NCBI RefSeq assembly: GCF_001747405.1
Contig: NZ_CP017305.1
Span: 1,878,001-1,942,000, forward strand
Direction of reading: 5' to 3'
DNA: 64,000 nucleotides
From: Chlorobaculum limnaeum
GTDB taxonomy: Bacteria > Bacteroidota > Chlorobiia > Chlorobiales > Chlorobiaceae
In this document: positions 1 through 64,000 of the stretch, in pieces
How the letters are laid out: the number at the start of each line of letters is the position of its first letter
How positions within the stretch are numbered: the first letter of the stretch is position 1
Program-made: the position numbers and the translations under genes
Notes under the pieces: model-generated
Seen by the model: the letters and a program-made list of their open reading frames with translations, nothing else
Told to the model about the DNA's origin: nothing
Database searches by the model: none

Positions 1-102
1 GTCCCTGATTTTCGAGGCAAGGCTCTCCAGCTTTTCCAGCGTCACCTTGCCTATGGTGCCAAGTGCTTCGGGAGTTCTTTTGTTTCGATCATCCATGCTC
101 AT
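1..102 (-). CDS. N-terminus of an unidentified protein (partial)
   Basis: An open frame runs leftward off the window edge, starting at an ATG at 102 (or 96) and reading MSMDDRNKRTPEALGTIGKV before continuing. Only 34 residues are visible: a charged start, then a stretch that looks helical. It is divergent from groES and shares the 195 bp upstream region with it. No function can be given. The frame has no stop inside the window but is short, so it is supported mainly by its position and by the lack of any other explanation. Confidence 0.4.
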   Translation of the reverse strand, partial: MSMDDRNKRTPEALGTIGKVTLEKLESLASKIRD

Positions 103-152
103 ATCGATGAATCTGGTTTCAGGCTGTGTGGTGTCTTACGATAAAAAAATAT

Positions 153-181
153 TTGCGGCCCGGAAATCTTTTTTTTATAAT
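153..181 (+). promoter_or_regulatory. Predicted sigma-70-type promoter of groESL
   Basis: A TTGCGG hexamer at 153-158 and a perfect TATAAT at 176-181 are separated by 17 bp. This places transcription start near 188, just before the CIRCE element, which is the usual geometry for HrcA-repressed groE promoters. Seen by eye only; the -35 box is not perfect. Confidence 0.6.
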
Positions 182-191
182 TATCCCCGTA

Positions 192-218
192 TTAGCACTC
201 TCCTCTGTTGAGTGCTAA
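192..218 (+). promoter_or_regulatory. CIRCE operator (HrcA binding site)
   Basis: The sequence shows a perfect inverted repeat TTAGCACTC (192-200), a 9-nt spacer, and GAGTGCTAA (210-218). This is the canonical CIRCE consensus. In known systems HrcA binds it and represses groESL until heat shock titrates GroEL away. It sits downstream of the predicted -10 box and about 80 bp before the groES start, so it would lie in the 5' untranslated leader. Confidence 0.95.
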
Positions 219-297
219 TAACGGCTGAACTCCGTGTTCAGGCAGTTTCTGACTACAAGAGACTATTCATTAACCAACCCAAACGAGAAAGAAGACA

Positions 298-585
298 ATG
301 AACTTGAAACCATTAGCTGATCGAGTTATTGTTAAGCCCGCGCCTGCCGAGGAGAAAACCAAGGGCGGCCTCTACATTCCCGATACCGGCAAGGAAAAGC
401 CGCAGTATGGCGAAGTTGTCGCCGTTGGCGAAGGCAAGGTTGCCGACAACGGCCAGCTTGTCCAGATGCAGGTGAAAGCCGGTGACAAAGTGCTGTATGG
501 CAAATACTCCGGTACCGAAGTTCATGTCGAGGGTGAGGACTACCTCATCATGCGTGAGTCCGACATCTTCGCGATTCTTGGCTGA
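298..585 (+). CDS. groES: Co-chaperonin GroES (Hsp10)
   Basis: A 95-residue protein of normal family length, starting [14 protein letters not shown]. GroES forms a heptameric lid on GroEL and closes the cytoplasmic folding chamber. The mobile-loop region (about residues 15-35, with KTKGGLYIP) and the conserved [12 protein letters not shown] ending are visible. A purine-rich GAGAAAGAAG precedes the ATG. It lies 49 bp upstream of groEL as the first gene of the operon, under the CIRCE operator at 192-218. Confidence 0.97.
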
Positions 586-634
586 CCAATTCCAAAACAG
601 TTTTTTTTAAATCCTTAAGGAGGAACGCTTTACA

Positions 635-2278
<1,644 letters not shown>

Positions 2279-2303
2279 TATCGAGAGTACTCCAATCCAG
2301 CAC

Positions 2304-2330
2304 AAAAGCCCCGGAATTCCGGGGCTTTTT
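2304..2330 (+). terminator. Rho-independent terminator of groESL
   Basis: A perfect hairpin with AAAAGCCCCGG and CCGGGGCTTTT arms around a short AATT-type turn, followed by T residues, lies 25 bp after the groEL stop. It is largely symmetric, so it could also serve the convergent kinase gene that ends at 2415. Confidence 0.9.
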
Positions 2331-2414
2331 GCGTTTCGGGCGATTCGGCTCATATTCCTCGAAATCGCAAATCTGTTTTTATCCGATCGATCCGACTGAT
2401 CTGACCGATCCGAT

Positions 2415-4502
2415 TCAGGCGAGAATTGCGCTGATGGTTTGGGTTAGTTCGTTGATCCTGAACGGTTTGCGGATGAAGTGAATCTCGTGATCAGCCGCGC
2501 CATCCAGCGTGGTCATGTCGATGGTATAGCCTGACATGAAGAGCGTTTTCAGATTGGGGCAGAAGGCGAGCAGCTTTTCTGAAAGCTCCTTTCCGTTGAT
2601 TTCCGGCATGACCACATCGGTCAGCAGAAGATCGATCCTCTCGACCGATTCCACGGCGAATCTGATGGCCTCGTTTGGCGTCGTTGTCGAAAATACTTCA
2701 TAACCGCTTCTCTCAAGCAGTGACTTGATGACCTGGACGATGGCCGGATTGTCATCGATCAGGAGTATTCTTTTCTGGGTGCCGATGGAGGTTTCGGTGT
2801 CCGCGGGTTTCTTGCCAGACTCCACTGTGGCGTTTTCGAAGAGCGGCAGATAGAGCGTGAAGCTGGTGCCCTTGCCAGGAGCGCTCTGGCAATCGAGAAA
2901 ACCCTTGTTCTGCTTGATGATGCCGTAAACGGTCGAAAGTCCCAGGCCTGTGCCTTTGCCGACCTCCCTGGTGGTGAAAAAAGGCTCGAAAATGTGCGGG
3001 CGCACGCTCTTTTCGATGCCGCAACCCGTGTCGATCACCGAAATCGTGGCGAAGTTACCCGGCGTCTGGCAGGGGTGGCCCGCGTAACAGTCGGAGGCCT
3101 CCACGCGGATGGTCGCGGTTTCAATCGTCACCGTTCCCCCGCCGGTCATTGCGTCACGCGCGTTGGCGCAGAGGTTCGTCATGATCTGGTCGAGCTGCGA
3201 GGGATCGAGAAAAATCCGCGTCTTTCCAGCGCCGGGGCGCCACAGAAATTGCATCTGTTCGCCAACCAGCTCTTGCAGCATCGGCATCTGTTCGCCAAGC
3301 GCCGCGTCAAGTTCCATCACCTCAGGCAGGATGGTCTGCTTTCGCGCGAAGGCGAGCAGATGCTGGATCAGGTTGGCCGCGCGCATCGTCGAGTCGCGTA
3401 TGTTTCGAAGGTTCTCCGCATACGGACTGCCGCCGCCCATGGCGTCGATGACGATTTCGGCATGGCCGAGAATCGCCGTGAGCACATTGTTGATGTCGTG
3501 CGCGATGCCGCCCGCGAGGCGGCCGATCAGCTCCATTTTCTGGGTGTGCTGGAGCGCCTCCTGCGTCTTGCGTTCCGACTCCTCGGCATATTTTTTCGCG
3601 ATGATGTCCCAGGCCACGCCGGTCAGCATACTCACCAGCCGGATGTCGTCCTCTTCATAATCGACCGGTTTGTTGCCGATTTCGAGTGTCGCCATCACCT
3701 TGCCATTGCGGATGACCGGTACGATCAGCTCACGGGAGGCCTTGTGGTGTGGTGCGAATTTGCAGTCGCAGTGCCTGAGCGTGGCGTGATCGTTGTGAAT
3801 GACGGCTCTCATTTCGTGGATCACGTCAGTCGATACGCCAAAGTCAATTACTGTAGGATGAGGAGCGTGGCCGCAGTTGTCCGTTTTGGCATTGGTGGAG
3901 CAGGCTTCCCGCAGCACAGCCTGATCGTTTGTCACGAAGTTGAAAAAACCGAGCGTGCTGCCGGTCATGCGCTCGGCTTCGTCGAGCGTGAAGGTGAGCA
4001 GCTCTTCGGTCGAAGCGGTGTCGGCCAGTTCGAGCAGCCGGAGCCTGAACGCCGTCAGCGCCTCGAAGTGCTGGCGCTCGCTGTTGTCCTGCACGATGCA
4101 GAGCAATGCGGTTTTGCCGTGCAGCGGCACGGCGGCGAAGCTCAACTCCACATGCCGGAGCGATCCGTCGGCTCTGCGGTGCATGGAGACGAATCGGCCT
4201 TGCCCCTGCGCCGCCAGATCATTCAGCCAGGACTCGCTCCGTGTCCACGACGTTGCATCGATCTCGCGCATGTTCATCGCGAGAAGGTGCTCGACGGGCA
4301 AGTCGTAGAAATCCGCCGCCGACGGATTGGTATCGGTGACGAGTCCCGTTTCGGGGTTGACCAGCAGCACTATGGCCGGATGGTTTCCGAACAGCGTCAT
4401 GAAAAGCTCTTCGTCCCGCAGTGTTCCGGAAGGTTTTAGCTCCTCGCTTTCCGATGATACTACAGGACATTCCTCGGTATTGTCGATCTGGTCGTTAAGC
4501 AT
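2415..4502 (-). CDS. Hybrid sensor histidine kinase (PAS-GAF-HisKA-HATPase-REC)
   Basis: A 695-residue cytoplasmic hybrid kinase with no obvious membrane segment. Visible domains in order are a PAS domain (about 30-145), a GAF-type domain (about 150-305) holding a cysteine-rich stretch (C210, C245, C247), and a HisKA H-box GGIAHDINN with the likely phospho-His at 335. An ATPase domain follows (about 400-555; [16 protein letters not shown]), then a receiver domain (about 577-693) with Asp629 in [13 protein letters not shown]. The GAF cysteines could bind a cofactor or sense redox, which is inference only. The gene stands alone, convergent with groEL, and its partner is not evident. Confidence 0.9.
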
Positions 4503-5046
4503 GGCAACCGAAGTATTTTACTGAAAGGCGAGTTGATAAATGGTACTACTATGTTATGATACTTGTTTTTTTGATAACGTATAGTGAAAACGCCATTTTG
4601 CCTTGGACGGAGAGCGGCGAAAGGGCGGACGAGGGGCTGGTCAGGCGGCGGAGTCGGGATTCTCCACTGGGGCGAGATGGTGAGCGGGATTTGCAGATGT
4701 TTTGAATGAAAGACAATTCTGGCTCCTTGAAATCCATGTTGCATCTGACTTCAGTCCGGGCTCAGATGTATCTCCCAATCCTCAGGGCTTCAGCACAATA
4801 TCTCGATAGCCCTGTAACCCGGGCTTGAAAGCCGGGGCAGTTGAACGGCAACGTATAGCATGTATGTCCGTCGTCCCGTCCGGTCGGGACTCCTGAATCT
4901 ATGTCTCAAATCCTGAGCAACTGAAATGCCCTTAGGTAGCGATTTCGAGCACGAATCCGTTCATCTTCCCCTTCCGCCTTTTTTATTTATCTCCCCATTT
5001 CCGTACACTTAACATCAATCTTTATTCGTTATTTCGACCTGAATTT
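4503..5046. other. Intergenic region with one palindromic repeat
   Basis: About 540 bp between the divergent kinase and queC genes. I see no convincing gene. The only recognisable element is the repeat unit at 4817-4843, which belongs to a family found again near 11693-11718. Small open frames here lack ribosome sites and family features. The AT-rich stretch just before 5047 probably holds the queC promoter. Confidence 0.5.
4817..4843 (+). repeat. Dispersed short palindromic repeat (CCGGGCTTGAAAGCCGGGGC type)
   Basis: The unit CCCGGGCTTGAAAGCCGGGG followed by CAGTTG forms a small hairpin. It matches, with base changes, the inverse unit at 11693-11718 and the second halves of the composite repeats at 11538-11597 and 48067-48132. 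It looks like a REP-type intergenic repeat. Confidence 0.65.
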
Positions 5047-5730
5047 ATGAGAGCTGTGCTTTTGGTCAGTGGCGGGATGGATAGCCTAGTGGCTACCGCG
5101 CTGGCTCGTCACGAGGGGTTCGAGCTGGCGGCGATGCATGTCAATTACGGGCAGCGAACGTCCCGCAAGGAACTCGAATGCTTCCGTCAGATCTGCGACC
5201 ATTACGGCATCGCGCATCGGCTCGAAGTGGATGCGATGTTCCTCAGCGCCATCGGCGGCTCGTCGCTGACCGACGTGGCGATTCCGGTTGGTCCTGCCGA
5301 CCTCGCGGGCACTGAAATTCCCACCAGTTACGTGCCTTTCCGCAACGCCAATTTCCTCTCGATGGCCGTGAGCTGGTCGGAGGTGATCGGCGCGAACCGC
5401 ATCTATATCGGCGCGGTCGAGGAGGATTCGTCGGGCTATCCCGACTGCCGCAAAGTGTTTTACGACGCCTTCAACCAGGTGATCGACCTCGGCACACGGC
5501 CCGAAACCCGCATCGAAATCGTGACGCCGCTCATCGCCATGAGCAAGGCGGAGATCGTCCGGCGCGGGCTGGAACTCGATGCGCCGTTCAACTATAGCTG
5601 GTCGTGCTACAAAAGCGAGGGCAAGGCGTGCGGCGTGTGCGACAGTTGCGCCCGGCGCTTGCGGGCCTTCGCCTCCGCCGGAATGGAAGACCCGGTCGAG
5701 TACGAAGTGCGGCCCAACTATTTGCAGTAA
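5047..5730 (+). CDS. queC: 7-cyano-7-deazaguanine (preQ0) synthase QueC
   Basis: A 227-residue protein of full family length. It converts 7-carboxy-7-deazaguanine to preQ0 with ATP and ammonia in queuosine biosynthesis. The N-terminal PP-loop SGGMDS (residues 8-13) binds ATP, and the C-terminal zinc cysteines are at 187, 195, 198 and 201 ([15 protein letters not shown]). The ATG start directly follows an AT-rich leader; no clear preQ1 riboswitch was recognised. The later-acting pathway enzyme QueA is encoded at 21036. Confidence 0.95.
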
Positions 5731-5759
5731 TCATCGAAACCAGTAATTCCTGACACATT

Positions 5760-6440
5760 ATGGAAAAGGTCAATTCGATTGCTTCTCCCGGCTCTCCGTC
5801 GCTCAATGAGCGCTTCAATCTCGCGTTCGGCCTGACGGCGCTGATCTGGATCACCGGCCTCGTCGGCCACTTCACGCCGCTGCAAGAGTGGCCCGCGCTG
5901 GCGCTCTACGTCATCGGCGGTATCGGCGTTGTCATCTGGCGCGGCGTGAGCAAGGGCGAGTGGGCCGGGATGTACCTGGCTGGCGGCAACTTGAAAAAGT
6001 CGCTTATATTTGGCGCAATTACCGGTACGGCTTTGTTTGTTGTGGCTTTGTTCAATACCGCCATGATGCAAAGTCCGGAAAGCGCTTCGATGATGGCAGA
6101 CATGGAAGATATTCTCGTGAATCGTTCATTGCTCTATCTTTATCCGATACTGGTACTTGCCGAAGAGTTTCTCTGGAGGGGCATCATGTTTTCCTCCATG
6201 ATCGAAAGGGGGTTCAACAAACATCTGACAGTACTGTTAACAACACTGTTTTTTCTTCTCAATCATTTCGCTGTTGCGCCCGTCAATCTTAAAGAACGGG
6301 CATTCATGGCCATGATGGCATTTCCATTGGGCATTATCGGAGGTTACATTGTGGTCTTGACAAGGAATGTGTGGGGTAGCGTGCTCGTCCATATGATTCT
6401 CATGACCTCCATGATGGCCGCAATCCAGTTTCAACCGTAA
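5760..6440 (+). CDS. CPBP-family intramembrane metalloprotease
   Basis: A 226-residue multi-pass membrane protein of the CPBP (CAAX protease and bacteriocin-processing, Abi) family. The hallmark EEFLWRG motif has Glu135, Glu136 and Arg140. Further metal-site histidines lie at His169 (LLNHF) and in the last helix (VLVHM). The family includes Rce1-type prenyl-protein proteases and bacteriocin self-immunity proteins; the substrate here is unknown. It starts 30 bp after queC and 24 bp before trpA, so the three may be co-transcribed. Confidence 0.85.
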   Translation: MEKVNSIASPGSPSLNERFNLAFGLTALIWITGLVGHFTPLQEWPALALYVIGGIGVVIWRGVSKGEWAGMYLAGGNLKKSLIFGAITGTALFVVALFNTAMMQSPESASMMADMEDILVNRSLLYLYPILVLAEEFLWRGIMFSSMIERGFNKHLTVLLTTLFFLLNHFAVAPVNLKERAFMAMMAFPLGIIGGYIVVLTRNVWGSVLVHMILMTSMMAAIQFQP

Positions 6441-6463
6441 AAAGCATCGTCTGAGATTTACTT

Positions 6464-7267
6464 ATGCGTGAAAACCGAATTACCCAGCTGGTGAAGCAGG
6501 ACAAAAAGCTGCTCATCGCCTACTATATGCCTGAATTTCCCGTGCCAGGCGCGACCTTGCCCGTGCTCGAAGCGTTGCAGGAGAGCGGGGCTGACCTCAT
6601 CGAACTCGGGATGCCCTACTCCGACCCCATCGGCGACGGGCCGGTCATCCAGGACGCGGCGCACAAGGCGATCAGCCACGGCGTGCATGTCGGCAGCATC
6701 TTCGAGATGGTCAGAAAAGCACGTAACGGCGAGGGGTGCAAGAAGATCACCACGCCGATTTTGCTCATGGGTTACAGCAATCCGCTCATCGCCTACGGCG
6801 GCGACTGCTTCATGGACGACGCAGTGAAGGCGGGCGTGGACGGCCTCCTGATTCCCGATCTGCCGCCGGAGGAGTCGGAGGATTTCCTCGAACGCGCCAA
6901 AAACTTTGGCCTTTCGGTGATCTACCTCATCTCGCCGGTCACGCCGCCCGAAAGGATCGAGCTTATCGACAGCATGTCCACCGACTTTTCCTACTGCCTG
7001 GCAGTCAACGCCACCACCGGCACGGGCAAGCTCGACAGCGCCGGGATGGACGAGAAGATCGCCGAGTATCTGAAACGCGTTCGCCAGCACGCCAGGAAGA
7101 AGTTCGTCGTCGGCTTCGGTATCAAGGATCGCGAGCGCGTACGCAAGATGTGGGAGCTTGCCGACGGCGCGGTGGTCGGCTCGGCGCTGCTCCAGCACGT
7201 GGCCACGGCGACCACGCCGGAGGAGACGGCGCAAATGGCCGCCGATTTTTGGAAATCGCTGCGGTGA
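6464..7267 (+). CDS. trpA: Tryptophan synthase alpha subunit TrpA
   Basis: A 267-residue TIM-barrel protein. It splits indole-3-glycerol phosphate into indole and glyceraldehyde 3-phosphate for the TrpB subunit. The catalytic pair appears as Glu47 and Asp58 within ELGMPYSDPIGDGP, matching Glu49 and Asp60 of the enteric enzyme. The conserved phosphate-binding glycines are present late in the chain (VGFGI, GAVVGSA). No trpB or other trp gene is adjacent, so the pathway genes are scattered. Confidence 0.96.
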   Translation: MRENRITQLVKQDKKLLIAYYMPEFPVPGATLPVLEALQESGADLIELGMPYSDPIGDGPVIQDAAHKAISHGVHVGSIFEMVRKARNGEGCKKITTPILLMGYSNPLIAYGGDCFMDDAVKAGVDGLLIPDLPPEESEDFLERAKNFGLSVIYLISPVTPPERIELIDSMSTDFSYCLAVNATTGTGKLDSAGMDEKIAEYLKRVRQHARKKFVVGFGIKDRERVRKMWELADGAVVGSALLQHVATATTPEETAQMAADFWKSLR

Positions 7268-7322
7268 GTATCGCGGCGTGGTGGAGTTCTGATTGCCGGG
7301 GGAATCGTCGGGATCGTCATTA

Positions 7323-7349
7323 AAGGGCAGCCGCAAGGGCTGCCCCTAC
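7323..7349 (-). repeat. Short palindromic repeat shared with 53564-53590
   Basis: AAGGGCAGCCGCAAGGGCTG followed by CCCCTAC is the near-exact reverse complement of the unit at 53564-53590. Its internal inverted arms (GGGCAGCC / GGCTGCCC) form a hairpin. It lies 55 bp after trpA and may also act as a terminator-like structure, although no T-run follows. Confidence 0.7.
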
Positions 7350-7428
7350 AGAACAGAATGACGCAGGATCATCCATTGTGCCGTTTTTTTGACATAACCC
7401 CGCATCTGTCCATTCCAATCGATTGACC

Positions 7429-8487
7429 ATGCAAGCATCGGGCAAAACCGCTCCGGCGGTGACGGTCATCATTCCGCATCTCAGGAACCGGCCGATGCTC
7501 GATGCATGCCTCGACGCTCTCGGCAAAACCACCTTCACCGACTTTTCCGTGCTTGTCGTCGATAACGGCGGCGAGGATTCCGACCTCTCCGGCCTCGAAT
7601 CCCGCTATCCCGGCGTCACCGTTCTCAGTCTGCTCGCCAACGCCGGATACGCCGGGGGGTGCAACGCGGGGCTTCGGCAGGTCTCGTCGCCCTATGTGGT
7701 TTTCTTGAATGACGATACCGTCGTCGAGCCGGAGTGGCTGGGCTGTCTCGTCGCTGGCGCCGAAAGCGATCCGGCGGTTGGCGCGTTGCAGCCGAAGATT
7801 CTTTCGCTGCCGGAGCGTCGGCAGGGGAGGCGGGTGTTCGACTACGCCGGAGCCGCCGGTGGGCTGATCGACCGCCTCGGCTATCCCTACTGCCTCGGCA
7901 GGAGCTTCAGCGGGAGGGAGGAGGACGCCGGGCAGTATGATGAGCCGCACGACATCTTCTGGGCGTCGGGCGTGGCGCTCTTCGCCCGGCGCGAGGCGGT
8001 CGAGCGTCTCGGCGGCTTCGAGGAGAGCTTTTTCATGCACATGGAGGAGATCGATCTCTGCTGGCGAATGTTGTCGCACGGCTACAAAGTGCGGTCGGTG
8101 CCGCAATCGGTGGTCTGGCACGAAGGCGGCGCGTCGCTCGCGGAGGGTTCGCCGCTGAAGGTCTATTACAACCACCGCAACGCCTTGCTGATGCTCTTGC
8201 GCAACCGGAGCGCCGCGCCGCTCGTCGCGCTGCTGCCGCTGCGCCTCGCGCTCGACGCGGCGGCGATGCTCTACTATCTCGCCGGGGGAATGGGGGGCGT
8301 CGCCAGAGCCGCGCAGGTTGCTCGCGCTTTCATCGATGCGATGCTGATGTTGCCGGAAACGTTTCGGCAGCGGTGGGAAATCCAGCGGGCGCGAACCGTC
8401 AGTGACCGGGAGCTTTTCCGCGATGCGCCGCTCTCAATCTTCCTCTCGCGCCGTCCGGCTCAGCCGTTGGCCCGCGCTTCGCAGTAG
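7429..8487 (+). CDS. Glycosyltransferase family 2 (rhamnosyltransferase-like)
   Basis: A 352-residue GT-A-fold glycosyltransferase. It has the N-terminal VTVIIPHLRNRPMLDACLDAL segment type, nucleotide-sugar binding VVDNGG, the FLNDDTVVEP acidic motif near residue 90, and an HMEEIDLCWRM motif typical of rhamnosyltransferase-like GT2 members. The ATG at 7429 was chosen over a TTG two codons upstream. The C-terminus has hydrophobic helices (about 265-300). Its 3' end overlaps the convergent SRPBCC gene by 28 bp. The acceptor is unknown and it is separate from the large glycan locus. Confidence 0.85.
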   Translation: MQASGKTAPAVTVIIPHLRNRPMLDACLDALGKTTFTDFSVLVVDNGGEDSDLSGLESRYPGVTVLSLLANAGYAGGCNAGLRQVSSPYVVFLNDDTVVEPEWLGCLVAGAESDPAVGALQPKILSLPERRQGRRVFDYAGAAGGLIDRLGYPYCLGRSFSGREEDAGQYDEPHDIFWASGVALFARREAVERLGGFEESFFMHMEEIDLCWRMLSHGYKVRSVPQSVVWHEGGASLAEGSPLKVYYNHRNALLMLLRNRSAAPLVALLPLRLALDAAAMLYYLAGGMGGVARAAQVARAFIDAMLMLPETFRQRWEIQRARTVSDRELFRDAPLSIFLSRRPAQPLARASQ

Positions 8488-8993
8488 CTGCGGATCGCCT
8501 TGAGGATGGTCGGCAAATCCTGACTCTGCACGAAGCTCACTACAAACTGCGGCGCGAAAAAGTCCGGCTTGATCTCCGCCTTGTAGGTCAGCAGTGTTGC
8601 GTGGCCGTTCTTGCCATCGACCGCTTCGAGCCGCCACTCACCCTCATAGACCTCGAAATCCCCGCCGATCTGCGAAAACCAGAGGTGCTCCGGAAAAACC
8701 TCCTCGACCTTGAGGGTGAAGTTCACCGTTTTCTCGAAGATGAAAATGCCCGATTTGCCCGACTGCGCGATGATCCGGGTCTGGTTGTTCGACTCCAGCA
8801 ACCGGCTCGACACCACCTTGGGCATCGTTTCGTTGAGGTGGTCGTAGTCGGTGAGCATCCGCCACACCACCGGCGGCTCGGCCTCAATGAAGACGCAGCC
8901 GCTCGCCCCGATGACCCCGTCCGGCAGCCAGTCGAGATCGATGAGAATCTCGCCCTGCATAACCCGCGCGCGTTTTTCCGGTGAGAGTGCCAT
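8460..8993 (-). CDS. SRPBCC (START-like) family protein
   Basis: A 177-residue protein with the helix-grip pattern of the polyketide cyclase/dehydrase and lipid-transport superfamily. A characteristic ASGCVFIEAEPPVVWRMLTD start of the domain lies near residue 29, followed by LNETMPKVVSSRLLE. Members bind hydrophobic ligands in a deep cavity; in phototrophs some sit near pigment or membrane functions, but no specific role can be read here. It converges on, and overlaps, the GT2 gene by 28 bp. Confidence 0.75.
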   Translation of the reverse strand: MALSPEKRARVMQGEILIDLDWLPDGVIGASGCVFIEAEPPVVWRMLTDYDHLNETMPKVVSSRLLESNNQTRIIAQSGKSGIFIFEKTVNFTLKVEEVFPEHLWFSQIGGDFEVYEGEWRLEAVDGKNGHATLLTYKAEIKPDFFAPQFVVSFVQSQDLPTILKAIRSYCEARANG

Positions 8994-9145
8994 GGCTGAA
9001 AGATTTGGTTACGACGTCATTTTCTTCAATGTAGGTCACGCAACCTTCAGGTGCAATTTTTAGGAAAACTATTTATTGTGTATTATTTTTCTTGCAGAAT
9101 AATTATTTGTTCGCACCTGAAAGGTTTTGAAAATGCTATAGATGT

Positions 9146-9871
9146 ATGAAGATTTATAAATATAAAGATTTAAGGCCAAAGGAGAATAGACGGCATTTTA
9201 TTGATATGGTCCTAGAAAATTCTATCTGGTGCGCTGATCCAGACTCTTTGAACGATGAAGATGAGTTTCGTTATAAATATGACTATCGTCCAACTCCAAA
9301 TACAGTTATTTTTCTTGAAGAAATACTTAAGAAAAAGATAAGTCCTTCGAATGGTTGGAAAGTAAAATATATAATCGAAAATGGTCTATTACAGGGAATG
9401 TCTGATCCGATTATCAATGAAATGATTGAAAAAGCTCGTAGTGAGCTTGGTGTTGCGAGTTTTTCAAAGTTCAGGAACAAATCTTCTCTCTGGGAAAAAT
9501 ATGGTGGCTGTCGTAATGGGGTGTGCGTAGAATTTGAAATACCAAACAACCTTATTGGCGTTGATTATCATGATGTGAATTATGTGAAAGAAAAAGTGTT
9601 TCATGTCGATACCTTTTTTGAATCATTTTTAGATAAATCGAAAGGCTACAAAAGCTTTCAGAATATGTTGCTGACTAAAAATCGAGATAAGTGGAAACAT
9701 GAAGCTGAAGTAAGGTTGATAACTTCAGAACAAAAAATTAGCCAGCCTGTTCATGGCCCGATTACCGAAATTCTGTTTGGTGGAAACGTGCACGATTCTG
9801 TTTACGAGGAGATGATGAAGTCAATATCTTCTCATTGTCAACAAAACGATATACGAATTGTAAGATTCTGA
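9146..9871 (+). CDS. DUF2971 family protein
   Basis: A 241-residue protein with the hallmark DUF2971 start (MKIYKYKDL), the SLNDEDEF motif near residue 35, and later the ASFSKFRNKSSLWEKYGG and GVCVEF segments. The family is widespread, of unknown biochemical role, and often found in mobile or defence-rich regions. The gene and its flanks are strikingly AT-rich, with AT-ending codons unlike neighbouring genes, a sign of horizontal acquisition. The ATG is preceded by no strong ribosome site. Confidence 0.8.
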   Translation: MKIYKYKDLRPKENRRHFIDMVLENSIWCADPDSLNDEDEFRYKYDYRPTPNTVIFLEEILKKKISPSNGWKVKYIIENGLLQGMSDPIINEMIEKARSELGVASFSKFRNKSSLWEKYGGCRNGVCVEFEIPNNLIGVDYHDVNYVKEKVFHVDTFFESFLDKSKGYKSFQNMLLTKNRDKWKHEAEVRLITSEQKISQPVHGPITEILFGGNVHDSVYEEMMKSISSHCQQNDIRIVRF

Positions 9872-9910
9872 TTCGTTGAAAATATTTCAACGCCAATCGT
9901 TTTTAATATT

Positions 9911-11299
9911 TCAATCCTCCGCATTCACCGGTTCGGCGTGGACGATGATTCGTGAGGTTTCGGGAAGGGCCTTGTAGATCAGGCCTTCGAGGCGGCTGGT
10001 GAGGGTGTGGGCGTTGGCGAGCACGGTGTTGTCGTCGAAGCTGCAATGCAGGGCGATGCAGAGTTTGTTGTGCTCCGAGACGTGGATATTCATGGCGTGA
10101 ACGTCATGGATGCCGGGGATGGTTGCGGCTTCCTGCCGGATGATGGCGGTGATTCGCGCTTCGTTGCCGGGATCGATTGGCCGGGCGTAGCGTTCGTCGT
10201 TGTTGAGCGGGTCGAGGTGAATGCAGAGATCGATCTCTTCGTTGAATTCGCGGTGCAGCTCATCTTCAAGCTCCGTCACGGCGTCGTGCGCTTCGCGGAT
10301 TGTCAGGCGGCTGTCAACCTCGACGTCGAAGGTGATCTGCTTGTGGTCTCCGGAAAGCGAGGTGACGATGTTGTGGGCGTGCAGGCCATGGTTTATGCCG
10401 ATGGCGTGAATCCGCTCGGTGACGCTTTCGCTGTCGAGCACCACCGGGCGTGCGTTGACCGTGATGTCGCTGTCGGGAAGCTCCGCTTTCAGCCGCGCTT
10501 CGACTCCGGTGCAAATTGCCTGAACCTTCTCCTGCGGCAGCGTGCGGCTGACCGAAATGGTGAGGTCAATGAAGACAAACGGTCCGGCAGGCTTGATCCT
10601 CATTTTGTGGATGCTGATGACACCCGGCGCGTTTATGACGATCTCTTCGATCTGTTCGGAGAGTCCATCCGGCGCGGCGTCCACCAGCACATCGAAGGTT
10701 TTGCGTCCCAGCTCCCACGCGGCTCGCGCGACAAGCACCGCGACGCCGATACCCGCCACGGCGTCCGCCCAGTGAATGCCGAGCGCGACGAATCCCAGTC
10801 CGGCGAGCACCACTGCCGAAGAGACGATGTCAGAGGCGAAGTGCAGCGCATCGGCTTCGAGCGCCTGGCTTTTGGTCTCTTTGGCCACCTTTTTCAGGGC
10901 GCGCGCTCTCGAAATATCGACCACTATCGAGATGACGATGACCGCGATGGCGTACCAGGTGACCTCGATCTCCGTTGTGCCGGAGATGAGGCGCGACACG
11001 GCTTCATAGACGATCCAGATGGAAGTGAGCAGCAACAGGCCGGTTTCGATGAGGGCGCTGACGCTTTCGATTTTGGTGTGGCCGTAGTGGTGCTTCTCGT
11101 CTGCGGGTTTGTCGCTGACTCTGACCGCGAACCAGGTGAGCGCCGCCGCGCCGAAATCCATCGCCGAGTGAGCGGCTTCGGAAAGAATGCCGATGCTGCC
11201 GGTCATGAGGCCGACCACGAGTTTCATGACGGTCAACAGCAGACTCGCCACAACCGAACTGAGGGCGACCTGCTGCTTTTTCTCTTCGTGGCTGCTCAT
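9911..11299 (-). CDS. Cation diffusion facilitator (CDF) metal exporter
   Basis: A 462-residue inner-membrane metal/proton antiporter. The metal site appears as HxxxD in TM2 (AHSAMDFG) and HxxxD in TM5 (LHFASD), an arrangement usually linked to zinc. The GHTKIES segment of the TM2-TM3 region is also present. After six membrane helices the C-terminal part is longer than usual and seems to hold two to three copies of the cation-efflux cytoplasmic domain. The ATG at 11299 (MSSHEEKK) is preferred over an upstream TTG at 11341. Confidence 0.88.
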   Translation of the reverse strand: MSSHEEKKQQVALSSVVASLLLTVMKLVVGLMTGSIGILSEAAHSAMDFGAAALTWFAVRVSDKPADEKHHYGHTKIESVSALIETGLLLLTSIWIVYEAVSRLISGTTEIEVTWYAIAVIVISIVVDISRARALKKVAKETKSQALEADALHFASDIVSSAVVLAGLGFVALGIHWADAVAGIGVAVLVARAAWELGRKTFDVLVDAAPDGLSEQIEEIVINAPGVISIHKMRIKPAGPFVFIDLTISVSRTLPQEKVQAICTGVEARLKAELPDSDITVNARPVVLDSESVTERIHAIGINHGLHAHNIVTSLSGDHKQITFDVEVDSRLTIREAHDAVTELEDELHREFNEEIDLCIHLDPLNNDERYARPIDPGNEARITAIIRQEAATIPGIHDVHAMNIHVSEHNKLCIALHCSFDDNTVLANAHTLTSRLEGLIYKALPETSRIIVHAEPVNAED

Positions 11300-11439
11300 C
11301 GGGTTAACGGGTAGCGATCTGGCTGATGGTGAATGTTGCAAGTTGACCGAACATAACGATTTGCCGGAGAACAGCCATGAGCGTTTCTGTCAAATCTGAC
11401 TGGTGTCAACTCAATACCAAACAACCTTACGCATTCCCC

Positions 11440-11490
11440 GTCATTGCGAGGCACCCGTATCCGGCCCGATACCGCACACGAACCTTGAAC
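11440..11490 (+). repeat. Dispersed GTCATTGCGA repeat, copy A
   Basis: The unit GTCATTGCGAGGCACCCGTA continues to CCTTGAAC at 11490. It is nearly identical to 53479-53530. The GTCATTGCGA head is shared with repeats at 18333 and 42076. Confidence 0.75.
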
Positions 11491-11537
11491 AGCGTGTATC
11501 TGCTCAGGAAAAAAGCGGAAACAACATTGACAAAGAA

Positions 11538-11597
11538 ATTGGGCTAAAGCCCTGATTTTGCTATTTCATCAACCCCGGACTGAAGTCCGGGGCAATT
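11538..11597 (+). repeat. Composite double-hairpin repeat, copy 1
   Basis: The element starts ATTGGGCTAAAGCCC, has an AT-rich spacer, then CCCCGGACTGAAGTCCGGGG and CAATTG. Each half is a small palindrome. The same order recurs at 48067-48132 with a different spacer. Confidence 0.75.
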
Positions 11598-11649
11598 GCT
11601 GAGGAACATAAGCAGCTCGCTCATGGACTTGACAATCCAATTGTACTCA

Positions 11650-11753
11650 GGCGGGCTTTAGCCCGTCGGACATTCAGCTCTCTTACATTCATATTGCCCC
11701 GGCTTTCAAGCCGGGGAGAGCCAGTCAGTAAAATCCCTGGGCTTCAGCCCAAG
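11650..11753 (-). repeat. Cluster of three inverted palindromic units
   Basis: Three hairpin units follow one another: GGCGGGCTTTAGCCCGTC (11650-11667), ATTGCCCCGGCTTTCAAGCC plus GGGGAG (11693-11718), and CCCTGGGCTTCAGCCC near 11735-11750. They are reverse-orientation relatives of the units in 4817-4843 and 11538-11597. Confidence 0.65.
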
Positions 11754-11817
11754 CTCTTGCGGCCAGCTTCCACCACATTACATGCGTTACCGATAGGGTG
11801 AAATACTTGCGAAACAA

Positions 11818-11920
11818 AGCATGTTCATGGAAAGGAGCGTAGCGACGTGGCAATCCATGCGGAATGAGCAAAAACTGTAAGAGGCGGATCGCCACGCCCC
11901 GACAAGTCGGGATTCGCGAT
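11818..11920 (+). repeat. Dispersed repeat with GACGTGGCAATCCATG core
   Basis: GCATGTTCATGGAAAGGAGC begins a unit that continues with a CGACGTGGCAATCCATG core. A partly inverted GGATCGCCACG arm lies near 11886. The first 45 bases match 53640-53684, and the core matches 42076-42175 and 18333-18422. It belongs to a mosaic intergenic repeat family. Confidence 0.7.
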
Positions 11921-11959
11921 AACCCGTCTCTCTTGACACAACACTCCATGGGTCAACGT

Positions 11960-13174
11960 TCAGCACACCGGAAATTCTCCGTCGGCGAGCTTCTGGCAGA
12001 AGATTTCGATACCGTTGAGTTCCTCGTCGATGACGCTTGCGGCGCGGTTTTGCAGCTCCTCCATGTCGGCTCCCGGTTCTGGCGAGATGCGGGCCGAGGC
12101 GATCAGCGGCTGATCGACCGGTCGCCCGATCTGGCTGCACAGGAACATCGCAACCTCCCGCACTCCGGCCACTTCGCGATGGATTCTTGCGGCAATCTCG
12201 CGGCTCAGGACGTTGTAGATTTTGCCGACGTGGTTCACCGGATTTTTTCCGGCGGCGGCTTCGGTGGTCTGCGGACGCCCGAACGCGATGAGTCCGTTGA
12301 CCCGGTTGCCGCGCCCCACCTGCCCGCCGTCGGCCCCCTCCGCCGAGGTGCCGAGCACCGTGAGGTAGAGCCCCTCCTCCCCGCGTGACGGATCGTCGAG
12401 GGTGTTGATGTCGATTTCCGCCGACTCGAACGCGCAGTTCTGGCTTTCGATGAAGGTCAGCAGCTCATCGCGCAGGGCGGCTTTGCGTTCGAAATAGTGC
12501 TGCGCGTTCGGGACGGAACGATCCACAAAGGCAATTGCCACCGTCAGTTGCAGCTTCCGTCCATTGCGGCAGCCCATGATTTTGATGTCTTCGCCAGCTT
12601 CGGGGAATCGCGCTTTGAGGTCGGGGGAGTTGAGGAACTGCTCGGCCTTGAGCACGATGCGCTCGGTGTCACTGAAGGGCGCGTAGCCGACGCCGACCGA
12701 GGTGTCGTTCGCGCCGATCACCTTGCGGGCGAAGGCGTCGGTCAGCTCCGGCGAGCCGGGCTTGATCTCGTTCTGGAAGAGCAGGTGCGCGTCGGGATCG
12801 ACGAATCGCAGATGCTCCCGGATCCATCGCTTCGCGGCGGCTTCGGCGATTTCTCCCACCGGCACGACCTGGCCGTTGCAGGTGTAGGTGGCGCGGTCGC
12901 CGAAGATGAGCTTCATCGGTTCGAGAATCATGCCGCCGCCGGTTTTCGGCAGGCTTCGCCCCGCCACGAGCAACCCTTTGTCGATATTGTGATGACAGAT
13001 GTAGCCGAACCGGCTCTGGTACTCGCGGCACAGGTCGATGCAGACCGCCTCCATGATCGAGTCGCAAATCGTGTCGGGGTGGCCGATGCCCTTGCGCTCG
13101 ACCAGCTCGAACGGCTGCTCGTTCATCGGAGCGGTATCGCTCCGTTTGACCGTGATATTTCGTGGAATGCTCAT
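11960..13174 (-). CDS. Archaeal-type methionine adenosyltransferase (SAM synthetase)
   Basis: A 404-residue enzyme of the archaeal AdoMet synthetase family (PF01941), distinct from bacterial MetK. It makes S-adenosylmethionine from methionine and ATP. The conserved stretches VERKGIGHPDTICDSIMEA, HHNIDKGLLVAG, LTVLGTSAEGADGGQVGRGN and AAAGKNPVNHVGKIYN are visible. The start at 13174 is chosen because GGAGG lies 8 bases upstream; a longer frame to 13234 lacks such a site. It is a monocistronic gene with no methyl-cycle neighbours. Confidence 0.92.
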   Translation of the reverse strand: MSIPRNITVKRSDTAPMNEQPFELVERKGIGHPDTICDSIMEAVCIDLCREYQSRFGYICHHNIDKGLLVAGRSLPKTGGGMILEPMKLIFGDRATYTCNGQVVPVGEIAEAAAKRWIREHLRFVDPDAHLLFQNEIKPGSPELTDAFARKVIGANDTSVGVGYAPFSDTERIVLKAEQFLNSPDLKARFPEAGEDIKIMGCRNGRKLQLTVAIAFVDRSVPNAQHYFERKAALRDELLTFIESQNCAFESAEIDINTLDDPSRGEEGLYLTVLGTSAEGADGGQVGRGNRVNGLIAFGRPQTTEAAAGKNPVNHVGKIYNVLSREIAARIHREVAGVREVAMFLCSQIGRPVDQPLIASARISPEPGADMEELQNRAASVIDEELNGIEIFCQKLADGEFPVC

Positions 13175-13285
13175 GACTGCGGCCTCCTTCAATCGTGTGC
13201 TGTGTGCTTGCTCATGCAAAGTTCTCTCATACATAAAATGTACAGATAACCTTTATGCAAGGCAACAACTGCGGGTCGCCGCCGG

Positions 13286-14605
13286 TCAGGACTCCTTTTT
13301 TGACGTTGCTGCGAGTGTTTCCTCGATTTTGCTGGCCAGCACCTTGTCGATGCGCTTGCTGTCCATGTCGATCACTTCGAGCCGCCAGCTCTCCCAGTAG
13401 GTGATATCGCCGGTTTGCGGCAGGCGTCCGAGCAGCCACATGATCATGCCACTCAGGGTATGATAGACCCCCTTCTCCTCCTCCGGCACGAAGCGCAGGT
13501 CGAGCGTGTCCTTCAACTCCGGTACGGGAATGAGGCCGTCGAGCAGCCACGAGCCGTCCTCGCGCTGCACCGCCCAGGAGTCTTCGAGGTTTCGCGGCAC
13601 GAACTCGCCCGTGACCGCTTCGAGCATGTCTTGCAAGGTGACGAGGCCCTGAATTTCGCCATACTCGTCCACGACGAACACCATCTGGCTGCCAGATGTT
13701 CTGAAGTGATCAAGCAGCTCCATGCCGGTCAGCGTTTCAGGCACATAGACGCAGGGCTGAAGGTGATCGGCAAGGTTGGTGACGCCGCCCTTGATGGTCT
13801 GGGCGAGCAACTGCTTGGCATTGACCACGCCGAGCAGCGACTGCAAGTCGTTGTGGCAAACGGGGAAGCGCGAATGCTCCGACTCGCCGACCCGCTGCAT
13901 GTTCTCTTCGACCGAGAGCGTGGTATCAAGGTACACGATGTCCGCGCGCGGCACCATGAGTGAACCGAGCTGGCGGTCGTCGAGGCGAAAGACGTTGCGC
14001 ACCATCTCGTGTTCCTGCTGTTCGATGATGCCCGCCTCGGAGCCCTCTTCGAGAAGAGCGTGAATCTCCTCCTCGGTGACGCTCGGCTGGGCCAGATCAT
14101 GCTTGCCCATCAAGCGCAGGAGAGTATCGGTCGATGCCGAGAGCAGGCGCACGAAGGGACGTGTCACAGTGGCGAGAATCTGCATGGGGCGGGCGACGAT
14201 GCAGGCGATGCCCTCGGGATTGGTCTGGCCGATCCGCTTTGGTACCAGTTCGCCGATGACGATGGTCAGGTAGGTGACCGTAACGACCACGATCGCCGTT
14301 GACACAACACGGCTGATTTCCGTATCGAGGCCCAGGGAGTGAAACATGGCGGCAAGGGGCGGGGCGAGTGATGACTCGCCGACAATACCGTTGAGAACGC
14401 CGATGGCGGTAATGCCAATCTGTATTGTGGAAAGGAACCGGGTTGGTTCCTGACCGAGACGGATAGCCAGATCGGCCGCTTTGTTGCCTTCGTCAGAGAG
14501 TTTTGACAAACGCGAGCGCTTGGCGGTTATCAGAGCCATCTCCGTCATCGCGAAGAGGCCATTGAGAAGGATGAGAAAAAAAAGAATAAGGATTTCCATG
14601 TACAT
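13286..14605 (-). CDS. CNNM/CorC-HlyC family membrane protein
   Basis: A 439-residue protein with an N-terminal DUF21/CNNM membrane domain of about four helices (residues 1-190) and two CBS domains (about 210-335). A C-terminal CorC_HlyC domain carries the GLVTLQDMLEAVTGEF and DGLIPVPEL segments. Members are annotated as hemolysin-like but are mainly linked to magnesium or cobalt transport. ATG codons at 14605 and 14599 are both possible starts. It lies 112 bp upstream of the MAT gene on the same strand. Confidence 0.88.
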   Translation of the reverse strand: MYMEILILFFLILLNGLFAMTEMALITAKRSRLSKLSDEGNKAADLAIRLGQEPTRFLSTIQIGITAIGVLNGIVGESSLAPPLAAMFHSLGLDTEISRVVSTAIVVVTVTYLTIVIGELVPKRIGQTNPEGIACIVARPMQILATVTRPFVRLLSASTDTLLRLMGKHDLAQPSVTEEEIHALLEEGSEAGIIEQQEHEMVRNVFRLDDRQLGSLMVPRADIVYLDTTLSVEENMQRVGESEHSRFPVCHNDLQSLLGVVNAKQLLAQTIKGGVTNLADHLQPCVYVPETLTGMELLDHFRTSGSQMVFVVDEYGEIQGLVTLQDMLEAVTGEFVPRNLEDSWAVQREDGSWLLDGLIPVPELKDTLDLRFVPEEEKGVYHTLSGMIMWLLGRLPQTGDITYWESWRLEVIDMDSKRIDKVLASKIEETLAATSKKES

Positions 14606-15183
14606 GTGTCAGGTGAACAAACCATACCCGCCCCGGAAAACAGATACGCTTGACGGACATAATACGTTAATGGCGGCATATTATAAAGAAGGGTTTCCGG
14701 AGGGGCTTGGGGAGAGTTTTGTGAGGCCGAGAAGCTGTTGTCAGCGTCTGGTCACTGGCGGCTTCAAGACGCGGTAATTTTCAGGAAAAACGCGAATGTT
14801 CGAAGGAGGGCTTGAGGTTGAAACAGCAGGAAAAAAGAAGCTCCCCCGAAGGTAAAAGAAAAGGAAGGGGCCTGATCTTAAAACACGTTATCGAAGGAGC
14901 TGTACAGAAATACAACCGAAATTTAAGCAAAAAAAGTTATACATCAAGGATTAATTGCGTATGTGAGAGTTTAGTTCCGCCGAGATGAACCGGGGCGCAC
15001 GAACGAACGTCTCGCAAGTCAGGAATCACCGTCGATTCCTCAAGCAAGGAATCCCGGTTACGCACTGTGTTTGATTGACGGCTTTTGGTATTTAAATGTC
15101 CGTGTATAATGCTCTCATGCAGTTGGATGGAAAGAGCGCCGGTCTCTTGGATTATATTTCTATAAAATAATGTTAAATACTTT
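14606..15183. other. Intergenic region left of ISL3 copy 1
   Basis: About 580 bp with no convincing gene. A 94-codon reverse frame (14937-15221) runs across the IS boundary and lacks family features, so it is not called. No repeat of the dispersed families was recognised. Its AT-richer part next to 15184 may be insertion-target DNA. Confidence 0.4.
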
Positions 15184-16541
15184 GGTTCATCGTAAAATTT
15201 AATGGTAACGCTCGTCAGCAATTACGTCAACCGGTAATAGCCATGTTGAGCTTTCCACAGTAAAACAAAATCCTTATGCGGTAGCTGTGAAAGCTGTGGA
15301 ACCCACGAGCCGATGCTTTGTACAACTGGATCTTGCTGTTCAGACCTTCGGAAACTGCGTTGGTCATTTCGTGCTCGAAATAGTTCAGGATGTTGTCGAG
15401 ATGCCGCTTCAGCAGCTCTTTGACCTTGATCATGGGTTTCAACGCTAACTGGTCAACGCGTTCAGACCAGTAATCGAAAAAGAAGCTTGCACTCTCTCGA
15501 CAACCCAGCCGCCAGAACTCCCGAAACATGTTCTTCATCGACCAGGCTTTTCCGGTTTTCAGCTCACAGGCCATCAATTGATCAAAGCTTGTCCGCTGGC
15601 TTTCCGTCATGTTCTCCGGATTGCGCAGCCAGGTGAATTTCGAGCCAATCAGAGTCCTGTCCCCTGCATGATGAAGTTGACGGGACTCTTGGCGACGAAC
15701 CGTGTCGACCGCCTCGTTCAGATATTTGCTGATATGGAAACGGTCATGCACAATATCGGCCTGCGGCAGATGCTTTTTGGCAGCAATCGCGAAGGGTTTC
15801 CACATATCCATCGAGATCGATTTCACACCCTGGCGTTGCGATGCTTCAAAGCTGAGGAGTAGCGCTTCTGCTCCATCGGTCGTTCGGCTCTGGACCACCT
15901 CAAGTACCCGGCCACCTTTCAGGTCGTTCAGGATCGTCACATACTGATGGCCTGCCCGGAAGCTCTTTTCATCAAGACCAAGATGAGCAATCGCCTCCTT
16001 ATTCCGGCGGCTCAGGCCTCGCTTAACCGCACGGTTCATGATCTCGTTGGTTGCATGCCAGTTCAATCGCAAGAGCCTCGATGCCGACTGAATGCTTGAA
16101 CACTCCTGAAGCAACTCGACAGCAAGCGCTTCAAACTTCAGGGTGTAGCGCGAATAGCGCGTTGCCCACGGAACTTGAATTGTCTTGATCCTGTGCTCTT
16201 TGCACTCACACCGAGGCACCCTGGCTATCAGATGCGTCTCATACTCCATGGTATCCAGATGCCGCCACCGTTGTTCTGGCGCCAGGTCATAAATTCGTCC
16301 GGCCTTGCCGCATTCAGGGCATTCGACTTTGGGTCCGATATACTCCAGATGGATTTCTATCCGGGGGCCGGACATCGACAGCCGGACATCCGACACCTTC
16401 CATGTTTCTGGTAATCCTAATAACTGCTGGTAATGGGCAATGAGGCTCGGCATACGTTGGGGTTAGTGTTTTGGCGTTCTTGGATAAATTACACCAAGCC
16501 ACTCATTTTTACTACCAGCCCATTAAATTCTGCGAAGAGCC
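15184..16541 (-). mobile_element. ISL3-family insertion sequence, copy 1
   Basis: A 1358-bp element defined by comparison with the second copy at 25962-27319; homology stops at the same bases in both. The ends are imperfect inverted repeats: left GGTTCATCGTAAAATTT, and right, read inward, GGCTCTTCGCAGAATTT. No 8-bp target duplication is seen (AATACTTT on the left, GAAAGCAA on the right), although ISL3 elements usually make one. This suggests an adjacent deletion or recombination. It carries one transposase gene. Confidence 0.88.
15227..16453 (-). CDS. ISL3-family transposase
   Basis: A 408-residue DDE transposase. An N-terminal zinc-binding region (residues about 38-80) has CPECGKAG and RCEC cysteine pairs. 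It is followed by a helix-turn-helix-like segment and the RNase H-like catalytic core with LGLDEKSFRAGHQY and SISMDMWKPF. It is intact and differs from the copy at 26005-27231 at only a few positions (for example IAHYQQ versus ITHYQQ), so it is probably functional. Confidence 0.92.
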   Translation of the reverse strand: MPSLIAHYQQLLGLPETWKVSDVRLSMSGPRIEIHLEYIGPKVECPECGKAGRIYDLAPEQRWRHLDTMEYETHLIARVPRCECKEHRIKTIQVPWATRYSRYTLKFEALAVELLQECSSIQSASRLLRLNWHATNEIMNRAVKRGLSRRNKEAIAHLGLDEKSFRAGHQYVTILNDLKGGRVLEVVQSRTTDGAEALLLSFEASQRQGVKSISMDMWKPFAIAAKKHLPQADIVHDRFHISKYLNEAVDTVRRQESRQLHHAGDRTLIGSKFTWLRNPENMTESQRTSFDQLMACELKTGKAWSMKNMFREFWRLGCRESASFFFDYWSERVDQLALKPMIKVKELLKRHLDNILNYFEHEMTNAVSEGLNSKIQLYKASARGFHSFHSYRIRILFYCGKLNMAITG

Positions 16542-16579
16542 GAAAGCAAAGAGAAATCATTATAAACACCTCGAAGCTC

Positions 16580-16702
16580 TGCTGCGCAACAGTTGAGTCA
16601 TGACGAAATCATCGAAGAGTGCCCGATCTTGAAAAAGAGGACAATCTGGCAGCTCTCAAATATGCCAGCCAAAAGCTTGACCATCCGGTGATCGCGGCAT
16701 GA
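16580..16702 (+). pseudogene. Remnant of a DUF433 antitoxin gene
   Basis: Translation in one frame gives QQLSHDEIIEECP, and after a one-base frameshift near 16620-16630 the next frame gives LEKEDNLAALKYASQKLDHP then VIAA and a stop. This is the C-terminal half of a DUF433 protein, the usual antitoxin partner of DUF5615 PIN-like toxins. The 5' half is missing and the remnant begins close to the right end of ISL3 copy 1, so the IS probably removed it. Its TGA overlaps the ATG of the toxin relic. Confidence 0.65.
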
Positions 16703-17043
16703 CCATCTGGATCGATGCACACCTGTCGCCTTGACTTGCAGCTTGGAGCAACCGCACGTTTACGGGCATCGAGGCAAAATCGCTGAGCAGTCTCGGTTTA
16801 CAATGAGACGATGACAAGACCATTTTCGAGGCAGTCCGAAAAGCCGGTGCCGTTATGATGAGCAAAGATTCGGATTTCCTTCAATTCGTCGATCAACTCG
16901 GTGTACCGCCTCAAATCCTCTGGATTACCTGTGGCAACACGTCGAATACCAGAGTGAGAGAAGTGCTTGAAAAATCCTTTGGCAAGGCTGTCGAACGGCT
17001 TCGCAATAGTGAGCCTGTCGTTGAAATCAGTGATCTGCATTAA
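16699..17043 (+). pseudogene. Remnant of a DUF5615 PIN-like toxin gene
   Basis: One frame reads MTIWIDAHLSP, a stop at 16732-16734, then LAAW...GIEAKSLSSLGLQ, a second stop at 16804-16806, then DDDKTIFEAVRKAGAVMMSK and DSDFLQFVDQLG, GNTSN and a normal end. The order matches the DUF5615 PIN-like family (toxins paired with DUF433). The two nonsense codons in otherwise continuous homology mark a decayed gene. A 62-residue piece from the internal ATG at 16855 remains open but lacks the N-terminal acidic residues. Confidence 0.7.
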
Positions 17044-17142
17044 GTTATCTTCCCGACCGGTCATCTTCTGCACTTCCCCCAACTCTCCCCCGATTTTCGT
17101 ACTTTCGAGTATAGCATGTTGGTCTAACCTGTTTTGCAGCTT

Positions 17143-18291
17143 ATGAAAATCGGAATCTCCTGTCATCATACCTACGGCGGAAGCGGGGCGGTGGCTACCG
17201 AGTTGGGGAAGGCGCTCGCCATGAAGGGCCACACGGTGCACTTTTTCAGTCAGGCGGCTCCGTTTCGGCTTGGCCTCTATTCGCGCAACATCCATTGCCA
17301 CGAGATCGAGGCGATGAACTATCCGCTCTTCGAGACGCCGTACCACTCGCTGGCGCTGGCCTCGAAGATCGCCGAAGTGGCGTATTATGAAAAGCTCGAC
17401 GTCGTCCACGCCCATTACGCCATTCCTCACGCCATCAGCGCCATGCTGGCCCGCCAGATGCTCGAAGAGAAGTGCCCCGCTGCGGAGTGCTTCCGGATTG
17501 TCACAACGCTGCACGGCACCGACATCACCATCGTCGGGGCCGACAGGAGCATGAGTGACGCCGTGCGGCTCGCCATCAACAAGTCGGATGGCGTGACGAC
17601 GGTTTCTGGCTACCTTCGGGACGAGACCATCCGCATGTTCACGCCCCGCAAGAAGATCGAGGTGATTCACAATTTCGTCGATACCTCCGTCTTCCAGCGC
17701 CTGCCCGGACGGCGGGAACTCCTCGGCATCGACGAGGGCAAGGTGGTGATTCACATCTCGAACTTCCGGCCTGTCAAGCGTATCATGGATGTGCTGGCGG
17801 TGTTCGAGCGCGTCCGGCGCGAGATTCCGGCCACGCTGCTGCTGGTGGGCGACGGGCCGGATCGCAGCGAAGCGGAGACCTGGGTGCGGCAGCAGGGTAT
17901 TGGCGAAAGCGTGCGCTTCCTCGGCAAGCTCAACGACATCGTGCCGCTGCTCTCCATCGCCGACCTGATGCTCATGCCGAGCAACGTCGAGTCGTTCGGC
18001 CTGGCTGCGCTCGAAGCGATGGCCTGCGGTGTACCGGTGGTCGTGACCGACGCGGGCGGATTTCCGGAATTCGTGCGGCAGGGGGTGGACGGTTTCCGCC
18101 ATCCGCACGGCGACATTGAGGGGATGAGCCGCAGCGCGCTCTCGATTTTGCAGGACGAAGCGGTGTGGCAGCGCTTTTCGGAGGCCGCAGTATCCCAGGC
18201 AGGGCGGTTCGAGACCGCCCTGAAGGTGGAAGAGTACGAAGCGTTTTACCGCAGGCTCATCGACGAGGCCCGCGAGCGCGAGGTTCAATAG
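17143..18291 (+). CDS. bshA: N-acetyl-alpha-D-glucosaminyl L-malate synthase BshA
   Basis: A 382-residue GT4 glycosyltransferase that joins UDP-GlcNAc to L-malate, the first step of bacillithiol synthesis. BshA-specific stretches are visible: GGSGAVATELGKALA near residue 14, VHAHYAIPHAISA, TTLHGTDITIVG, VIHNFVDTSVF, HISNFRPVKR and the donor-site ESFGLAALEAMACGVPVV. The ATG at 17143 is preferred to a TTG at 17134. Green sulfur bacteria are known to make N-methyl-bacillithiol, which fits. bshB and bshC are not nearby. Confidence 0.92.
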   Translation: MKIGISCHHTYGGSGAVATELGKALAMKGHTVHFFSQAAPFRLGLYSRNIHCHEIEAMNYPLFETPYHSLALASKIAEVAYYEKLDVVHAHYAIPHAISAMLARQMLEEKCPAAECFRIVTTLHGTDITIVGADRSMSDAVRLAINKSDGVTTVSGYLRDETIRMFTPRKKIEVIHNFVDTSVFQRLPGRRELLGIDEGKVVIHISNFRPVKRIMDVLAVFERVRREIPATLLLVGDGPDRSEAETWVRQQGIGESVRFLGKLNDIVPLLSIADLMLMPSNVESFGLAALEAMACGVPVVVTDAGGFPEFVRQGVDGFRHPHGDIEGMSRSALSILQDEAVWQRFSEAAVSQAGRFETALKVEEYEAFYRRLIDEAREREVQ

Positions 18292-18332
18292 CGCTTGGTC
18301 ATACGGTTAGCAGCCCGTCGGACTTGATTCCC

Positions 18333-18422
18333 GTCATTGCGATCCCGACTTGTCGGGAGAAGCAATCCATGCGCAAGTACCATGAAGATGGATTGCCACA
18401 TCGCTTCGCTCTTCGCAATGAC
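18333..18422 (+). repeat. Dispersed GTCATTGCGA inverted repeat, copy B
   Basis: A 90-bp element opens with GTCATTGCGA and closes with its complement TCGCAATGAC. Internal arms AGCAATCCATG and GATGGATTGCC are also partly complementary, so the whole element can fold into a long hairpin. It lies between the convergent bshA and mreB genes and may act as a bidirectional transcription barrier. Confidence 0.8.
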
Positions 18423-18450
18423 AGAATCCGAAAAGGATTGGTAACTCCTC

Positions 18451-19479
<1,029 letters not shown>

Positions 19480-19746
19480 GATGCGTAAGGATCTTGGTAT
19501 GATGCATAGTGGCTTGGAAGTAGCAGAATCAGCCCGGATTCCAAGGTTTTGAATGAAGCCTAAAAGTACTTAATGGAACCTTTATTTCAAATGAAATCGT
19601 AGGCCGTGAAAGCCCAATTTTGAGCCGTCCGGCAGGCCCTCTTCCACCCGGCGGAGTTTCGTTTCAGTGCGCTAATGATTACATTACGCAACGAAACCCA
19701 GCGCCCCGCTCGCCGGAGCCATCATCATCCAAAATCCAGAAGCGCC

Positions 19747-21033
19747 GTGTTAACGATCTACCAATTTCCGCAGGACGAAGCAGCCCTCAGAGAACAGCTC
19801 AACCGGACGGTGTCGTTCGATCCGGACGCCCAGAAGACGGTCGATGAAATCCTGCATCGCGTCAGAACCGAGGGGGACGCCGCCGTGCTCGACTACACGG
19901 AGCGCTTTCAGGGCGTCCGGCTCGGCGACATGCGGGTGCCGGAGGCGGAGATCGAGGCGGCGTACGCCGAGGCCGATCCGGAGTTCATCGCCATTCTCGA
20001 AGAGGCGTTTGCCAACATCACCGCCTTCCATCGCCACGAGGCGGAGAAGAGCTTTTTCTACGAACAGAAGGGGGGCGTGATTCTCGGCCAGCGCGTCACG
20101 CCGATGGAGCGGGCGCTGCTCTACGTGCCCGGCGGCAAGGCGGCCTATCCCTCCTCCGTCCTGATGAACGCAGCGCCCGCGAAGGTGGCTGGCGTGGATG
20201 AAATCTGCATGACCACGCCGTGCGACGCCGAGGGCAAGGTCAATCCGCACATTCTCGCGGCGGCGAAGGTCGCGGGCGTGACGCAGGTCTACCGACTCGG
20301 CGGCGCGCAGGCTGTGGCGGCGTTTGCTTTCGGCACGGAAAGCATCCCGAAGGTGGACATCGTCACAGGCCCCGGTAATAAATATGTCGCGCTGGCCAAG
20401 AAGCAGGTGTTCGGCCACGTCGCCATCGACAGCATCGCCGGGCCGTCCGAGGTGGTGGTGATCGCCGACGCGGGCGCGGAGCCGGAGTTCATCGTCATGG
20501 ACATGTTCGCGCAGGCCGAGCACGATCCCGACGCCTCGGCGGTGCTCATCACCCCATCCGCCGAACTGGCCGCCGCCGTGCAGGAGGCCGCCGCCCGGCT
20601 CGCGGGCACGATGCTCCGCGGCGAGGTGATCACCCGCGCGCTCACCGACAACGGCGCGATTGTCGTGACCAGCTCGATGCAGGAGGCGTGCCAGGTGTCG
20701 GACATGATCGCCCCCGAGCACCTGGAACTGCACGTGGACAATCCGTGGGAGATTCTGCCCGACCTGCGCCAAGCAGGGGCGATCTTCATGGGGCCGTGGT
20801 CGTGCGAGACCGTCGGCGACTACTTCGCCGGGCCGAACCACACGCTGCCGACCAATGGCACGGCGCGATTCTTCTCGCCGCTCTCGGTGCGCGACTTCGT
20901 CAAGCACACTTCGATCATCGCCTGGTCGAAAGGCGAGCTGGCCCGCGCCGGGGAGAAGATCGCCCGCTTCGCCGATCACGAAGGGCTTCAGGCTCACGCC
21001 GAGGCGGTTCGCGTCAGACTGAAGCACCTGTAA
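19747..21033 (+). CDS. hisD: Histidinol dehydrogenase HisD
   Basis: A 428-residue enzyme for the last two steps of histidine synthesis, oxidising L-histidinol to L-histidine with NAD and zinc. Visible signature stretches are [43 protein letters not shown] and the [10 protein letters not shown] and [11 protein letters not shown] regions that hold zinc and catalytic residues. A GTG at 19747 is chosen as start because it gives the usual family N-terminus; an ATG 24 codons upstream would add an unconserved basic tail. It ends 2 bp before queA. Confidence 0.93.
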
Positions 21034-21035
21034 AG

Positions 21036-22058
21036 ATGAAGGTCAACGATTTCGATTACACACTACCCGATGAGCGCATCGCAGCTTACCCGCCCGAAGA
21101 GCGCGGCTCGACGCGGCTGATAGTGCTCGACCGGGCGGCGCAGTCGATCACCCATTCCGCCTACGCCTCGCTGCACGAATGGCTCCGGCCTGGCGATCTG
21201 CTCGTGCTCAACAACAGCAAGGTGATCCGGGCGCGGCTCGTCGCCCGCAAACCGACCGGCGCTCGCATCGAGCTGATGCTGCTCGAAAAGCACGAGGGCG
21301 AGCAGAATCTCGCGCTCTATCGCGGACGACTCCGCGTGGGCGACCTGCTGCTGGCGCATGGCGCGGAGCTGACGGTCGAAGCGCTCCCCAGCGACGGCGT
21401 CGCCCGCCTCTCCTGCGCTACGGCGCGGCTCACCGACCTCTTCGAAGCGCACGGCTCCGTGCCAATTCCGCCCTACCTCAAGCGCGACGCCGAGGAGCTC
21501 GACCGCGAGCGCTACCAGACGGTCTTCGCCGAATTGCCCGGTTCGGTAGCCGCGCCGACCGCCTCGCTCAACCTCACGGACGAGCTGCTCGGCAAGGTTC
21601 GCGCCAAAGGCGTCGAAATCGCCCACGTTACGCTGCATGTCGGTCTCGGCACCTTCCTGCCGATCCGCGCCGAGAGCTTCGAGGAGCACGTCATGCACCG
21701 AGAGTTCTACACCATTCCGGAAGCGAGCGCCCGCAAGATCGGTGCAACCAGAGCGGCGGGCGGGCGAGTCGTTGCTGTCGGCACTACCGTCACGCGGGCG
21801 CTCGAACACGCCGCGCCGAAGCTCTTTGACGGCGGCTTCTCGCAGGAAGTGAGCGGCGAGGCGGATATATTTATATATCCTGGATATACATTCCGGATCA
21901 TCGACGCCCTGCTCACCAACTTCCACGCGCCGCGTTCCACCGTGCTGATGCTCACCGCCGCCTTCGCCGGAACGGAGCTGCTCCAGCGCGCCTACCAGCA
22001 AGCCCTCGACAACGGTTACCGCTTCCTTAGTTACGGCGACAGCATGCTGGTTGAATGA
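21036..22058 (+). CDS. queA: S-adenosylmethionine:tRNA ribosyltransferase-isomerase QueA
   Basis: A 340-residue enzyme of full length that transfers and isomerises the ribose of SAM onto preQ1 in tRNA to give epoxyqueuosine. It begins [19 protein letters not shown]. Conserved stretches [39 protein letters not shown] and [13 protein letters not shown] are present. It starts 2 bp after hisD, so the two are probably co-transcribed. queC is at 5047. Confidence 0.96.
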
Positions 22059-22395
22059 TGGGTTATGAATTGTGAAAGATGAATCGGGGAGAATGTTCAG
22101 CCAAATCCTCGCCTTATCCATCCAGCTCGTCTATCCCGTCCACTTCGTCCACAACTATTTTCTCCCGTTTGTTCGCTAACCCGGTTTATTTCTCAAATTC
22201 TTAGCTCTTGCTGTAACAATGCCTGAAAAAGTACGGCGATAGCGTGTGGCGTGGGAGAGGAGATTTTGCATTTCATTTATGACCGACTTATTTTAATGCT
22301 TTGCCTTTTTCGAGGCAAAAACCATTCCGGTTGTTACCGTTCGCTGTAATCACCATCGCATCATCACTCATAATCATTACCCTGGAGATCATTAT
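22059..22395. other. Intergenic region between queA and acnB
   Basis: About 340 bp. I see no gene, no repeat of the dispersed families and no clear terminator after queA. The AT-rich last 100 bp, with a GGAGA ribosome site at 22384-22388, probably hold the acnB promoter. A riboswitch or RNA gene could not be recognised. Confidence 0.4.
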
Positions 22396-24960
22396 ATGAG
22401 TCTCATCAGCCAGTATCGCGCCCATACTGAGGAGCGCGCTCAACTCGGTATTCCGCCGCTTCCGCTGACCGCCGCCCAGGCTGTCGAGCTGATCGCGCTG
22501 CTCAAAGAGAACCCGGTACAGGAGCAGGAGTATCTCCTCGATCTGTTCGTGAATCACATCAGCCCCGGTGTCGATGATGCCGCGCTTGAAAAAGCCGCTT
22601 TTCTCGACGCCATCATTCGCGGCGAAGCATCCTGCGCGGTGATCACTCCGGTCGAGGCGGTCGGGATTCTCGGCACGATGCTTGGCGGCTACAACGTCAA
22701 GCCACTGGTCGATGCGCTCTCGAGCGCCGACAGCGCGATCGCCGAAGCCGCGGTGCTGGCCCTTAAAAAGACCCTGCTCGTCTACGATTCATTCGACGCG
22801 GTGGTCGAGCTGGCAAAAACCAACGCCTACGCCAAAGAGGTGCTCGAATCGTGGGCGAACGCCGAGTGGTTCACCTCGCTGCCGACCCTGCCCGAAAAGA
22901 TGACCCTCACGGTCTTCAAGGTTCCCGGCGAAACCAACACCGACGACCTTTCTCCCGCCAGCGAAGCCTTCACCCGCAGCGACATTCCGATGCACGCGCT
23001 GAGCATGCTCCGCTCGAAGATGGACAATCCCATCGAGACCATCGCCAGTCTGAAAGAGAAGGGCCATCCGTTGGCCTACGTTGGCGACGTGGTCGGTACC
23101 GGATCGAGCCGCAAGTCGGGCATCAACTCCGTGCAGTGGCATCTCGGCGCGGACATTCCCGCCGTGCCGAACAAGCGCACCGCAGGCGTGGTGATCGGCG
23201 GCATCGTGGCTCCGATCTTTTTCAACACAGCCGAAGACTCCGGCGCATTGCCGATCCAGGCTGACGTGAACTCGATGGATATGGGTGACGTGATCGAGGT
23301 TTATCCCTTCCGTGGCGTGATCGAGAAGAACGGCGAAGTGATCTCCACCTTCACGCTCGAACCGAATACGCTGGCTGACGAAGTTCGCGCCGGCGGACGC
23401 ATCACGCTCATCATCGGTCGCAACCTCACCCGCAAGGCCCGCAAGGTGCTCGGCCTCGGCGAAGAGACGATCTTCAGCCGCCCCGAGCAGCCCGCCGACA
23501 CCGGTAAAGGGTATACCCTCGCGCAGAAGATGGTCGGCAAGGCGTGCGGCCTCGCTGGCGTGCGCCCCGGCATGTACGTCGAAGCCGAGACCCTCACGGT
23601 CGGCTCGCAGGATACCACTGGCCCGATGACGCGCGACGAAATCAAGGAGCTTGCCGCCCTCAGCTTCAGCGCCGACCTTTTCATGCAGAGCTTCTGCCAC
23701 ACGGCGGCCTACCCGAAACCGACCGACGTCAAGATGCATCGCAGCCTGCCTTACTTCATCATGAGCCGTGGCGGCGTGGCGCTCAAGCCGGGCGACGGCG
23801 TTATCCACACCTGGCTGAACCGCATGGTGCTGCCCGACACGCTCGGCACCGGCGGAGACTCGCACACCCGCTTCCCGATCGGCTGCTCCTTCCCGGCCGG
23901 TTCCGGCCTCGTAGCTTTCGCGGGCGTGACCGGCACCATGCCGCTCAACATGCCTGAATCGATTCTCGTGCGCTTCACGGGCGAACTCCAGCCAGGCATT
24001 ACCCTCCGTGACCTGGTCAATGCCATTCCGTATGTTGCGATCAAGAAAGGATTGCTGACCGTCGAGAAGAAGGGCAAGAAGAATATCTTCGCCGGTAAGG
24101 TATTGGAAATCGAAGGCTTGCCCCAGCTCAAGGTCGAGCAGGCGTTCGAGCTTTCCGATGCCTCCGCCGAGCGCAGCGCTGCTGCCTGCACCGTGCGTCT
24201 CGACAAGGAACCGGTGATCGAATACCTCCAGTCCAACGTCAAGCTGCTTGGTCAGATGATCGAAGAGGGCTACGGTGATGCAGAAACCCTGCGCCGCCGT
24301 ATCGGTAAAATGGAGGAGTGGCTCGCCAAACCGGAGCTCCTCGAACCGGATGCTGACGCCGAGTACGCGGCGGTGATAGAGATCGACATGAACGAAATCA
24401 CCGAGCCGATCCTCGCCTGCCCGAACGATCCGGACGACGTGGCCACGCTCAGCGAGATTCTCGCCGACGAGAAGCGCCCGAAAAACATCGATGAGGTGTT
24501 CGTGGGAAGCTGCATGACCAACATCGGCCACTTCCGTGCGCTTGGCGAAGTGCTGCGCGGCAAGGGTCAGGCCAAAGCGAAACTCTGGGTCGTGCCACCG
24601 ACCAAAATGGACATGAAAAAGCTTGTCGAAGAAGGTTACTACGCAGTCTATGGTACCGCCGGTGCTCGTGCCGAGGTTCCGGGTTGCTCGCTCTGCATGG
24701 GCAACCAGGCTCGCGTGGCCGATAACGCCGTGGTCTTTTCGACCAGCACGCGCAACTTCGATGACCGCATGGGCAAAGGCGCGAAGGTCTATCTTGGCTC
24801 CGCCGAGCTTGCCGCTGTGTGCGCGCTGCTCGGTCACCTGCCGGGCAGAGAAGAGTATATGGAGATTGCCGGTTCGCTCTCGAAGAATGGCGACAAGGTC
24901 TATCGGTACCTCAACTTCCACGAGGTGACCGCTCAAGAGCTGCAAATGCTTGTCGATTAA
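22396..24960 (+). CDS. acnB: Aconitate hydratase B (AcnB)
   Basis: An 854-residue enzyme that interconverts citrate and isocitrate by way of aconitate with a [4Fe-4S] cluster. In green sulfur bacteria it serves the reductive TCA cycle. The B-type domain order is seen: an N-terminal HEAT-like domain (1-160), the swivel domain (about 165-370, with [13 protein letters not shown] and [12 protein letters not shown]), then the catalytic core. Cluster cysteines are in VGSCMTN and in [11 protein letters not shown] near the C-terminus. It has its own promoter region and no TCA-cycle neighbours. Confidence 0.96.
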
Positions 24961-24965
24961 TTGAT

Positions 24966-25022
24966 TAGGGGTGTCTTTCACATCACCGCGTTTGTGCGGA
25001 AGACGAAGTGATGACGCCCCTG
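24966..25022 (+). terminator. Possible stem-loop after acnB
   Basis: The segment starting AGGGGTGTC at 24967 and ending GACGCCCCT at 25021 can pair over about nine bases with a long, imperfect middle. A short T-rich stretch follows. It might end acnB transcription, but the loop is large and the call is weak. Confidence 0.35.
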
Positions 25023-25222
25023 TCTTTTGACTTTTGTGGCTGATTTGTCCGTTAAAGTCTTGATTTGGCGAAATCGCACAGTATAATGGTTGCGAAAATC
25101 TGTTATTAAAAAGTACCTGTGTGTCGAGTGTGTTTTTTTGAAAAATCGGCGATTTTGCTTATAATTCGTGAGCTGAACAAGCTGTAACATTTTTTTATTT
25201 GAACCAAAACTGCATTCGAATC

Positions 25223-25444
25223 ATGAAAAAACTTTTCGTGTTCATGTTCCTCCTGAGCTCGGTCTCTTTCGTTGGTTGCGCTCAGAAAGCTGAACAGCCG
25301 GCTGAAGCTCCTGCCGAAGCTCCTGCCGAAGCTCCTGCCGAGGCTCCTGCCGCTGCTCCTGCTGAGGCTCCTGCCGCTGCTCCTGCTGAAGCTCCTGCAG
25401 AGCAGGCTGCTCCTGCCGCTGCACCTGCTGGCGAGGCAAAATAA
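25223..25444 (+). CDS. Small Ala/Glu/Pro-repeat lipoprotein
   Basis: A 73-residue predicted lipoprotein. A signal peptide (MKKLFVFMFLLSSVSF) ends in a lipobox VGC, giving a lipidated Cys. The mature part is almost wholly an AEAP/AAAP repeat (residues about 25-68), encoded by a near-perfect 12-bp direct repeat. Pro-Ala-rich tethers usually span the periplasm or peptidoglycan. The ATG at 25223 is chosen because the signal peptide starts there. It is monocistronic and followed by a strong terminator. Confidence 0.8.
   Translation: MKKLFVFMFLLSSVSFVGCAQKAEQPAEAPAEAPAEAPAEAPAAAPAEAPAAAPAEAPAEQAAPAAAPAGEAK
25300..25420 (+). repeat. Tandem 12-bp repeat (GCTCCTGCCGAA) within the lipoprotein gene
   Basis: The unit GCTCCTGCCGAA and close variants recur about nine to ten times in register with the codons and encode Ala-Pro-Ala-Glu or Ala-Pro-Ala-Ala. 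Such in-frame tandem repeats can change copy number by slippage without breaking the frame. Confidence 0.8.
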
Positions 25445-25466
25445 GTTCCTGAACAAGGACTTAAGC

Positions 25467-25502
25467 AAAAAAGAGACAGAGGCAACTCTGTCTCTTTTTT
25501 TT
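25467..25502 (+). terminator. Rho-independent terminator of the lipoprotein gene
   Basis: The arms AAAGAGACAGAG and CTCTGTCTCTTT surround a short GCAA-type loop and run into a T-tract, 23 bp after the stop codon. Confidence 0.9.
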
Positions 25503-25961
25503 ATGCCTGCCGTAAGTGATAGCTGAGTCGGTATTTGTCTGGAATTGAAGTATCTGATGCTATCGCGCACTCCCCTGTGCGCCAACATTTCCCGCCTATC
25601 CGGTTGATCATCAGGTTTCTGTGCTTTGCGTACTGATCTGTAGAAGTTAAATAATACTCCGATCTTTCTGCTTTCTCTTGGGTGTCCGTTGATGATTCTG
25701 ATAAGAATAAATTATCCGTATCAGACAGAGGCGAGTGTCTTGACTGAAATCAGAGACAGTCGAAGACGATTTCACGGGGATACTCAGGTGTGATTGATCC
25801 AGGCGCACTGTTTGTTGGCTCGACAATAATAGTCCGGAACTGAAAAGTATCGTGATATAGCCTTGAAAACCGGCTCGATCTGGTACTTTTTGCATTCAAT
25901 TCACGGTGATTGGGTTGATGGGTTCTTTGCGGCTGAAGCAATATTGTGAATTGATAAATTT
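25503..25961. other. Intergenic region left of ISL3 copy 2
   Basis: About 460 bp, AT-rich, with no convincing gene. Two short reverse frames here have no ribosome site, domain or sensible composition. No dispersed repeat was recognised. The region ends at the left inverted repeat of the second ISL3 element. Confidence 0.4.
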
Positions 25962-27319
25962 GGTTCTTCGTAAGATTTAATGGTAACGCTCGTCAGCAAT
26001 TACGTCAACCGGTAATAGCCATGTTGAGCTTTCCACAGTAAAACAAAATCCTTATGCGGTAGCTGTGAAAGCTGTGGAACCCACGGGCCGATGCTTTGTA
26101 CAACTGGATCTTGCTGTTCAGACCTTCGGAAACTGCGTTGGTCATTTCGTGCTCGAAATAGTTCAGGATGTTGTCGAGATGCCGCTTCAGCAGCTCTTTG
26201 ACCTTGATCATGGGTTTCAACGCTAACTGGTCAACGCGTTCAGACCAGTAATCGAAAAAGAAGCTTGCACTCTCTCGACAACCCAGCCGCCAGAACTCCC
26301 GAAACATGTTCTTCATCGACCAGGCTTTTCCGGTTTTCAGCTCACAGGCCATCAATTGATCAAAGCTTGTCCGCTGGCTTTCCGTCATGTTCTCCGGATT
26401 GCGCAGCCAGGTGAATTTCGAGCCAATCAGAGTCCTGTCCCCTGCATGATGAAGTTGACGGGACTCTTGGCGACGAACCGTGTCGACCGCCTCGTTCAGA
26501 TATTTGCTGATATGGAAACGGTCATGCACAATATCGGCCTGCGGCAGATGCTTTTTGGCAGCAATCGCGAAGGGTTTCCACATATCCATCGAGATCGATT
26601 TCACACCCTGGCGTTGCGATGCTTCAAAGCTGAGGAGTAGCGCTTCTGCTCCATCGGTCGTTCGGCTCTGGACCACCTCAAGTACCCGGCCACCTTTCAG
26701 GTCGTTCAGGATCGTCACATACTGATGGCCTGCCCGGAAGCTCTTTTCATCAAGACCAAGATGAGCAATCGCCTCCTTATTCCGGCGGCTCAGGCCTCGC
26801 TTAACTGCACGGTTCATGATCTCGTTGGTTGCATGCCAGTTCAATCGCAAGAGCCTCGATGCCGACTGAATGCTTGAACACTCCTGAAGCAACTCGACAG
26901 CAAGCGCTTCAAACTTCAGGGTGTAGCGCGAATAGCGCGTTGCCCACGGAACTTGAATTGTCTTGATCCTGTGCTCTTTGCACTCACACCGAGGCACCCT
27001 GGCTATCAGATGCGTCTCGTACTCCATGGTATCCAGATGCCGCCACCGTTGTTCTGGCGCCAGGTCATAAATTCGTCCGGCCTTGCCGCATTCAGGGCAT
27101 TCGACTTTGGGTCCGATATACTCCAGATGGATTTCTATCCGGGGGCCGGACGTCGACAGCCGGACATCAGACACCTTCCATGTTTCTGGTAATCCTAATA
27201 ACTGCTGGTAATGGGTAATGAGGCTCGGCATACGTTGGGGTTAGTGTTTTGGCGTTCTTGGATAAATTACACCAAGCCACTCATTTTTACTACCAGCCCA
27301 TTAAATTCTGCGAAGAGCC
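25962..27319 (-). mobile_element. ISL3-family insertion sequence, copy 2
   Basis: A 1358-bp element, the same length as copy 1 and identical but for a handful of bases. The ends are GGTTCTTCGTAAGATTT on the left and, read inward, GGCTCTTCGCAGAATTT on the right. Flanks are ATAAATTT and TTTTATAT, so again no direct target duplication is visible. It has the same orientation as copy 1, with 9420 bp of chromosome between the two. Confidence 0.88.
26005..27231 (-). CDS. ISL3-family transposase
   Basis: A 408-residue DDE transposase nearly identical to the one at 15227-16453. Two residue changes lie near the N-terminus (ITHYQQ for IAHYQQ, RLSTSGP for RLSMSGP). The zinc-binding N-terminus and catalytic core are intact. 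The high identity points to recent transposition or gene conversion between the copies. Confidence 0.92.
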   Translation of the reverse strand: MPSLITHYQQLLGLPETWKVSDVRLSTSGPRIEIHLEYIGPKVECPECGKAGRIYDLAPEQRWRHLDTMEYETHLIARVPRCECKEHRIKTIQVPWATRYSRYTLKFEALAVELLQECSSIQSASRLLRLNWHATNEIMNRAVKRGLSRRNKEAIAHLGLDEKSFRAGHQYVTILNDLKGGRVLEVVQSRTTDGAEALLLSFEASQRQGVKSISMDMWKPFAIAAKKHLPQADIVHDRFHISKYLNEAVDTVRRQESRQLHHAGDRTLIGSKFTWLRNPENMTESQRTSFDQLMACELKTGKAWSMKNMFREFWRLGCRESASFFFDYWSERVDQLALKPMIKVKELLKRHLDNILNYFEHEMTNAVSEGLNSKIQLYKASARGFHSFHSYRIRILFYCGKLNMAITG

Positions 27320-27740
27320 TTTTATATTAATTGTTAATATCAAGCTTCCGATATACAGGCAATGTTGTATGCCATATCGGAACATGAATACAGGAAACCG
27401 GAACAGGGAGACGGGGCGCTCCACCCGGCGAGTCAGAATTCAATGAGCCTCGAATTTAGCCGGGTTTTCCGTTCATACGTCACTTCCGGTTTTCAAGCAG
27501 ATGTGTTTGAAGGTAGCGAAGCTTTATGATTCCGCCCGGAATCCCGCGTTCCTTCGTCCCGACGGAATACACTCCGGTTTTCACCCCGGCCGCTTCGTCA
27601 AAAGCCGATGGCCTCGATCTGCTGCGCCTCAACCAGATTATTTCAATCAGATGAGCTTTCCGTACAAAGCATCCGTCAGCATCCCGATGAGGACGTTCAG
27701 AGTTCGATCGGCAAGATCGCCAAACAGATAAACCGGGCGA
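27320..27740. other. Region right of ISL3 copy 2, possible decayed gene end
   Basis: About 420 bp. The first 150 bp are AT-rich and empty. From about 27540 a frame reads TPAASSKADGLDLLRLNQII then a stop, and another reads DELSVQSIRQHPDEDVQSSI before a stop. Both have coding-like composition, so a decayed regulator may lie here, but no family is recognised. It precedes the receiver-domain gene at 27741. Confidence 0.3.
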
Positions 27741-28238
27741 ATGGTCATGAATGCCCTCCAGGACAGCGCAGGAACCATACCGTACGCTCCCGACAAGTAC
27801 ACGACGGTACTGATTGTCGATGCCGATCCCGACTCCCGAAGCCATACTGCCGCCAGCGTAGAACAACTCGGCTATACGGCACTGACGGCCGATAGCGACG
27901 AGGCGTGCATCGAACTGTTCGGCACCTGCATGATCGAGCTGCTGCTGCTCGACATCAACGAACCAAAGAAGACCGGCCTCAAGGTGCTCTCCTGGCTTCG
28001 CGAGCACGGCATATCGGTTCCGGTCATTATCATAACCAGTTCGAGCGACATCGAGCAGGCCATTTTCTCGATGAACCTGGGTGCTTACGCATACCTGCTC
28101 AGACCGGTCAGCATCAACCGGCTCGGTGTTATTAATCCAGCCAATAAAACTCGCAAATATATTATATTGCGGGTATGGAAAAAATCGATATTAGAAAAGT
28201 CTCTGACCGGGAGCGCGCTTTATTGCGCAACCAGGTGA
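27741..28238 (+). pseudogene. 5' part of a hybrid kinase gene (receiver domain), cut by IS630
   Basis: The frame encodes a receiver domain (about residues 22-130) with VLIVDADPD, the phospho-acceptor Asp in LLLLDINEPKKTG, and the ITSSS and LLRPVS motifs. At 28131 the host sequence ends and the frame continues 36 residues into the IS630 element. Removing 28132-29241 (element plus one TA) joins this frame to the kinase at 29242 without a shift, giving a 695-residue REC-PAS-PAS-HisKA-HATPase protein. It is thus the broken front half of one gene. Confidence 0.85.
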
Positions 28239-29241
28239 TTCGCTTGCGAAAGCAAGGCAAAGGCAACAATGAAGTTGCCGAACTCTTGGGGTTGTCCCCT
28301 GAAACAACGAGTCGTTGGTGGCAACGATACCAGCGAGAAGGCCAGTCCATGCTTGCGGAGCCAAAACGGGGTCGAAAACATGGAGAACAAAGGAGTCTGA
28401 ATCCTGAACAGGAAAAGAAGATTCAGAAAATGATTGTCGATCATTACCCTGAACAACTGAAACTGCCATTCGCGCTTTGGGATCGTCAGGCAATCCAACT
28501 CCTGATTCTTCAGCAGTTTGGCATCAACATGCCGATTCGCACGGTTGGCCACTACCTGTCACGCTGGGGCTATACACCGCAACGTCCGATCAGGAAAGCC
28601 TATGAACAGCGTCCAGCCGAAGTCGAGCGCTGGATGCAGGAGTCCTATCCAGCCATCAAAGCGAAGGCAAAGACTGAAAATGCCGAGATTTACTGGGCTG
28701 ACGAGACCGGCATCGCAACCAATGGCAACCTGGTCAGAGGCTATGCTCCTGCCGGAAAAACGCCTGAGTTACGACTGAATGCGCGCAAGGAGCACATCAG
28801 CATGATTTCAGCGATCAACAACCAGGGCAAGCTTCGTTTCATGCTCTATGAAGATGCCATGAACAGCAAACGACTCATCGAGTTCATGAAGCGTCTGGTC
28901 AAGGATGCAGGCCGAAAAGTGATCCTCATTCTGGACAATCTGAAAGTGCATCACAGCAAACCGGTCAAAGAGTGGCTGGGAAAGCATACGGAAAAGATCG
29001 AGGTGTTTTATTTACCGTCCTACTCACCGGAATTGAATCCAGACGAATATCTGAACAACGATTTGAAACACGCCGTGCATGGCAATTATGGTGGAGTAGC
29101 CCGATCAAAAGCGGCAATTCACGACAAGACGATTTCGCATATGAGACATCTTCAGAAAAGTCCTTGCAAAGTCGAAAAACTGTTTGATCATCCCAATGTT
29201 CGCTATGCCAAAAATTGATACCTTTATTGGCCGGAGTAATA
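28130..29241 (+). mobile_element. IS630-family insertion sequence
   Basis: An 1108-bp element (28132-29239) flanked by TA dinucleotides (28130-28131 and 29240-29241), the target duplication typical of IS630/Tc1 elements. The inner ends are imperfect inverted repeats: TTAATCCAGCCAATAAA on the left and, read inward, TTACTCCGGCCAATAAA on the right. It carries one intact transposase and splits a hybrid kinase gene. Confidence 0.9.
28175..29218 (+). CDS. IS630-family transposase
   Basis: A 347-residue Tc1/mariner-like transposase with an N-terminal helix-turn-helix (about residues 15-60, RKQGKGNNEVAELLGLSPET) and a DDE core. The triad is visible as WADETG, LILDNLKVHHSK and SPELNPDEYLNNDLK. The gene is uninterrupted, in one frame, and starts 43 bp inside the left end. 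Transcription runs in the same direction as the disrupted host gene and could carry through into it. Confidence 0.92.
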   Translation: MEKIDIRKVSDRERALLRNQVIRLRKQGKGNNEVAELLGLSPETTSRWWQRYQREGQSMLAEPKRGRKHGEQRSLNPEQEKKIQKMIVDHYPEQLKLPFALWDRQAIQLLILQQFGINMPIRTVGHYLSRWGYTPQRPIRKAYEQRPAEVERWMQESYPAIKAKAKTENAEIYWADETGIATNGNLVRGYAPAGKTPELRLNARKEHISMISAINNQGKLRFMLYEDAMNSKRLIEFMKRLVKDAGRKVILILDNLKVHHSKPVKEWLGKHTEKIEVFYLPSYSPELNPDEYLNNDLKHAVHGNYGGVARSKAAIHDKTISHMRHLQKSPCKVEKLFDHPNVRYAKN

Positions 29242-30938
29242 CCATCCGGAACGCCCTGACCGAGTTCGAGCTTCGCAACAAGCTGATGCTCTTCTCGGCG
29301 GCCATCACGCAGCTTCCGATGGCGGTGGTCATCACCAGCGACCAGGGCATTATCGAATACAGCAATCCAGGCTTTACCGCGCTGTCGGGCTACACGGAGG
29401 CGGAGGCAAAAGGGCAGCCGATGAGCATTCTGAACTCCGGCGTGCAGTCGAAGGTCTTTTACCGGAATTTCTGGGAGACCATCAACGCCGGAAAAATCTG
29501 GCAGGGCGAGATCGTCAACCGGAAGAAAAGCGGCGAACACTATACCGAATACTGCATCGTCTGCCCGATCACCGGCCCGGACGCGGAGATCGTCCATTTC
29601 ATCAGTATCAAACAGGATATTACCCAGCGCAAAAAGGAGCAGGAGGCGCTGGCCGAAAGCGAGCAGAGCTTTCAGGAGCTGGCCAACCTGCTGTTGCAGC
29701 CGGTTTTCGAGGTCGATCTCAAAGGCAACATCGTCTTTTCAAACAAGGCCGGACTCGACCTTTTCGGCTATACCAGATACGATATAGAGGAACAGGAGTT
29801 CGAGGCGATCAGGCTCTTCGCTCCTGAAGAGCGCCCGCGGGTGTTGCAGAACATGGCGGCGAGAATCCAGGGGATAACCTTCGAAAATCACGAGTACACC
29901 GCGCTGAAAAAAGATGGCACGCCCTTTCCCATTCTCATTTACAGCGAACCGATCATCCGGCGGGGCATTCCTGTTGGCGTTCGCGGCCTCTGCCTCGACA
30001 TTTCCGAGCGGAAACGCAACGAGGAGAAGCTGCTGGAGCTCAACCAGACGCTCGAAGAGCGGGTGGAGGAGCGCACGAGGGAGCTCGAAGTGACGCACCA
30101 GCAGATGATTCTCCAGGAAAAGCTCGCCTCGATCGGCCAGCTTGCCGCCGGTCTGGCGCACGAAATCAATAATCCGGTCAACTTCGTCCGGATCAATTTC
30201 GCTACGCTCCGGGAAGATGTCAGCGATCTGGGCCAGCTCATCAGGGAGTACCGGGCCGTTTTTCAGGAGATCGAACACTCCGGCCTGGCCCCCGAAGCGA
30301 TGGAACGACTCAAGGCTCTGGAGAAAAAACTGAAGGTGGATGAAGTGCTCGACGAGCTGCCGGAGCTGTTCGACGAATCGCGGCGGGGCTTCGAGCGGAT
30401 CGGCACCATTCTGAGCAGCATGCGCAACTTCTCGTTCCGCCACGCGCTCAACCAGCGCGTGCCGTTCGACCTCAACCAGGGCATCCGCGATACGCTCATC
30501 ATCGCGCAGAACGAGTACCGCTACTATGCTGAAGTGGAGACCCGCCTCGGCGAGTTGCCGGCAGCACCCTGCAACCCGGAGCAGATCAACCAGGTCTTCC
30601 TGAACATCGTCGTCAACTGCGCCCACGCCATCGCCTCGCAAAAGCGGCACGAAAAAGGACGGATCGTCATCGAGACCGGAAACGGAGATGACAATGTTTG
30701 GTGCACCATCACCGATGACGGGCCGGGCATCCCGGAACAGATCAGGAACAGAATCTTCGAGCCTTTCTTCACCACCAAGGATCCCGGCAAAGGCACCGGC
30801 CTCGGTCTGAGCATCTCATACGACATCATCGCCAACAAGCATGGCGGCAGCCTCACCGTCTCCTGCCCACCGGAAGGAGGATCGGTCTTCACCATCCGGC
30901 TGCCGCTGAAAGCCGCCGAAGCATCGACATCATCATGA
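29205..30938 (+). CDS. PAS-PAS sensor histidine kinase (3' part of the IS630-split gene)
   Basis: The remaining kinase part has two PAS domains (about residues 30-150 and 160-275 from the ATG at 29205) and a coiled coil with ERVEERTRELE. It also has an H-box GLAHEINNPVNFV and an ATPase domain with DDGPGIPEQI and [12 protein letters not shown] codons at 29196 and 29205 lie within the IS, so translation may now start inside the element and yield a kinase lacking its receiver. Its TGA overlaps the ATG of the phosphatase gene (ATGA at 30935-30938), so the two are translationally coupled. Confidence 0.88.
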   Translation: MPKIDTFIGRSNTIRNALTEFELRNKLMLFSAAITQLPMAVVITSDQGIIEYSNPGFTALSGYTEAEAKGQPMSILNSGVQSKVFYRNFWETINAGKIWQGEIVNRKKSGEHYTEYCIVCPITGPDAEIVHFISIKQDITQRKKEQEALAESEQSFQELANLLLQPVFEVDLKGNIVFSNKAGLDLFGYTRYDIEEQEFEAIRLFAPEERPRVLQNMAARIQGITFENHEYTALKKDGTPFPILIYSEPIIRRGIPVGVRGLCLDISERKRNEEKLLELNQTLEERVEERTRELEVTHQQMILQEKLASIGQLAAGLAHEINNPVNFVRINFATLREDVSDLGQLIREYRAVFQEIEHSGLAPEAMERLKALEKKLKVDEVLDELPELFDESRRGFERIGTILSSMRNFSFRHALNQRVPFDLNQGIRDTLIIAQNEYRYYAEVETRLGELPAAPCNPEQINQVFLNIVVNCAHAIASQKRHEKGRIVIETGNGDDNVWCTITDDGPGIPEQIRNRIFEPFFTTKDPGKGTGLGLSISYDIIANKHGGSLTVSCPPEGGSVFTIRLPLKAAEASTSS

Positions 30939-32590
30939 AACAACGTGACGAACTCGCCATCCTTTTCGTCGATGACGAGTCTGACATTCTCCACTCGCTC
31001 AACCGCTTCCTGAGAAGGGAGGAGTACCGGAAATTCTTCGTGGACAATGCCGCTGAGGCGCTCGACCTGCTCGCCGGAACCCCGGTCGATCTGGTCGTTT
31101 CCGACCTTCGGATGCCGGGCATGAACGGCCTCGATCTGATCAAAGAGGTCAAACGGCTCTACCCCGGCACGCTGCGGATGATCGTCAGCGGCTCCCAGGA
31201 CATCGAACAGATCATCGAATCGGTCAACAAGGGCGAGATTTTCCGCTTCATTCCCAAGCCTGTCGAACCCGAGTCGTTCAAAAGCATCCTGAACGACGCC
31301 CTCGACTACTACTGCATGAAGCTGGAACACGAAGAGCTGTTCGACGAGATTTCTCTCAAAAACGGGCAACTGACCGAGGCCAATACCACTCTCGAAAAGC
31401 TTGCCAGCGACCTGAAAAGAAGCGAGGCTCAGTTCCGTTCTATGAACGACGCGGCGCAGGACGCTGTCTTCATGCTCGACGAGAACGGCCTGATCCGCTA
31501 CCGGAACACCGCGGCGGAGGTGATGTTCGGCTACCGGAGAAGCGAACATCCGGCGCAGCCGGTCTCCGAAATCTTTCCGGAACCGTCAACGGCGCTGGAG
31601 CTGAACGATCTGGTCTCCTGCGACTCCGTCCTTCTGGCCAGGAGCTGCGCAAGCCTGGTCATCCAGATCGAGGGCATCAGGATGGATGGCTCCCGCCTGC
31701 CTCTCGAAATTTCGAGAGGGTGCGTGCACCTCGAAAACGGCCCGCACAGCGTGCTCATCGCGCGGGACATCACCACGAGAATCGAGGAGGAGAAGAGTCG
31801 CAAGCACTACGAAACCATGCAGAAAGAGCTGGAGTCGCAGATTGAGAAAAAACTCTTGCAGAGCCAGGCCCCCATTACGCTCCGGCACATCGAAATCAGC
31901 TACCTGATGCACTCCTCCGGCCATCTCGACGGGGACTTCACCGAACTGATCGAGTACAATCCCTTGCAGGCCGACCTGCTCATCGGCGACGTGATGGGCC
32001 ACGGCATCCAGTCGGCTCTCGTGAGCGCGGGAATGAAGTCGCTCTTCCTGAAGAGCATCGCCGAAGAACGCAACAGCCCGGAAGCGCTCCCGCCGCTGGA
32101 GCGAATCGTTGGACGCATTCACGAGCGGTGCATTCACGAGCTGATCGATCTCGGCATGTTCGCGACCCTTCTTTTTCTGCGACTCGACCTGAAATACCGG
32201 CAAGCCGTCTTTGTTGATTGCGGCCACAACCCGCTCATCCACCTGCCGTCGAAAACGGGGCGCTGCCGTCTGGTCAAGGGCGACAATCTGCCGATGGGAA
32301 TGATCGAAGAGGAGGAGTACCGGCAATCGGAGTTCCCGATCGATGAGAACGACCTGCTCGTGCTCTACTCCGACGGGATCACCGAAAACCGTTCGCCCGG
32401 TGGCGAGCTTTTCGGCATCGAACGCTTCACCGCGCTTCTCGAAGAGCACGCCGCGCTGCCGACCGAAGCGATTGTCGAAAAAATCGAGGCGGCGCTCATG
32501 TGTTTCTGCGGCTGCACCAATTTTGCGGATGACGTCACCTGCATCGTGATCCGGATCAGCGGAAGCACGGAAATACCGGATAACGGCTGA
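30935..32590 (+). CDS. Response regulator with PP2C-type (SpoIIE/RsbU-like) phosphatase output
   Basis: A 551-residue protein. It has a receiver domain (1-125, phospho-acceptor Asp57 in SDLRMPGMNG), a short coiled coil, a PAS domain (about 165-285) and a PPM/SpoIIE serine phosphatase domain (about 325-545). The phosphatase motifs are GDVMGHG, YSDGITENR and FADDVTC. Such proteins dephosphorylate STAS antagonists in partner switches. Two STAS proteins and an RsbW-like kinase are encoded a few genes downstream, which are its likely targets. It is coupled to the upstream kinase gene. Confidence 0.92.
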   Translation: MKQRDELAILFVDDESDILHSLNRFLRREEYRKFFVDNAAEALDLLAGTPVDLVVSDLRMPGMNGLDLIKEVKRLYPGTLRMIVSGSQDIEQIIESVNKGEIFRFIPKPVEPESFKSILNDALDYYCMKLEHEELFDEISLKNGQLTEANTTLEKLASDLKRSEAQFRSMNDAAQDAVFMLDENGLIRYRNTAAEVMFGYRRSEHPAQPVSEIFPEPSTALELNDLVSCDSVLLARSCASLVIQIEGIRMDGSRLPLEISRGCVHLENGPHSVLIARDITTRIEEEKSRKHYETMQKELESQIEKKLLQSQAPITLRHIEISYLMHSSGHLDGDFTELIEYNPLQADLLIGDVMGHGIQSALVSAGMKSLFLKSIAEERNSPEALPPLERIVGRIHERCIHELIDLGMFATLLFLRLDLKYRQAVFVDCGHNPLIHLPSKTGRCRLVKGDNLPMGMIEEEEYRQSEFPIDENDLLVLYSDGITENRSPGGELFGIERFTALLEEHAALPTEAIVEKIEAALMCFCGCTNFADDVTCIVIRISGSTEIPDNG

Positions 32591-32639
32591 AGTCCGAAGC
32601 CAAAGAGAACCTGCGCATCGAACCCTTGCCGATGCAGCG

Positions 32640-34067
32640 ATGACAACCCGATCGACAAACCCCGAAAAGCGCACCCCGTCAATGACCGACAACAGATCGG
32701 CGCAAGAGGCCAGAGCGCTGGAAAAGCGGCTTAGCGGACGCTCAAAAGGGCGGCGCGGCTGGCGGCGACACGCGGCGTTCGCCGTGAGCACGGCGCTCTC
32801 TGAGCTGATCGTGCGGCTGATCGAGATTGGCGTGGCGCTCTCGGTGACACTCTTCGCCTTCGTTCCGGTGCTGCTCGCGCGGCTCGCGCACCGGCTGCCC
32901 GCCGGAAAGCCGGTGTTCTCGAAGCGCGCCGTGTTTGGCCGTTCGGGCAAACCGCTGACGCTTCTGAGCTTCGACGGCCTTTCGGGCGGCATGGCCACGC
33001 TGCCGTGGTTCCTGGAGCTGTTCACCGGACGGATCGCCCTTGCGGGCACGGCGATCCGTGACTGGCATCCCGCCGCCGCGCCGGAGCAGGGGTACATCAG
33101 CATGGTGAAACCGGGCATCGTTTCGCTCTGGAATGTCCGCCAAAGCAGCCGGATCGCCCACGAGGGACGCGAAGCCACCGAGTGGGAGTACATCTTCAGC
33201 AAGCGTCCGGCGTACGACTTCCTGCTGATCCTGCGCGCGCTTCCGGCCCTGCTCTTTTCCGAAAAGGAGGCCTCGCCGTCACCGCTCTTCAATCTGCTCG
33301 ACCTGAAGATCGACAACATCTCGATGCGCGAGGCGATCTCGATGATCCGGCAGTCGATCGAAGAGCAGCGGCAGTCGGCCATCTTTTTCGTCAATCCGGA
33401 CTGCATGAACAAGAGCGTCACCGACCGAGGCTACCGCAAGGCGCTCGCCTCGGCGGATCACATCCTGCCGGACGGCATCGGCCTGGTCATCGCGGGCAAG
33501 ATGCTCGGCACTCCGCTCTGCGAAAACATCAACGGCACCGACATGCTGCCGTTTCTGTGCGAAATGGCGGCAAGCCAGAAGCGCTCGATTTACCTGCTCG
33601 GCGGCAAGCCCGGCGTGGCCGAAAAGGCGGGCGACGCCATCGCGCAAAACCACGGCGTCACCATCGCGGGCGCAATGCACGGCTACTTCGACCATGAAAC
33701 GGAGAGCGCCGGAGTGATCGAAGCCATCAACCGCTCGAACGCCTCGATTCTGCTCGTGGCCTTCGGCGCGCCGCTCCAGGAGCAGTGGATTGTCCGTCAC
33801 CGCGCGGCACTCCGCCCGGCGATCCTCATGGGCGTGGGCGGCCTGTTCGATTTCTTTTCGGGAAACATCCAGCGAGCGCCGCGCTGGATGCGGGAAATCG
33901 GGCTGGAGTGGGTCTACAGAATTTTGCAGGAGCCCGGAAGAATGTGGAAACGCTATGTCGTAGGCAATCCGCTGTTTCTATACCGGGTCATGAAATGGAA
34001 AGTGCTTGGCCAAAGCTCGAACCCAGAAAATCAATGGAACTCGATCCAACCGTCCGGCGGGAACTGA
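32640..34067 (+). CDS. WecG/TagA-family glycosyltransferase fused to a degenerate priming-transferase domain
   Basis: A 475-residue protein. The C-terminal half (about 220-465) is a GT26 WecG/TagA/CpsF enzyme with FFVNPDCMNKS, ADHILPDGIGLV, LLVAFGAPLQEQW and GVGGLFDFFSGNIQRAP. It would transfer a sugar such as ManNAcA onto a lipid-linked primer. The N-terminal half has a membrane helix (about 50-85) and then resembles a bacterial sugar transferase (PF02397): PVFSKRAVFGRSGKPLTLLS, LPWFLELFTGRIALAGT and KPGIVSLWNVR. The catalytic Asp-Glu and the segment before it are missing. This half is probably non-catalytic. Confidence 0.85.
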   Translation: MTTRSTNPEKRTPSMTDNRSAQEARALEKRLSGRSKGRRGWRRHAAFAVSTALSELIVRLIEIGVALSVTLFAFVPVLLARLAHRLPAGKPVFSKRAVFGRSGKPLTLLSFDGLSGGMATLPWFLELFTGRIALAGTAIRDWHPAAAPEQGYISMVKPGIVSLWNVRQSSRIAHEGREATEWEYIFSKRPAYDFLLILRALPALLFSEKEASPSPLFNLLDLKIDNISMREAISMIRQSIEEQRQSAIFFVNPDCMNKSVTDRGYRKALASADHILPDGIGLVIAGKMLGTPLCENINGTDMLPFLCEMAASQKRSIYLLGGKPGVAEKAGDAIAQNHGVTIAGAMHGYFDHETESAGVIEAINRSNASILLVAFGAPLQEQWIVRHRAALRPAILMGVGGLFDFFSGNIQRAPRWMREIGLEWVYRILQEPGRMWKRYVVGNPLFLYRVMKWKVLGQSSNPENQWNSIQPSGGN

Positions 34068-34753
34068 TCCGGAAAATCGGCGGCAACATCCGGCCATCGC
34101 TCCGGCTCCGGGGCAAAATGAAGGTTGCCGCCTGGGAGAACACCATCCGCCTCTCCTACCTTGCCAAGCGCCTGCTCGACATCGTGGTTTCGACGCTCGC
34201 GCTCGTCGCGCTGCTGCCGGTTTTCATCGTCACGGCGCTCTCGATCGTGGTGGAAAATCCGGGGCCGGTCTTTTTTGTCCAGATACGAGTCGGCAGGAAC
34301 GGGCGGCACTTCCGGTTCTACAAGTTCCGCTCGATGGTGGTCAACGCCGAAAAGCTCAAGACCGAACTCGCCGCGCATAACGAGTCGAAGGACGGCGTGA
34401 TCTTCAAGATGAAAAAAGACCCGCGCATCACCCGCACGGGGCGCATCATCCGCAAATTCAGCATCGACGAGCTGCCGCAGCTCATCAACGTGCTCAAGGG
34501 AGACATGAGCCTGGTGGGGCCGCGCCCGCCGGTGCCGAAGGAGGTGGAACAATACACCCTCGAACAGCGCAAACGGCTGCACGCCATTCCGGGCATCACG
34601 GGGCTGTGGCAGGTCAGCGGCAGGAGCGACATTCCGTTCACCGATCAGGTGCGGCTCGATTTGCAGTACATCCAGAGCGCCGGCGTCATCAACGACCTGC
34701 GCCTTCTCCTGAGAACCATCCCTGCCGTGCTCAGCGGCAAGGGCGCATACTGA
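34034..34753 (+). CDS. Undecaprenyl-phosphate priming sugar transferase (PF02397)
   Basis: A 239-residue monotopic phosphoglycosyl transferase that loads the first sugar phosphate onto the lipid carrier. The reentrant membrane helix (about 44-75), GPVFFVQIRVGRNGRHF, YKFRSM, the catalytic Asp145-Glu146 in FSIDELPQL, and VLKGDMSLVGPRP are all present, as is GITGLWQVSGR. The ATG at 34034 overlaps the end of the WecG gene by 34 bp; an in-frame ATG at 33995 is an alternative. It is the active counterpart of the two degenerate copies in neighbouring proteins. Confidence 0.92.
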   Translation: MELDPTVRRELIRKIGGNIRPSLRLRGKMKVAAWENTIRLSYLAKRLLDIVVSTLALVALLPVFIVTALSIVVENPGPVFFVQIRVGRNGRHFRFYKFRSMVVNAEKLKTELAAHNESKDGVIFKMKKDPRITRTGRIIRKFSIDELPQLINVLKGDMSLVGPRPPVPKEVEQYTLEQRKRLHAIPGITGLWQVSGRSDIPFTDQVRLDLQYIQSAGVINDLRLLLRTIPAVLSGKGAY

Positions 34754-34764
34754 AGGAAACCGAC

Positions 34765-35130
34765 ATGAAATTCACGCTCGACAACATCGACGGCCAGCTT
34801 GTGGGCATCGCGGAGCTGGAGGGACGACTCGACGCCCGCAACAGCAAGCCGCTGCAGAAAACCTTCCTCGAATGGCTGGAAAAAACGCCGTTCCTCGTGT
34901 TCGATTGCAGTCTGCTCGATTTCATCGACAGCAGCGGGCTGGGAGCCATCGTGGGCTGCCTGCGCAAGGCGCTCGAAAAGGAGGGCGATCTGAGGCTTGC
35001 CGGAATGAACGAAAAGGTGGGCATGGTCTTCGAACTGACGCAGGCGAAGCGGCTCTTTTCGATCTTTTCCAACGGGAACGAGGCAGCTTTATCGTTCGCA
35101 GCGAAACCCGATTCAGGAACCGGGAGATGA
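34765..35130 (+). CDS. STAS-domain anti-anti-sigma factor-like protein (first)
   Basis: A 121-residue STAS protein. The phosphorylatable serine lies in FIDSSGLGAI (Ser56/Ser57), as in SpoIIAA and RsbV. An AAGGAAA ribosome site lies just before the ATG. It should bind the RsbW-like kinase when dephosphorylated. Its TGA overlaps the ATG of the next gene (35127-35130), so it is co-translated with a glycan-locus protein, not with its kinase. Confidence 0.88.
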   Translation: MKFTLDNIDGQLVGIAELEGRLDARNSKPLQKTFLEWLEKTPFLVFDCSLLDFIDSSGLGAIVGCLRKALEKEGDLRLAGMNEKVGMVFELTQAKRLFSIFSNGNEAALSFAAKPDSGTGR

Positions 35131-36521
35131 AAACCATCCTCGCTTTCAGGGAAGAGGCGTTTGCATGGAGTCACGAGGTTTTTCCCTGCGTGCACCCGCT
35201 GCTTTTGCCGCTGTGCAACAAGCCCTTCATCGAATACCTGATCGATCTGGCAATCCTGACCGGCAGCACGGCCGTTCGCATCCTTTGCGACGGCGGGCTT
35301 GGCCCGGTGGAGCGCTATTGCGAGGATGGCAGCCGCTGGGGCATCGCGCTCTCCTACGAAAGCCTTCATGCCGATGATACCGTACCGATCCTGCTCGGCA
35401 AGAACCGCAGGTTTTGCGGCAGCGAGCGGATCATGGTCGTCAGCGGCTTCTCGTTCATCCGTTACGACAAGCGGCTCGACTACAAAAGCCTGGCCGGTTC
35501 GCGGCCCGAAGGCGAATGGGTCTCGAGCCCCGGCGGCAGCATCACGCTCTCCGGCCCGCCGGAACAGCCGCGGACGGACGGAACAAACCCGCCGTTGTCG
35601 CTCATGCCGCTCGACGGCCTGGCGACTTACTACCGCGCGTCGATGGAGGCGCTCGAAACCGGCGCCGACCGCTACGTTCTGCCCGGCTACGGCGGTGAGC
35701 CGGGGTGCTCCATCGGCAGGAACGTGGTCATCAGCAAATCGGTGCAGATCCGCAAGCCAGTGAGCATCGGCAACAACGTCCAGCTCCTCGGCGACACGAT
35801 CATCGGACCCTCGGCCATCATCGGCAGCAACGTCATCATCGACCGGGAAAGCTCGGTGGAATCGAGCATCGTGCTCGACAACACCTACATCGGCGAGCAC
35901 CTCGAAGTCAACGGGCGCATCGCCTCGGGCAACCGGCTCAACGATCCGGTAAGCGGCGCGTCGATCTCGATGGAAGATCCGCACCTTCTCGGCAGCATCA
36001 AAAAGAGCCGGGCCCTGAGCGCCCTTCCGCGCAAAATCGCGCACGCCCTCGCCGCGCTCGTCATGATCGCCGTGCTCTCCATTCCGTTCCTTCTCCTCGC
36101 GCCGCTGCTCAGGTTTGGCGGACGGTGGAAATCGGCCCGGATCGAATGCCTTTCCGAAAATCCCGACGACACCATCCCGCTCGGCAAGGTCGAGCTGGAT
36201 ACCGTAAACGCGCCAGGAGCGATAGCCGCCGCTCTTTCGCTGGATCGCTATATCTGGCTTTTCCGGGTGCTCACCGGCCAGCTTGCGCTCATCGGCAGCA
36301 CGCCGCTTCCGGCTGACGCGAACCAGCCGAACTCTCCGGCAAACGCGCTCGCTTACCGGCCCGGCGTCTTCAGCTACGCCGAAGCCGAGGAGTGGCCCGC
36401 GACCGGCGGCGACGCGGCCATCGTCGAGCGCTTCCATCTGACGCACGGAAGCACGCTCGCGGACATCGGTCTCTCCATCAAGGCTTTCATCAACCGCCTT
36501 CAGGAAAAAAGCACTGTATGA
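35127..36521 (+). CDS. Nucleotidyltransferase-like / left-handed beta-helix / degenerate sugar-transferase fusion
   Basis: A 464-residue three-part protein. Residues 1-160 resemble a sugar-nucleotide transferase (LCNKPFIEYLIDLAI) but lack the GxGTRL phosphate loop. Residues about 193-270 are hexapeptide repeats of a left-handed beta-helix (IGRNVVI, IGNNVQL, IGSNVII). Residues about 300-464 hold a membrane helix and a priming-transferase-like end (YIWLFRVLTGQLALIGSTPL, YRPGVFSYAEAEEW) without the Asp-Glu pair. All enzyme signatures seem lost, so a scaffold or regulatory role is inferred. It overlaps both STAS genes by ATGA. Confidence 0.75.
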   Translation: MKTILAFREEAFAWSHEVFPCVHPLLLPLCNKPFIEYLIDLAILTGSTAVRILCDGGLGPVERYCEDGSRWGIALSYESLHADDTVPILLGKNRRFCGSERIMVVSGFSFIRYDKRLDYKSLAGSRPEGEWVSSPGGSITLSGPPEQPRTDGTNPPLSLMPLDGLATYYRASMEALETGADRYVLPGYGGEPGCSIGRNVVISKSVQIRKPVSIGNNVQLLGDTIIGPSAIIGSNVIIDRESSVESSIVLDNTYIGEHLEVNGRIASGNRLNDPVSGASISMEDPHLLGSIKKSRALSALPRKIAHALAALVMIAVLSIPFLLLAPLLRFGGRWKSARIECLSENPDDTIPLGKVELDTVNAPGAIAAALSLDRYIWLFRVLTGQLALIGSTPLPADANQPNSPANALAYRPGVFSYAEAEEWPATGGDAAIVERFHLTHGSTLADIGLSIKAFINRLQEKSTV

Positions 36522-36853
36522 TCATCACCGAAACATCGAATGACGGCATCGCCATCGTCGCCCTCGAAGGCACGCTCGATGCCCTCTCTGCTCCGGAACT
36601 CCGGAACATCCGCTCGGTCACCGACCCTGAAAAAACGGTTATCCTCGATCTGGAAAAGGTGGATTTCATCGACAGCAGCGGCCTGGGAGCCATTGTCGGC
36701 GCGACGAGGGTGAAACTCGATCCGGCCCGCGGCGTCGTGCTCGCCTGTCTGAACGACCGCGTACGCAAAGTCTTCGAGATCACCAACGCACAAAAGCTCT
36801 TCCATATTTTCGACGACACTTCGGCCGCCGTCGATTTCGCGGCAACCCGGTAA
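36518..36853 (+). CDS. STAS-domain anti-anti-sigma factor-like protein (second)
   Basis: A 111-residue STAS protein with FIDSSGLGAIVGATR and phospho-serine candidates Ser53/Ser54. It is related to the first STAS protein and keeps the residues needed for phosphorylation. It overlaps the upstream fusion gene by ATGA at 36518-36521 and precedes the RsbW-like kinase gene by 11 bp, an order common in partner-switch operons. Confidence 0.88.
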   Translation: MIITETSNDGIAIVALEGTLDALSAPELRNIRSVTDPEKTVILDLEKVDFIDSSGLGAIVGATRVKLDPARGVVLACLNDRVRKVFEITNAQKLFHIFDDTSAAVDFAATR

Positions 36854-36864
36854 AGCACGCGCAC

Positions 36865-37284
36865 ATGAGTAAAATCATCACACTGACCCTTCCGGGAGAG
36901 CGCGCCTTTGCAAGGATGGCTTCGCAAACCGCCTCGTCGATTGCCGATTTCGTGACCGGCGACGCTCGGCAGGAACCCGCAGGCCGGGAGTTTTCCCATG
37001 CCTTCGAACTCGCCGTCAGCGAAGCCTTCACCAATTCTGCGACCCATGACGACGCGTGCGCCAACATGCCGACGGTCACGCTCACCTTCGAGTTCGAAGA
37101 GCGGCAGCTCACCGTGAGCGTGCGCGACGCCAACGAACCATTCAGCATCGAAACGCCCGCGCCCGACATCGAGAACTACCCCGAAAACGGCTACGGGCTC
37201 TGGATCATCCGCAAGGTGATGGACAGCGTCACCTACCGGCGCGAAGGAAATTCGAACATCATCTCCATGTCTAAAACACTCTAA
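36865..37284 (+). CDS. RsbW/SpoIIAB-like anti-sigma (HATPase) kinase
   Basis: A 139-residue GHKL ATPase. The N-box is ELAVSEAFTNSATH with Glu53, Asn57 and His61. The ATP-lid region has VRDANEPF, and GYGLWIIRKVMD forms the glycine-rich box. Such kinases phosphorylate STAS partners and hold a sigma factor or other target. No sigma factor gene is seen in the window, so the target may lie elsewhere or may be a glycan enzyme. It ends 3 bp before the next glycosyltransferase gene. Confidence 0.9.
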   Translation: MSKIITLTLPGERAFARMASQTASSIADFVTGDARQEPAGREFSHAFELAVSEAFTNSATHDDACANMPTVTLTFEFEERQLTVSVRDANEPFSIETPAPDIENYPENGYGLWIIRKVMDSVTYRREGNSNIISMSKTL

Positions 37285-37287
37285 CCG

Positions 37288-38262
37288 ATGGTCACGGTCG
37301 TCATCGTCAGCTACAACACGCGGGAGATTCTCTCCAACTGCCTCGACGCGCTCTTCAAGAGCGGCATGGGCAGGGAGATGGAGGTCTTCGTGGTCGATAA
37401 CGACTCCCGCGACCGGTCGGCGGAGATGGTCGCCGAGCATTTTCCGGAGGCGCGGCTCATCGCCAACAAACAGAATCTCGGCTTCGCGGCAGCGAATAAT
37501 CAGGCGTTCCGACAAGCCACCGGCGAGTACATCGTGCTGCTCAATCCCGACGCCTACGTCCTTCCGTCGTCGATTCCCAACGCCGTGCGCTTCATGGACG
37601 AGCACCCGGAGTGCGGCCTCTGCGGCGGCAAGATCATCTCGCCGGAGGGACGACTGGAGCCGTCGGCGCGCCGCTTTCCCTCGCCGTTGACCAAGCTGCT
37701 CACGCTCTCGGGCCTCCGGGCGAAGTTTCCTCAATCGCGCTTGCTGAACTGGCACGAGTTCGGCGACTTCGCCCACGACCGCCCGATGGAGGTGGACTGG
37801 GTGCCCGGCACCTTCACCATCGCGCGCAAGGCAATGCTCGACAAGATCGGCCCCTTCGACGAGCGCTTCTTTATTTATTACGAAGAGACCGACCTCTGCC
37901 TGCGGGCAAAAAAGGCGGGCTGGAAGGTTTATTTCATCCCGGACGCCGAGGTGATGCACATCGGCGGGGCGAGCAGCAAGACGCGCAAAGACAAGACCTT
38001 CGACAGCGCCGCCTCGCAGGTGCTCTCCTTCCGGATGCGCAGCGAGTGGCTCTACTACCGCAAAAACTATGGGCTTGCGACGATGCTCGCTAGCGCAGGC
38101 ATCGAGCTGCTGTGGTTCTCCATGCGCTACCTGAAAAACCTTCTGATTCCGACTGGTGACGCCGCGCGAAAAAAAGAGATGGCCCGCTCGACCATGAGCC
38201 AGATCACTCGCTCGGTCTCCGACACGCAGTTTGGACAGTTTTCGCCGCCAATTCCCTGGTAA
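37288..38262 (+). CDS. Glycosyltransferase family 2
   Basis: A 324-residue rhamnosyltransferase-type GT2 enzyme. The N-terminal VTVVIVSYNTREIL, FVVDNDSRDRS, the acidic LLNPDAYVLP and the YYEETDLCLRAKKAGW motif are present. Amphipathic or hydrophobic segments lie near the C-terminus (about 255-290). It probably adds one sugar to the lipid-linked repeat unit. Donor and acceptor cannot be read from sequence. Confidence 0.88.
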   Translation: MVTVVIVSYNTREILSNCLDALFKSGMGREMEVFVVDNDSRDRSAEMVAEHFPEARLIANKQNLGFAAANNQAFRQATGEYIVLLNPDAYVLPSSIPNAVRFMDEHPECGLCGGKIISPEGRLEPSARRFPSPLTKLLTLSGLRAKFPQSRLLNWHEFGDFAHDRPMEVDWVPGTFTIARKAMLDKIGPFDERFFIYYEETDLCLRAKKAGWKVYFIPDAEVMHIGGASSKTRKDKTFDSAASQVLSFRMRSEWLYYRKNYGLATMLASAGIELLWFSMRYLKNLLIPTGDAARKKEMARSTMSQITRSVSDTQFGQFSPPIPW

Positions 38263-38268
38263 GTGCTG

Positions 38269-38778
38269 ATGGCGCTCTTCAGCAACATACGGGCCGACCT
38301 GAAAACTTACGGCGGCCAGTGGAGCCAGCAGGGGTTCTGGGTGATGATTGTCTACCGTTACGGGCGGTGGCGTTACGGCATCAAAAACAGCGTGCTGCGC
38401 AAGCCCTTTTCGCTGCTCTACCGGTTTTTCTATAAAGTGGTGCAGATTCTCACCGGCATCGAATTGCCGTGCGAAGTGCCGGTGGGCAGGAACTTCCGCA
38501 TCGACCACTTCGGCGACATCGTCATCAGCGGCTACGCGAGCTTCGGCGACGACTGCATCATCCGCAACGGCGTCACCGTGGGGCTGAAGAACATCGAGGA
38601 GAAGGCCGCGCCGAAGATCGGCAACAACGTCAACATCGGCGCGGGCGCCAAGCTGCTCGGCAACATCACCATCGGCGACAACGTGGATGTCGGAGCCAAC
38701 GCGGTAATCATCTCCTCGGTGCCCGCAAACTCCATCGCCGTAGGCATTCCGGCCAGAATCATCCCGAAAAAGTCCTGA
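38269..38778 (+). CDS. Hexapeptide-repeat acyltransferase (serine acetyltransferase-like)
   Basis: A 169-residue protein. An N-terminal helical region (FSNIRADLKTYGGQWSQQGF) is followed by left-handed beta-helix repeats (IDHFGDIVISG, IGNNVNIGAGAKLLGNITIG) and the GANAVIISSVPANSIAVGIP end typical of CysE-like O-acetyltransferases. In a glycan locus it is more likely to acetylate a sugar than serine. An in-frame GTG at 38263 is an alternative start. Confidence 0.85.
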   Translation: MALFSNIRADLKTYGGQWSQQGFWVMIVYRYGRWRYGIKNSVLRKPFSLLYRFFYKVVQILTGIELPCEVPVGRNFRIDHFGDIVISGYASFGDDCIIRNGVTVGLKNIEEKAAPKIGNNVNIGAGAKLLGNITIGDNVDVGANAVIISSVPANSIAVGIPARIIPKKS

Positions 38779-38794
38779 CCGACAACTCTGCTTC

Positions 38795-39901
38795 ATGAGA
38801 CGAACCGAACTGTTTTTCTCTCGCCGCATCCGGCAAACCGGCGCAATTCCCGGCGACTCCCGATTCAGGCGGGCGAGCATGCTGCTCTGCTCGCTGCTCA
38901 TGCTCATGCTCTCCGCGTGCAACTCCATTTCGCCGAAAGAGACCACCGTCAGCGAGAAAGGCGAGAGCAACTTCAAAACCGAGCTTCCGAAAAAAGTTCA
39001 GGAGTTCGCAACGCCCGACCGGCTCAAGGCGCTCGATACTCAGGAGGTTTTCCAGTACCGCCTCGGGCCGGGGGACATGATCAGCATTCAGGTGTGGCGG
39101 CGGCCCGAGCTGTCGCAGGAGGGCATTCTGGTTTCACCCGACGGCTTTCTCAGTGTGCCGAGAATCGGCAACGTTCAGGTGCTCGGCATGACCGTCGCCG
39201 AGGTGAAAGCGCTGGTCACGTCGAAACTCGAATTCTTTTACATCGAACCCGAAGTGACCATTCGCGTCCAGCAATTCCACAACAACAAGGCCTTTGTGCT
39301 CGGCCGGGTGAGCAAACCGGGAGTCGTCAACTTCCCCGGCAAGGGCACGCTGCTCGAAGCTCTCGCGCTGGCGGGCGGCATTCCCGACCAGAACAAGGAC
39401 ACCTCGCTCACCAAGTGCGCCATCATCCGGGGCAACGACATCATCATCTGGATCGACCTCCAGGATCTGCTGCGCAACGGCAACATGGCGCTGAACGCAC
39501 CGGTCAGGAACAACGACGTGATCTACATTCCGGAATCTTCGGACGAGATGGTCTATGTGCTTGGCGAGGTGCAGACACCGGGCGCGATCCAGATCAGGAG
39601 CGGCATGACGGTGCTGAAGGCGGTGATGCTCGCCGGAGGCATCAACAAGAACGCCGATCCCGAAAAGGTGTTCGTCATCCGCCAGCAGACGCTCAAGGGC
39701 GACGTCATCAGGGTGAACCTGAAAAGTCTGCTCGAAAAAGGCGATTTCTCGCAGAATTTCAACCTGATGGCAAACGACATCGTTTACGTCAGCCCCGGCG
39801 GCATGACCAAACTCAACTATTCCATCGAAAAGATTTTGCCCTCCATGCAGATTCTGAATCTCGGCGTCGGTCAGTCCAGCTTTATTTACGGCACTCCTTA
39901 G
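38795..39901 (+). CDS. Polysaccharide export lipoprotein (Wza/OtnA-like)
   Basis: A 368-residue outer-membrane export protein. An N-terminal hydrophobic segment with lipobox LSAC (about residues 28-45) suggests lipidation. A Poly_export domain (about 85-165; YRLGPGDMISIQVW) and two SLBB domains follow (about 165-255 and 260-335; AFVLGRVSKPGVV and VYVLGEVQTPGAI). It would form the outer-membrane channel for the glycan. The N-terminus before the signal peptide is long, so the start may be internal. Confidence 0.92.
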   Translation: MRRTELFFSRRIRQTGAIPGDSRFRRASMLLCSLLMLMLSACNSISPKETTVSEKGESNFKTELPKKVQEFATPDRLKALDTQEVFQYRLGPGDMISIQVWRRPELSQEGILVSPDGFLSVPRIGNVQVLGMTVAEVKALVTSKLEFFYIEPEVTIRVQQFHNNKAFVLGRVSKPGVVNFPGKGTLLEALALAGGIPDQNKDTSLTKCAIIRGNDIIIWIDLQDLLRNGNMALNAPVRNNDVIYIPESSDEMVYVLGEVQTPGAIQIRSGMTVLKAVMLAGGINKNADPEKVFVIRQQTLKGDVIRVNLKSLLEKGDFSQNFNLMANDIVYVSPGGMTKLNYSIEKILPSMQILNLGVGQSSFIYGTP

Positions 39902-39923
39902 CAATCAAGACAGCGTAGTTCCC

Positions 39924-41111
39924 TTGCAGAAACCCTCGTTAACCATCATCCCCTCCGTTCCGGTCTGGAAACAGGGCGAAACGTTGCGGTTCGACCGTAA
40001 ATTTTACGATGGTCTCCTGCGCTATACCGAACTCTGGCCGGGGCCGATAACCTGCGTGATGGCGCAAAGCAGCTCGCCGCTCCCGGATTTCGGCGTCGTC
40101 GAGGCAACGCCCGGCGTGATGCCCTTCACCTGCATCGCGCTGAAGGAGAGCGAAATCGTCGGAAAAGAGCATATCCGGGACGCCACGATCGTGCTCGCTT
40201 CGGCGGATGCCCACGACCAGCTCCACCTCGCCGCCCTGTGCCGACAGATGGGGGTAAGATGCGTTTACGTCATCGAGTACATTCCCGAAACCCGCTACCA
40301 GATCGCCGCTCTCGACAATCGCAATCCCGCTGCGGCGCTTCGACAGAAACTCTATCTCTGGCTCGGCGAGCGCAAGCGGCGCAAGGCTTTCGAACTGTGC
40401 GACGGGCTTCAGTGCAACGGCACGCCAGCTTACCATGAGTACCGGGAGACACCGAACCGGCTGCTCTATTTCGACACGCGGGTCTCGAAAGAGCAGCTCA
40501 TCGGCGACGCCGAACTCGAAGCGCGCCTTGCCACGCTCAGGGAGAAAAAGCCGCTCCGGCTGGCCTTCTCCGGACGGCTCGTGGCCATGAAGGGGGCGGA
40601 TCACCTCGTCCGGCTCGCCCTGAAACTCAAAAAACTGAATCTCCCGTTCCACCTCTCCATCTACGGGGCGGGCGAGCTGGAAGCGGAGATGAAGCGCTCT
40701 ATCGAAAGGAACGAGCTGAACGAGCTGGTAACGATGGAGGGCGCGGTGGACTTCCAACGGCAACTCTTGCCCGACCTGAAGAAGAAGGTCGATCTTTTCG
40801 TTGCCCTGCACCGCCAGAGCGACCCGTCGTGCACGTACCTCGAAACCCTCTCCTGCGGTGTGCCGATCGTCGGCTACCGCAACCAGGCTTTTGGAGGGAT
40901 TCTTGATCTTGCCGAAATCGGCTGGGGCGTCAAGCCCGATGACATCGACGCGGTCTCGTGGATGATTCTCCGGCTCGATCTCGCTCGCGATGAGATTGCC
41001 GAAAAGTCCGGAAACGCCGCTGGCTTCGGTCGCCAGCACGATTTCGACACCACCTACAGGAACCGGATCGACCACCTGCTCTCCATAACCAATGGACGGA
41101 AACGCTCATGA
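39924..41111 (+). CDS. Glycosyltransferase family 4-like
   Basis: A 395-residue GT-B-fold enzyme. The C-terminal domain shows LRLAFSGRLVAMKGADHLV, IYGAGELEAEMK, and a donor site around LETLSCGVPIVGYRNQAFGG. The start is a TTG at 39924, the best-placed codon 22 bp after the export gene. The N-terminal domain is not recognisable beyond fold. It overlaps the next gene by ATGA (41108-41111). Confidence 0.82.
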   Translation: MQKPSLTIIPSVPVWKQGETLRFDRKFYDGLLRYTELWPGPITCVMAQSSSPLPDFGVVEATPGVMPFTCIALKESEIVGKEHIRDATIVLASADAHDQLHLAALCRQMGVRCVYVIEYIPETRYQIAALDNRNPAAALRQKLYLWLGERKRRKAFELCDGLQCNGTPAYHEYRETPNRLLYFDTRVSKEQLIGDAELEARLATLREKKPLRLAFSGRLVAMKGADHLVRLALKLKKLNLPFHLSIYGAGELEAEMKRSIERNELNELVTMEGAVDFQRQLLPDLKKKVDLFVALHRQSDPSCTYLETLSCGVPIVGYRNQAFGGILDLAEIGWGVKPDDIDAVSWMILRLDLARDEIAEKSGNAAGFGRQHDFDTTYRNRIDHLLSITNGRKRS

Positions 41112-42022
41112 ACGAGAAAGTCAACATCGTCTTCGCTTCCGACAGGAACTACATCCAGCACCTCTCCGTCGCGCTGGTTTCGCTGCTCGTAAACAACCGA
41201 GAGCTGGCGTTCACCGTCTATATCATCAGCAGCGGCATGACGGCAAAAGACCGGCGCAACATCGACGGAATCGTAAAAGGATACGACTGCGAGGTGAGGC
41301 ATCTCACCGTTTCGGACGACCTCTTCGTCACGCTGGCCACCGAACACCCGATGTATCCGAAAGGCATCTACTACCGCCTGCTCATTCCCTCGCTCATCGA
41401 CGAAGAGAAGGTGCTCTACCTCGATTCGGACATCGTCGTCAACGGCTCGATCAGGGAGCTGTACGAGACCGATCTCGGCGACGCTTATGTCGGCGCGATC
41501 GAAGACCCCGGTTTCGACCGCCACGACAAATTGCGGATGGACAAGTCGGCGGTCTATTTCAACTCCGGCATGATGCTCATCAATCTCAGGAAATGGAAAG
41601 AGACCGGTCTCCAGCAAAAGATCATCGACTTCATTGAAAAACACCCGGAGGACATCTGGTTTCCCGACCAGTGCGGCTTGAATTCGGTCATCAACGGCAG
41701 ATGGAAAAAGGTGGCGCTGAAGTTCAACCAGTTTTCATCGTTGTTCGACGCCGACTTCGAAAGCCGGTTCGACTGCTTCGGCAAGGAGGAGCTTCAGGAG
41801 GCCCGGACGAAACCGGTCGTCATTCACTACACATCGGGATCGAAGCCCTGGCACTTCAAAAACAGGCACCCGTATAAAAGCTGTTACTGGAAGTATCTGA
41901 AAATGACGCCGTACCGGCGCGCCATCTACTCAGACCTGAGACCGCTGCATCTGTTGAAATCGATGATCCCGAAGGAGTTCAAGACCGCGATCAAGAGGGT
42001 GCTGAAAAAACAGGCCGGTTGA
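41108..42022 (+). CDS. Glycosyltransferase family 8
   Basis: A 304-residue GT8 enzyme (lipopolysaccharide galactosyl/glucosyltransferase family). It begins NIVFASDRNYIQHLSVALVS and has the DxD metal site in VLYLDSDIVVNG (about residues 98-109). The FNSGMMLINLRKW and FPDQCGLNSVINGRW segments and the closing HYTSGSKPWH motif are present. It transfers a UDP-linked hexose with retention. It is translationally coupled to the GT4 gene upstream. Confidence 0.9.
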   Translation: MNEKVNIVFASDRNYIQHLSVALVSLLVNNRELAFTVYIISSGMTAKDRRNIDGIVKGYDCEVRHLTVSDDLFVTLATEHPMYPKGIYYRLLIPSLIDEEKVLYLDSDIVVNGSIRELYETDLGDAYVGAIEDPGFDRHDKLRMDKSAVYFNSGMMLINLRKWKETGLQQKIIDFIEKHPEDIWFPDQCGLNSVINGRWKKVALKFNQFSSLFDADFESRFDCFGKEELQEARTKPVVIHYTSGSKPWHFKNRHPYKSCYWKYLKMTPYRRAIYSDLRPLHLLKSMIPKEFKTAIKRVLKKQAG

Positions 42023-42075
42023 CGCACGAAAGCCATCCTGCTTTCGTATCGATGGCAAACAGTTCTGAATCCGCT

Positions 42076-42175
42076 GTCATTGCAAAAAGCGTCGCGACGT
42101 GGCACTCCATGTGGATTCAGCGAAGGCTGCAAAAGATGGATCGCCACGTCCCGTCAGGTCGCGCCACGCGATGAC
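42076..42175 (+). repeat. Dispersed GTCATTGC repeat, copy C
   Basis: The element opens with GTCATTGC, carries a GCGACGTGGCACTCCATG core, then an inverted ATGGATCGCCACGTCCC arm, and ends CGCGATGAC. It can fold into a long imperfect hairpin. It fills the only sizeable gap in this part of the glycan locus, between the GT8 gene and the flippase gene. Confidence 0.75.
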
Positions 42176-42276
42176 GAATCTCCACCACTGGAGGTGCAGA
42201 CTGACATGGTGAAATCAAAAAACACTGGACTGATACAATCATTCGTCTGTTTTGCCTTGACACACCACCACCCACT

Positions 42277-44028
42277 ATGAGTCATAAGGAAAACGCGCAG
42301 AAAAAGCTTGTCAGCAACGCGGTATCGGGCATTCTGGCCACCCTCGTCTATATGCTCAGCCGGTTGCTGCTGACGCCGTTTATCCTGCACTACCTCTCGT
42401 TGAGCGAGTTCGGCCTCTGGTCGCTCTGCTTCATCATCCTCTCCTACGCGGGCATGGGCGGTTTCGGCGTGAACAGCACCTATATCCGCTATGCGGCGCG
42501 TTACCTCGCCGAGGGGCGGGAGGAGGAGATCAGCCGCCTGCTCTCGACCGGCGTGGCCTACATGTTTCTGTTCTGCTCGCTCTTTTACGCGGGCCTCTCG
42601 CTGGCGATGCCGTTCCTGATGGTGCGCTTCAACGTCGAAGTCGCGCAGCGGGCGGTGGCCACGACGCTGATTCTCGGCACGGCGATCGTTTTCAGCATTG
42701 AGCTGGTGCTTGGCGGCTTCCGTTTCATCATCAACGGGATGCACGAATTCGCCAAAGAGAGAATGGTCACCACGGTTGCCGGACTCGTCGAAATCGGCGC
42801 GATCATCGGCTTTCTGGCGCTCGGCTCCGGAGTGAAGGGGCTGCTCTACGCCTACGCGCTGCGGCTCGTGCTCGAAACGCTCGGCTGCTGGTTCATCGCC
42901 AAATCGCTGCTGCCATCGCTGCGCGTCTCGCTGCGGCTTTTCAGCCGCGAGCACCTGCGGCACTTTTTCGGCTTCGGCGGCAAGGTGCAGGTACTCGGAA
43001 TGCTCGGCATCTTCCTGACCGCCATCGACCGGCTCTTCATCACCGCCATTTCGGGGCTTGCCGCCGGAGGCTTGTTCGAGATCGGGCGCAAGCTCCCTTC
43101 AGCGGCGGGCGGCATCGCCTCGTCGGCCTTCGGGCCGTTCCTCTCGACGGCGGCGCATCTCGAAGGAAAATGGACGGGCGACAAGTGGAAAACTCCCGCC
43201 GAACGCGCAGTCACCTATCTCACGGTCGCGCTGAGCACCGTCGCGCTGGCGGTCGCGCCGATAGCTTTTCTCGACCGGGTGCGCCTCTGGCTGCCCTTCA
43301 ACAGCTGGATAGCCGCGCTTGCCGCTGCCGGAGCAGGCGTACTGCTCCTCGCGCTGCTCGACCGTTCGTTCAAAACCGAAAACCGCCTGGAGAGCGCCGA
43401 GCTGAAAAAACTCTACCTCGACGGCATCCGCTTCACCAATATCATCAACTCACTGCTGTTTGGCTTCCTCATCGCCATGGCCCGCCCGCTCATCGACGTC
43501 TGGGTGGGCACGAAATATCCCGGCGCCGTCGAAGTCATGATCTTTCTCTCCATCGCCTACTCGATCCAGCTCTGCACCGGCCCGGTCACGCTGCTCTTCA
43601 GGGGAATCGATCGCAACGGGCGCGAGCTCGAATACATGCTGGTGCAAACGCTGCTGATGGTGCTCTGGATTCCCGCCGGAACGATGGCCTGGGGGCTCAC
43701 CGGAGCCGCTGCGGCCATAGCCGCGAGCATGTCGGTCAGCACGCTCTTCATCATCTGGCGAAGTAACGGCACCTTCGCCATCCGCGTGGGCGAATTTTTC
43801 GTGCACAGCGTACTGCCGGCACTGATTCCGGTTTTGCCGGGAGTGCCGATTTACGCCATATCACAGCTCTGGCCGCAGACCGGACGCCTGAACCTGATGA
43901 TCCAGATTCTCTCGTGCGGCACGCTCTTCGTGCTCTCGAGCGCCGGGCTGCTCTGGAAATTCGTGCTCGACGATGCCGAGAAAGCCAAAGCCCTCGAACT
44001 GCTGCCACAGAAAAAAGCATCGGCATGA
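42277..44028 (+). CDS. Polysaccharide flippase (Wzx-like, MOP superfamily)
   Basis: A 583-residue integral membrane protein, longer than a typical Wzx of about 420-500. Around twelve to fourteen hydrophobic helices are visible, starting with AVSGILATLVYMLSRLLLTPF and the LSEFGLWSL motif common in polysaccharide biosynthesis flippases. A hydrophilic insert lies mid-chain (about 285-310). It would flip lipid-linked repeat units across the inner membrane. It ends overlapping the Wzc-like gene. Confidence 0.87.
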   Translation: MSHKENAQKKLVSNAVSGILATLVYMLSRLLLTPFILHYLSLSEFGLWSLCFIILSYAGMGGFGVNSTYIRYAARYLAEGREEEISRLLSTGVAYMFLFCSLFYAGLSLAMPFLMVRFNVEVAQRAVATTLILGTAIVFSIELVLGGFRFIINGMHEFAKERMVTTVAGLVEIGAIIGFLALGSGVKGLLYAYALRLVLETLGCWFIAKSLLPSLRVSLRLFSREHLRHFFGFGGKVQVLGMLGIFLTAIDRLFITAISGLAAGGLFEIGRKLPSAAGGIASSAFGPFLSTAAHLEGKWTGDKWKTPAERAVTYLTVALSTVALAVAPIAFLDRVRLWLPFNSWIAALAAAGAGVLLLALLDRSFKTENRLESAELKKLYLDGIRFTNIINSLLFGFLIAMARPLIDVWVGTKYPGAVEVMIFLSIAYSIQLCTGPVTLLFRGIDRNGRELEYMLVQTLLMVLWIPAGTMAWGLTGAAAAIAASMSVSTLFIIWRSNGTFAIRVGEFFVHSVLPALIPVLPGVPIYAISQLWPQTGRLNLMIQILSCGTLFVLSSAGLLWKFVLDDAEKAKALELLPQKKASA

Positions 44029-46322
44029 TGAAGGATAACGCTCCGAAAGAGGCGCTGCCATTCGGCAAGCCGAACAAACCGATCGACATCGTCGGCTTCG
44101 TCAAGCGGTACGGACTGTTCGTGCTCGTAATCGGCGCGTTCCTGTTCACCCTCACCGTGCCGCTCGTGCTGCTCATCAGCAAGCCCAATTACGAGGTGCA
44201 CGCCCTCATGAGAATCGACCCGGTCATCCCTTCGGTGATCACCAAATCCGAAGACCCGTCGATCATGAACTACTATTCCGATTACTCAAACACGCAGGCT
44301 CGGCGGATGATGGATTTCGACGTGCTCGAAGCGACGGTCAAAAAGCTGACTCCCGATCAGCGAAACGCGATCTTTCCGCCGAACCTCCCTACAGCGACCT
44401 GCGCCGAGATTGCCGGTATCATCATCAAGATCAACCCCGTGCCGGGCACGCACCTGATCGACATCAGCGTTTCCGGGCCGAAAAAAAAGGGGCTTGCGCC
44501 GCTGGTCAACTCCCTGATGCGCGTCTACCTCGACAAGATGAGAAGAGGCAACGAGATGCAGGACAACGAACGGCTGGTCTACCTCAAAAACGAGCAGCAG
44601 GCGCTGACCAACGACATCGCCGCCATCGAGGAGAAACTCAACCTGCTCACCAAGGAGATCTCGACGGCCGATTTCGGAGAGGACAACAACATCGCCAGCA
44701 AACGGGCCGACGAGCTTCAGCAGGCTTCGGTCAACGCCTTCACGGAGCGGATATCTTCGGAAAACCAGTTGAGGGAGGCCGAAAAAAACAGCCAGCAGCT
44801 CAAAAAACTGAGCCTCGATCCCATGGTCGAAGAGCGGGTGATGGGGGATCAGTCCCTCCACTCCACCAGCTCGTGGACCTACCAGCAGCAGCAGCAGCTC
44901 CGCAGCACCACGGACGGCCTGACGCAGAACAACCCCGACCGCATCTACGTCGAGCAGCGCATGAAGGCCATGCGCGACTACGAGAAGAAGTTGCAGAACG
45001 AGGTGCGCAACTCCGCAAAAATGATCGTGTACGGCAAGCGCGATTACGAGCAGAAGCGGGAGCTGATCCTGAGCAAAAACAAGGCTGAAAAAGCCAAAAG
45101 CACCGAAGAGGAGCTGCTGAAGGAGCTGGACAAAACCAGGCAGGAGTCCGTGCGCATCTCGCTCGGCCTGCACCTCGGAGAGGCGCTCAAATCGTCGCTG
45201 AAGCACAAGCGCGACCTGCTCGACCAGATCGACACCCGCATCCACGAGCTCGAACTCGAAGGCAAAGCGCCGCTGCACGTCGCCATTGAGTCGCTGGCCC
45301 GCGAACCCGAAAGCCCGGCGGGTTCCAACACGAAAAAGCTGATGCTGGTCTTCTTCGCCATCTCGTTCGGCTCGGTCGGCGTGCTGTTTGCGGCGGTTGA
45401 TTTTCTCGACAACCGGATCCGGCGGAAGGAGGATATCAAGGCGGCGCTCGGCTATCCTCCGGCAAAAGAGATTCCCGAATCCGCCGAAAAGAAGCCGCTC
45501 CTCGACGTGCTGGAACTCGCGCCCGGCGACCCCGCCGCGCAGGCGATCCGGAGCCTCGCGGTGAAACTTGTTCACGAAAACCGGCAAAGTGGCTCGAAGA
45601 TCATTCTCTTCAGCGGCGTCGAGCGACAGACCGGCGCAACCTCGCTCGCCTGGAACTGCGCGCGGGCACTCGGTTCGCTTGCACCAAAGGTGCTGCTGAT
45701 CGAAGCCGCCACCAACGCGCCGCCGCTCAGCAAACTCAACGGACTCGCCAAGGAACCCGCCGGAGTGCGGGAGCTGCTGGCGGGCACGAAATCGCCTGAA
45801 GAGGTGATCGTCAGCGGCGGCGAAGGGTCGCCCGACATGCTTTACCACGGAGAGGCAGCGGCGGGCATCACGCCGCAACAGCGCCTGCCCGGAATACTCG
45901 CCGCTCTCCGGGAGCGATATGACTTTATCTGCATCGACGCGCCGCCGGTGCTGGAGAGCAACCTGACCGAAAACCTCGCGCTCCATGCCGATATCGTCAC
46001 GCTCGTCGCGCTTGGCGAAAGCACGATGTACCGCGACCTGCGGGCCGCCGCCGAGGTGTTCGTGCGGCTGGAGGTTCCGGCGATCATGCCGATCCTGAAC
46101 TGGGGCGGCCCGGCCAAAAGTTCGACCATCGACAGGCTTCTCGAAAAACCGCCGGAGTTTCTCGACAGAATAGAAACCGGAAAACTCGAAGCGCTGCTCC
46201 GCAATCTCCCGTCAGGAGACCGCCTGTTCGACCTCGCCGCCAGCGTGCTCGCTTCGCTCAAAAAGGCGGCCAAACCGAAGAAATCGGGGCCATCCGGCAA
46301 CAGACAACGTACAAATCCGTGA
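44025..46322 (+). CDS. Wzc-like chain-length protein with a degenerate tyrosine-kinase domain
   Basis: A 765-residue co-polymerase. It has a Wzz domain with TM1 (about 31-52), a long periplasmic coiled coil (about 175-420), TM2 (about 438-460) and a cytoplasmic BY-kinase-like ATPase (about 490-760). The Walker A position reads FSGVERQTGATSLAW (residues about 529-543), without the usual Lys. Walker A' reads VLLIEAATNAPP in place of a D-x-D type. FICIDAPPV is kept as Walker B. The tail has no tyrosine cluster. It is probably a structural, non-kinase Wzc. Confidence 0.87.
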   Translation: MMKDNAPKEALPFGKPNKPIDIVGFVKRYGLFVLVIGAFLFTLTVPLVLLISKPNYEVHALMRIDPVIPSVITKSEDPSIMNYYSDYSNTQARRMMDFDVLEATVKKLTPDQRNAIFPPNLPTATCAEIAGIIIKINPVPGTHLIDISVSGPKKKGLAPLVNSLMRVYLDKMRRGNEMQDNERLVYLKNEQQALTNDIAAIEEKLNLLTKEISTADFGEDNNIASKRADELQQASVNAFTERISSENQLREAEKNSQQLKKLSLDPMVEERVMGDQSLHSTSSWTYQQQQQLRSTTDGLTQNNPDRIYVEQRMKAMRDYEKKLQNEVRNSAKMIVYGKRDYEQKRELILSKNKAEKAKSTEEELLKELDKTRQESVRISLGLHLGEALKSSLKHKRDLLDQIDTRIHELELEGKAPLHVAIESLAREPESPAGSNTKKLMLVFFAISFGSVGVLFAAVDFLDNRIRRKEDIKAALGYPPAKEIPESAEKKPLLDVLELAPGDPAAQAIRSLAVKLVHENRQSGSKIILFSGVERQTGATSLAWNCARALGSLAPKVLLIEAATNAPPLSKLNGLAKEPAGVRELLAGTKSPEEVIVSGGEGSPDMLYHGEAAAGITPQQRLPGILAALRERYDFICIDAPPVLESNLTENLALHADIVTLVALGESTMYRDLRAAAEVFVRLEVPAIMPILNWGGPAKSSTIDRLLEKPPEFLDRIETGKLEALLRNLPSGDRLFDLAASVLASLKKAAKPKKSGPSGNRQRTNP

Positions 46323-46329
46323 CACCGCC

Positions 46330-47469
46330 ATGAAACACCTGCCGGTTCTGTTTGGCTACCACGCATCGAATCTCGGCAACAGCCATGTGCCGCTCTCGCT
46401 GTGCCGCTACTGGAACGAATCGGGCCGCCAGGCGACGCTCACCGTGGCCAGCGCCGATGACGCCTTCGCGTTTCCGTGGGTCACTCCTGCCCTCAAGGGG
46501 ATCAAAAAAGGTCTCGTCTACAAACTGGGAGAGCGGATGCAGCCGAAGCAGATGACTGAAGCGCTCTTTTTCCGCAAGGAGAGCGCCTCGTCGCCGGTCT
46601 ATCTCTGGGCCGGACTCTCGCTCGACATCTTCGAGCGCTTCAGCGAACGGGGCGCGAAAATCGTACTCGAACGGATCAACTGCCACCGGGCGACCTCGCG
46701 CCGGATCATCCTCTCCGCCTGCGAGCACTGGAACGAGCAGGTACCGGAGACCTTTTCGGACAGCCAGATCGCCGAGGAGAACCGCAAGCTCGAACTCTCG
46801 GACGCGGTCTTCTGCCCGAGTCCGATGGTTCGGAAGTCAATGCTCGACAACGGCGTGGCTGAAGCGAAGCTGATGCAAACCAGCTACGGCTGGGCGCCCG
46901 AACGCTTTCCGTCGATCGACGCGCCGCGCAAGGAAAATGCGGAGCCGGTCTTCCTCTTCACCGGCACCCTCTGCATCCGAAAGGGCGTTATGCTGCTGCT
47001 CGAAGCGTGGAAAAAAGCCAAAATCCGCGGCAAGCTGCTGCTCTGCGGCGGCGTCTATTCGGACATCGAGGCGGCGATGGAAAGGCATCGGGACACCCCC
47101 AACATCGAACACATCGCCTACACGAAGGACATTGGCGAGGTCTATCGCCGGGCTGATCTCTTCGTCTTTCCGAGCCTCGAAGAGGGCGGGCCGATGGTGA
47201 CCTACGAAGCGATGGCACACGGCATTCCGCCGCTCGTCACGGCGATGGGCGCAGGCGCTGTCATGCGGGACGGCATCGATGGCATCGTGCTGCCCGATTT
47301 CGACGTCGATGCCTGGGCGGCGGCGATGACGGAGATGGCGGAGAATCGCGAGAAGAGAGCTGAGATGGGGCGCAACGCACGCCAGCGCGCGGCAGAGTTC
47401 ACCTGGAAGGAGGTAGCAGCCCGCCGCGCCGGACTGCTCGAAGCCCGCTATCCCGAGCTCTGGAAATGA
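46330..47469 (+). CDS. Glycosyltransferase family 4
   Basis: A 379-residue GT-B enzyme. The C-terminal domain has [32 protein letters not shown] and the donor-binding [20 protein letters not shown] with GIPPLVT. It starts 8 bp after the Wzc-like gene. The sugar it transfers is unknown. Confidence 0.87.
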
Positions 47470-47488
47470 CAACCGGTCAAACGAGGCG

Positions 47489-48019
47489 ATGAAGACAAGC
47501 GACAACACCGCGCCAATTTCGGCGACCGAACCGGACTGGAGCCGCGAATCGCCGGTTCCGGGGCGATACGAACCGGCAAAAAATCTGCTCGCGGCGTTCC
47601 GGCGCTATCAGCGGCTGAAGGCAAAGGGCGGCATCATGGCCCGCGCCCTGCGTCCGTTCGTGGTGCTGCGCCACCGCTTCTGGAGCGCGGTCACGGGCGC
47701 GGACATCCCGCTCGACTCGCACATCGGCGGCGGCTTGCTCCTGCCCCACCCGAACGGCATCGTCATACACCCGGAGGCGCGGATCGGCCCGAACTGCCTC
47801 TTTTTCCAGCAGGTGACGATCGGCATGGGCGGACGCAAACCCGGCGCGCCGGTGATCGGCGGTCACGTCGATATTGGCGCGGGCGCGAAGATTCTCGGCG
47901 GCGTCACGATCGGCGACCACGCCCTCATCGGCGCCAACGCCGTCGTGCTCTGCGACGTGCCCCCGCACGCCACCGCCGTCGGCATTCCGGCAAGAGTTAT
48001 CGCACCGAAGAAAAGTTGA
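47489..48019 (+). CDS. Hexapeptide-repeat acyltransferase (CysE-like)
   Basis: A 176-residue protein. An N-terminal helical part (about 1-65) leads into a left-handed beta-helix with [51 protein letters not shown] and the [20 protein letters not shown] end. It is related to the acyltransferase at 38269 and probably O-acetylates a sugar of the glycan. Confidence 0.87.
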
Positions 48020-48066
48020 CGATATGTACCGAGCTATAAAAGATGTGGATATTCTGACAGAAAGAG

Positions 48067-48132
48067 ATTGGGCTAAAGCCCAGAATAATTTTGTTTTACA
48101 CGCATACCCCGGACTAAAGTCCGGGGCAATTG
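48067..48132 (+). repeat. Composite double-hairpin repeat, copy 2
   Basis: The order ATTGGGCTAAAGCCC, AT-rich spacer, CCCCGGACTAAAGTCCGGGG then CAATTG matches 11538-11597 base for base in both palindromes except one change; only the spacer differs. It lies between the acyltransferase and polymerase genes. Confidence 0.78.
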
Positions 48133-48258
48133 TCAAGAGTCTCAATTGTCGAAACAGTATGGAACCGCAAGAAAACGCATTCCGGTCGAAAGTTCTCCCG
48201 GTTCCCAGGCAGCGGCAAAACGGACGTGCCCCTCATGCATGAAGGCGAGGGAAATATC

Positions 48259-49674
48259 ATGGTGGCCGTCGCCCTGTTCGGCTGGATTCCGATTGTCAGG
48301 GCGATCTTCAAGCGCTTCGACGCGCGGACGGCCGTCGCCATCGCCTTTGTCGTCGGCTGGATGTTCCTGCCTGTCGCCGGGTTCAAGGTCAAAGGCATTC
48401 CCTCCTACAGCAAGCTGACCGCCACCTGCATGGTCATTCTGTTTTGGGCGCGTCATTTCGACAAGGAGCGGTTTCGGGAGTTCAGCTTCGGCCTGATCGA
48501 CCTACCAATGCTCGCCTGGTGCGTCTCACCATTCTTCTCTTCGGTCTTCAACGACCTCGGCGCTTACGACGGCCTTTCGCAGACCATGTACCAGAGCATC
48601 ACCTGGGGTGTGCCCTGGTACATCGGCAGGGTTTACTTCAGCAACGCCGACGGGCTGAAGCTGTTCGGCACGGCGATCTTCATCGGAGCGGTGGCCTACA
48701 TCCCCTTCTGCTGGTTCGAACTCGTCATGAGTCCGCAGCTCCACCGGTTGACCTATGGATTCCACCAGCACAGCTTTCTCCAGACCCTCCGGGATGGCGG
48801 CGGATTCAGGCCGATGGTCTACATGGATCACGGTCTCATGACCTCGACGTGGATGGGGCTTGGCCTTTTTCTCGGCGCGTGGCTCTTCTACACCAGAGAC
48901 CTTCCGGAAAAAATCCTGGGCTTGCCATCGCTTTATCTGCTTCTGGCGCTTGGTGTTACCTTTCTCATGATGAAGTCGTACGGCGCGATTTTCCTGATTT
49001 TCCTGGGCCTCGGGTTCGTCTTCCTGTCGAGCAGGATGAAAAAAAACTGGCTCGTCGTGCTTTTGCTCGCCGCGCCCCACCTTTATGTCTACACGCGGAC
49101 GACCGGCATCTGGGACGGCACGAACCTCTCCGGCTTCGTGGCGGAAAAGTTCAGCCCGACACGCGCCCAGTCGCTCCAGTTCCGTTTCGACAACGAAGCG
49201 ATCCTCATCCAGAAGGCGCTCGATGGCACGGTGTTCGGCTGGGGCGGATACGGGCGGTCGCGGGTGTACGACGAATACGGCAAAGACATCAGCATCACCG
49301 ACGGACTCTGGATCATCACCCTCGGCCAGAACGGCATCTTCGGCCTGATGGCCCTGATGTTCGCCGTGCATACTCCGGTGATCTTCTACCTCATGCGAAG
49401 CGATCCGGAGCGCTGGAGCGAGAAAAACCGGGGCGCGCCCACGGTGATGATCGTGTTTCTGTCACTCTACATGATCGACAGCCTGCTGAACGCCATGGTC
49501 AATCCGGTGTACATGGTTTTTGGAGGCGGCATCGTCAGCATGTTGCTCAAAGGCGAAGCGGCGTTCAACACGGAACCGGCGGACGGCTCGATCGAGGAGG
49601 CGCGGATCGACATGCCGAATACCCGCTTTCTTCCCTCGCCCTCCTTTCAAGGCTCTTCACGTTTTATCAGTTGA
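48259..49674 (+). CDS. O-antigen polymerase/ligase-like membrane protein (Wzy candidate)
   Basis: A 471-residue polytopic protein with about ten to twelve hydrophobic helices, beginning MVAVALFGWIPIVRAIFKRF. The large loop near residues 270-330 and the FGWGGYGRSRVYDEYGKD segment resemble O-antigen polymerase/ligase families, where a loop with RxxxWxxA-like charges is usual. The ATG at 48259 is chosen because GAGGGA lies upstream; the longer frame overlaps the repeat at 48067-48132. Its position makes it the best Wzy candidate in the locus. Confidence 0.75.
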   Translation: MVAVALFGWIPIVRAIFKRFDARTAVAIAFVVGWMFLPVAGFKVKGIPSYSKLTATCMVILFWARHFDKERFREFSFGLIDLPMLAWCVSPFFSSVFNDLGAYDGLSQTMYQSITWGVPWYIGRVYFSNADGLKLFGTAIFIGAVAYIPFCWFELVMSPQLHRLTYGFHQHSFLQTLRDGGGFRPMVYMDHGLMTSTWMGLGLFLGAWLFYTRDLPEKILGLPSLYLLLALGVTFLMMKSYGAIFLIFLGLGFVFLSSRMKKNWLVVLLLAAPHLYVYTRTTGIWDGTNLSGFVAEKFSPTRAQSLQFRFDNEAILIQKALDGTVFGWGGYGRSRVYDEYGKDISITDGLWIITLGQNGIFGLMALMFAVHTPVIFYLMRSDPERWSEKNRGAPTVMIVFLSLYMIDSLLNAMVNPVYMVFGGGIVSMLLKGEAAFNTEPADGSIEEARIDMPNTRFLPSPSFQGSSRFIS

Positions 49675-49686
49675 AAAAATCGAGGC

Positions 49687-50091
49687 ATGAGTACGGCAAC
49701 TGAAAAATATTCCGAGTCCGGATACTGTTCACCTTCCAGACTCGGAACCTTGTGGATTGCAGCATTCATCCTGGCGCTGGCGGGCGCGTTCGTGCCGAAG
49801 CCGGACTTTCGCTACGGCTTTTTCATGATCGACACACTCATCCACCTCGCGCTTTTCGCTATCCTCGCGTTCATTCCGATGATCTTCTTCCGGTGTCGAA
49901 AAACCACCTTCCTGCTCGCTATTTCGATGGCTCCGCTCGGTTACCTGCTCGAAAATCTCCACGTGATGGTGACCGGCAGCAACTTCGACACCATTAACGC
50001 GCTGGCCAACAACCTCGGCGTCCTTGCCGGAATCGCCGCCGGATTTGTCCTGCGCCTGAAAAGTCACTACCAGCGGAAACGTCAGTCATAA
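49687..50091 (+). CDS. VanZ-like membrane protein
   Basis: A 134-residue protein with about four hydrophobic helices. The pattern FMIDTLIHLALFAILAFIP and the SNFDTINALANNLGVLAGI segment (a D...N..G.. signature) match the VanZ-like family. Such proteins are common in exopolysaccharide and exosortase-linked loci, with unproven roles. It starts 12 bp after the polymerase candidate. Confidence 0.8.
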   Translation: MSTATEKYSESGYCSPSRLGTLWIAAFILALAGAFVPKPDFRYGFFMIDTLIHLALFAILAFIPMIFFRCRKTTFLLAISMAPLGYLLENLHVMVTGSNFDTINALANNLGVLAGIAAGFVLRLKSHYQRKRQS

Positions 50092-50103
50092 ATTTTTACG
50101 AAG

Positions 50104-51198
50104 ATGAAAGTCACCGAACTGGCCCGCATGGGGCTGAACCATAGCCGCAACGCGCTTGCCGAGTCGCTCTACATCAACACCGGCGTCGATTTCACCCGCC
50201 CCGTCACCTTCCACGCGCTGGTGAATGAGCGGTGCAACTGCAAGTGCCGCCACTGCGAGTACTGGCGACAGGCGGAGTACATCCCGGAGATGTCCATCGA
50301 AGAGTGGCAGAAAACCCTGCTCAGCATCAAGGAGTTCGCGGGACGCTTCTCCGTCAACTTCAGCGGCGGCGAACCCTTTATCAAGAAAGGCTTTATCGAC
50401 CTTTTGCGCTTCTGCCGCGACAACGACATTCTCGCGGGCGTGACGACCAACGGCGCGTTGCTGAACGAAAAGAACGTGCAGGCGCTCGTCGCCGCGCGTC
50501 CGTTCAACCTCAACATCTCGCTGGACTCGACCGACGCCAGGGTGCACGACTACGTGCGCGGCATGAACGGCCTCTTCGAGCGAATCGTGCGCGGTATCGG
50601 ACTTCTGAAGGCGGAGCAGCAGAAGCAGGGCGTCACCTTCCCGATCATCATCAAGCCGACGGTCATGTCGGCAAACTTCCGGGAGCTGCCGGAGATCGTG
50701 CGCTGGGCGGAGAAGATCGGCGCGACGGCGGTGAACTTCCAGCCGCTCGGGCGCTGGACGCCGGAGACGTATGACGAGTTGTGGATCGAAGAGAAGGAGA
50801 TGGCAGAATTCGAGGAGGTGATCGACCGGCTCGTCGAGATGAAACGCGCCGGATCGCCAATCATGAACAGCGAGGAGATTCTGCGGCTCATGCCCGCGAG
50901 CTTCCGCGAAGAGAAGGCGTCGCCGGAGCACCTCCCCTGCCGCATCGGGCTGCACGAGTTCTACATCCGCCCCGACGGCGAGGTGAAGCTCTGCTTCCAC
51001 TTCCCCTCCATCGGCAACACCACCAAAGAGTCGGCGCGGGAGATATGGACGGGCGCGAAAGCGAAGAAGATTCGCGAAGCGACGATCAAGTGCGACAAGC
51101 TCTGCCTGCTCACCTGCTTGTCGCAGAAGTCGCTCGTCAACAAGGCGAGCCAGGCGCTGACCATGCTCACCCGCCAGAAAACCAAAGCCGGACAGTGA
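50104..51198 (+). CDS. Radical SAM/SPASM-like protein
   Basis: A 364-residue radical SAM enzyme. The N-terminal CNCKCRHC (CxxxCxxC, residues about 43-50) binds the [4Fe-4S] cluster and SAM, and NFSGGEPFIKKG follows as the SAM-binding glycine segment. C-terminal cysteines (LPCRIG, KLCFHF, CDKLCLLTC) suggest an auxiliary SPASM-type cluster. Its substrate could be a sugar or a small peptide. No partner peptide gene is visible nearby. It starts 12 bp after the VanZ-like gene. Confidence 0.88.
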   Translation: MKVTELARMGLNHSRNALAESLYINTGVDFTRPVTFHALVNERCNCKCRHCEYWRQAEYIPEMSIEEWQKTLLSIKEFAGRFSVNFSGGEPFIKKGFIDLLRFCRDNDILAGVTTNGALLNEKNVQALVAARPFNLNISLDSTDARVHDYVRGMNGLFERIVRGIGLLKAEQQKQGVTFPIIIKPTVMSANFRELPEIVRWAEKIGATAVNFQPLGRWTPETYDELWIEEKEMAEFEEVIDRLVEMKRAGSPIMNSEEILRLMPASFREEKASPEHLPCRIGLHEFYIRPDGEVKLCFHFPSIGNTTKESAREIWTGAKAKKIREATIKCDKLCLLTCLSQKSLVNKASQALTMLTRQKTKAGQ

Positions 51199-51205
51199 CC
51201 GCGCG

Positions 51206-52306
51206 ATGAACGAAAAACGCCTCGACAACCCGGCATACCGGAATGGCCGCGACCTTCCGGAGATCGACTGCGTGCTCATCGGCGTCAACAGCGCGAAGAC
51301 GCTCGGACGCTGCATCGAGTCGATCCGCTCCGGCAGCTATCCGCCTGAAAAACTGCGCATCTGCTACGCCGATGGCGGCTCGACCGACGAGAGCATCGCG
51401 GTGGCGAAACGTTACGACGGCGTGCGAGTGCTCGCGCTGACGCCGGAGTATCCGACGCCGGGGCTTGGCCGGAACGCAGGATGGAAGAGCGGCTCCGCGC
51501 CGCTGGTGCAGTTTCTCGACTCCGACACCATCGTCGATCCGGAGTGGTTCCACAAAGCGGTCGCCCGAATGCGTGACGCCCGCGTCGGCGCGGTCATCGG
51601 CTTCCGCCGCGAGCTGCACCCGGAGCGCTCGGTCTACAACTGGATCGGCGACCTCGAATGGAACGGGCCGGTCGGCGAGTCGGACTGTTTCGGCGGCGAC
51701 GTGCTCCTGCGCCGCGAGGCGCTCGAAGCGACCGGCGGCTACGACGAAACGCTCGTCGGCGGCGAAGACCCGGAGCTGAGCCGCCGCGTCATCCGCGCCG
51801 GATGGAAGATCGAGCGCATCGACGCCGTCATGACGCGCCACGACCTGGCCATGACCACCGTGAAGCAGTACCTCAAACGCGCCTACCGCTCCGGCTACGG
51901 CTTCGCCGCCGTGCGAGCGCGGGAGGCCCGGCTCGGCAGCCCGTTCTGGAAAGCGGATTTCCGCAAGATCGCCATCAAGGGCGGCGGCTTCATCGCCGCG
52001 GAAAGCCTGGCGATGGTGACGCTATTCGCCGCCCGTCCCTCGCTGACATCGATGCTCGCGTCGGCGACAATCGGCTTGGCGGGAGTGCCGCTGCTTTTCT
52101 CGCCGCGCCTCTTCAAGGTCGGCAAGTTCATGCGGGAGAACCAATTGGGCCGCAAGGAGGCCAAAATCTACGCCTGGCACTGTTCGGCGGTCGTTCTCCC
52201 GCAGCTCGCGGGCGTCGCGCGATACTATGCGGGTGCAATCGCCGGACGTCCGCTGAGGAACAAACGAAGCGCCCTGAAAACCGGACTGTCGCAGCCCGAA
52301 ACCTGA
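51206..52306 (+). CDS. Glycosyltransferase family 2
   Basis: A 366-residue GT2 enzyme. It has IDCVLIGVNSAKTLGRCIES, ICYADGGSTDESI, the acidic VQFLDSDTIVDPEW and the VGGEDPELSRRVIRAGW motif. One or two C-terminal hydrophobic helices (about 255-295) may anchor it to the membrane. It starts 7 bp after the radical SAM gene. Confidence 0.88.
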   Translation: MNEKRLDNPAYRNGRDLPEIDCVLIGVNSAKTLGRCIESIRSGSYPPEKLRICYADGGSTDESIAVAKRYDGVRVLALTPEYPTPGLGRNAGWKSGSAPLVQFLDSDTIVDPEWFHKAVARMRDARVGAVIGFRRELHPERSVYNWIGDLEWNGPVGESDCFGGDVLLRREALEATGGYDETLVGGEDPELSRRVIRAGWKIERIDAVMTRHDLAMTTVKQYLKRAYRSGYGFAAVRAREARLGSPFWKADFRKIAIKGGGFIAAESLAMVTLFAARPSLTSMLASATIGLAGVPLLFSPRLFKVGKFMRENQLGRKEAKIYAWHCSAVVLPQLAGVARYYAGAIAGRPLRNKRSALKTGLSQPET

Positions 52307-52377
52307 CGCCCGGCCACGCCTCCAGCACCGCATTCGACAAGATTTCGACAAGATTCAGATAACCATCCCCTCGCCCC

Positions 52378-53451
52378 ATGCCGATAAACCTGCCCTATCT
52401 CCGCCGCTCGTTCTGGCGGCTGCTCGGCAACGGCTCCTTGCCGGAGCTGTGCGAAAAGGAGTGGATCGTCGCCCCGGCCTGCGTCACCACGACGCGGCCC
52501 GCGCTCTACCTGCCGGGCGCACTCGATAACGTCACCGCGTCGTCGGCTTCCTCGAATCTGGAGCAGGAGATGCGGAGGATCAAGGGCGGACGCACGGAAC
52601 ACGCCGCCACCATCGCGCGGGCGCTCGCAGACGTGACGCTCTCTGACGGCTATCTCTACAAGCGAGGCCTCAAGATTCCCGTGCGCATCAAGAAAGAACA
52701 GCTCGTCATCGAACGCCAACCGACTGCAAAAAAAGAGGTTGCGGTGCTGGCGTGCGGGCTGACCGATATTCAGTTCTTCGGCCACTGGATGACCGACGGT
52801 CTTCCGCTGCTCATGGCCGCCCGCGATCTCGGCCCGCCGATTCGCAACACCGCACCACTGACCGGCCATCAGAAGGAGTATCTCTCGATGCTCAATCTTG
52901 GCTACGACCCCTTCGCCGCCGGAAAGATCGGAAAGCTCATCGTGCTCGAAGATTACGGCCAGAACAACTACAAGCGGGAGCGATACCAGGCGATGCGGGC
53001 GCGCTTCCGGGAGGTCGCGCCGAAACCCGCGCATCCCGGCTCGCTGCTCTTGCGCGGCACCTCCGGAGTGGTCACGCCCGACGCGCAGGGCAACCGGCGC
53101 ATACTCGTCAACGAGGAGGAGATCGCCAGCTACCTGCAATCGATCGGCTTCCAGCTCATCGACTCGACGAAGCAGAGCGCCAGGGAGATCGTCGAGAAGA
53201 CCTCCGGCTCGAAGATCATCATCGGCGTCGAAGGGAGCCAGATTCCGCACGGGCTCTTCACGATGGCCGACAACGGCGCGCTGATCAACATCTTTCCGCC
53301 GTTCCATTTCAACAACGTGCTCAAAGGCCAGACTGACTGCATGGAGATGCACTACGCCTTCACGATCGGCGAGGTGTGCGAGGGAGGATTCCGCCTGCCG
53401 CTCGACACGCTCAAAAAAACGCTCGACCTCGTCGCCGCAAAGACGGCCTGA
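52378..53451 (+). CDS. GT61-like (DUF563) glycosyltransferase
   Basis: A 357-residue protein. The conserved HWMTDGLPLLMAARDLG, SLLLRGTSG, RRILVNEEEIASYLQSIGF and GVEGSQIPHGLFTMADNG segments follow the DUF563/GT61 pattern. Members include plant xylosyltransferases and many bacterial glycan-locus enzymes. It is separated from the GT2 gene by 71 bp and followed by the repeat cluster at 53479. Confidence 0.82.
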   Translation: MPINLPYLRRSFWRLLGNGSLPELCEKEWIVAPACVTTTRPALYLPGALDNVTASSASSNLEQEMRRIKGGRTEHAATIARALADVTLSDGYLYKRGLKIPVRIKKEQLVIERQPTAKKEVAVLACGLTDIQFFGHWMTDGLPLLMAARDLGPPIRNTAPLTGHQKEYLSMLNLGYDPFAAGKIGKLIVLEDYGQNNYKRERYQAMRARFREVAPKPAHPGSLLLRGTSGVVTPDAQGNRRILVNEEEIASYLQSIGFQLIDSTKQSAREIVEKTSGSKIIIGVEGSQIPHGLFTMADNGALINIFPPFHFNNVLKGQTDCMEMHYAFTIGEVCEGGFRLPLDTLKKTLDLVAAKTA

Positions 53452-53478
53452 TTTTCGAGAAACGATTCCGAAGCATCC

Positions 53479-53530
53479 GTCATTGCGAGCAACCCGTATC
53501 CGGCTCGATACCGCAGACTAACCTTGAACA
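53479..53530 (+). repeat. Dispersed GTCATTGCGA repeat, copy D
   Basis: GTCATTGCGAGCAACCCGTA begins a 52-bp unit ending AACCTTGAACA. It matches 11440-11490 with few changes. Confidence 0.75.
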
Positions 53531-53563
53531 TGATTACCCTGGAAGCCCCTGTCATTTCCAACG

Positions 53564-53590
53564 GTAGGGGCAGCCCTTGCGGCTGCCCTT
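53564..53590 (+). repeat. Short palindromic repeat shared with 7323-7349
   Basis: GTAGGGGCAGCCCTTGCGGC then TGCCCTT is the reverse complement of the unit after trpA. It has the same hairpin with GGGGCAGCC-type arms. Confidence 0.7.
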
Positions 53591-53639
53591 TTGCGCCAAA
53601 GCGATGACAGCTTTTCCGTGACAATCAGCCATACCGCGT

Positions 53640-53684
53640 ATGTTCATGGAAAGGAGCACGCGACGCGGCAATCCATACGGAACA
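53640..53684 (+). repeat. Dispersed repeat with GGCAATCCAT core, copy of 11818
   Basis: ATGTTCATGGAAAGGAGCAC and the following CGACGCGGCAATCCATACGG match the first 45 bases of 11818-11920. The second, inverted half found there is absent here. Confidence 0.7.
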
Positions 53685-53736
53685 CCACTGATCGGCGCCA
53701 TCACCCGCTCAAACCAGATTTTCAACCCCCCAACCC

Positions 53737-54957
53737 ATGACCCGGAACACTGTCGCCTATCTGTGCAGCGAGTACCCGGCCATTTCGCACACCTTCATCT
53801 ACCGCGAGATCGAGTCGCTGCGCAAGGCCGGAATGACAGTCTACACGGCCTCGATCCACAAGCCGGAGAAGCTCGACCTCATGACGACCGCCGAGCAGGA
53901 GGAGGCGGCAAACACGCTCATGGTGCTCTCGCAACCGGCAACAGCGATCATCGCAGCGCATCTGCACTGCCTGGCCAGAAACCCCGGCGGCTACCTGAAG
54001 ATGGCGGCGGACGCCTTCCGGTTGCTCTTCAAAGGCCCGAAAAACTTCGTCAAGGCGGCGGCCTACTTCGCCGAAGCGGGCATCCTCTTGCGCTGGGCGC
54101 ACCGGCACGGCATCACGCACATCCACGAGCACTTCGGCAACCCGACGGCCATCGTCGCCATGCTCATGAAACGTTACGGTGGCATCACCTTCAGCATCTC
54201 GGTGCACGGCCCCGACATCTTCTACACCGTCGATTCCGCGATGCTGCCCGAAAAGGTACGCGAGGCCTCCTTCGTGCGCTGCATCAGCCACTACTGCCGC
54301 AGCCAGATCATGCGCATCAGCGATGTGGAACGGTGGGATCGCTTCCACATCGTGCGTTGTGGCATAGATCCCGAATTGTACACGCCACGCCCCGAACCCG
54401 CCAACGCCGTGCCGGAGCTGCTCTGCGTCGGGCGACTGACGCCCGCCAAGGGGCAGCACATCCTCATCGAAGCGTGCGCGATGCTCGACAAAGCGAACGT
54501 GCCGTTCCACCTCACCTTCGTCGGAGACGGCCCCGACCGCGAGTCGCTTCAAAACTATACACGGACAATCGGTCTCGACCGCAAGGTGACCTTCACGGGC
54601 GCGCTTGGGCAAGACAAGGTGCGCGGCCACTACGACCGCGCCGACATTTTCGTGCTGGCGAGCTTCGCCGAGGGTGTACCGGTCGTGCTGATGGAGGCGA
54701 TGGCCAAGGAGATTCCGGTCATTTCGACCCGCATCACCGGCATTCCCGAGCTGATCGAACACGGAGAGGACGGCCTGCTCGCCGTGCCGGGCGATCCCGA
54801 GGATTTAGCGCGCCAGATACGTATCTTGCTTGAAAACGGTGAGTTGCGCGCACGCTACGGGCAGGCCGGGCGGCGAAAAGTGAGCGCCATGTACAACCAG
54901 CACCAGAACAACAACCTGCTGGTTGAGCACTTCAAGAACGAACTGAACGACGTCTGA
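53737..54957 (+). CDS. Glycosyltransferase family 4 (colanic acid-type)
   Basis: A 406-residue GT4 enzyme. The N-terminal YLCSEYPAISHTFIYREIES motif (exopolysaccharide glycosyltransferase type) and HIHEHFGNPTAIVA are present. The C-terminal domain has LCVGRLTPAKGQHILIEACA, FVGDGPDRESL and FVLASFAEGVPVVLMEAMAK. It transfers a sugar to the lipid-linked glycan. Its stop overlaps the next start by one base (54957). Confidence 0.9.
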   Translation: MTRNTVAYLCSEYPAISHTFIYREIESLRKAGMTVYTASIHKPEKLDLMTTAEQEEAANTLMVLSQPATAIIAAHLHCLARNPGGYLKMAADAFRLLFKGPKNFVKAAAYFAEAGILLRWAHRHGITHIHEHFGNPTAIVAMLMKRYGGITFSISVHGPDIFYTVDSAMLPEKVREASFVRCISHYCRSQIMRISDVERWDRFHIVRCGIDPELYTPRPEPANAVPELLCVGRLTPAKGQHILIEACAMLDKANVPFHLTFVGDGPDRESLQNYTRTIGLDRKVTFTGALGQDKVRGHYDRADIFVLASFAEGVPVVLMEAMAKEIPVISTRITGIPELIEHGEDGLLAVPGDPEDLARQIRILLENGELRARYGQAGRRKVSAMYNQHQNNNLLVEHFKNELNDV

Positions 54958-56159
54958 TGCAGATCATCGTCCCGACTGTCACGCTGCTGGTTATTCTCTT
55001 GTCGCTCCCGGCAGCCTATCTTTTCATTGTCACCGTCGCCGCGTACCTTTTCCGGAAAGAGGCGCTGGCGGCGAACCGCATCCTCGAAATCGGCGTACTC
55101 ATCCCGGCGCACAACGAGGAGGCGGGCATCGTGGGCACCATCGAGAGCATCCATGCGAGCGACTACCCGGCGGAGAACGTCAAAATCTTCGTCATCGCCG
55201 ACAACTGCGACGACACCACCGCCGAGGTGGCGCGAAACGCGGGCGCGACGGTCGTGGAGCGATTCGATCTTGAAAACCGTGGAAAAGGGCAGGCGCTCGA
55301 CTGGTTCCTCAGGAAACACAAAGAGCTGAACCATGGCCTCGACGTCATCACCATCATCGATGCCGACGTCCGGGTTGATCGCAACTACCTGCGGGAAGTG
55401 AGCCTCTCGTTCAGCCAGCCGGGCATCCAGGCGTTGCAAGGCTACAACGGCGTCAGCAACCCCGAGGCGGGTTGGCGGCCCGGACTACTCGACGCGGCCT
55501 TCAACGTCTTCAACCACCTGCGCATGGCCGGGCCGTTCCAGCTTTCCGGAACCTGTGCGCTAAAGGGCAACGGCATGGCGTTCGACAGATTCCTGATCGA
55601 AGAGACCGGCTGGCCCTGCCACTCGATCGTGGAGGACATGGAGTTCAGCTTCCTGTTGCTCATGAACGAGATCAGCGTGCACTACAATCCGGACGCCATC
55701 GTGCGGAGCGAAATGGTCACTTCGGGCAAAAACGCTTCGAGCCAGCGCAGCCGCTGGGAGAGCGGGCGCTTCAAGCTGGTCAGCCAGATGGCTTTGCCGC
55801 TGCTCAGGCTGTTTTTCAGCACCGGCCAAATCCGCTACCTCATCGCCTTCGCCGAACTCGCCGTCCCCCCGCTCACCCTGCTGGTGCTGCTTTTCGCCGT
55901 CGCATCGCTGCTGGCGCTCACGCTGCTCCACGGCGCATGGCTCCAGATCGTCGCCGCATGGTGGGCCATTCTTCTCTTCTACGTAGTATCGGGCCAAATC
56001 CAGCGCCACGCTGGCCTCCACACCTGGCGCGTCCTCATCGCCGCCCCCCTCTACATCCTCTGGAAAATCCCCCTTTACCTCGCCATGGCAATCCGCAAAA
56101 AAAGCGACGCCTGGGTGAGAACGAAGCGGGAAAGCGAAGCTTCAGAACCGGAGGCGTAA
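54957..56159 (+). CDS. Membrane glycosyltransferase family 2
   Basis: A 400-residue protein with an N-terminal membrane helix (about 1-28) and a GT2 catalytic domain (about 40-275). Catalytic motifs are VLIPAHNEEAGI, IADNCDDTTAEVA, ITIIDADVRVD and the QSRSRWESGRF-like QxxRW segment (SSQRSRWESGRFKL). Two to three C-terminal helices follow (about 290-375). The layout is that of processive or N-acetylglucosaminyl/hyaluronan-like transferases. It is the last gene of the glycan locus. Confidence 0.88.
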   Translation: MQIIVPTVTLLVILLSLPAAYLFIVTVAAYLFRKEALAANRILEIGVLIPAHNEEAGIVGTIESIHASDYPAENVKIFVIADNCDDTTAEVARNAGATVVERFDLENRGKGQALDWFLRKHKELNHGLDVITIIDADVRVDRNYLREVSLSFSQPGIQALQGYNGVSNPEAGWRPGLLDAAFNVFNHLRMAGPFQLSGTCALKGNGMAFDRFLIEETGWPCHSIVEDMEFSFLLLMNEISVHYNPDAIVRSEMVTSGKNASSQRSRWESGRFKLVSQMALPLLRLFFSTGQIRYLIAFAELAVPPLTLLVLLFAVASLLALTLLHGAWLQIVAAWWAILLFYVVSGQIQRHAGLHTWRVLIAAPLYILWKIPLYLAMAIRKKSDAWVRTKRESEASEPEA

Positions 56160-56606
56160 TCGCCACTGTACCGGATTCTCTCTGACACCGCTACGCCCGC
56201 TTTTTTTCTCCCTGAAAGTATCGGCTCCGAGACAAGCCGGTTAATAACTCGCTTCTACATCAGTAATAAGTCGGCAGGATATTGCCGTAAGGATCGATCA
56301 AGCCAGGTAGAAAACAACTTCCGGCAACAACCCTGCGACTTGCCGGGTTGTTGTCAATTTCACTGCTCTTGATTAAACTTTAAAATATAGTTTTTGACAC
56401 TACATATCAGCCAATCAGGTATAATAATTATATACACCTGCTCTAAACCGCAGCCTGACAGCGATTCCCTGTCAACACCTGCCAAACGGGAAGTGGAGCC
56501 ACGATAACAACTCCCGGAGAACCGATTGATTGCAAATGAGATTATCGAACAGAGAAGTATAGCGACGGTATCCTGAAGAAAACATGAATGATTCAAGGAG
56601 GAGATT
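56160..56606. other. Intergenic region after the glycan locus
   Basis: About 450 bp, AT-rich in its second half. It holds a hairpin at 56325-56353 and probably the promoter of the DUF4332-like gene. Two reverse frames here have no ribosome site or family features and overlap the next gene, so they are not called. Confidence 0.4.
56325..56353 (+). terminator. Possible terminator hairpin of the glycan locus
   Basis: The arms CAACAACCC (56325-56333) and GGGTTGTTG (56345-56353) pair perfectly around an 11-nt loop. Only a short T-rich stretch follows, so termination is likely but not certain. Confidence 0.45.
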
Positions 56607-57011
56607 ATGTCCAGAATCGCGGGTATTGAAGGGATTGACGAAGTGCATGTGGAAAAACTCCACGGCATGGGAATCACTACTGTTGAGGTATTGCTTGAAA
56701 AAGGGGCTTCTCCGGCAGGAAGAAAAGCCATCGCCGATGCAACCGGAATGAGTCATGCGCTCGTGCTCCGGCTGGTGAACCCGGCTGATCTGTTCCGCAT
56801 CAAGGGCATCGGAAAGGAGTATGCCGACCTGCTGGAGGCCTCAGGCGTGGACTCGGTGCCTGAACTGGCGCAGCGAAGAGCAGAGAATCTGCACTGTAAA
56901 ATGTCTGACGTGAATACCTCGAAAAATCTCGTAAAAAGATTGCCGACCGAATCAGAGGTAGAGGAGTGGATTGCACAGGCCAAATCTCTTCCCAAAGTAG
57001 TGACGCATTGA
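56607..57011 (+). CDS. DUF4332-like helix-hairpin-helix protein
   Basis: A 134-residue soluble protein with two helix-hairpin-helix-like segments: IAGIEGIDEVHVEKLHGMGI (residues 4-23) and LFRIKGIGKEYADLLEASGV (about 62-81). This pattern is typical of the DUF4332 family, possibly nucleic-acid binding. An AGGAGGAG ribosome site lies 5 bp before the ATG. It is a single gene with no functional clue from neighbours. Confidence 0.8.
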   Translation: MSRIAGIEGIDEVHVEKLHGMGITTVEVLLEKGASPAGRKAIADATGMSHALVLRLVNPADLFRIKGIGKEYADLLEASGVDSVPELAQRRAENLHCKMSDVNTSKNLVKRLPTESEVEEWIAQAKSLPKVVTH

Positions 57012-57139
57012 GCGATCGAAGAGAACCGGAGGGCGCTTTGGCAACCTCAAAAAGACACCATCCACGACAGCCTCGGCAGGAAAAATGCCGGTTCAGGAAT
57101 TATTGCCAGAAACCCTTGCAGTCATAATGAGTTAAAAAC

Positions 57140-57170
57140 GCATGAAGCCGGGTGCTCCCCGGCTTCATGC
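57140..57170. terminator. Perfect hairpin between convergent genes
   Basis: GCATGAAGCCGGG and CCCGGCTTCATGC arms surround a short TGCTC-type loop. A similar hairpin lies at 59326-59353 next to the intact epimerase gene, and the flanking bases are also alike, so this one was duplicated together with the epimerase end. It may terminate the DUF4332-like gene. Confidence 0.7.
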
Positions 57171-57193
57171 ATTTCAGATCGAAAAAACTCCCC

Positions 57194-57304
57194 TCAGTGC
57201 GGCAGGCGGTTGAACTCGTTGAACAAAATGGCGCGGGCGAAGAGCGTTTTTGCACGACACTTTTCCCGTCTTGCTGAGTGTGGCGGCAAAAAGAACTGCC
57301 TCAC
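57194..57304 (-). pseudogene. Decayed 3' end of an epimerase paralogue
   Basis: One reverse frame reads AVLFAATLSKTGKVSCK and, after a frameshift, another reads RAILFNEFNRLPH then a stop. These align with VALFATTLSKMDFVSPK and RLRDFFNECKNLPL, the end of the intact epimerase at 59377-60255. Only about the last 40 codons remain. It lies directly downstream of the hypothetical gene at 57305. Confidence 0.65.
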
Positions 57305-57883
57305 TCACGCCACAATCGCGATGCCTTCGCCCAGGTCGATGGCTCCGGGCAGGTTGATTTTTGTGGATTCTTTCCGGTACAGGCAGGTGTTCATGCAACA
57401 GACACTTCCGCTTCCCTGACACTGCCCGGCAAAAATTTTCATGATTTTTCCGGCCTGTATTTCAAGCATGAAGCCAGAAAGAGAGAATTCTGTCGTTATG
57501 GTAAACGGAATGTTTTTTTTGAGTCGCCTGCTGAATTCGACCTCGATGGAGGGCCGGTGGATGGAGGTTATGGCGTGCTCCATCAACGGAAGCACAACCA
57601 GTTCGTCAGGCGAATAGCGCTGCGGGTCGGCGTATTTCGCCAGGTCTTCATATTTTTCCCACGCACGCAGCAGAATATCTCGCACCTCGATGCCGAGCAA
57701 ATCATCCACATGACCGATGACGGCCCTGATCAGCGCCCTGCTTTTGCGGGAATGGCGATCACCGTCATTCGTGTCGTGATCGAGTTCCCTGACCTCTTCT
57801 TCGGAATGCAGCCCGCTAACGGCCTCTTCGCCAATCGTTTCATCCCTGAAAAAATCCCTGAGCGTAAAGGATTTCGAATCCAT
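57305..57883 (-). CDS. Hypothetical protein
   Basis: A 192-residue protein that I do not recognise. The N-terminal two thirds are charged and probably helical (RDILLRAWEKYEDLAKYADP near residues 67-86). The C-terminal third is more beta-like and carries a cysteine cluster, CQGSGSVCCMNTC (about residues 154-166), that might bind metal. There is no signal peptide or membrane segment. It follows the PASTA lipoprotein gene on the same strand by 11 bp, so they may be co-transcribed. Confidence 0.55.
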   Translation of the reverse strand: MDSKSFTLRDFFRDETIGEEAVSGLHSEEEVRELDHDTNDGDRHSRKSRALIRAVIGHVDDLLGIEVRDILLRAWEKYEDLAKYADPQRYSPDELVVLPLMEHAITSIHRPSIEVEFSRRLKKNIPFTITTEFSLSGFMLEIQAGKIMKIFAGQCQGSGSVCCMNTCLYRKESTKINLPGAIDLGEGIAIVA

Positions 57884-57894
57884 AAACCATTTAT

Positions 57895-58611
57895 TTAATT
57901 GGCATTCCGGTCTTTGAAACGGATTTTCTGAACACCCGGATCGTGCCGTAAACTCAGTCTGAAACCGTTGCCGCCCAACAAACCGGAGGGCGCCGTGAAC
58001 TGCTGCGAACCGGCGTCGGAGTGAACCGCGACCTTGACTACTGGTTTGGACTTGTACGCCATCGCCGCTCCCCCACCTCCGGCAGCAAGAATCGTGGCGA
58101 GAATCATGGCCTTGACCGGAGCCGGAGTCTCCATGTAAAGATCGACCTTCGCGCCTCCCGGATGCCTGCGCTCCGGCTCCGGAATCTGCCTCGCGACAAC
58201 GAGTCGAGACTGAACGAAACCGGGCGCGTACTCTCCGATGAAATCCCTGCTCACTCTGCCAATACCGAAACCGCTGTCATTCAGCTCAATTGTCGCACGG
58301 CTCAACGATTTACCGATGACATCCGGAACGGCAACCAGACTGCCCGCCGGAGCGCTCCTGCCTTCTTCACTGATATTGGATTCTGGCTCGATATTCTGTT
58401 TGGAAACAGGAACTCTTTCCGGTTGGGGCGGAATAGAATTAGTTGAATGACGGTGAGGTTTGCCCGGCCTGTTAGGAACTGGAGGATTGACGGCGACTTC
58501 CGGCTCGTTGCGAGGCGTGGAATCATGGCCCGGATGGTGAACAAGCGTCGTGCAACATCCGGCAAGGAGCAGAATCATGACAAGTGCTGCAATCACTCTT
58601 TTCATATCCAT
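57895..58611 (-). CDS. PASTA-domain lipoprotein
   Basis: A 238-residue protein. A signal peptide with lipobox LLAGC gives a lipidated Cys near residue 19. A Pro-rich linker (about 25-90) is followed by a PASTA-like domain (about 93-160; VAVPDVIGKSLSRATIELND and the closing VDLYME). A Gly/Ala-rich hydrophobic stretch (ILATILAAGGGGAAMA, about 171-186) comes next. PASTA domains usually bind peptidoglycan-related ligands, so a cell-envelope role is inferred. Confidence 0.75.
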   Translation of the reverse strand: MDMKRVIAALVMILLLAGCCTTLVHHPGHDSTPRNEPEVAVNPPVPNRPGKPHRHSTNSIPPQPERVPVSKQNIEPESNISEEGRSAPAGSLVAVPDVIGKSLSRATIELNDSGFGIGRVSRDFIGEYAPGFVQSRLVVARQIPEPERRHPGGAKVDLYMETPAPVKAMILATILAAGGGGAAMAYKSKPVVKVAVHSDAGSQQFTAPSGLLGGNGFRLSLRHDPGVQKIRFKDRNAN

Positions 58612-58863
58612 GACTCTTTGCGTTTGGGGTCAACGTATGAAGCCGACTGGAGATAAACGGAGAATGGGACACCCTTCGCTTCTCTGAATCAGTTTAGGTA
58701 TTTCCAATCTGACAAACAATCTGAATACCTGTATTTTCTCTATTGACTTCATGGTTTCGGCGGCTCTGTCCGATACATTTACAGAGTGCCGGTCAGGCCC
58801 GACAAAAACAGTTTAGAGATTCGCCTTTCGTGAAGTGATTTTAAAATCTAAACATACACGATC

Positions 58864-59304
58864 ATGGACTTATCAAATCTCCTTCAACTTGGAGCTTCCA
58901 CCATTCTGCATAACAGCGATCAGGCGACCAATGGCCTTGACAGCAATGAGCTTGTTTCGGCGCTGTCAGGCCTGTTGGGCGGTGGCGGCGGCAACATGAA
59001 TCTCGGCGCTATCCTCTCCAAAATGCAGCAAAGCGGACTCGGCGACATCGCGGCCTCCTGGCTCGGCAATGGCGCGAACGCGCCGATCTCGCCCGGGGCG
59101 GTGACGGATTTGATCGGCAGTGATAAAATCGCCGATTTCGCCTCCCGCTTCGGCCTTTCCGAGGAAAGCGCCAAAAACGCAATCGCCAGCGCCTTGCCGG
59201 AAATGGTGGACAAGGCCAGCCCGAACGGCTCGCTGCTCGAAGGTCTCATCGGCAATATCAGCGGGCTGGGCGGACTGTCGGACATGGTAAACAAGTTCTT
59301 CTGA
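58864..59304 (+). CDS. YidB/DUF937-like protein
   Basis: A 146-residue protein rich in Gly, Ser and Leu. The GLLGGGGGNMNLGAILSKMQ segment (about residues 36-55) and the SWLGNGANAPISPGAV and ASRFGLSEESAKNAIASALP segments are characteristic of the YidB (DUF937) family, whose function is unknown. There is no signal peptide. It is monocistronic and followed by the hairpin at 59326-59353. Confidence 0.85.
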   Translation: MDLSNLLQLGASTILHNSDQATNGLDSNELVSALSGLLGGGGGNMNLGAILSKMQQSGLGDIAASWLGNGANAPISPGAVTDLIGSDKIADFASRFGLSEESAKNAIASALPEMVDKASPNGSLLEGLIGNISGLGGLSDMVNKFF

Positions 59305-59325
59305 ACCATCACCACAGCACAAACG

Positions 59326-59353
59326 CATGAAGCCGGAGAACATCCGGCTTCAC
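59326..59353. terminator. Hairpin between yidB-like and epimerase genes
   Basis: GAAGCCGGA and TCCGGCTTC arms around a GAACA-type loop, followed by a short T-rich run, lie between two convergent genes and may stop both. It is related to the hairpin at 57140-57170. Confidence 0.65.
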
Positions 59354-59376
59354 TGGTTTTATGACGAAACCACGCC

Positions 59377-60255
59377 TCAGAGCGGCAGATTCTTGCACTC
59401 GTTGAAAAAGTCGCGCAGGCGATGAGTGCCGTACTTCGGCGAAACGAAATCCATCTTGCTGAGCGTGGTGGCGAAGAGCGCAACGTCGGCAACGTCGCGG
59501 TTGAAGATGCCGACGACGCCGACGATGCCATCAGCCAGCCAGAAAGGCAGCGGAAGCTGAACCGGCTGCGTTCCGGCGATTTCGATAGCCAAATCGACCA
59601 TTTCGCGGTAAGTGAAGACCTCCGGGCCGCCGACCTCGACTTCGCGCTCGCTGCTGTCCACCGCGTCGGCGCACACCTTCGCGAGGTCAGCGCCGTGAAT
59701 CGGGTTCTGGCGGTTGTAGCCATCGCCAATCCAGAGCATGAATCCGCGGCGGGCGCGGGCGACGAACTGGCCGATCTCGGAGAAGAAGCCGTTCGGGCGG
59801 ATGATCGTGCTCTCGATCTTCGTGGCCTGCAACTCGCGGACGAACTTTTCGTGCGCCTGCACGTTCGGGATATTCATCATGCGGTGGGCGTCAAACACCG
59901 AAACATAGACGAACTTCTTCACGCCAGCCTTGAGCGCCTCGGCAAGGATGTTCATGTTGCCCTGATAGTCCACGTCGAAGTTGTCGTGCTCGAAGTCGGG
60001 CTTGATCATGCCGAGCGACGAAAAGACCACGTCGATGCCGTCGCACAGCCCTGCGATAGTTTCAGGTTTCGTGGCATCGCCGAAGACAACTTCGTCAACG
60101 AGCGTATCGATCTGTGGCGCAAAAAACGGCCCCGGCTTTTTGAACTTCTCGGGATTGCGCACCAGCGCGCTCACCCAGTACCCGCGATTCTTGAACTCCT
60201 GCACCGCATAACGGCCCAGGTAACCGGTCGCCCCGGCCACAAGCACTCTCTTCAT
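59377..60255 (-). CDS. NAD(P)-binding epimerase/NmrA-like SDR protein
   Basis: A 292-residue atypical SDR protein. The Rossmann GATGYLGRYAVQEFKNRGY motif (GxxGxxG) is at the N-terminus. Conserved VFSSLGM, KKFVYVSVFDAH and the STIIRPNGFFSEIG segments follow. The classic YxxxK pair is replaced by a region around VQAHEKFVRELQ, as in NmrA-like or divinyl-reductase-related members. A redox or sensing role on an unknown substrate is likely. A decayed 3' copy lies at 57194-57304. Confidence 0.87.
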   Translation of the reverse strand: MKRVLVAGATGYLGRYAVQEFKNRGYWVSALVRNPEKFKKPGPFFAPQIDTLVDEVVFGDATKPETIAGLCDGIDVVFSSLGMIKPDFEHDNFDVDYQGNMNILAEALKAGVKKFVYVSVFDAHRMMNIPNVQAHEKFVRELQATKIESTIIRPNGFFSEIGQFVARARRGFMLWIGDGYNRQNPIHGADLAKVCADAVDSSEREVEVGGPEVFTYREMVDLAIEIAGTQPVQLPLPFWLADGIVGVVGIFNRDVADVALFATTLSKMDFVSPKYGTHRLRDFFNECKNLPL

Positions 60256-60379
60256 TGATTACTCGGATAGGTTGATGGATAAAGCTTTTGCGACGGGCAA
60301 TATACGCAATTCAGACGAGGGGCGGAGCAGGAGGACTCCCGATCTCACAGCCGGAATCGGGAGACGCAGTATGCCTTCG

Positions 60380-60634
60380 CTATCGATAAACCTCTCTTCG
60401 GTGGCCGACGGTGACAACAAGAATGATGAGTTCTGAGTCTTGTATTTCGTAAATCACCCGGTACGAGCCTATGCGGATGCGCCATGCCTGCCGTCCCGAC
60501 AGTTTCTTGCTGCCGGTAGGACGCGGTTTTTCAGCAAGCGAACGGATGGAATCGATAATTCGATTACGATCAGACTCTTGAATTTTTTCGAGTTGCTTCC
60601 GGGCCGAGCGCAAGATTTCGATCCTGTAGCTCAT
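60380..60634 (-). CDS. RelE/ParE-family toxin
   Basis: An 84-residue RelE-type toxin. It begins MSYRIEILRSARKQLEKIQE and has the KKLSGRQAWRIRIGSYRVIY core and the closing VVTVGHRREVYR, where basic residues cut ribosome-bound mRNA in RelE relatives. Its ATG overlaps the antitoxin stop by ATGA (60631-60634), so the two are translated together, antitoxin first. Confidence 0.93.
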   Translation of the reverse strand: MSYRIEILRSARKQLEKIQESDRNRIIDSIRSLAEKPRPTGSKKLSGRQAWRIRIGSYRVIYEIQDSELIILVVTVGHRREVYR

Positions 60635-60837
60635 GATTCAGAACCTTCGTCAATCTCCCGCACAGCCTGTTCAAAAGGCATGATTTCCTGAGAACCGGTC
60701 TTCGCCTCGTCATAAGCGTGAATGTCATCGAGTTCTTCGAGATAGTCGAGAATCTGCTCCCACTCTGCCAAAGGAAGCAGCACTGCCGTCCGTTGCTGGC
60801 GCTCATCGACCACATACTGCGGATGAACCTTAATCAT
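60631..60837 (-). CDS. Antitoxin (Phd/YefM-like) partner of RelE
   Basis: A 68-residue acidic protein, MIKVHPQYVVDERQQRTAVL then LPLAEWEQILDYLEELDDI, typical of short Phd/YefM-like antitoxins found with RelE. The N-terminal part would form the DNA-binding dimer and the acidic C-terminal helix would neutralise the toxin. The pair probably autoregulates its promoter just right of 60837. Confidence 0.87.
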   Translation of the reverse strand: MIKVHPQYVVDERQQRTAVLLPLAEWEQILDYLEELDDIHAYDEAKTGSQEIMPFEQAVREIDEGSES

Positions 60838-60906
60838 TGTATTAGCTCCAAAACTGTGGTTTTCGCTGAATTCTTCTCCAACCGATTATCTGACAAGTGC
60901 TTGAAT

Positions 60907-61872
60907 TCAGAAATCTTTCAGCACTGCATTCATATTCTGCTTTAACGTGCCTTCCAACCGTTTGCAGCCACGAGGAGAATAGTCATAAAGAAGCACTCGA
61001 CGATGCCTCAGATCAAATGGGACATCATCGATAGACTGCGCAAGCAGAAGAACCGGCTTTCCTAAAGCATGACAAATACCAACCTCGTAAAACACGTTCG
61101 CGTTCTTCCGAGTAAGGTCTGCAAGGACAACATCTGCTGTGCCGATGCTCTTGAGTATGTCCTCCATAATAATGTTGGAGCCAAAAACGTCATCGCCGCG
61201 TTCGCAGTGCAGGTTGCAGCCATCAACAAGTGTCGGCTTTACAAAATCCTCATAGACTACCTGTAAGTCTTCATCACCAAATGGCATGACAACAAAGCAT
61301 CGCATCTTCTCTTCTGGAGCACGTACATGCTCCGTGAATTGCTGATGCGGCAAAGGTTCAGCGGCGCGAGACTTGAAAAGTTCCACCGCCTCCTGAAGCT
61401 GATTACGAAGGCTCTCTACTTCGATAGGGTCAACAGCCTTGATGGGAGCGCCAGGCACTTCGCCCTTTGCTGCCTTTGGCCGTTTACCTGTTATTCCCCA
61501 GATGAGGTTAGCCAGCCCAGCCCCGTAGTCTTCAGTAAAATCTACCCAAGTAAGCTGAGACAAAAAGCCTGTCGGGTTGCACGGTCGAATCAGCAATGGT
61601 AAAAGGAAGGATTCATTCTTGAGCTGGCGCTCAAGTGCCACGTTCAACTCTTGTTCCGCCCATGCTGACGCCAAATAGTCAGGAGAAAGTACTGCTAACA
61701 CAATGTCCGCTTGCTCGATCTGAGATGCAAGTGTTTCAGCCCAAGAAGTTCCGGGTTGAATGAGCATGTCATAAAGAACCTGAGCATCAGGCAAATTCAC
61801 ATTGAGATCGTTGGTAAGCCGTTTAACGAACTCTCGATCCTTGTGCGAGTAACTAATGAATATCTGGCTCAT
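60907..61872 (-). CDS. TIR-domain protein with nucleoside deoxyribosyltransferase-like C-terminal domain
   Basis: A 321-residue two-domain protein. Residues 1-130 are a TIR domain with FISYSHKDREFVKRL and SPDYLASAWAEQEL; Glu75 matches the catalytic Glu of NAD-cleaving TIRs. After a linker, residues about 188-321 read RCFVVMPFGD, ERGDDVFGSNIIMEDIL, ADVVLADLTRKNANVFYEVG and ICHALGKPVLLL. This is a nucleoside 2-deoxyribosyltransferase-like fold (DRHyd type) with Glu263 at the expected active site. Both halves may cleave nucleotides. It is probably a defence effector. Confidence 0.85.
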   Translation of the reverse strand: MSQIFISYSHKDREFVKRLTNDLNVNLPDAQVLYDMLIQPGTSWAETLASQIEQADIVLAVLSPDYLASAWAEQELNVALERQLKNESFLLPLLIRPCNPTGFLSQLTWVDFTEDYGAGLANLIWGITGKRPKAAKGEVPGAPIKAVDPIEVESLRNQLQEAVELFKSRAAEPLPHQQFTEHVRAPEEKMRCFVVMPFGDEDLQVVYEDFVKPTLVDGCNLHCERGDDVFGSNIIMEDILKSIGTADVVLADLTRKNANVFYEVGICHALGKPVLLLAQSIDDVPFDLRHRRVLLYDYSPRGCKRLEGTLKQNMNAVLKDF

Positions 61873-62272
61873 CTCGTTCTTAAGTTCTTATAAAATTAAT
61901 CAACAGCAATTCGATAAGTTTACTGACTACAGATATTGCAACTACAATTCAAAATAATAGATAAAAGCAACAATATCAACGTCTTACAAGTCCCATCCAT
62001 CACCGAAAGCGCTTCGACGATCATGCCGTATTCGACCGGGTTCACTTTGACGACCAGCCCCGCCTGCTCCACGGTCGCTTCCGGAGCTACCGAACTCTGG
62101 AGCGAAACGGTTTCGGGCGCTCTTGACGTTTCCTCTCTTCCCGCTTTCCCAGCCGTCCTTTCCAACAATTTTGCACGAAAAACATGTAAAGTTCAGGCGC
62201 AAGTACGCAAATTGCGCCAAGACATTTCGCTACGATCACGCGAAAAACGGACAAAATTTTCAGGAGTATCTC
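61873..62272. other. Intergenic region between the TIR gene and the dehydrogenase
   Basis: About 400 bp, AT-rich at 61873-61985 and then GC-rich. A reverse frame there reads EQAGLVVKVNPVEYGMIVEA (about 62070-62010), which has coding-like composition. It could be a gene fragment, but no family is recognised. The last 60 bp likely hold the dehydrogenase promoter. Confidence 0.35.
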
Positions 62273-62749
62273 ATGAAATTCGAATATCATAACACCACGC
62301 ACCTTGTTTTTGGAGCAGGCACCCTTTCTCGACTCGGCGAGGTGACCAGCGCATACGGCAAAAAGGCGATGATCGTCACCGGCGGCGGCAGCGTCAAGCG
62401 CAACGGAACCTTCGACCGAGCGGTCGCGAGCCTCAAGGCCGCCGAAGTTTCGGTGGTGGAGTGCGACGGCGTCGAGCCGAACCCCCGTCTTTCGTCGGTG
62501 GCCCGAGGCGGCGAGATCGCCCGGGAAAACGGATGCGACGTGGTGATCGCGCTTGGCGGCGGCAGCGTGATGGATTCCGCGAAGGTGATGGCTGCGGCAG
62601 TCTTTTACGAGGGCGACCTGTGGGAGATGTTCCAGCACAGCCAGAAAACCCGGCGGCTCCCGACCAAAGCGCTGCCGATCATCACCGTGCCGACGCTCGC
62701 TGCCACCGGCTCGGAGATGAACAGCGGCGCAGTCATTAGGGTCTGCTGA
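62273..62749 (+). pseudogene. Iron-containing alcohol dehydrogenase, truncated by an IS
   Basis: The frame encodes the N-terminal 155 or so residues of an Fe-ADH of the butanol dehydrogenase type. It has FEYHNTTHLVFGAGTLSRLG, the NAD-binding VVIALGGGSVMDSAK near residues 91-105, and TVPTLAATGSEMNSGAVI. At 62738 the homology stops and the frame ends two codons into the IS. The family is about 380-400 residues, and the missing C-terminal half holds the iron ligands, so the product cannot be active. The rest may lie beyond 64000. A CAGGAG ribosome site precedes the ATG. Confidence 0.88.
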
Positions 62750-64000
62750 ATAATGGTTAAATTGTTTTATGGTAATGAATTAAGCGGTATTTTTGTATCT
62801 TGAATGCAAGGAAAAGCCTGAAAAAGCCCCAAAAACCCTGCACCTCGATACCGCCGATTCATGTACCAGCCGAAGTTTCAGCAGCTCACGTTCGAAAATT
62901 TCCATCTGCCGTTTGGTGGTAAACTCGATCCGGAAAACCGGTGGGTGAAGCTCGCCGACGTAATTCCCTGGCACGTCGCCGAGACGATGTATGCCAAAAA
63001 CTTCATGTCGAAACGGGGCGCTCCTGCACTGACGGTTCGCATGGCGCTGGGGTCCTTGATTATCAAGGAGAAGCTCGGCCTTTCGGATATCGAGACGGTC
63101 GAACAGATCAAGGAGAACCCGTATCTCCAGTTCTTTATCGGTCTTGAAACGTACCAGCATGCAGCGCCCTTCGATGCCTCGATGCTGACCCACTTTCGGA
63201 AGCGGCTGAAGCATACCGATCTGGCCGCGTTGCAGGAGGAACTCCTGCAACGCCATCTGGCTGAAGAGCGCAGGAAGGCTGAGGAAAGGAACCAGAATGA
63301 CGACGGAGACGGTGGTTCCGGCAACAAGGGCAAACTCATCGTTGATGCCACCTGCGCACCGGCAGACATCGCCTATCCGACGGATATTGGTCTGCTCAAC
63401 GAAGCACGGGAAAAGACCGAGAAAATCATCGACCAGTTGTGTGCCAATGCTCCGCAGGAGTTGGGCAAGCCGAGGACGTATCGCAAGAAGGCCAGGAAAG
63501 CGTTTCTCTCGGCAATCATGAAGCGGAACCTGTCGAAAAAAGCGCTTCGTCGAGCCATTCGCCAGCAGTTGCAGTACATCGGTCGAAACCTGAAGCATAT
63601 CGAAGCGCTCAGCGCCGCTGTACCGCTGACCGTCCTCTCGACAGCGCGGTATCGCGACCTGCTGGTGATCGATGAGCTGTATCGGCAGCAACAGGAAATG
63701 TACAAGAGTGACAGGAAGAGCATCAGCGATCGAATCGTCAGCATCAGCCAGCCCCATGTCAGGCCGATCGTACGGGGCAAGGCCGCAGCCAGGACGGAGT
63801 TCGGCATGAAGCTCTCCATCAGCGTCGTCGACGGCATCAGCCTGCCGGAACGGATGAGCTGGAACGCCTACAACGAAGGCTGCGACCTGGTGCGGGATAT
63901 CGAGCGATATCGCGAGCGCTACGGGCACTATCCCGAATCAGTCCATGCCGACAAGATCTACCGGACGCTGGCCAACCGGATGTGGTGCAAGGCACGAGGA
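62739..64000 (+). mobile_element. IS5-like (IS1478-type) insertion sequence, right end outside the window
   Basis: The left end is placed at GGGTCTGCTGAATAATGG, where dehydrogenase homology stops and non-coding IS sequence begins. The transposase gene starts 122 bp inside. The right end is beyond 64000. The target sequence next to the end reads CATTA, compatible with a short T-N-A type target. Confidence 0.8.
62861..64000 (+). CDS. IS5-family (DUF772/IS1478-like) transposase, partial
   Basis: At least 380 codons, open to the window end. The N-terminal DUF772 region shows VRMALGSLIIKEKLGLSDIE, ENPYLQFFIGLETYQ and SMLTHFRKRL. The DDE core begins with KLIVDATCAPADIAYPTD, continues with RIVSISQPHVRPIVRGKA and EFGMKLSISVVDG, and would close beyond the edge. 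The visible part has no stop or frameshift. Confidence 0.9.
   Translation, partial: MYQPKFQQLTFENFHLPFGGKLDPENRWVKLADVIPWHVAETMYAKNFMSKRGAPALTVRMALGSLIIKEKLGLSDIETVEQIKENPYLQFFIGLETYQHAAPFDASMLTHFRKRLKHTDLAALQEELLQRHLAEERRKAEERNQNDDGDGGSGNKGKLIVDATCAPADIAYPTDIGLLNEAREKTEKIIDQLCANAPQELGKPRTYRKKARKAFLSAIMKRNLSKKALRRAIRQQLQYIGRNLKHIEALSAAVPLTVLSTARYRDLLVIDELYRQQQEMYKSDRKSISDRIVSISQPHVRPIVRGKAAARTEFGMKLSISVVDGISLPERMSWNAYNEGCDLVRDIERYRERYGHYPESVHADKIYRTLANRMWCKARG

Follow-up and report, generated by a model that had tools for sequence, protein, structure and literature searches.

Two degenerate domains of the monotopic phosphoglycosyl transferase (PGT) family adjoin a true PGT in the window, a 64,000-nucleotide stretch of the 2.80-Mb genome of Chlorobaculum limnaeum, and belong with that enzyme to a unit that is conserved in two phyla. 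Domain 1 lies in the N-terminal half of a WecG protein, and domain 2 forms the C-terminal third of the protein encoded at 35127. Both may be pseudo-PGTs that serve, embedded in the membrane and without catalysis, in a machine for exopolysaccharide (EPS) initiation, where domain 1 would tether a GT26 glycosyltransferase and the 35127 protein would partner the true PGT under STAS control, a reading in which our confidence is about evenly balanced.

The three genes at the centre of the unit lie where the original prediction had placed them, and all features described here are on the positive strand. The first gene encodes a WecG/TagA/CpsF (GT26) glycosyltransferase of 475 aa with an N-terminal pseudo-PGT domain (32640-34067; PF03808, 209.4 bits), the second a true small monotopic PGT of 239 aa (34034-34753), and the third a protein of 464 aa (35127-36521) in which domain matches and an AF2 model identify NTase-like, left-handed beta-helix (LbH) and pseudo-PGT parts. 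A STAS protein of the anti-sigma antagonist type (34765-35130; PF01740, 62.4 bits) is encoded between the latter two. Upstream of the trio are genes for a PAS histidine kinase and for a receiver-PAS-SpoIIE phosphatase that is likely to act on STAS proteins (30935-32590; PF00072, PF00989, PF07228). Downstream of the 35127 gene follow a second STAS gene (36518-36853; PF01740, 62.4 bits), a gene for an RsbW-type HATPase, which is probably the serine kinase of the STAS proteins (36865-37284; PF13581, 70.7 bits), and genes for a GT2 protein and a hexapeptide acyltransferase-like protein, with a polysaccharide export protein, more glycosyltransferases and a flippase-like protein encoded farther downstream. 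A SpoIIE phosphatase, an HATPase kinase and a STAS protein encoded together constitute an RsbU/V/W-type partner-switching gene set, and the gene families present suggest a Wzx/Wzy-type exopolysaccharide locus that encloses a partner-switch module.

The 34034 protein is a full member of PF02397 (224.6 bits) and, as had been predicted, carries the catalytic Asp-Glu pair, here D145-E146 (codons 34466-34471). Residues equivalent to PglC sites were compared in 40 true PGTs, 28 domain-1 relatives and 33 domain-2 relatives, and the catalytic and Und-P-binding alignment columns (Pro, Lys, Arg, Arg, Asp, Glu, Arg and Arg) are kept in 40/40 of the true enzymes. The Asp-Glu dyad and the Und-P-binding residues Arg88 and Arg145 have been assigned in PglC, where variants at either arginine lose most activity (PMC10519829).

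Domain 1 (32787-33269; residues about 50-210 of the WecG protein) includes a membrane helix with a conserved proline, Pro76, and matches PF02397 at 27.1 bits (cut-off 27; E 3.4e-6). The profile built from its relatives matches true PGTs (E 4.8e-10) and the PDB sequences of WbaP (E 4.6e-10) and PglC (E 4e-5), and profile comparison of domain 1 with domain 2 gives an E of 1.3e-10. As judged from these profiles, domain 1 is a homologue of the monotopic PGTs whose catalytic residues have been lost. The original prediction had aligned this half of the protein to the PGTs and had described about 40 residues, the Asp-Glu pair among them, as deleted. The alignment and the missing segment (about 39 residues) are confirmed, but the gap falls just upstream of the dyad columns and not across the pair; these columns are present and are occupied by A119-T120. 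All 28 relatives lack Asp-Glu; most have Arg, Ala or Ser in the Asp column, and Ser predominates at the position of Arg145 (PglC numbering). The membrane-helix Pro is kept in 20/28 relatives, Gly159 does not vary, and 27/28 have Arg167, which lies two residues from the Arg145 column; the conserved residues of the domain are mostly cytosolic (G159, W164, R167, H174-E175-G176 and E183). AF2 modelled domain 1 poorly, with pLDDT <50 through much of residues 149-209, and Foldseek and VIA-align searches with the whole WecG-protein model, including this poorly modelled part, listed only GT26 structures above background, with no PGT among the listed matches. The GT26 part of the protein aligns to TagA with a Z of 26.6.

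Domain 2 (35994-36506; residues about 290-460 of the 35127 protein) falls below the PF02397 cut-off (19.9 bits, E 5.6e-4), and the profile built from its relatives matches true PGTs (E 4.5e-6) and the PDB sequences of PglC (E 3.7e-8) and WbaP (E 4.5e-6). The AF2 model of the 35127 protein has a mean pLDDT of 74.5, and its residues 285-459 adopt a PGT fold that aligns to the cryo-EM structure of WbaP (8t53) with a Z of 13.6 and an rmsd of 3.9 over 162 residues. Domain 2 is a homologue of the monotopic PGTs that has lost the dyad Glu and the equivalent of Arg88. Profiles and model both bear out the predicted alignment of this C-terminal third to the PGTs, the model showing none of the unrelated fold that would have counted against the prediction, whereas the claim that the catalytic pair is absent stands for the Glu only, which is replaced by R374; the nucleophile Asp is kept as D373. 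The same pattern extends to the relatives, with Asp kept in 31/33 and Arg or Lys in place of Glu in 32/33. The Arg88 column, A368 in this protein, is variable (Arg in 1/33, Lys in 5/33), and the membrane-helix Pro is kept in 31/33. Catalytic columns are lost from the pseudo-domains, in which cytosolic motifs (PGI-SLW--R, HEG) remain.

The remainder of the 35127 protein consists of an NTase-like domain (35127-35681) and an LbH domain of the hexapeptide type (35694-35984; PF00132, 33.0 bits). The first 195 residues of the model match the RmlA fold with a Z of about 15, and the Pfam profile search gave no PF00483 match for the protein. The GGxGTR nucleotide loop is missing from the NTase-like domain here and was found in 0/36 relatives, while Asn-Lys-Pro is kept in this protein and in all 36, and the 35127 protein therefore appears to have neither a working NTase site nor a working PGT site. 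Fold matches of the model include eIF2B and the human GMPPA/GMPPB complex, and GMPPA is a non-catalytic regulatory subunit. GMPPA and eIF2B epsilon-type proteins share the NTase-like and LbH architecture, however the protein described here adds a pseudo-PGT membrane domain at its C-terminus.

Inactive sites such as these might retain the ability to bind Und-P, Und-PP-sugar or a nucleotide, either to pass a product on or to sense it, a possibility close to the earlier proposal. The position of the domain-1 residue R167 (27/28), two columns from the Arg145 equivalent, would be consistent with such a binding role, as would the conservation across two phyla of the domain-2 Asp with its basic neighbour and of the NTase-like Asn-Lys-Pro. 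However, the losses include the dyad Glu, the KxRSM segment and the counterparts of Arg88 and Arg145, and PglC variants at either arginine retain little activity (PMC10519829), making binding modules of this kind improbable. The original prediction had cast two pseudo-transferases around a true enzyme as scaffolds that dock the next enzymes to the lipid carrier. Its degenerate domains are present, belong to a conserved and selected unit, and are best read as non-catalytic. The evidence does not bear out docking to the lipid carrier in the proposed form, as neither Arg88 nor Arg145 has a kept equivalent, and the 35127 protein carries no evident enzyme that it could dock, its NTase half looking dead as well.

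Selection on the individual domains was estimated as omega (Nei-Gojobori, median over close pairs), giving 0.077 for the true PGT, 0.181 for the GT26 domain, 0.145 for domain 1, 0.15 for the LbH domain, 0.265 for the NTase-like domain and 0.39 for domain 2, with values of 0.39-0.64 for domain 2 in the listed pairs with the window. Domain 1 is under strong purifying selection and is as constrained as the GT26 enzyme to which it is attached; domain 2 is looser and faster-evolving, still below neutrality. Ordinary pseudogenes are ruled out by these values together with conservation across two phyla.

In a search of 394 genomes of the window's phylum, domain 1 was matched strongly and over its full length only within the window's own family, and full-length 35127-type proteins were found in 38 genomes, all of that family. 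In Cloacimonadota (125 genomes), domain 1 is matched outside the true PGTs in 14 genomes, and 25 have a 35127-type protein, which in 4 of these is in pieces at contig ends. The order true PGT, STAS, 35127-type gene is found in 39/39 loci of Chlorobiaceae and Cloacimonadota holding a 35127-type protein, with the STAS gene directly upstream of the 35127-type gene in every case; these loci (the window, L013, L058-L077 and the Cloacimonadota loci) were picked via matches to the proteins themselves, and the count describes order, not prevalence. The GT26 partner is variable, occurring with domain 1, without it, joined to a GT4 with or without domain 1, or not at all, and several Cloacimonadota GT26 proteins lack domain 1 in loci that keep the rest of the unit. 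Against plasmids, neither domain 1 alone (tblastn) nor the 35127 protein gave a match. On an Azospirillum plasmid, a true PGT is encoded together with a GT26 whose PGT domain lacks the dyad and with an NTase-LbH protein that has no PGT domain; a match on a Deinococcus plasmid was rejected as a fusion relative, being a plain GT26. Some further hits, roughly 850 aa long, are similar to the NTase-LbH part only.

Intact counterparts of both fusions exist. Roseobacteraceae plasmids encode GT26-PGT (WecG-PGT) fusions with Asp-Glu kept, and one genome of the window's own phylum (locus L172) encodes an NTase-LbH-PGT protein with both the NTase loop and the dyad, just after a STAS gene. Another family, a third lineage, has SpoIIE, STAS and NTase-LbH-PGT genes (loci L166/L167), the dyad columns of the last reading Ser-Arg by eye. 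In a quick tree with weak deep support and some long branches, domain 1 and domain 2 each form essentially one group outside the clade of the neighbouring PGTs, which led us to reject an origin of either by recent duplication of the adjoining enzyme. On this tree the arrangement looks old. Mainly because the STAS pairing spans intact and dead states, we suspect that STAS acts on the 35127-type protein itself.

The same relatives could indicate that the domains are decaying remnants of bifunctional GT26-PGT and NTase-LbH-PGT enzymes, made redundant by a separate PGT and now without a role, and the high omega of domain 2 (0.39-0.64) and the loss of domain 1 from some lineages point in that direction. 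The low omega of domain 1 (0.145) and the persistence of both domains in two phyla, where they carry particular substitutions that have become fixed (Arg or Lys for Glu in 32/33, for example), argue against simple decay, which we consider quite improbable.

In the favoured reading, the true PGT would make the Und-PP-linked acceptor for the GT26 enzyme, which the kinked membrane helix of domain 1 would hold at the inner membrane beside it. Membrane binding activates GT26 enzymes, and TagA is inactive as a soluble dimer (PMC6493773), lending support to such a tether. TagA resembles the WecG protein in joining a GT26 catalytic fold to a C-terminal part, with membrane binding important for activity, but it relies on that C-terminal appendage, whereas an N-terminal pseudo-PGT domain is added here. 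The 35127 protein would be the STAS-controlled, non-catalytic partner, or regulatory subunit, of the true PGT, as suggested by the constant company that this dead NTase-LbH-PGT protein keeps with STAS and a true PGT; the invariable position of the STAS gene between the two likewise points to regulation. In this scheme the receiver-SpoIIE phosphatase would remove, and the RsbW-type kinase add, the phosphate on the STAS protein, which would bind the 35127 protein and tune EPS initiation. Counting against this explanation are the absence of domain 1 from several Cloacimonadota GT26 proteins, which makes the tether dispensable, the fast evolution of domain 2 and the poor AF2 model of domain 1.

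Alternatively, the domains may be plain membrane anchors, inserting a kinked helix and making no specific contact with the PGT, STAS or the carrier. The kept features include the membrane helix with its Pro, domain 1 is replaced by other modules or absent in relatives, and domain 2 is under loose constraint, all of which would suit anchors. However, the conserved domain-1 residues are mostly cytosolic and exceed the needs of an anchor, GT26 already has a membrane-binding part at its C-terminus (PMC6493773), and the STAS pairing is left without explanation; we judge simple anchoring unlikely, though it deserves some weight. A more specific form of the regulatory reading, offered tentatively, is that the 35127 protein descends from an ancestral NTase-LbH-PGT enzyme and now serves the initiating PGT as a pseudoenzyme subunit switched by STAS, a membrane-bound regulator (with its conserved Asp-Arg/Lys and Asn-Lys-Pro) that might gate EPS initiation after translation and represent a missing class of target for the STAS regulators of polysaccharide loci.

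Several known systems share parts of this arrangement. Bifunctional monotopic PGTs (Bi-PGTs), a class named in PMC10942596 after O'Toole 2021, also fuse a PGT domain to another pathway enzyme, and the Roseobacteraceae GT26-PGT and intact NTase-LbH-PGT proteins are of that kind; the fused PGT domains of the window differ in having lost catalytic residues and in adjoining a separate true PGT. In the large monotopic PGT WbaP and in the EpsZ-EpsW pair of Myxococcus, where the small regulator EpsW controls the PGT EpsZ by direct binding (PMC12802240), initiation by a monotopic PGT likewise involves non-catalytic parts that govern assembly (PMC10942596, PMC12802240). These parts are a DUF with a four-helix bundle or a response regulator, in contrast to the dead PGT domains found here, for which binding is only predicted. 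The SypA/SypE system similarly places a STAS protein with a phosphatase and kinase in a polysaccharide locus, and the mechanism and downstream partner of SypA are unknown (PMC4517449); the present locus differs in that its STAS gene is fixed in place, with the gene of a true PGT on one side and that of a pseudo-PGT protein on the other.

Bifunctional PGT fusions are known and pseudoenzymes are common (PMC10211241). No description of degenerate PGT domains was found in the literature searched, a search that did not cover the superfamily survey of O'Toole 2021. If correct, the favoured reading would clearly exemplify dead monotopic PGT domains selected for architecture or regulation rather than catalysis, and would offer a concrete candidate target for the STAS partner-switch proteins of polysaccharide loci. 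The domains also carry a warning for annotation, as the Azospirillum and Cloacimonadota versions pass the Pfam sugar-transferase cut-off without the catalytic pair.

The polysaccharide initiation genes of the window are flanked on both sides by regulators (29184-32590 and 36518-37284), comprising a histidine kinase, a receiver-PAS-SpoIIE phosphatase, two STAS proteins and an RsbW-type kinase; extra copies of the STAS/HATPase genes occur at two loci in other genomes (L061 and L062). Further upstream, inspection by eye identified a short receiver-like ORF (27741-28238), the end of which is overlapped by a transposase-like ORF (28175-29218), and a second transposase-like ORF (26005-27231). The overlap of the first two (27741-29218) looks as if an insertion element has interrupted a response-regulator gene.

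Some relatives carry an additional N-terminal domain of ~130 aa ahead of domain 1, the pseudo-PGT domain of the WecG (GT26) protein (L067:3884-4350, L069:3959-4310 and L072:2790-3210). By eye this domain appears receiver-like, and a search for a Pfam receiver match within it returned none. It is fused to a truncated domain 1 with GT26 absent in L072-L074, and to GT26 without domain 1 in L076.

STAS genes also accompany NTase-LbH-PGT proteins elsewhere. A 612-aa NTase-LbH-PGT (L172:1468-3303; L200:6703-8538) with both of its active-site motifs intact is encoded immediately downstream of a STAS gene in a distantly related genome from C. limnaeum's own phylum. A compact three-gene unit (L166:1126-4423) encodes a SpoIIE phosphatase, a STAS protein and a 568-aa NTase-LbH-PGT-like protein, with no true PGT seen adjoining it.

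Cloacimonadota encode GT4-GT26 fusions, with a pseudo-PGT domain between the two in L144 and L153 and without this intervening domain in L155-L157. Roseobacteraceae plasmids (L163-L165) carry GT26-PGT fusions of reversed order with active-looking PGT dyads, their genes adjoining O-antigen-ligase-like and regulator genes.
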